The notes under the pieces are model-generated. The model had not been told where the DNA came from, did not search any database, and saw only the letters and a program-made list of their open reading frames with translations. Shown here one piece after another: positions 1 to 8,235 of a stretch of DNA of 8,235 bases (position 1 is its first letter; each line of letters starts with the position of its first letter). The position numbers were made by a program, and so were the translations under genes. Source of the stretch: Thermoproteota archaeon (lineage in GTDB: Archaea; Korarchaeota; Korarchaeia; B14-G2). The stretch lies in the NCBI GenBank assembly GCA_003661385.1, contig QMWA01000069.1, forward strand, positions 1 through 8,235, read 5' to 3'.

Positions 1-122
1 CTGCCTCCTCTCAGCCCAGCGCCCCCTTAAAGTGCTTCACTGCATCCACACGGTGGTCTCAAGCTGGCAGGCTGGGCTAAGCACTTGCAGCCGCCTCTCT
101 AAGATGCTTCAGCTGGCGCTGC

Positions 123-893
123 CTATCTCAAGCTGCTGACTGCCTTGGCTGCTGTAGCTATGCCTATCAAGCTCACTGCGAGCCCCATAAGCTTCTCAAG
201 CCTCCTCTCCTCTACCTTCTTGACAGAGTATGCTGCTAGCGGAGTTGAGGCCAGTGCTCCTAGGGTTAGGGGTATGGTGAGGCTCCAGCTGGCTACGCTT
301 CTAGAGCTGCCTAAGGCAGTGTACGCCGCTAGAGCAGCTAGACACGTCAGCCCCTCTGCTAGAGCAGCTGTTCCAACTGCCCTCTTCCCCTCGATTCCAG
401 AGAGGAGCTGGCCTCCCACGACTACCGGCCCATAGCCTCCTCCACTCAGCGCCTTGTTGAATGAGCTGAGCAGCCCGAGCGCCACAGTCCTCCTCCATGA
501 GAACCCTGTCTTGCTCCTGTAGCCTGAGAGCATCAGCACCCCCATAGATAGAGCTAGGAGCCCTATGTACAGCTTGATTACAGCAGCTGGTGTGCTCAAA
601 GCCAAGGCTACAGCAGCTACAGACCCTGCTGAGCTGCACGATGCCAGAACAAGAGCTACCCTCGTGTCTCTTGAGCGGCTGCTGAGCTTGATGTTGCCAG
701 CCTTGCTGTGGAGCACACCTCCCACAAGGCCTGTAGCCAGCTCTGACGTGAGGACGGCAGGAACCACTGAATGTGGGCTGAAGCCTAGCAGCAGGAGGGC
801 TGGTGTGAGCGTAGTGCCATACCCCATGCCTAAGGTGGAGTCTATGTACTCACAGAGGAAGGACAAGAGCAGTACAGCTACCTCCCTGGACAT
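123..893 (-). CDS. TauE/SafE family membrane anion exporter/transporter
   Basis: A 256-residue integral membrane protein of the TauE/SafE family, whose members move sulfite, sulfonates or other organic anions across the cytoplasmic membrane. The family's duplicated architecture is visible: a first half with the DSTLGMGYGT motif (residues 18-27) followed by TLTPALLLLGFSP and VLTSELATG, and a second half with FNKALSGGGYGP (145-156) and a GGQLLSG stretch. Hydrophobic segments run through the whole chain, about eight in all, and the length is normal for the family. The ATG at 893 is preceded only by a GGGGAG one base away, too close for a standard ribosome site. The AT-rich TATA candidate lies about 26 bases upstream, which suggests a leaderless transcript. 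Expression is probably controlled through the paired palindrome at 902-937. No partner gene (sulfur enzyme or regulator) lies beside it, so the substrate cannot be inferred. Family assignment is firm; the substrate is unknown. Confidence 0.9.
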   Translation of the reverse strand: MSREVAVLLLSFLCEYIDSTLGMGYGTTLTPALLLLGFSPHSVVPAVLTSELATGLVGGVLHSKAGNIKLSSRSRDTRVALVLASCSSAGSVAAVALALSTPAAVIKLYIGLLALSMGVLMLSGYRSKTGFSWRRTVALGLLSSFNKALSGGGYGPVVVGGQLLSGIEGKRAVGTAALAEGLTCLAALAAYTALGSSRSVASWSLTIPLTLGALASTPLAAYSVKKVEERRLEKLMGLAVSLIGIATAAKAVSSLR

Positions 894-901
894 GCTCCCC
901 C

Positions 902-937
902 TAATTACATGTAATTAAAAATAATTACATGTAATTA
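902..937. promoter_or_regulatory. Two perfect 16-bp palindromes (probable paired operator) over the promoter of the TauE/SafE gene
   Basis: TAATTACATGTAATTA occurs at 902-917 and again, identical, at 922-937, separated by AAAA. Each copy is its own reverse complement, and the centres are 20 bases apart, close to two helical turns. The block is an AT-rich island in GC-rich surroundings. It sits 9 bases before the transporter's start, and the AT stretch between the palindromes (about 912-923) is about 26 bases from the start codon, the right place for the TATA box. Known archaeal winged-helix dimers bind such palindromes, and bound dimers here would cover the TATA box, so repression is the likeliest mode. 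The regulator is not in the window. The repeat structure is seen directly; the operator role is inferred. Confidence 0.75.
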
Positions 938-1336
938 AGCTGAGCCCGCAGGCTGCTAAAGCCAACACCACAAGGTGCACAGCTGCTGTGCCTTCAGCCG
1001 TGCAGAAGGCTTTCCAGCCACTGCACGCCAGCTCCACTGCTCTAGGCTGCACTACCCGCCAGAGCTGAGAGGCGGCGCTGATACCATACCTGTCTGGTGA
1101 GCTCAGCACAGCTGGATGAAGCCTGAGCTTCAAGGCGGTTTATCAGGCTCAGATCTACCCTCTGATGCGCCTAGGCCTGCTTCCTCAGCTATAGCATCTC
1201 CTGACATGCCTCTAGCCCCTCTACCTCCTCAAGCCTCGAAGGCAGCCTCCAACAGCACCAAACACACCCCTCACATGGAGTAGCTCTCTGGTGCTAGGAA
1301 GCAAAGGTTGAAAAGCACACATAGACAAGGCCTGCC
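938..1336. other. Intergenic stretch with no convincing gene
   Basis: No coding frame here has a believable start with family-like sequence. A 72-codon minus-strand frame (915-1133) begins at a TTG only a few bases from the only TATA-like sequence and runs into the palindromic operator, so it is not credited. A weak inverted repeat, AGCCTGA (1120-1126) against TCAGGCT (1143-1149), is present, with no T-run after it. The last 35 bases hold the probable promoter of the hydrolase: a TATA-like TTGAAAAG near 1308-1315, about 25 bases before its ATG. Confidence 0.5.
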
Positions 1337-2206
1337 ATGAGGCTCTGCTATGCTGCTCTGCTAGCACTCATACTGTTATCTGGGTGCATAGGTCAGGTAC
1401 CAAAGCCTACGCCAACGCCTCTACCCAGCAAGACAACGCCGACAGCGCCAACACCCGGCAATGGGTGTAGGGTCATCGAGGACATAGACTACTATGGTGA
1501 TGGGAGCTACAAGCACATGCTAGACCTCTATCTCCCTGAGGGCAGTGGGTTTCCTACCTTTGTGTTTGTGCATGGTGGAGCTTGGCATGCTGGTGACAGG
1601 AAGCGTATCGCCTTTGTGAGGTTGGCTAGGTCTCTGGCTAGAGACGGTGTAGCCGTGGCTTTGGTGAGCTATAGGCTTGCTCCAGAGGTTACGTGGAGGG
1701 AGATGGCTGAGGACATCGCTAAGGCAGTGAAGTGGGTTTCAGAGCACATAGGCGAGTACGGTGGCTCAGGTGTGGTCGTGCTTGGAGGCCACTCAGCTGG
1801 AGCACACCTAGCAGCTCTAGTAGCCTTATGTGAGGAGTATGGTGTCAAGGTCAGCGGCCTGATAGCTTGGAGCGGAGTCTACAACATAACTGAGCTCATG
1901 CTAGAGGCAGGTGACAAGGGCTTCAAGGAGGCCTTCACAGGGAGCTCAGAGGAGTGGAGGGAAGCCTCCCCCATAGCGTGGGCTTCACCAGGAGACCCTC
2001 CAACGCTCGTGCTCTATGGCAGCAGGAACCCTGAGCTCATAGTAAGGCAGTCAAACCACCTGTACAAAGCCCTCAGGAAGGCAGGTGTCCCAGCAGAGCT
2101 CAAGGTGCTAGAGGGAGAAACCCACTCCTCAGAGGTCAAGCAGGCAGCATCCAAGGGAGAAGCTTACAAGGTGATCCTGGAGTTCATAAAGGCGCTGCAG
2201 CCATAG
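1337..2206 (+). CDS. Secreted lipoprotein-type alpha/beta-hydrolase (esterase/peptidase-like)
   Basis: A 289-residue hydrolase probably anchored outside the cell. The N-terminus is a lipoprotein-like signal (residues 1-17, ending LLSGC with Cys17 as the putative lipidation site). A Pro/Thr-rich linker (about 22-40) follows, typical of archaeal surface proteins. The catalytic domain (about 45-289) has the HGGAW oxyanion-hole motif (79-83), the nucleophile elbow GHSAG (Ser153) and a C-terminal His263 in ETHSS. It resembles the BD-FAE/hormone-sensitive-lipase-like group acting on esters or small peptides; the substrate is not evident. In the strand-7 region where an Asp normally completes the triad, the sequence reads YGSRNPELIV, with Asn231 and Glu233 instead. 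The ATG has AAGG 6 bases upstream and a TATA-like element about 25 bases upstream. It stands alone, with no close partner gene on its strand. Fold assignment is firm, substrate unknown. Confidence 0.88.
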   Translation: MRLCYAALLALILLSGCIGQVPKPTPTPLPSKTTPTAPTPGNGCRVIEDIDYYGDGSYKHMLDLYLPEGSGFPTFVFVHGGAWHAGDRKRIAFVRLARSLARDGVAVALVSYRLAPEVTWREMAEDIAKAVKWVSEHIGEYGGSGVVVLGGHSAGAHLAALVALCEEYGVKVSGLIAWSGVYNITELMLEAGDKGFKEAFTGSSEEWREASPIAWASPGDPPTLVLYGSRNPELIVRQSNHLYKALRKAGVPAELKVLEGETHSSEVKQAASKGEAYKVILEFIKALQP

Positions 2207-2236
2207 CAGAAGCTGCAGGGAGGCTGCGAGCTGAAG

Positions 2237-2268
2237 GCTCAGCTGCTGAGCAGGCTGTGCGCGCAGCC
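2237..2268 (+). other. Two consecutive short hairpins after the hydrolase gene
   Basis: GCTCAG-CTG-CTGAGC (2237-2251) is a perfect 6-bp stem, immediately followed by GGCTG-TGCGCG-CAGCC (2253-2268), a 5-bp stem. They begin 31 bases after the hydrolase stop codon and could shape the 3' end of its mRNA. Archaeal termination normally relies on T-runs, and none follows, so a terminator call would be weak. Confidence 0.3.
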
Positions 2269-2397
2269 GCCCACAGATAGGCTTTTAAGCTAGGATGCAT
2301 GCTGTTGTTGGGGTTTGCTTGAGGAAGCTGGGTAGGCTCGTGTGGGTTAAGAGGAGGCTAGGCAGGCTGATTTCCCTGAGGCTCTATAGGAGGAGAT

Positions 2398-2826
2398 ATG
2401 GGTATGCCAGTGAGGGTGAAGCTGAGGATAACCTCTGAGCACAGGAGCCTGCTGACATCAGGGTACGTGAACAGCGGGTATGAGGTTGACCAGCCTGAGC
2501 TTCTAGTCCCCTTGCCGCTAGCTGAGGAGCTTGGGCTATGGGGGCGGGCTTCAGAGGAGTATGCTAGAACCCCCATTGGGATAGGTAGGCTCTATGTCCT
2601 CTGTAGGAGAGCTAAGGTCCAGGTCATCACAGGTGATAGGGAGACTCCCCCTGTCCAGGTGTGTGTCGTCGTTTCAGAGTTTGAGAGGGAGGTTCTGATA
2701 AGCGACTACCTTGCTGGAGAGCTTGGCATAGCAGTAGAGGACTTCAGGCGTGGGATCTGGAGGTTCAGAGACGAGCCTCTGACGAAGCTCAGGGAGTCTG
2801 AGAAGCCACAGTACTGGGTCAGGTAG
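2398..2826 (+). CDS. Small protein resembling an archaeal retropepsin-like (clan AA aspartyl protease fold) family
   Basis: A 142-residue soluble protein with no signal peptide or membrane segment. The order of elements resembles small archaeal aspartyl-protease-like proteins: a beta-rich start, then GYVNSGYEVDQPELLVPLPL (residues 22-41) with AEELGLW after it, then a strand-rich middle, VCVVVSEFEREVLISD and a final ELGIAVEDFRRGIWRFRDE. In active retropepsins the first motif reads D-T/S-G; here it is Asn25-Ser26-Gly27, so protease activity is doubtful and a binding or structural role may be more likely. The start has a strong AGGAGGAG site (2388-2395). ATG 2398 is used here, but ATG 2404, giving MPVRVKLRI, is equally well spaced. 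A TATA-like CTTTTAAG at 2282-2289 would give a leader of roughly 85 bases. Coding status is strong; the family call comes from remembered motif pattern and is moderate. Confidence 0.8.
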   Translation: MGMPVRVKLRITSEHRSLLTSGYVNSGYEVDQPELLVPLPLAEELGLWGRASEEYARTPIGIGRLYVLCRRAKVQVITGDRETPPVQVCVVVSEFEREVLISDYLAGELGIAVEDFRRGIWRFRDEPLTKLRESEKPQYWVR

Positions 2827-2844
2827 CGCCCCCGCATCCCTCAC

Positions 2845-3720
2845 CTAGCTCGGCTGCCTCCTAGCTGCTATCACAGCAACTGACACAGCTATCATCGCGT
2901 AGCCTGCAAGCTGCTGTGGAGCTGGCTTCTCGCTGAAGAGCAGCAGGGCCAGGGTTGAGGCCACTACAGGCTCCAGTATGGGAACTGTGTTCGCCACCAC
3001 AGCCTTGACGCTCCCCAGAGCGTAGTTGTAGAGGCCATGCCCGAACACTGTTGGCACCACAGCTAGCGCCACTATGGCAGCCACCACCTCACCTGGATAC
3101 AGCTTAGCTACCTCCACGCCTATGGCTAAGCAGGCTGCCATAGCTACGAGCGAGGCTGAAGTGTAGACGTAGGATATGTAGCATGTCGTAGGCATCTCTG
3201 CTCTGAGCTTCCTGCCAAGCAAGGTGTAAGCTGCCAGGAGCACTGCTGCAGCGACTGCTAGCGCGTCTCCAGCTGAAGCCCTAGTCAACCCGCCCAGCGA
3301 CGCTAGCGCTATGCCTGCTGTGGCCAGCGTGACACACAGGGCTTCAACTCTGCTGGTCTTCTCACCTAGGGCTAGGGGCGCTGCCAGAGCCACGAAAACT
3401 GGGCTGGTGTTCACCAGAAACGTTGCGTTCGCCACTGAGGTCATCTTGACTGACGCGACGAAGGCTATGAAGTGCAGGCCTAGTGCGACGCCAGATGAAG
3501 CTAGGGCCTTGGCCTCCCAGCGAGCTGGCTTCCTGAGGGTGCCTAAGGCAGCTGCCCCAGCTAAGACTATCACAGAGGACAGGGCTAGCCTGTAGAACGC
3601 CAGAGCAACTGGGTGCACTCCCTTAGCCAGCCTGATGAGGATTGCAGCTGACCCATAGCATACTGAGGCAGCTAGCAGGGCTGCTATGCCCCTAGAGCTC
3701 CCTCTCCCTTGGCCCCTCAT
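2845..3720 (-). CDS. EamA/DMT-superfamily permease
   Basis: A 291-residue inner membrane transporter with two EamA repeats and about ten hydrophobic helices. The first repeat begins right after a short basic N-terminus (MRGQGRGSSRG) with a segment reading CYGSAAILIRLAKG. It contains the FYRLALSS motif near residue 42 and ends at LGEKTSR. The second begins near SAGDALAVAAAVLLAAYTLLGRK and closes with PILEPVVASTLALLLFSEKP, a hallmark of the family. Members export amino acids, nucleobases or other small metabolites; the substrate cannot be read from sequence. Its ATG lies inside the 3' end of the citrate-synthase-like gene (29-base overlap), with GAGGA 8 bases before it (3729-3733), so the two are probably cotranscribed and translationally coupled. 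Its stop lies 18 bases from the convergent stop of the plus-strand gene ending at 2826. Confidence 0.9.
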   Translation of the reverse strand: MRGQGRGSSRGIAALLAASVCYGSAAILIRLAKGVHPVALAFYRLALSSVIVLAGAAALGTLRKPARWEAKALASSGVALGLHFIAFVASVKMTSVANATFLVNTSPVFVALAAPLALGEKTSRVEALCVTLATAGIALASLGGLTRASAGDALAVAAAVLLAAYTLLGRKLRAEMPTTCYISYVYTSASLVAMAACLAIGVEVAKLYPGEVVAAIVALAVVPTVFGHGLYNYALGSVKAVVANTVPILEPVVASTLALLLFSEKPAPQQLAGYAMIAVSVAVIAARRQPS

Positions 3721-4450
3721 ACCTTATTTCCTCTAAGGGGATCTCCTTGAAGGGCTCTCCCTCAACCATCTCCTCGTAGGCGTGTGCTGCCACCCCCAGG
3801 GCTCTGGAGAGGACGAATATTGCTCTGCCAGCCCTCCAGTCGAACCCGAGCTCACAGGCTACAGCTGCCATAGCCCCATCGATGTTCATCGGAAGCCTCC
3901 TCCCGGCTTTCTCGAGAGCTCTACCGACCTCTAGCGCAGCCTTGATGTACCCCCTGTCGAGCCCGCACTCTCCAGCTACCTCAAGGAGCCTCTTGACCCT
4001 GGGGTCATCTGTGTGGATCTTGTGCCCGAACCCAGGTACTCTCTTGCCTTCAGCTAGCAGCTTGCTGACAGCTTCCTCAGCAGCCTTCTCCAGCCCAACT
4101 TCATCTCCCCTGGCCTTGACCTCGTAGAAGAGCTTCATGGCAGCCTCTATGGCCCCACCGTGGTAGCTTCCCATGGCGTTTATCCCGCTGGCAATGGCGT
4201 TCTGCAGCCCCACGCCACCTGATGCGACTATCCTGGCAGCTGAGGTGGATGGGCAGAATATGCTGTGGTCACAGCCAGCAACAAGCAAGGCATCTAGTGC
4301 TCGCCTCCACTCCCTGGGCGGCAGCTCCCCATTGAACATCAGGTACAGCATCTCCCCATAGCTCACTCTGCCAATCAGCTCATCAAGCCTGTAACCTCGG
4401 ACAACAACCTTGTTCCTCTCAACATACGAGATCTTGGTCCTCCAGATCAA
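3692..4450 (-). CDS. Short citrate-synthase-superfamily protein, citryl-CoA-lyase-like
   Basis: At 252 residues it is far shorter than citrate synthase (about 370-430) but matches the short citryl-CoA-lyase-like branch, which resembles the C-terminal part of ATP-citrate lyase. It opens with WRTKISYV, then VRGYRLDELIG (17-27) and GEMLYLMFNGELP (32-44). The three superfamily catalytic positions are present: His97 in SYHGGAIE, His143 in GFGHKIHTDDPR, and Asp191 in MNIDGA. The NIDGA form, rather than the NVDFY of true citrate synthase, points to citryl-CoA cleavage or formation (citryl-CoA to acetyl-CoA plus oxaloacetate). ALGVAAHAYEE closes the core. The TTG at 4448-4450 is preceded by an in-frame TAG, so it is the first possible start; GGTG (4457-4460) sits 6 bases upstream. 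No citryl-CoA synthetase gene is nearby. The overlapping permease may be functionally linked, but this is inference. Family is firm; exact reaction moderate. Confidence 0.85.
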   Translation of the reverse strand: MIWRTKISYVERNKVVVRGYRLDELIGRVSYGEMLYLMFNGELPPREWRRALDALLVAGCDHSIFCPSTSAARIVASGGVGLQNAIASGINAMGSYHGGAIEAAMKLFYEVKARGDEVGLEKAAEEAVSKLLAEGKRVPGFGHKIHTDDPRVKRLLEVAGECGLDRGYIKAALEVGRALEKAGRRLPMNIDGAMAAVACELGFDWRAGRAIFVLSRALGVAAHAYEEMVEGEPFKEIPLEEIRYEGPREREL

Positions 4451-4480
4451 CTAGGACACCACACCCCATGCAGCCATCAA

Positions 4481-4488
4481 GCTAAAAA
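4481..4488 (-). promoter_or_regulatory. Probable TATA box of the citryl-CoA-lyase-like/permease operon
   Basis: Read on the minus strand this is TTTTTAGC, the only AT-rich block in the 140-base gap between this gene and the next one upstream. It predicts transcription starting near 4460, a leader of about ten bases that would just include the GGTG ribosome site before the TTG start. Confidence 0.4.
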
Positions 4489-4590
4489 CCTTCAGCTAGC
4501 ATGGAGCAGACGACAGCTGAAGCCAGCTAGCTCTAGCAGCCCGTCTACCTAGAGCCTGAGCTCCAGCCGCATGCGAGGCTGAGGCTCAGC

Positions 4591-5208
4591 CTACTGCTGA
4601 GCTAGAAGCCACCTTCCTCTCCCCGTATGCTTCTCTCCCTCCCACACAGCCTTCCTCTTGAACTCCAGCATGTTGAGCGCCAGGTAAGCTGCTGTCTCAG
4701 TTGTCTCAGCTTCCCTCGCTACAGCATCTAGGTCTTCGAGCTGAACCTCCCTCCCACCTCTCCTAGCTAAGATCTCGTCTGCTACTCTAGAAGCGTCTTC
4801 AGCTGCCCTACAGTACTCCAGGAGAAGCCCTGGCACATCAGAGCCCTCAAGAAGCTCTAGCACAAGCCTACCGCTCGCATAGAAGTTCACAGGCATCCTC
4901 ATCACACGGTCAGCAGCCTGAGATCCAGGCTGAAGCCTCATGAAGAGCCCTGAGCCAAAGAGGTCGCCCTCAAGCTCAGCGTACCTGAAGTCCAGGACAT
5001 TAAAAGCCTCCCTCCTCTCCCTGTCATAGATCGTCCAGAAGCCAGGTGACCCAAATATCAGGTCTCCATCGCAGGCCTTCTCGAGGCCTCTAGCAGGGAC
5101 AACCCTACACTCCCTGCCAGTACAGAGCTCAACCTCAGGCCAAGCTCCCTTAGAAACCCACCTCACCCTCCCAGCAACACACAGGAGAAGCACAAGCAAA
5201 GCAACCAC
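4591..5208 (-). CDS. Unrecognised protein with an N-terminal hydrophobic helix
   Basis: I do not recognise this 205-residue protein. It opens with a hydrophobic run, VALLVLLLCVAG (2-13), followed by Arg and Lys residues, resembling a membrane anchor or short signal. A Cys pair lies at Cys29 and Cys34 (CTGREC), with another at Cys46. The middle has aromatic-rich beta-like sequence (SPGFWTIYDRE, FNVLDFRYAELEGDLFG). The C-terminal third is charged and helical (EYCRAAEDASRVADEILARR onward) and ends LLAQQ. GTG at 5206-5208 is the first possible start after an in-frame stop at 5266-5268. It is also 27 bases from a strong TATA box (5232-5239), which suits a leaderless transcript. Codon use matches its neighbours. 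It lies downstream of TyrRS on the same strand but has its own promoter and a 299-base gap, so it is probably independent. Coding status is likely; function unknown. Confidence 0.72.
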   Translation of the reverse strand: MVALLVLLLCVAGRVRWVSKGAWPEVELCTGRECRVVPARGLEKACDGDLIFGSPGFWTIYDRERREAFNVLDFRYAELEGDLFGSGLFMRLQPGSQAADRVMRMPVNFYASGRLVLELLEGSDVPGLLLEYCRAAEDASRVADEILARRGGREVQLEDLDAVAREAETTETAAYLALNMLEFKRKAVWEGEKHTGRGRWLLAQQ

Positions 5209-5231
5209 AACACACCCCTGCCACGCCAGCG

Positions 5232-5239
5232 TATAAAAG
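5232..5239 (-). promoter_or_regulatory. TATA box of the unrecognised gene 4591-5208
   Basis: TATAAAAG on the plus strand (CTTTTATA on the minus) is the best TATA match in the window. Its centre is about 27 bases from the GTG start at 5208, placing transcription initiation at or within a few bases of the start codon. Confidence 0.65.
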
Positions 5240-5507
5240 CATGGGTAGAGAGCCAGCAGCCTAGTTCACAGGCATCTAGCGCCCACACAGCCTCCTCTGC
5301 TCGCTCCCCTCAGCGGGTACTTGCCTCATGGCAGGGGAGCTGTGTGCTCTATGCTATGGAGAGCAGGCGGCGTGGAAGCCTAGGTCTGGATGCACTTGCT
5401 ACAGCAGGCTGTGTGGCTGCTTCAACACGACAGCCTGGTGGCTGGGTGGCACCTATGCAGCGTAGCGTACTGGTGTTTCATCGTGGTTTAGAGGGCCTGC
5501 TGGCAGG
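5240..5507. other. Gap between TyrRS 3' end and the next gene, with a structured block
   Basis: No tRNA or protein gene is recognisable. A plus-strand frame starting at 5344 runs antisense into TyrRS and has no family-like sequence. The notable part is 5284-5364. The continuous arm AGGGGAGCTGTGTG (5333-5346) can pair with TCCCCT (5305-5310) and CACACAGC (5284-5291), leaving a 13-base bulge. Alternatives are TGCC-TCAT-GGCA (5322-5333) and GCTCT/AGAGC (5346-5350/5360-5364). On the minus strand this would lie in the TyrRS 3' untranslated region or in a separate small RNA; no promoter for such an RNA is obvious. Confidence 0.4.
5284..5346. repeat. Interrupted inverted repeat (possible RNA fold)
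   Basis: CACACAGC (5284-5291) pairs exactly with GCTGTGTG (5339-5346), and TCCCCT (5305-5310) with AGGGGA (5333-5338), so 14 base pairs share one uninterrupted right arm. The pairing is read directly; whether it folds or functions as RNA is not known. Confidence 0.4.
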
Positions 5508-6596
5508 CTACCTCGTCACCTCATACCTGCTTATCTCCTCGTATAGCTGTCTTGCTCTCCTGTTCTTCTCGAAGTGCTCTCTTATAGGGCTTATGAGCTG
5601 GTCTATGTACCTTGTGACCGCGTTCTTGAGGTCTAGTGGGTGCAGCTTCCCCTCAACATAGTCCCTTTCTAGCTGAGTGTAGCTCTCGTACTCTACGTCG
5701 CCGCCGTACTTGCTTGGCCTCTCAACCAGCATCTTGGGGAATGCTCTGAAGACTATGTGCTTAGCGTAGTCTAGGATCGGGTTCCACTCGACCTGCCTTG
5801 GGGGGCAGTATGCCCTCCTTATCTTCTCAGCTATGAGCTCAGGTGGGTCATGTACGTATATGCATGTCTGAGGCTTGCTCTTGCTCATCTTCGAGCTTAT
5901 AGCTATGTCGATGTCAACGTCCTCATCGTAGCCCTCTGGGGTCTTAGCTCCCTCTAGCCCGAGGAGCATGTGGTGGCTTACCACAACAGGCTTCCACAAC
6001 CCTATCTTCGGCCCAACCTCGCGTGCAAGCATGTTCACTCTACGCTGGTCTAGGCCTAGCTGAGTCATGTCACATTCAAGCTGGAATATGTCAGCACACT
6101 GCATCATCGGGTAGAGGAGCTGAGCTGTCTCCTTCATCTCCCCCTCCTTCCTCCCCATTATAGTGAGGCACCTGAACGCCCTCTTTAGCGTAGTGTGCTT
6201 TGCTATCAGCACAACCTTCCTCCAGTACTCGCTGCTGTCAACCAGCTCGCTTGCCCAAACGAACTCCACCTTGTCCACGTCGACGCCAGCTGCCTTCCAG
6301 ACCTCAATGAAGTACTCTCCTACGAGCCTTATCTTCTCCAGGTCTCCCCCCATCTTGTTGTTGATCCAGGCATGCCAGTCTGCTAGCAGGATCTTGAACC
6401 TCACGCCAGCCTTAAGCAGGTCTCTGAGCAGGAGAGGCCTGTAGACCCCGAATGGCAGGTGAGCTAGCCCAGATGGCTCAAAGCCATCGTATGCAACAGG
6501 GCTAGGCTTCTCCTCAAGCAGCCTCGCCAGCTCCTCCTCTGTGACGATCTCCTCAGCAATCCCCTTGATCAGCTTCAGCCTCTCCTCAACCAGCAT
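5508..6596 (-). CDS. tyrS: Tyrosyl-tRNA synthetase (archaeal type)
   Basis: A class I aminoacyl-tRNA synthetase that charges tRNA-Tyr with tyrosine in the cytoplasm. From ATG 6596 it has 362 residues, the compact archaeal size without an S4 domain. The nucleotide-binding motif reads GFEPSGLAHLPFG (38-50), the crenarchaeal HLPFG form of HIGH, followed by LADWHAWINNKMGGD. KMSKS is perfect (236-240). The tyrosine pocket set is present: Tyr36, Tyr162, Gln166, Asp169 and Gln184. The frame stays open to an ATG at 6653, adding 19 hydrophobic residues absent from the family. ATG 6596 is preferred because GGAGGG (6604-6609) lies 7 bases before it and LVEERLKLIKGIAEEI is a typical family start. It is transcribed away from the Trm112-like gene. 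Assignment is certain. Confidence 0.97.
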   Translation of the reverse strand: MLVEERLKLIKGIAEEIVTEEELARLLEEKPSPVAYDGFEPSGLAHLPFGVYRPLLLRDLLKAGVRFKILLADWHAWINNKMGGDLEKIRLVGEYFIEVWKAAGVDVDKVEFVWASELVDSSEYWRKVVLIAKHTTLKRAFRCLTIMGRKEGEMKETAQLLYPMMQCADIFQLECDMTQLGLDQRRVNMLAREVGPKIGLWKPVVVSHHMLLGLEGAKTPEGYDEDVDIDIAISSKMSKSKPQTCIYVHDPPELIAEKIRRAYCPPRQVEWNPILDYAKHIVFRAFPKMLVERPSKYGGDVEYESYTQLERDYVEGKLHPLDLKNAVTRYIDQLISPIREHFEKNRRARQLYEEISRYEVTR

Positions 6597-6675
6597 ACAT
6601 AAGCCCTCCAGCAGGTAGCTCATAAACTTGAGCAAAAACTTTATCCCCATCAAAGCCTAGGCTGCTGGTGCTAGC
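6597..6675. promoter_or_regulatory. Shared divergent promoter region of TyrRS and the Trm112-like gene
   Basis: Only 79 bases separate the two start codons. One AT-rich block, AAAAACTTTAT (about 6634-6644), is the natural TATA candidate for both directions. It predicts initiation near 6612-6615 leftwards, just before the GGAGGG site of TyrRS, and near 6665 rightwards, just before the GGTG site (6667-6670) of the Trm112-like gene. A second TATA-like AGTTTATGAG (minus strand, 6619-6628) could serve a leaderless TyrRS transcript instead. Confidence 0.5.
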
Positions 6676-7086
6676 TTGAAGTACAGGCTGATGGACCTGC
6701 TGGCATGCCCAATCGACAAGACCTTCCCCCTGAAGCTCATAGTCTTAAGGGAGTCTGAGGCCAGCGTCCACAGCGCAGCTGGAGGCCCATGCGAGCTCTA
6801 CTGCGGTCGCCTAGCCAGGGAGGTGAAGCCCAGCGACACCCCAGAGGCCCTAGGCTGCAGCACCTGCATGAAAACCGAGGTAGAGGAGGGGGTGCTATAC
6901 TGCACCACATGCAGCAGGTGGTACCCCATCTTAGAGGGGATCCCCAGGCTGCTCCCAGACCAGCTGAGAGACAGGGAGGAGGACCTCAAGTTCCTCAGGA
7001 GGTTCAAGGACAGGCTGCCACGTGAAGTCGTGGAGGAAGGCAGGCCCTACAACCTAAGTGGGGGCAAAGAAAAGCCACAACGGTGA
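6676..7086 (+). CDS. trm112: Trm112-like zinc-binding protein (methyltransferase activator family)
   Basis: A 136-residue archaeal Trm112-like protein. Trm112 is the small zinc-binding partner that stabilises and activates several methyltransferases acting on tRNA, rRNA and release factor. The typical start LMDLLACPID (5-14) is seen, then CELYC (39-43), CSTC (61-64) and CTTC (76-79), followed by SRWYPILEGIPRLLPDQLR (80-98), the family's signature end. CPID with Asp in place of the second Cys also occurs in other archaeal members as I recall them, so it is not taken as damage. A charged tail of about 38 residues follows. The start is TTG 6676, giving MKYRLMDLL as in relatives, with GGTG 5 bases before it; ATG 6691 would remove conserved residues. 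It is divergent from TyrRS, which fits a translation-related role. Partners cannot be identified here. Confidence 0.88.
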   Translation: MKYRLMDLLACPIDKTFPLKLIVLRESEASVHSAAGGPCELYCGRLAREVKPSDTPEALGCSTCMKTEVEEGVLYCTTCSRWYPILEGIPRLLPDQLRDREEDLKFLRRFKDRLPREVVEEGRPYNLSGGKEKPQR

Positions 7087-7262
7087 GGAAGCTTGTAAAC
7101 CTGGTGCTGGCCCAGCTAAAACATGGAGAGGAGCTGGCTTTAAGCTTTAGTCTAGGGCATGGGGCTGGAGCGAGGATAAAGAGCACCCACTCTGATAGCA
7201 GAGCCAGCGTAGCTGCCACTCAGCCGGGTGTAGCTGCATGCCCGCTAACTCTCCACTCGTAG
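7083..7262 (+). CDS. Candidate 59-residue protein overlapping the Trm112-like stop
   Basis: A frame of 59 codons begins at GTG 7083-7085, interlocked with the TGA of the Trm112-like gene (GTGA), the usual geometry of translational coupling. The first half reads plausibly as protein (VRKLVNLVLAQLKHGEEL, then ALSFSLGHGAGARIK). The second half, rich in Ser, Ala and Thr, looks less like a folded protein. It has no recognisable family. The frame may be chance read-through of intergenic DNA; the overlap and the coherent N-terminal half are the only support. Confidence 0.3.
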   Translation: MRKLVNLVLAQLKHGEELALSFSLGHGAGARIKSTHSDSRASVAATQPGVAACPLTLHS

Positions 7263-7280
7263 CTAGCATGCTGCTATCAG
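7192..7280. repeat. 10-bp inverted repeat with 69-base interior
   Basis: CTGATAGCAG (7192-7201) and CTGCTATCAG (7271-7280) are exact reverse complements. The left arm lies in the candidate 59-codon frame and the right arm beyond its stop. No tRNA-like or mobile-element sequence lies between them. The local DNA is rich in AGCTGC-type words, so a chance match of this length at this distance is possible. Confidence 0.4.
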
Positions 7281-7326
7281 CACTACCAGCAGGAAGCAGC
7301 TGCTAGCCCCCTTCACCCAACTCGTG

Positions 7327-7547
7327 CTAGGTGCAGCTGCAGTACACTGCTAGCAGGCTCCTAGGGATAAGGCCCCTGCCATCTGCCTTAAGCAGCCTGA
7401 CCAACCCGGCGTACACCAGCGAGGAGGCCAGGAAGGCTGCTGCCTCCAGGAGCCTCCAGCCAAGAGCGTGGAGGAGAGCTAAGCCACCAGCTAAGGCCAC
7501 ATGTGATGGGAAGAAGAGCCTCTTGAGGAGCTTAGCTAGCCTCGCAT
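7327..7547 (-). pseudogene. Possible small membrane protein gene with a frameshift at its start
   Basis: A minus-strand frame open from 7566 to the TAG at 7327-7329 translates as protein-like sequence: basic start LAKLLKRLFFPSH, hydrophobic VALAGGLALLHALGW, then EAAAFLASSLVYAGLVRLL, and a basic end KADGRGLIPRS before LLAVYCSCT. This suits two membrane helices. It has no ATG, TTG or GTG before GTG 7500, which would cut off the basic start. An ATG at 7545-7547 lies about 23 bases from the TATA box at 7566-7573, as a leaderless gene would. However, it is one base out of frame and stops after three codons (MRG), so a single added base would restore the frame. It could be a decayed gene, a sequencing error, or chance. 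No family recognised. Confidence 0.3.
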
Positions 7548-7565
7548 GAGCTGCTTCAGCCTGCG

Positions 7566-7573
7566 TTTATAAG
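7566..7573. promoter_or_regulatory. TATA box before the phosphoglucose/phosphomannose isomerase
   Basis: TTTATAAG lies in an otherwise GC-rich stretch. Counting about 26 bases rightwards puts transcription initiation near 7596, just ahead of the GTG at 7604. An in-frame GTG at 7577 would fall before that point, so it is excluded as start. Read leftwards, the same near-symmetrical element would serve the candidate minus-strand gene whose ATG is at 7547. Confidence 0.6.
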
Positions 7574-7603
7574 CAGGTGGGCACCCAGGATCAAGGTGGT
7601 AGA

Positions 7604-8235
7604 GTGGGCTTCAAGAACGACATATGGAGGCTTCCAGAGAACCTCCTCAGCTCATATGAGGCAGCCTTAGAGCTCGACCTGGAGGAGTACAGTGGTAGAG
7701 TGCTCTTCACAGGGGTTGGGGGGTCTGGGATAGTTGGGGGGATCCTGAGAGACTGGGGGCTTGCTTCAGAGAAGCTTGAGGCCTACACCTGGAGGGGCTT
7801 CAGCCTACCATACCACGTGAGGGACATGATTGTTGCAGCGGTAAGCTATAGTGGCTGGACAGCTGAAACACTGTCCTCCTTCAGGGAGGCTTTGAGGAGA
7901 GGCTTGAGGGCGCTAGCTGTGACCTCAGGAGGCCGCCTAGAGGAGCTCGCTAGGGAGGCTAAGGCTCCAGTCATCAAGGTCCCTGGGGGGATGCAGCCTA
8001 GAGCTGCACTAGCCCACATGCTAGGAGGCCTGCTTGGAGCACTAGACTCCATGATGAAGCTCAACGCCAAGGGGGAGGTGGAGGAGGCCTCCAAGCTGCT
8101 GAGGGAGCTCAGAGAGGAGTGGAGCAGAGGAGAGCTCGATAAGGCAGCTGAGCTGGCCTTGAAGGGCATCCCCCTAGTCTACGGGTTCCTCTACATGAGG
8201 AGTGCTGCAGCCAGGATCAAAAGCCAGATCAATGA
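7604..8235 (+). CDS. pgi: Bifunctional phosphoglucose/phosphomannose isomerase, cut at the window edge
   Basis: A crenarchaeal sugar-phosphate isomerase interconverting fructose 6-phosphate with glucose 6-phosphate or mannose 6-phosphate, in gluconeogenesis/glycolysis and sugar-nucleotide supply. The 210 codons present are about two thirds of the roughly 300-residue family length. The first SIS domain shows FTGVGGSGIVGG (35-46) and SYSGWTAET (81-89), then GGMQPRAALAHML (from about 128), a hallmark of this branch. The visible sequence ends in KSQIN (206-210). The next codon begins GA, which fits the catalytic Glu of the KxQxNEN motif; the later catalytic His is outside the window. Start GTG 7604 gives FKNDIWRLPENL, with GGTGG (7595-7599) a few bases before it and the TATA box at 7566-7573. 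Relatives usually read SYSGNT where this has SYSGWT. Confidence 0.93.
   Translation, partial: MGFKNDIWRLPENLLSSYEAALELDLEEYSGRVLFTGVGGSGIVGGILRDWGLASEKLEAYTWRGFSLPYHVRDMIVAAVSYSGWTAETLSSFREALRRGLRALAVTSGGRLEELAREAKAPVIKVPGGMQPRAALAHMLGGLLGALDSMMKLNAKGEVEEASKLLRELREEWSRGELDKAAELALKGIPLVYGFLYMRSAAARIKSQIN

Follow-up and report, generated by a model that had tools for sequence, protein, structure and literature searches.

A phased TAATTA array at an archaeal tauE promoter as a probable operator for an RHH regulator of sulfate activation

MetJ is an RHH protein of sulfur metabolism that acts on tandem 8-bp met boxes. The omega repressor of pSM19035, also an RHH protein, binds arrays of 7-bp heptads with one dimer per heptad (PMC4803016). 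In archaea, gene clusters for sulfate activation and the suggestion that a copG gene regulates them are already published. In the cluster of Pyrococcus yayanosii a gene at the same place as the regulator gene discussed below is annotated copG and suggested as the regulator of the cluster (PMC8268124). The CopG gene PAP_09880 of Palaeococcus pacificus and its sat gene PAP_09885 are both up with elemental sulfur (PMC6981617), and in T. onnurineus with sulfur the PAP phosphatase is lowered and ATP sulfurylase is raised (PMC4463584). The cluster thus responds to sulfur status, with mixed direction. The TauE/SafE family of transporters includes sulfite exporters, and the function of a member cannot be read from its sequence (PMC5840216). 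No description of an operator, an array or a regulon was found in the open-access papers searched.

The DNA analysed here (the window) is the complete 8235-bp contig C69 of an archaeal genome assembly (G000; 1.74 Mb, 91% complete). Its putative regulated gene, tauE, lies at 123-893 on the minus strand and encodes a TauE/SafE-family membrane transporter of 256 aa. PF01925 covers residues 8-246 with 101.6 bits against a cut-off of 32.6 (E 7e-29), and the protein is 42-50% identical to homologues in other archaea, some of them within sulfate-activation clusters. A repeat array at 902-937 lies on the upstream side of tauE and ends 8 bases before its start codon at 893. Read on the minus strand into the gene, the sequence is TTAATTACATGTAATTATTTTTAATTACATGTAATTAG-ggggagc-ATG. 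The T-rich middle of the array, about 26 nt upstream of the ATG, is the likely TATA element; by position and composition it would correspond to TAATTATTTTTAATTA on the minus strand, at 912-927. A divergent target on the plus strand is unlikely, as the next gene starts only at 1337, 400 bp away. Two other reading frames of the window are unusual. The citrate synthase-like ORF at 3692-4450 (minus strand, 252 aa) matches only the C-terminal half of its Pfam family (best stretch, profile positions 164-350 of 357); the frame could be truncated or split, or its start wrongly called. The Trm112-like protein encoded at 6676-7086 (plus strand) has a 40-position profile spread over 87 residues, which implies a long insertion.

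The self-complementary 16-mer TAATTACATGTAATTA occurs in two exact copies, at 902-917 and 922-937, with centres 20 bp apart. The original prediction had reported this pair before a TauE/SafE gene and judged it very unlikely to arise by chance, and both points hold: with up to 3 mismatches allowed the window contains 3 matches to the 16-mer, against 0.01 expected from dinucleotide shuffles. The third match, at 912-927, is where the two copies overlap. TAATTA is present in the window exactly four times, as box 1 at 902-907 (the closest to the start codon), box 2 at 912-917, box 3 at 922-927 and box 4 at 932-937, at a pitch of exactly 10 bp. The repeat is therefore better read as a 4 x 10-bp array of a 6-bp palindrome than as two 16-bp palindromes. 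The prediction of a helically phased regulatory site for a dimer is supported, with its unit corrected from two palindromes to four boxes. First-order Markov estimates give 0.3 TAATTA per window, 0.002 TAATTA pairs at 10-bp spacing genome-wide and about 3e-12 genome-wide for four in a row. Four perfect boxes phased at 10 bp in surrounding DNA of about 57% GC suggest current selection. Several short boxes at a fixed spacing of about one helical turn are also the layout of tandem-box RHH operators, and the stretch at 902-937 has this layout.

The site is unique in its own genome. Beyond the matches within 902-937, the 16-mer is found nowhere else in the assembled 1.74 Mb at up to 3 mismatches, and the array is also the sole match to a looser two-box pattern; the scatter inside genes by which the original prediction could have failed did not appear. 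When the window is scored with a matrix trained on regulator promoters of other genomes, its own genome excluded, three overlapping sites of 25.5, 24.7 and 16.3 bits are obtained in the array, and the next independent site scores 0.04.

The same array stands before sulfate-activation operons in other archaea, in agreement with the predicted relation to sulfur or anion regulation. In several archaea the best matches to the 16-mer lie directly before a gene for a small RHH/CopG-type protein of 75-82 aa, which is followed by sat (ATP sulfurylase). The 16-mer is exact at the regulator-sat sites of G063 and G083 and has one mismatch at those of G004, G014 and G095. The genes after the regulator are sat, often a DHH phosphoesterase, a type I phosphodiesterase (PDE), cysC (APS kinase) and TauE/SafE. 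In G116 and G194 the regulator with its array precedes tauE and CysD/CysN, an ATP sulfurylase unrelated to Sat. The site thus marks RHH-sat or RHH-cysD operons, tauE, or both, and in the genome of the window the tauE promoter only. Among the best 30 loci, the recognition strand of the RHH protein was anchored automatically in 24, and all 24 of these RHH promoters have two or more boxes with a spacing of exactly 10 bp (three boxes in 13, four in 1). Spacing between boxes is 10 bp in 40 cases and 20 bp in 15, and no other value occurs more than twice. In control segments from these loci two boxes occur in 2 of 443 cases and three boxes in none. Across 20 genomes a degenerate two-box pattern matches the RHH promoter (in the genome of the window, the tauE promoter) and almost nothing else. 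Sites at other genes in some archaea, for example G070, G076 and G060, were treated as chance.

In the small regulators of these clusters a KYTTVSIP strand precedes a region of helical character. Their family match to RHH/CopG is weak: Pfam RHH_1 is hit in 9 of 16 members (best E 2.5e-4), and member 1 reaches 19.5 bits with the cut-off at 20.5. The best match to a solved structure is the RHH region of NikR, with E 0.011. By profile search the family is present in 81 of 297 archaeal genomes; no RHH relatives were found in viral contigs. The original prediction had named a MarR/ArsR/Lrp-type regulator. No such gene is present in the window or in the archaeal clusters examined, and the best-supported type is RHH/CopG-like.

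From these sequence comparisons it is highly probable that the array at 902-937 serves as an operator for RHH (CopG-like) repression of sulfate uptake and activation, and tauE is very probably switched together with sulfate activation. Each RHH dimer would read one palindromic TAATTA box via its two-stranded ribbon (KYTTVSIP), and with one dimer to each helical turn as many as four would sit side by side on the same DNA face. The array spans the likely TATA element and the start region of tauE, so that its occupation would keep out TBP/TFB or polymerase and silence the gene. Release would follow when sulfate uptake and activation must rise. The cargo of TauE, taken in the original prediction to be an exported anion, may instead be sulfate, since clustering of tauE with ATP sulfurylase fits sulfate uptake better than export.

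The sign of regulation deserves separate attention. The same RHH protein could use the array as an activator site or as a concentration-dependent dual switch, which we consider unlikely, even though the window array extends upstream of the likely TATA element and the omega regulator does activate or repress according to its concentration (PMC4803016). In promoters that we judge Thermococcales-like by gene content, about 22 bp separate the TATA box from the beginning of the array, which covers the start site, as expected of a repressor. The window array lies over the likely TATA element. RHH regulators usually autorepress their own genes. Repression is the most likely action of the protein.

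The recognition strand and the operator vary together. TTxSIP-like strands, defined as TT/TS-x-S-x-P, were compared with other strands over promoters that had not been used for the matrix. The promoter scores above 15 bits for 9 of 13 TTxSIP-like regulators and for 0 of 17 regulators with other strands (VEVKIP, VTIEIP, VSIKIP, TTITIP and others), cases that are not fully independent, some of the other-strand ones being second RHH genes within operons. One TTISIP regulator, that of G009, lacks a good array (2.2 bits). Such joint variation is expected if the RHH ribbon reads the boxes. Before RHH genes followed by CysD-type genes, those of G291, G206 and G034 with TTITIP and that of G257 with TTISIP, a related but distinct palindrome is found, for example TTAATGTTATAACATTAA, which points to a possible change of DNA specificity.

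This covariation also weighs against a different dimeric regulator, of MarR, TetR, ArsR, Lrp or Rrf2 type, acting on two 16-bp palindromes whose likeness to the RHH-sat sites would be coincidental. Such a reading draws on tandem ATTACATGTAAT pairs that occur in bacteria beside unrelated genes, of an Rrf2-type regulator in Bacillaceae and of a BacA operon in gammaproteobacteria. The archaeal sites, however, have exact 10-bp phasing, sequence and pathway in common, whereas most bacterial pairs are spaced differently and neither tauE nor sat was seen beside them. We therefore hold it to be very improbable. In the Bacillaceae loci L064, L069 and L074 the tandem ATTACATGTAAT pair has as neighbours an NmrA-like reductase gene and the gene of an Rrf2/HypR-like regulator, whose family was checked in L064 and L069; the pair is likely an operator for that regulator. 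In the gammaproteobacterial loci L060, L062, L063, L068 and L073 a conserved pair lies directly before a gene of the BacA biofilm-regulator type (family checked in four of the five). Together with Bacteroidales repeats and a phage-like region, these matches to the tandem pattern in GTDB and viral contigs were rejected as convergent, being next to unrelated genes.

TauE/SafE is regularly found in these sulfate-activation clusters. TauE homologues belong to the cluster in G004, G014, G027, G033, G095, G139, G158, G191 and G360. Among these genomes only in G004, which we take to be another korarchaeote, does tauE have a clear array of its own, a promoter with four boxes; most other genomes carry the array before the RHH gene and not before tauE. 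In G191 two tauE genes precede sat-PDE-cysC-RHH, with one weak site just upstream of each tauE (14.1 and 9.8 bits). In G158 a gene at 3959-4579, possibly for a sulfotransferase by its sequence, sits between sat and tauE. For the closest TauE homologues (G134, G373 and G158), no matrix match above 12 bits was found in the stretches examined. Conservation before orthologous transporters, which the original prediction had proposed as a check, is thus borne out in G004 and fails for most other homologues, because tauE there lies inside the operon.

In the genome of the window the cluster is split. Contig C30 carries sat-PDE-cysC but lacks the beginning of sat, opening about 9 codons into that gene, and a search of the assembly (91% complete) gave no RHH homologue. 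As C30 begins inside sat, the regulator gene probably falls in the assembly gap, and with it the regulator-sat promoter, the expected second target; no other gene of the assembly carries the site. The anticipated sharing of the site with other genes is seen in other genomes (at the sulfate-activation operon and at one tauE) and not in this assembly. Gene tauE reads toward the end of C69, and in the DNA downstream of it (1-122) a GGAGG near the contig end might belong to a following gene of like orientation that falls in the gap. The order tauE - [gap with RHH] - sat-PDE-cysC is plausible by analogy with G191, a precedent for tauE in first place, although a direct overlap between the ends of C69 and C30 was looked for and not found. 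Contamination was considered for C69 and rejected, since C69 and C30 agree in GC content, AGCT density (18.8 versus 19.7 per kb) and tetranucleotide profile (r 0.67). AGCT is strongly over-represented throughout the window and in locus L088, intergenic DNA included, at about 19 per kb compared with 4-9 per kb in the other archaeal loci compared. The least credible alternative, that the repeat is AT-rich promoter or structural DNA, a chance product or a relic to which no regulator binds, for instance after loss of the regulator in this lineage, agrees with the absence of the regulator gene from the assembly but is hard to reconcile with four perfect, phased boxes at the Markov expectation given above.

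Taken together, we lean towards a broader reading: TTxSIP RHH proteins and phased TAATTA boxes would form a previously undescribed system of many archaeal families, controlling TauE along with Sat or CysDN, which are non-homologous ATP sulfurylases, while TTITIP variants appear to read TTAATGTTATAACATTAA. If so, strand and box would amount to a simple code for protein-DNA recognition. Operator and regulon are known for few regulators in archaea. In this case sequence comparison over several archaeal lineages could predict regulator, DNA code and target pathway at once, and the prediction is testable in culturable Thermococcales. It would also link an archaeal TauE/SafE transporter with sulfate activation and thereby suggest a cargo, which the family name alone does not.

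Among described systems the P. yayanosii cluster (copG PYCH_17520, sat, DHH pApase, PDE, APS kinase and an adjacent TauE) is one of the closest, with the same gene set, a CopG-like head and a TauE neighbour. In the accessible part of its description, no operator was found and regulation is only suggested (PMC8268124). The present genome differs in the array that tauE has to itself and in the division of the cluster between two contigs. The window protein is, as a PF01925 member, related to the TauE/SafE (TSUP) transporters, among which C. glutamicum CysZ is treated in PMC5840216. NikR, a nickel regulator with an RHH domain, is similar in that the best solved-structure and NCBIfam matches fall on its RHH part, but the regulators here are too short for a metal-binding domain and belong to another pathway. 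MetJ shares the RHH fold class, tandem boxes and sulfur metabolism, yet it is not among the solved-structure matches, its box and pitch are different, and the regulators here are shorter (about 78 aa). The omega repressor offers a parallel for the polymerisation of RHH dimers along a promoter array of short boxes that is proposed for 902-937; in contrast to its heptads, the box here is the 6-bp palindrome TAATTA at a 10-bp pitch, before a chromosomal archaeal gene of a sulfur pathway.
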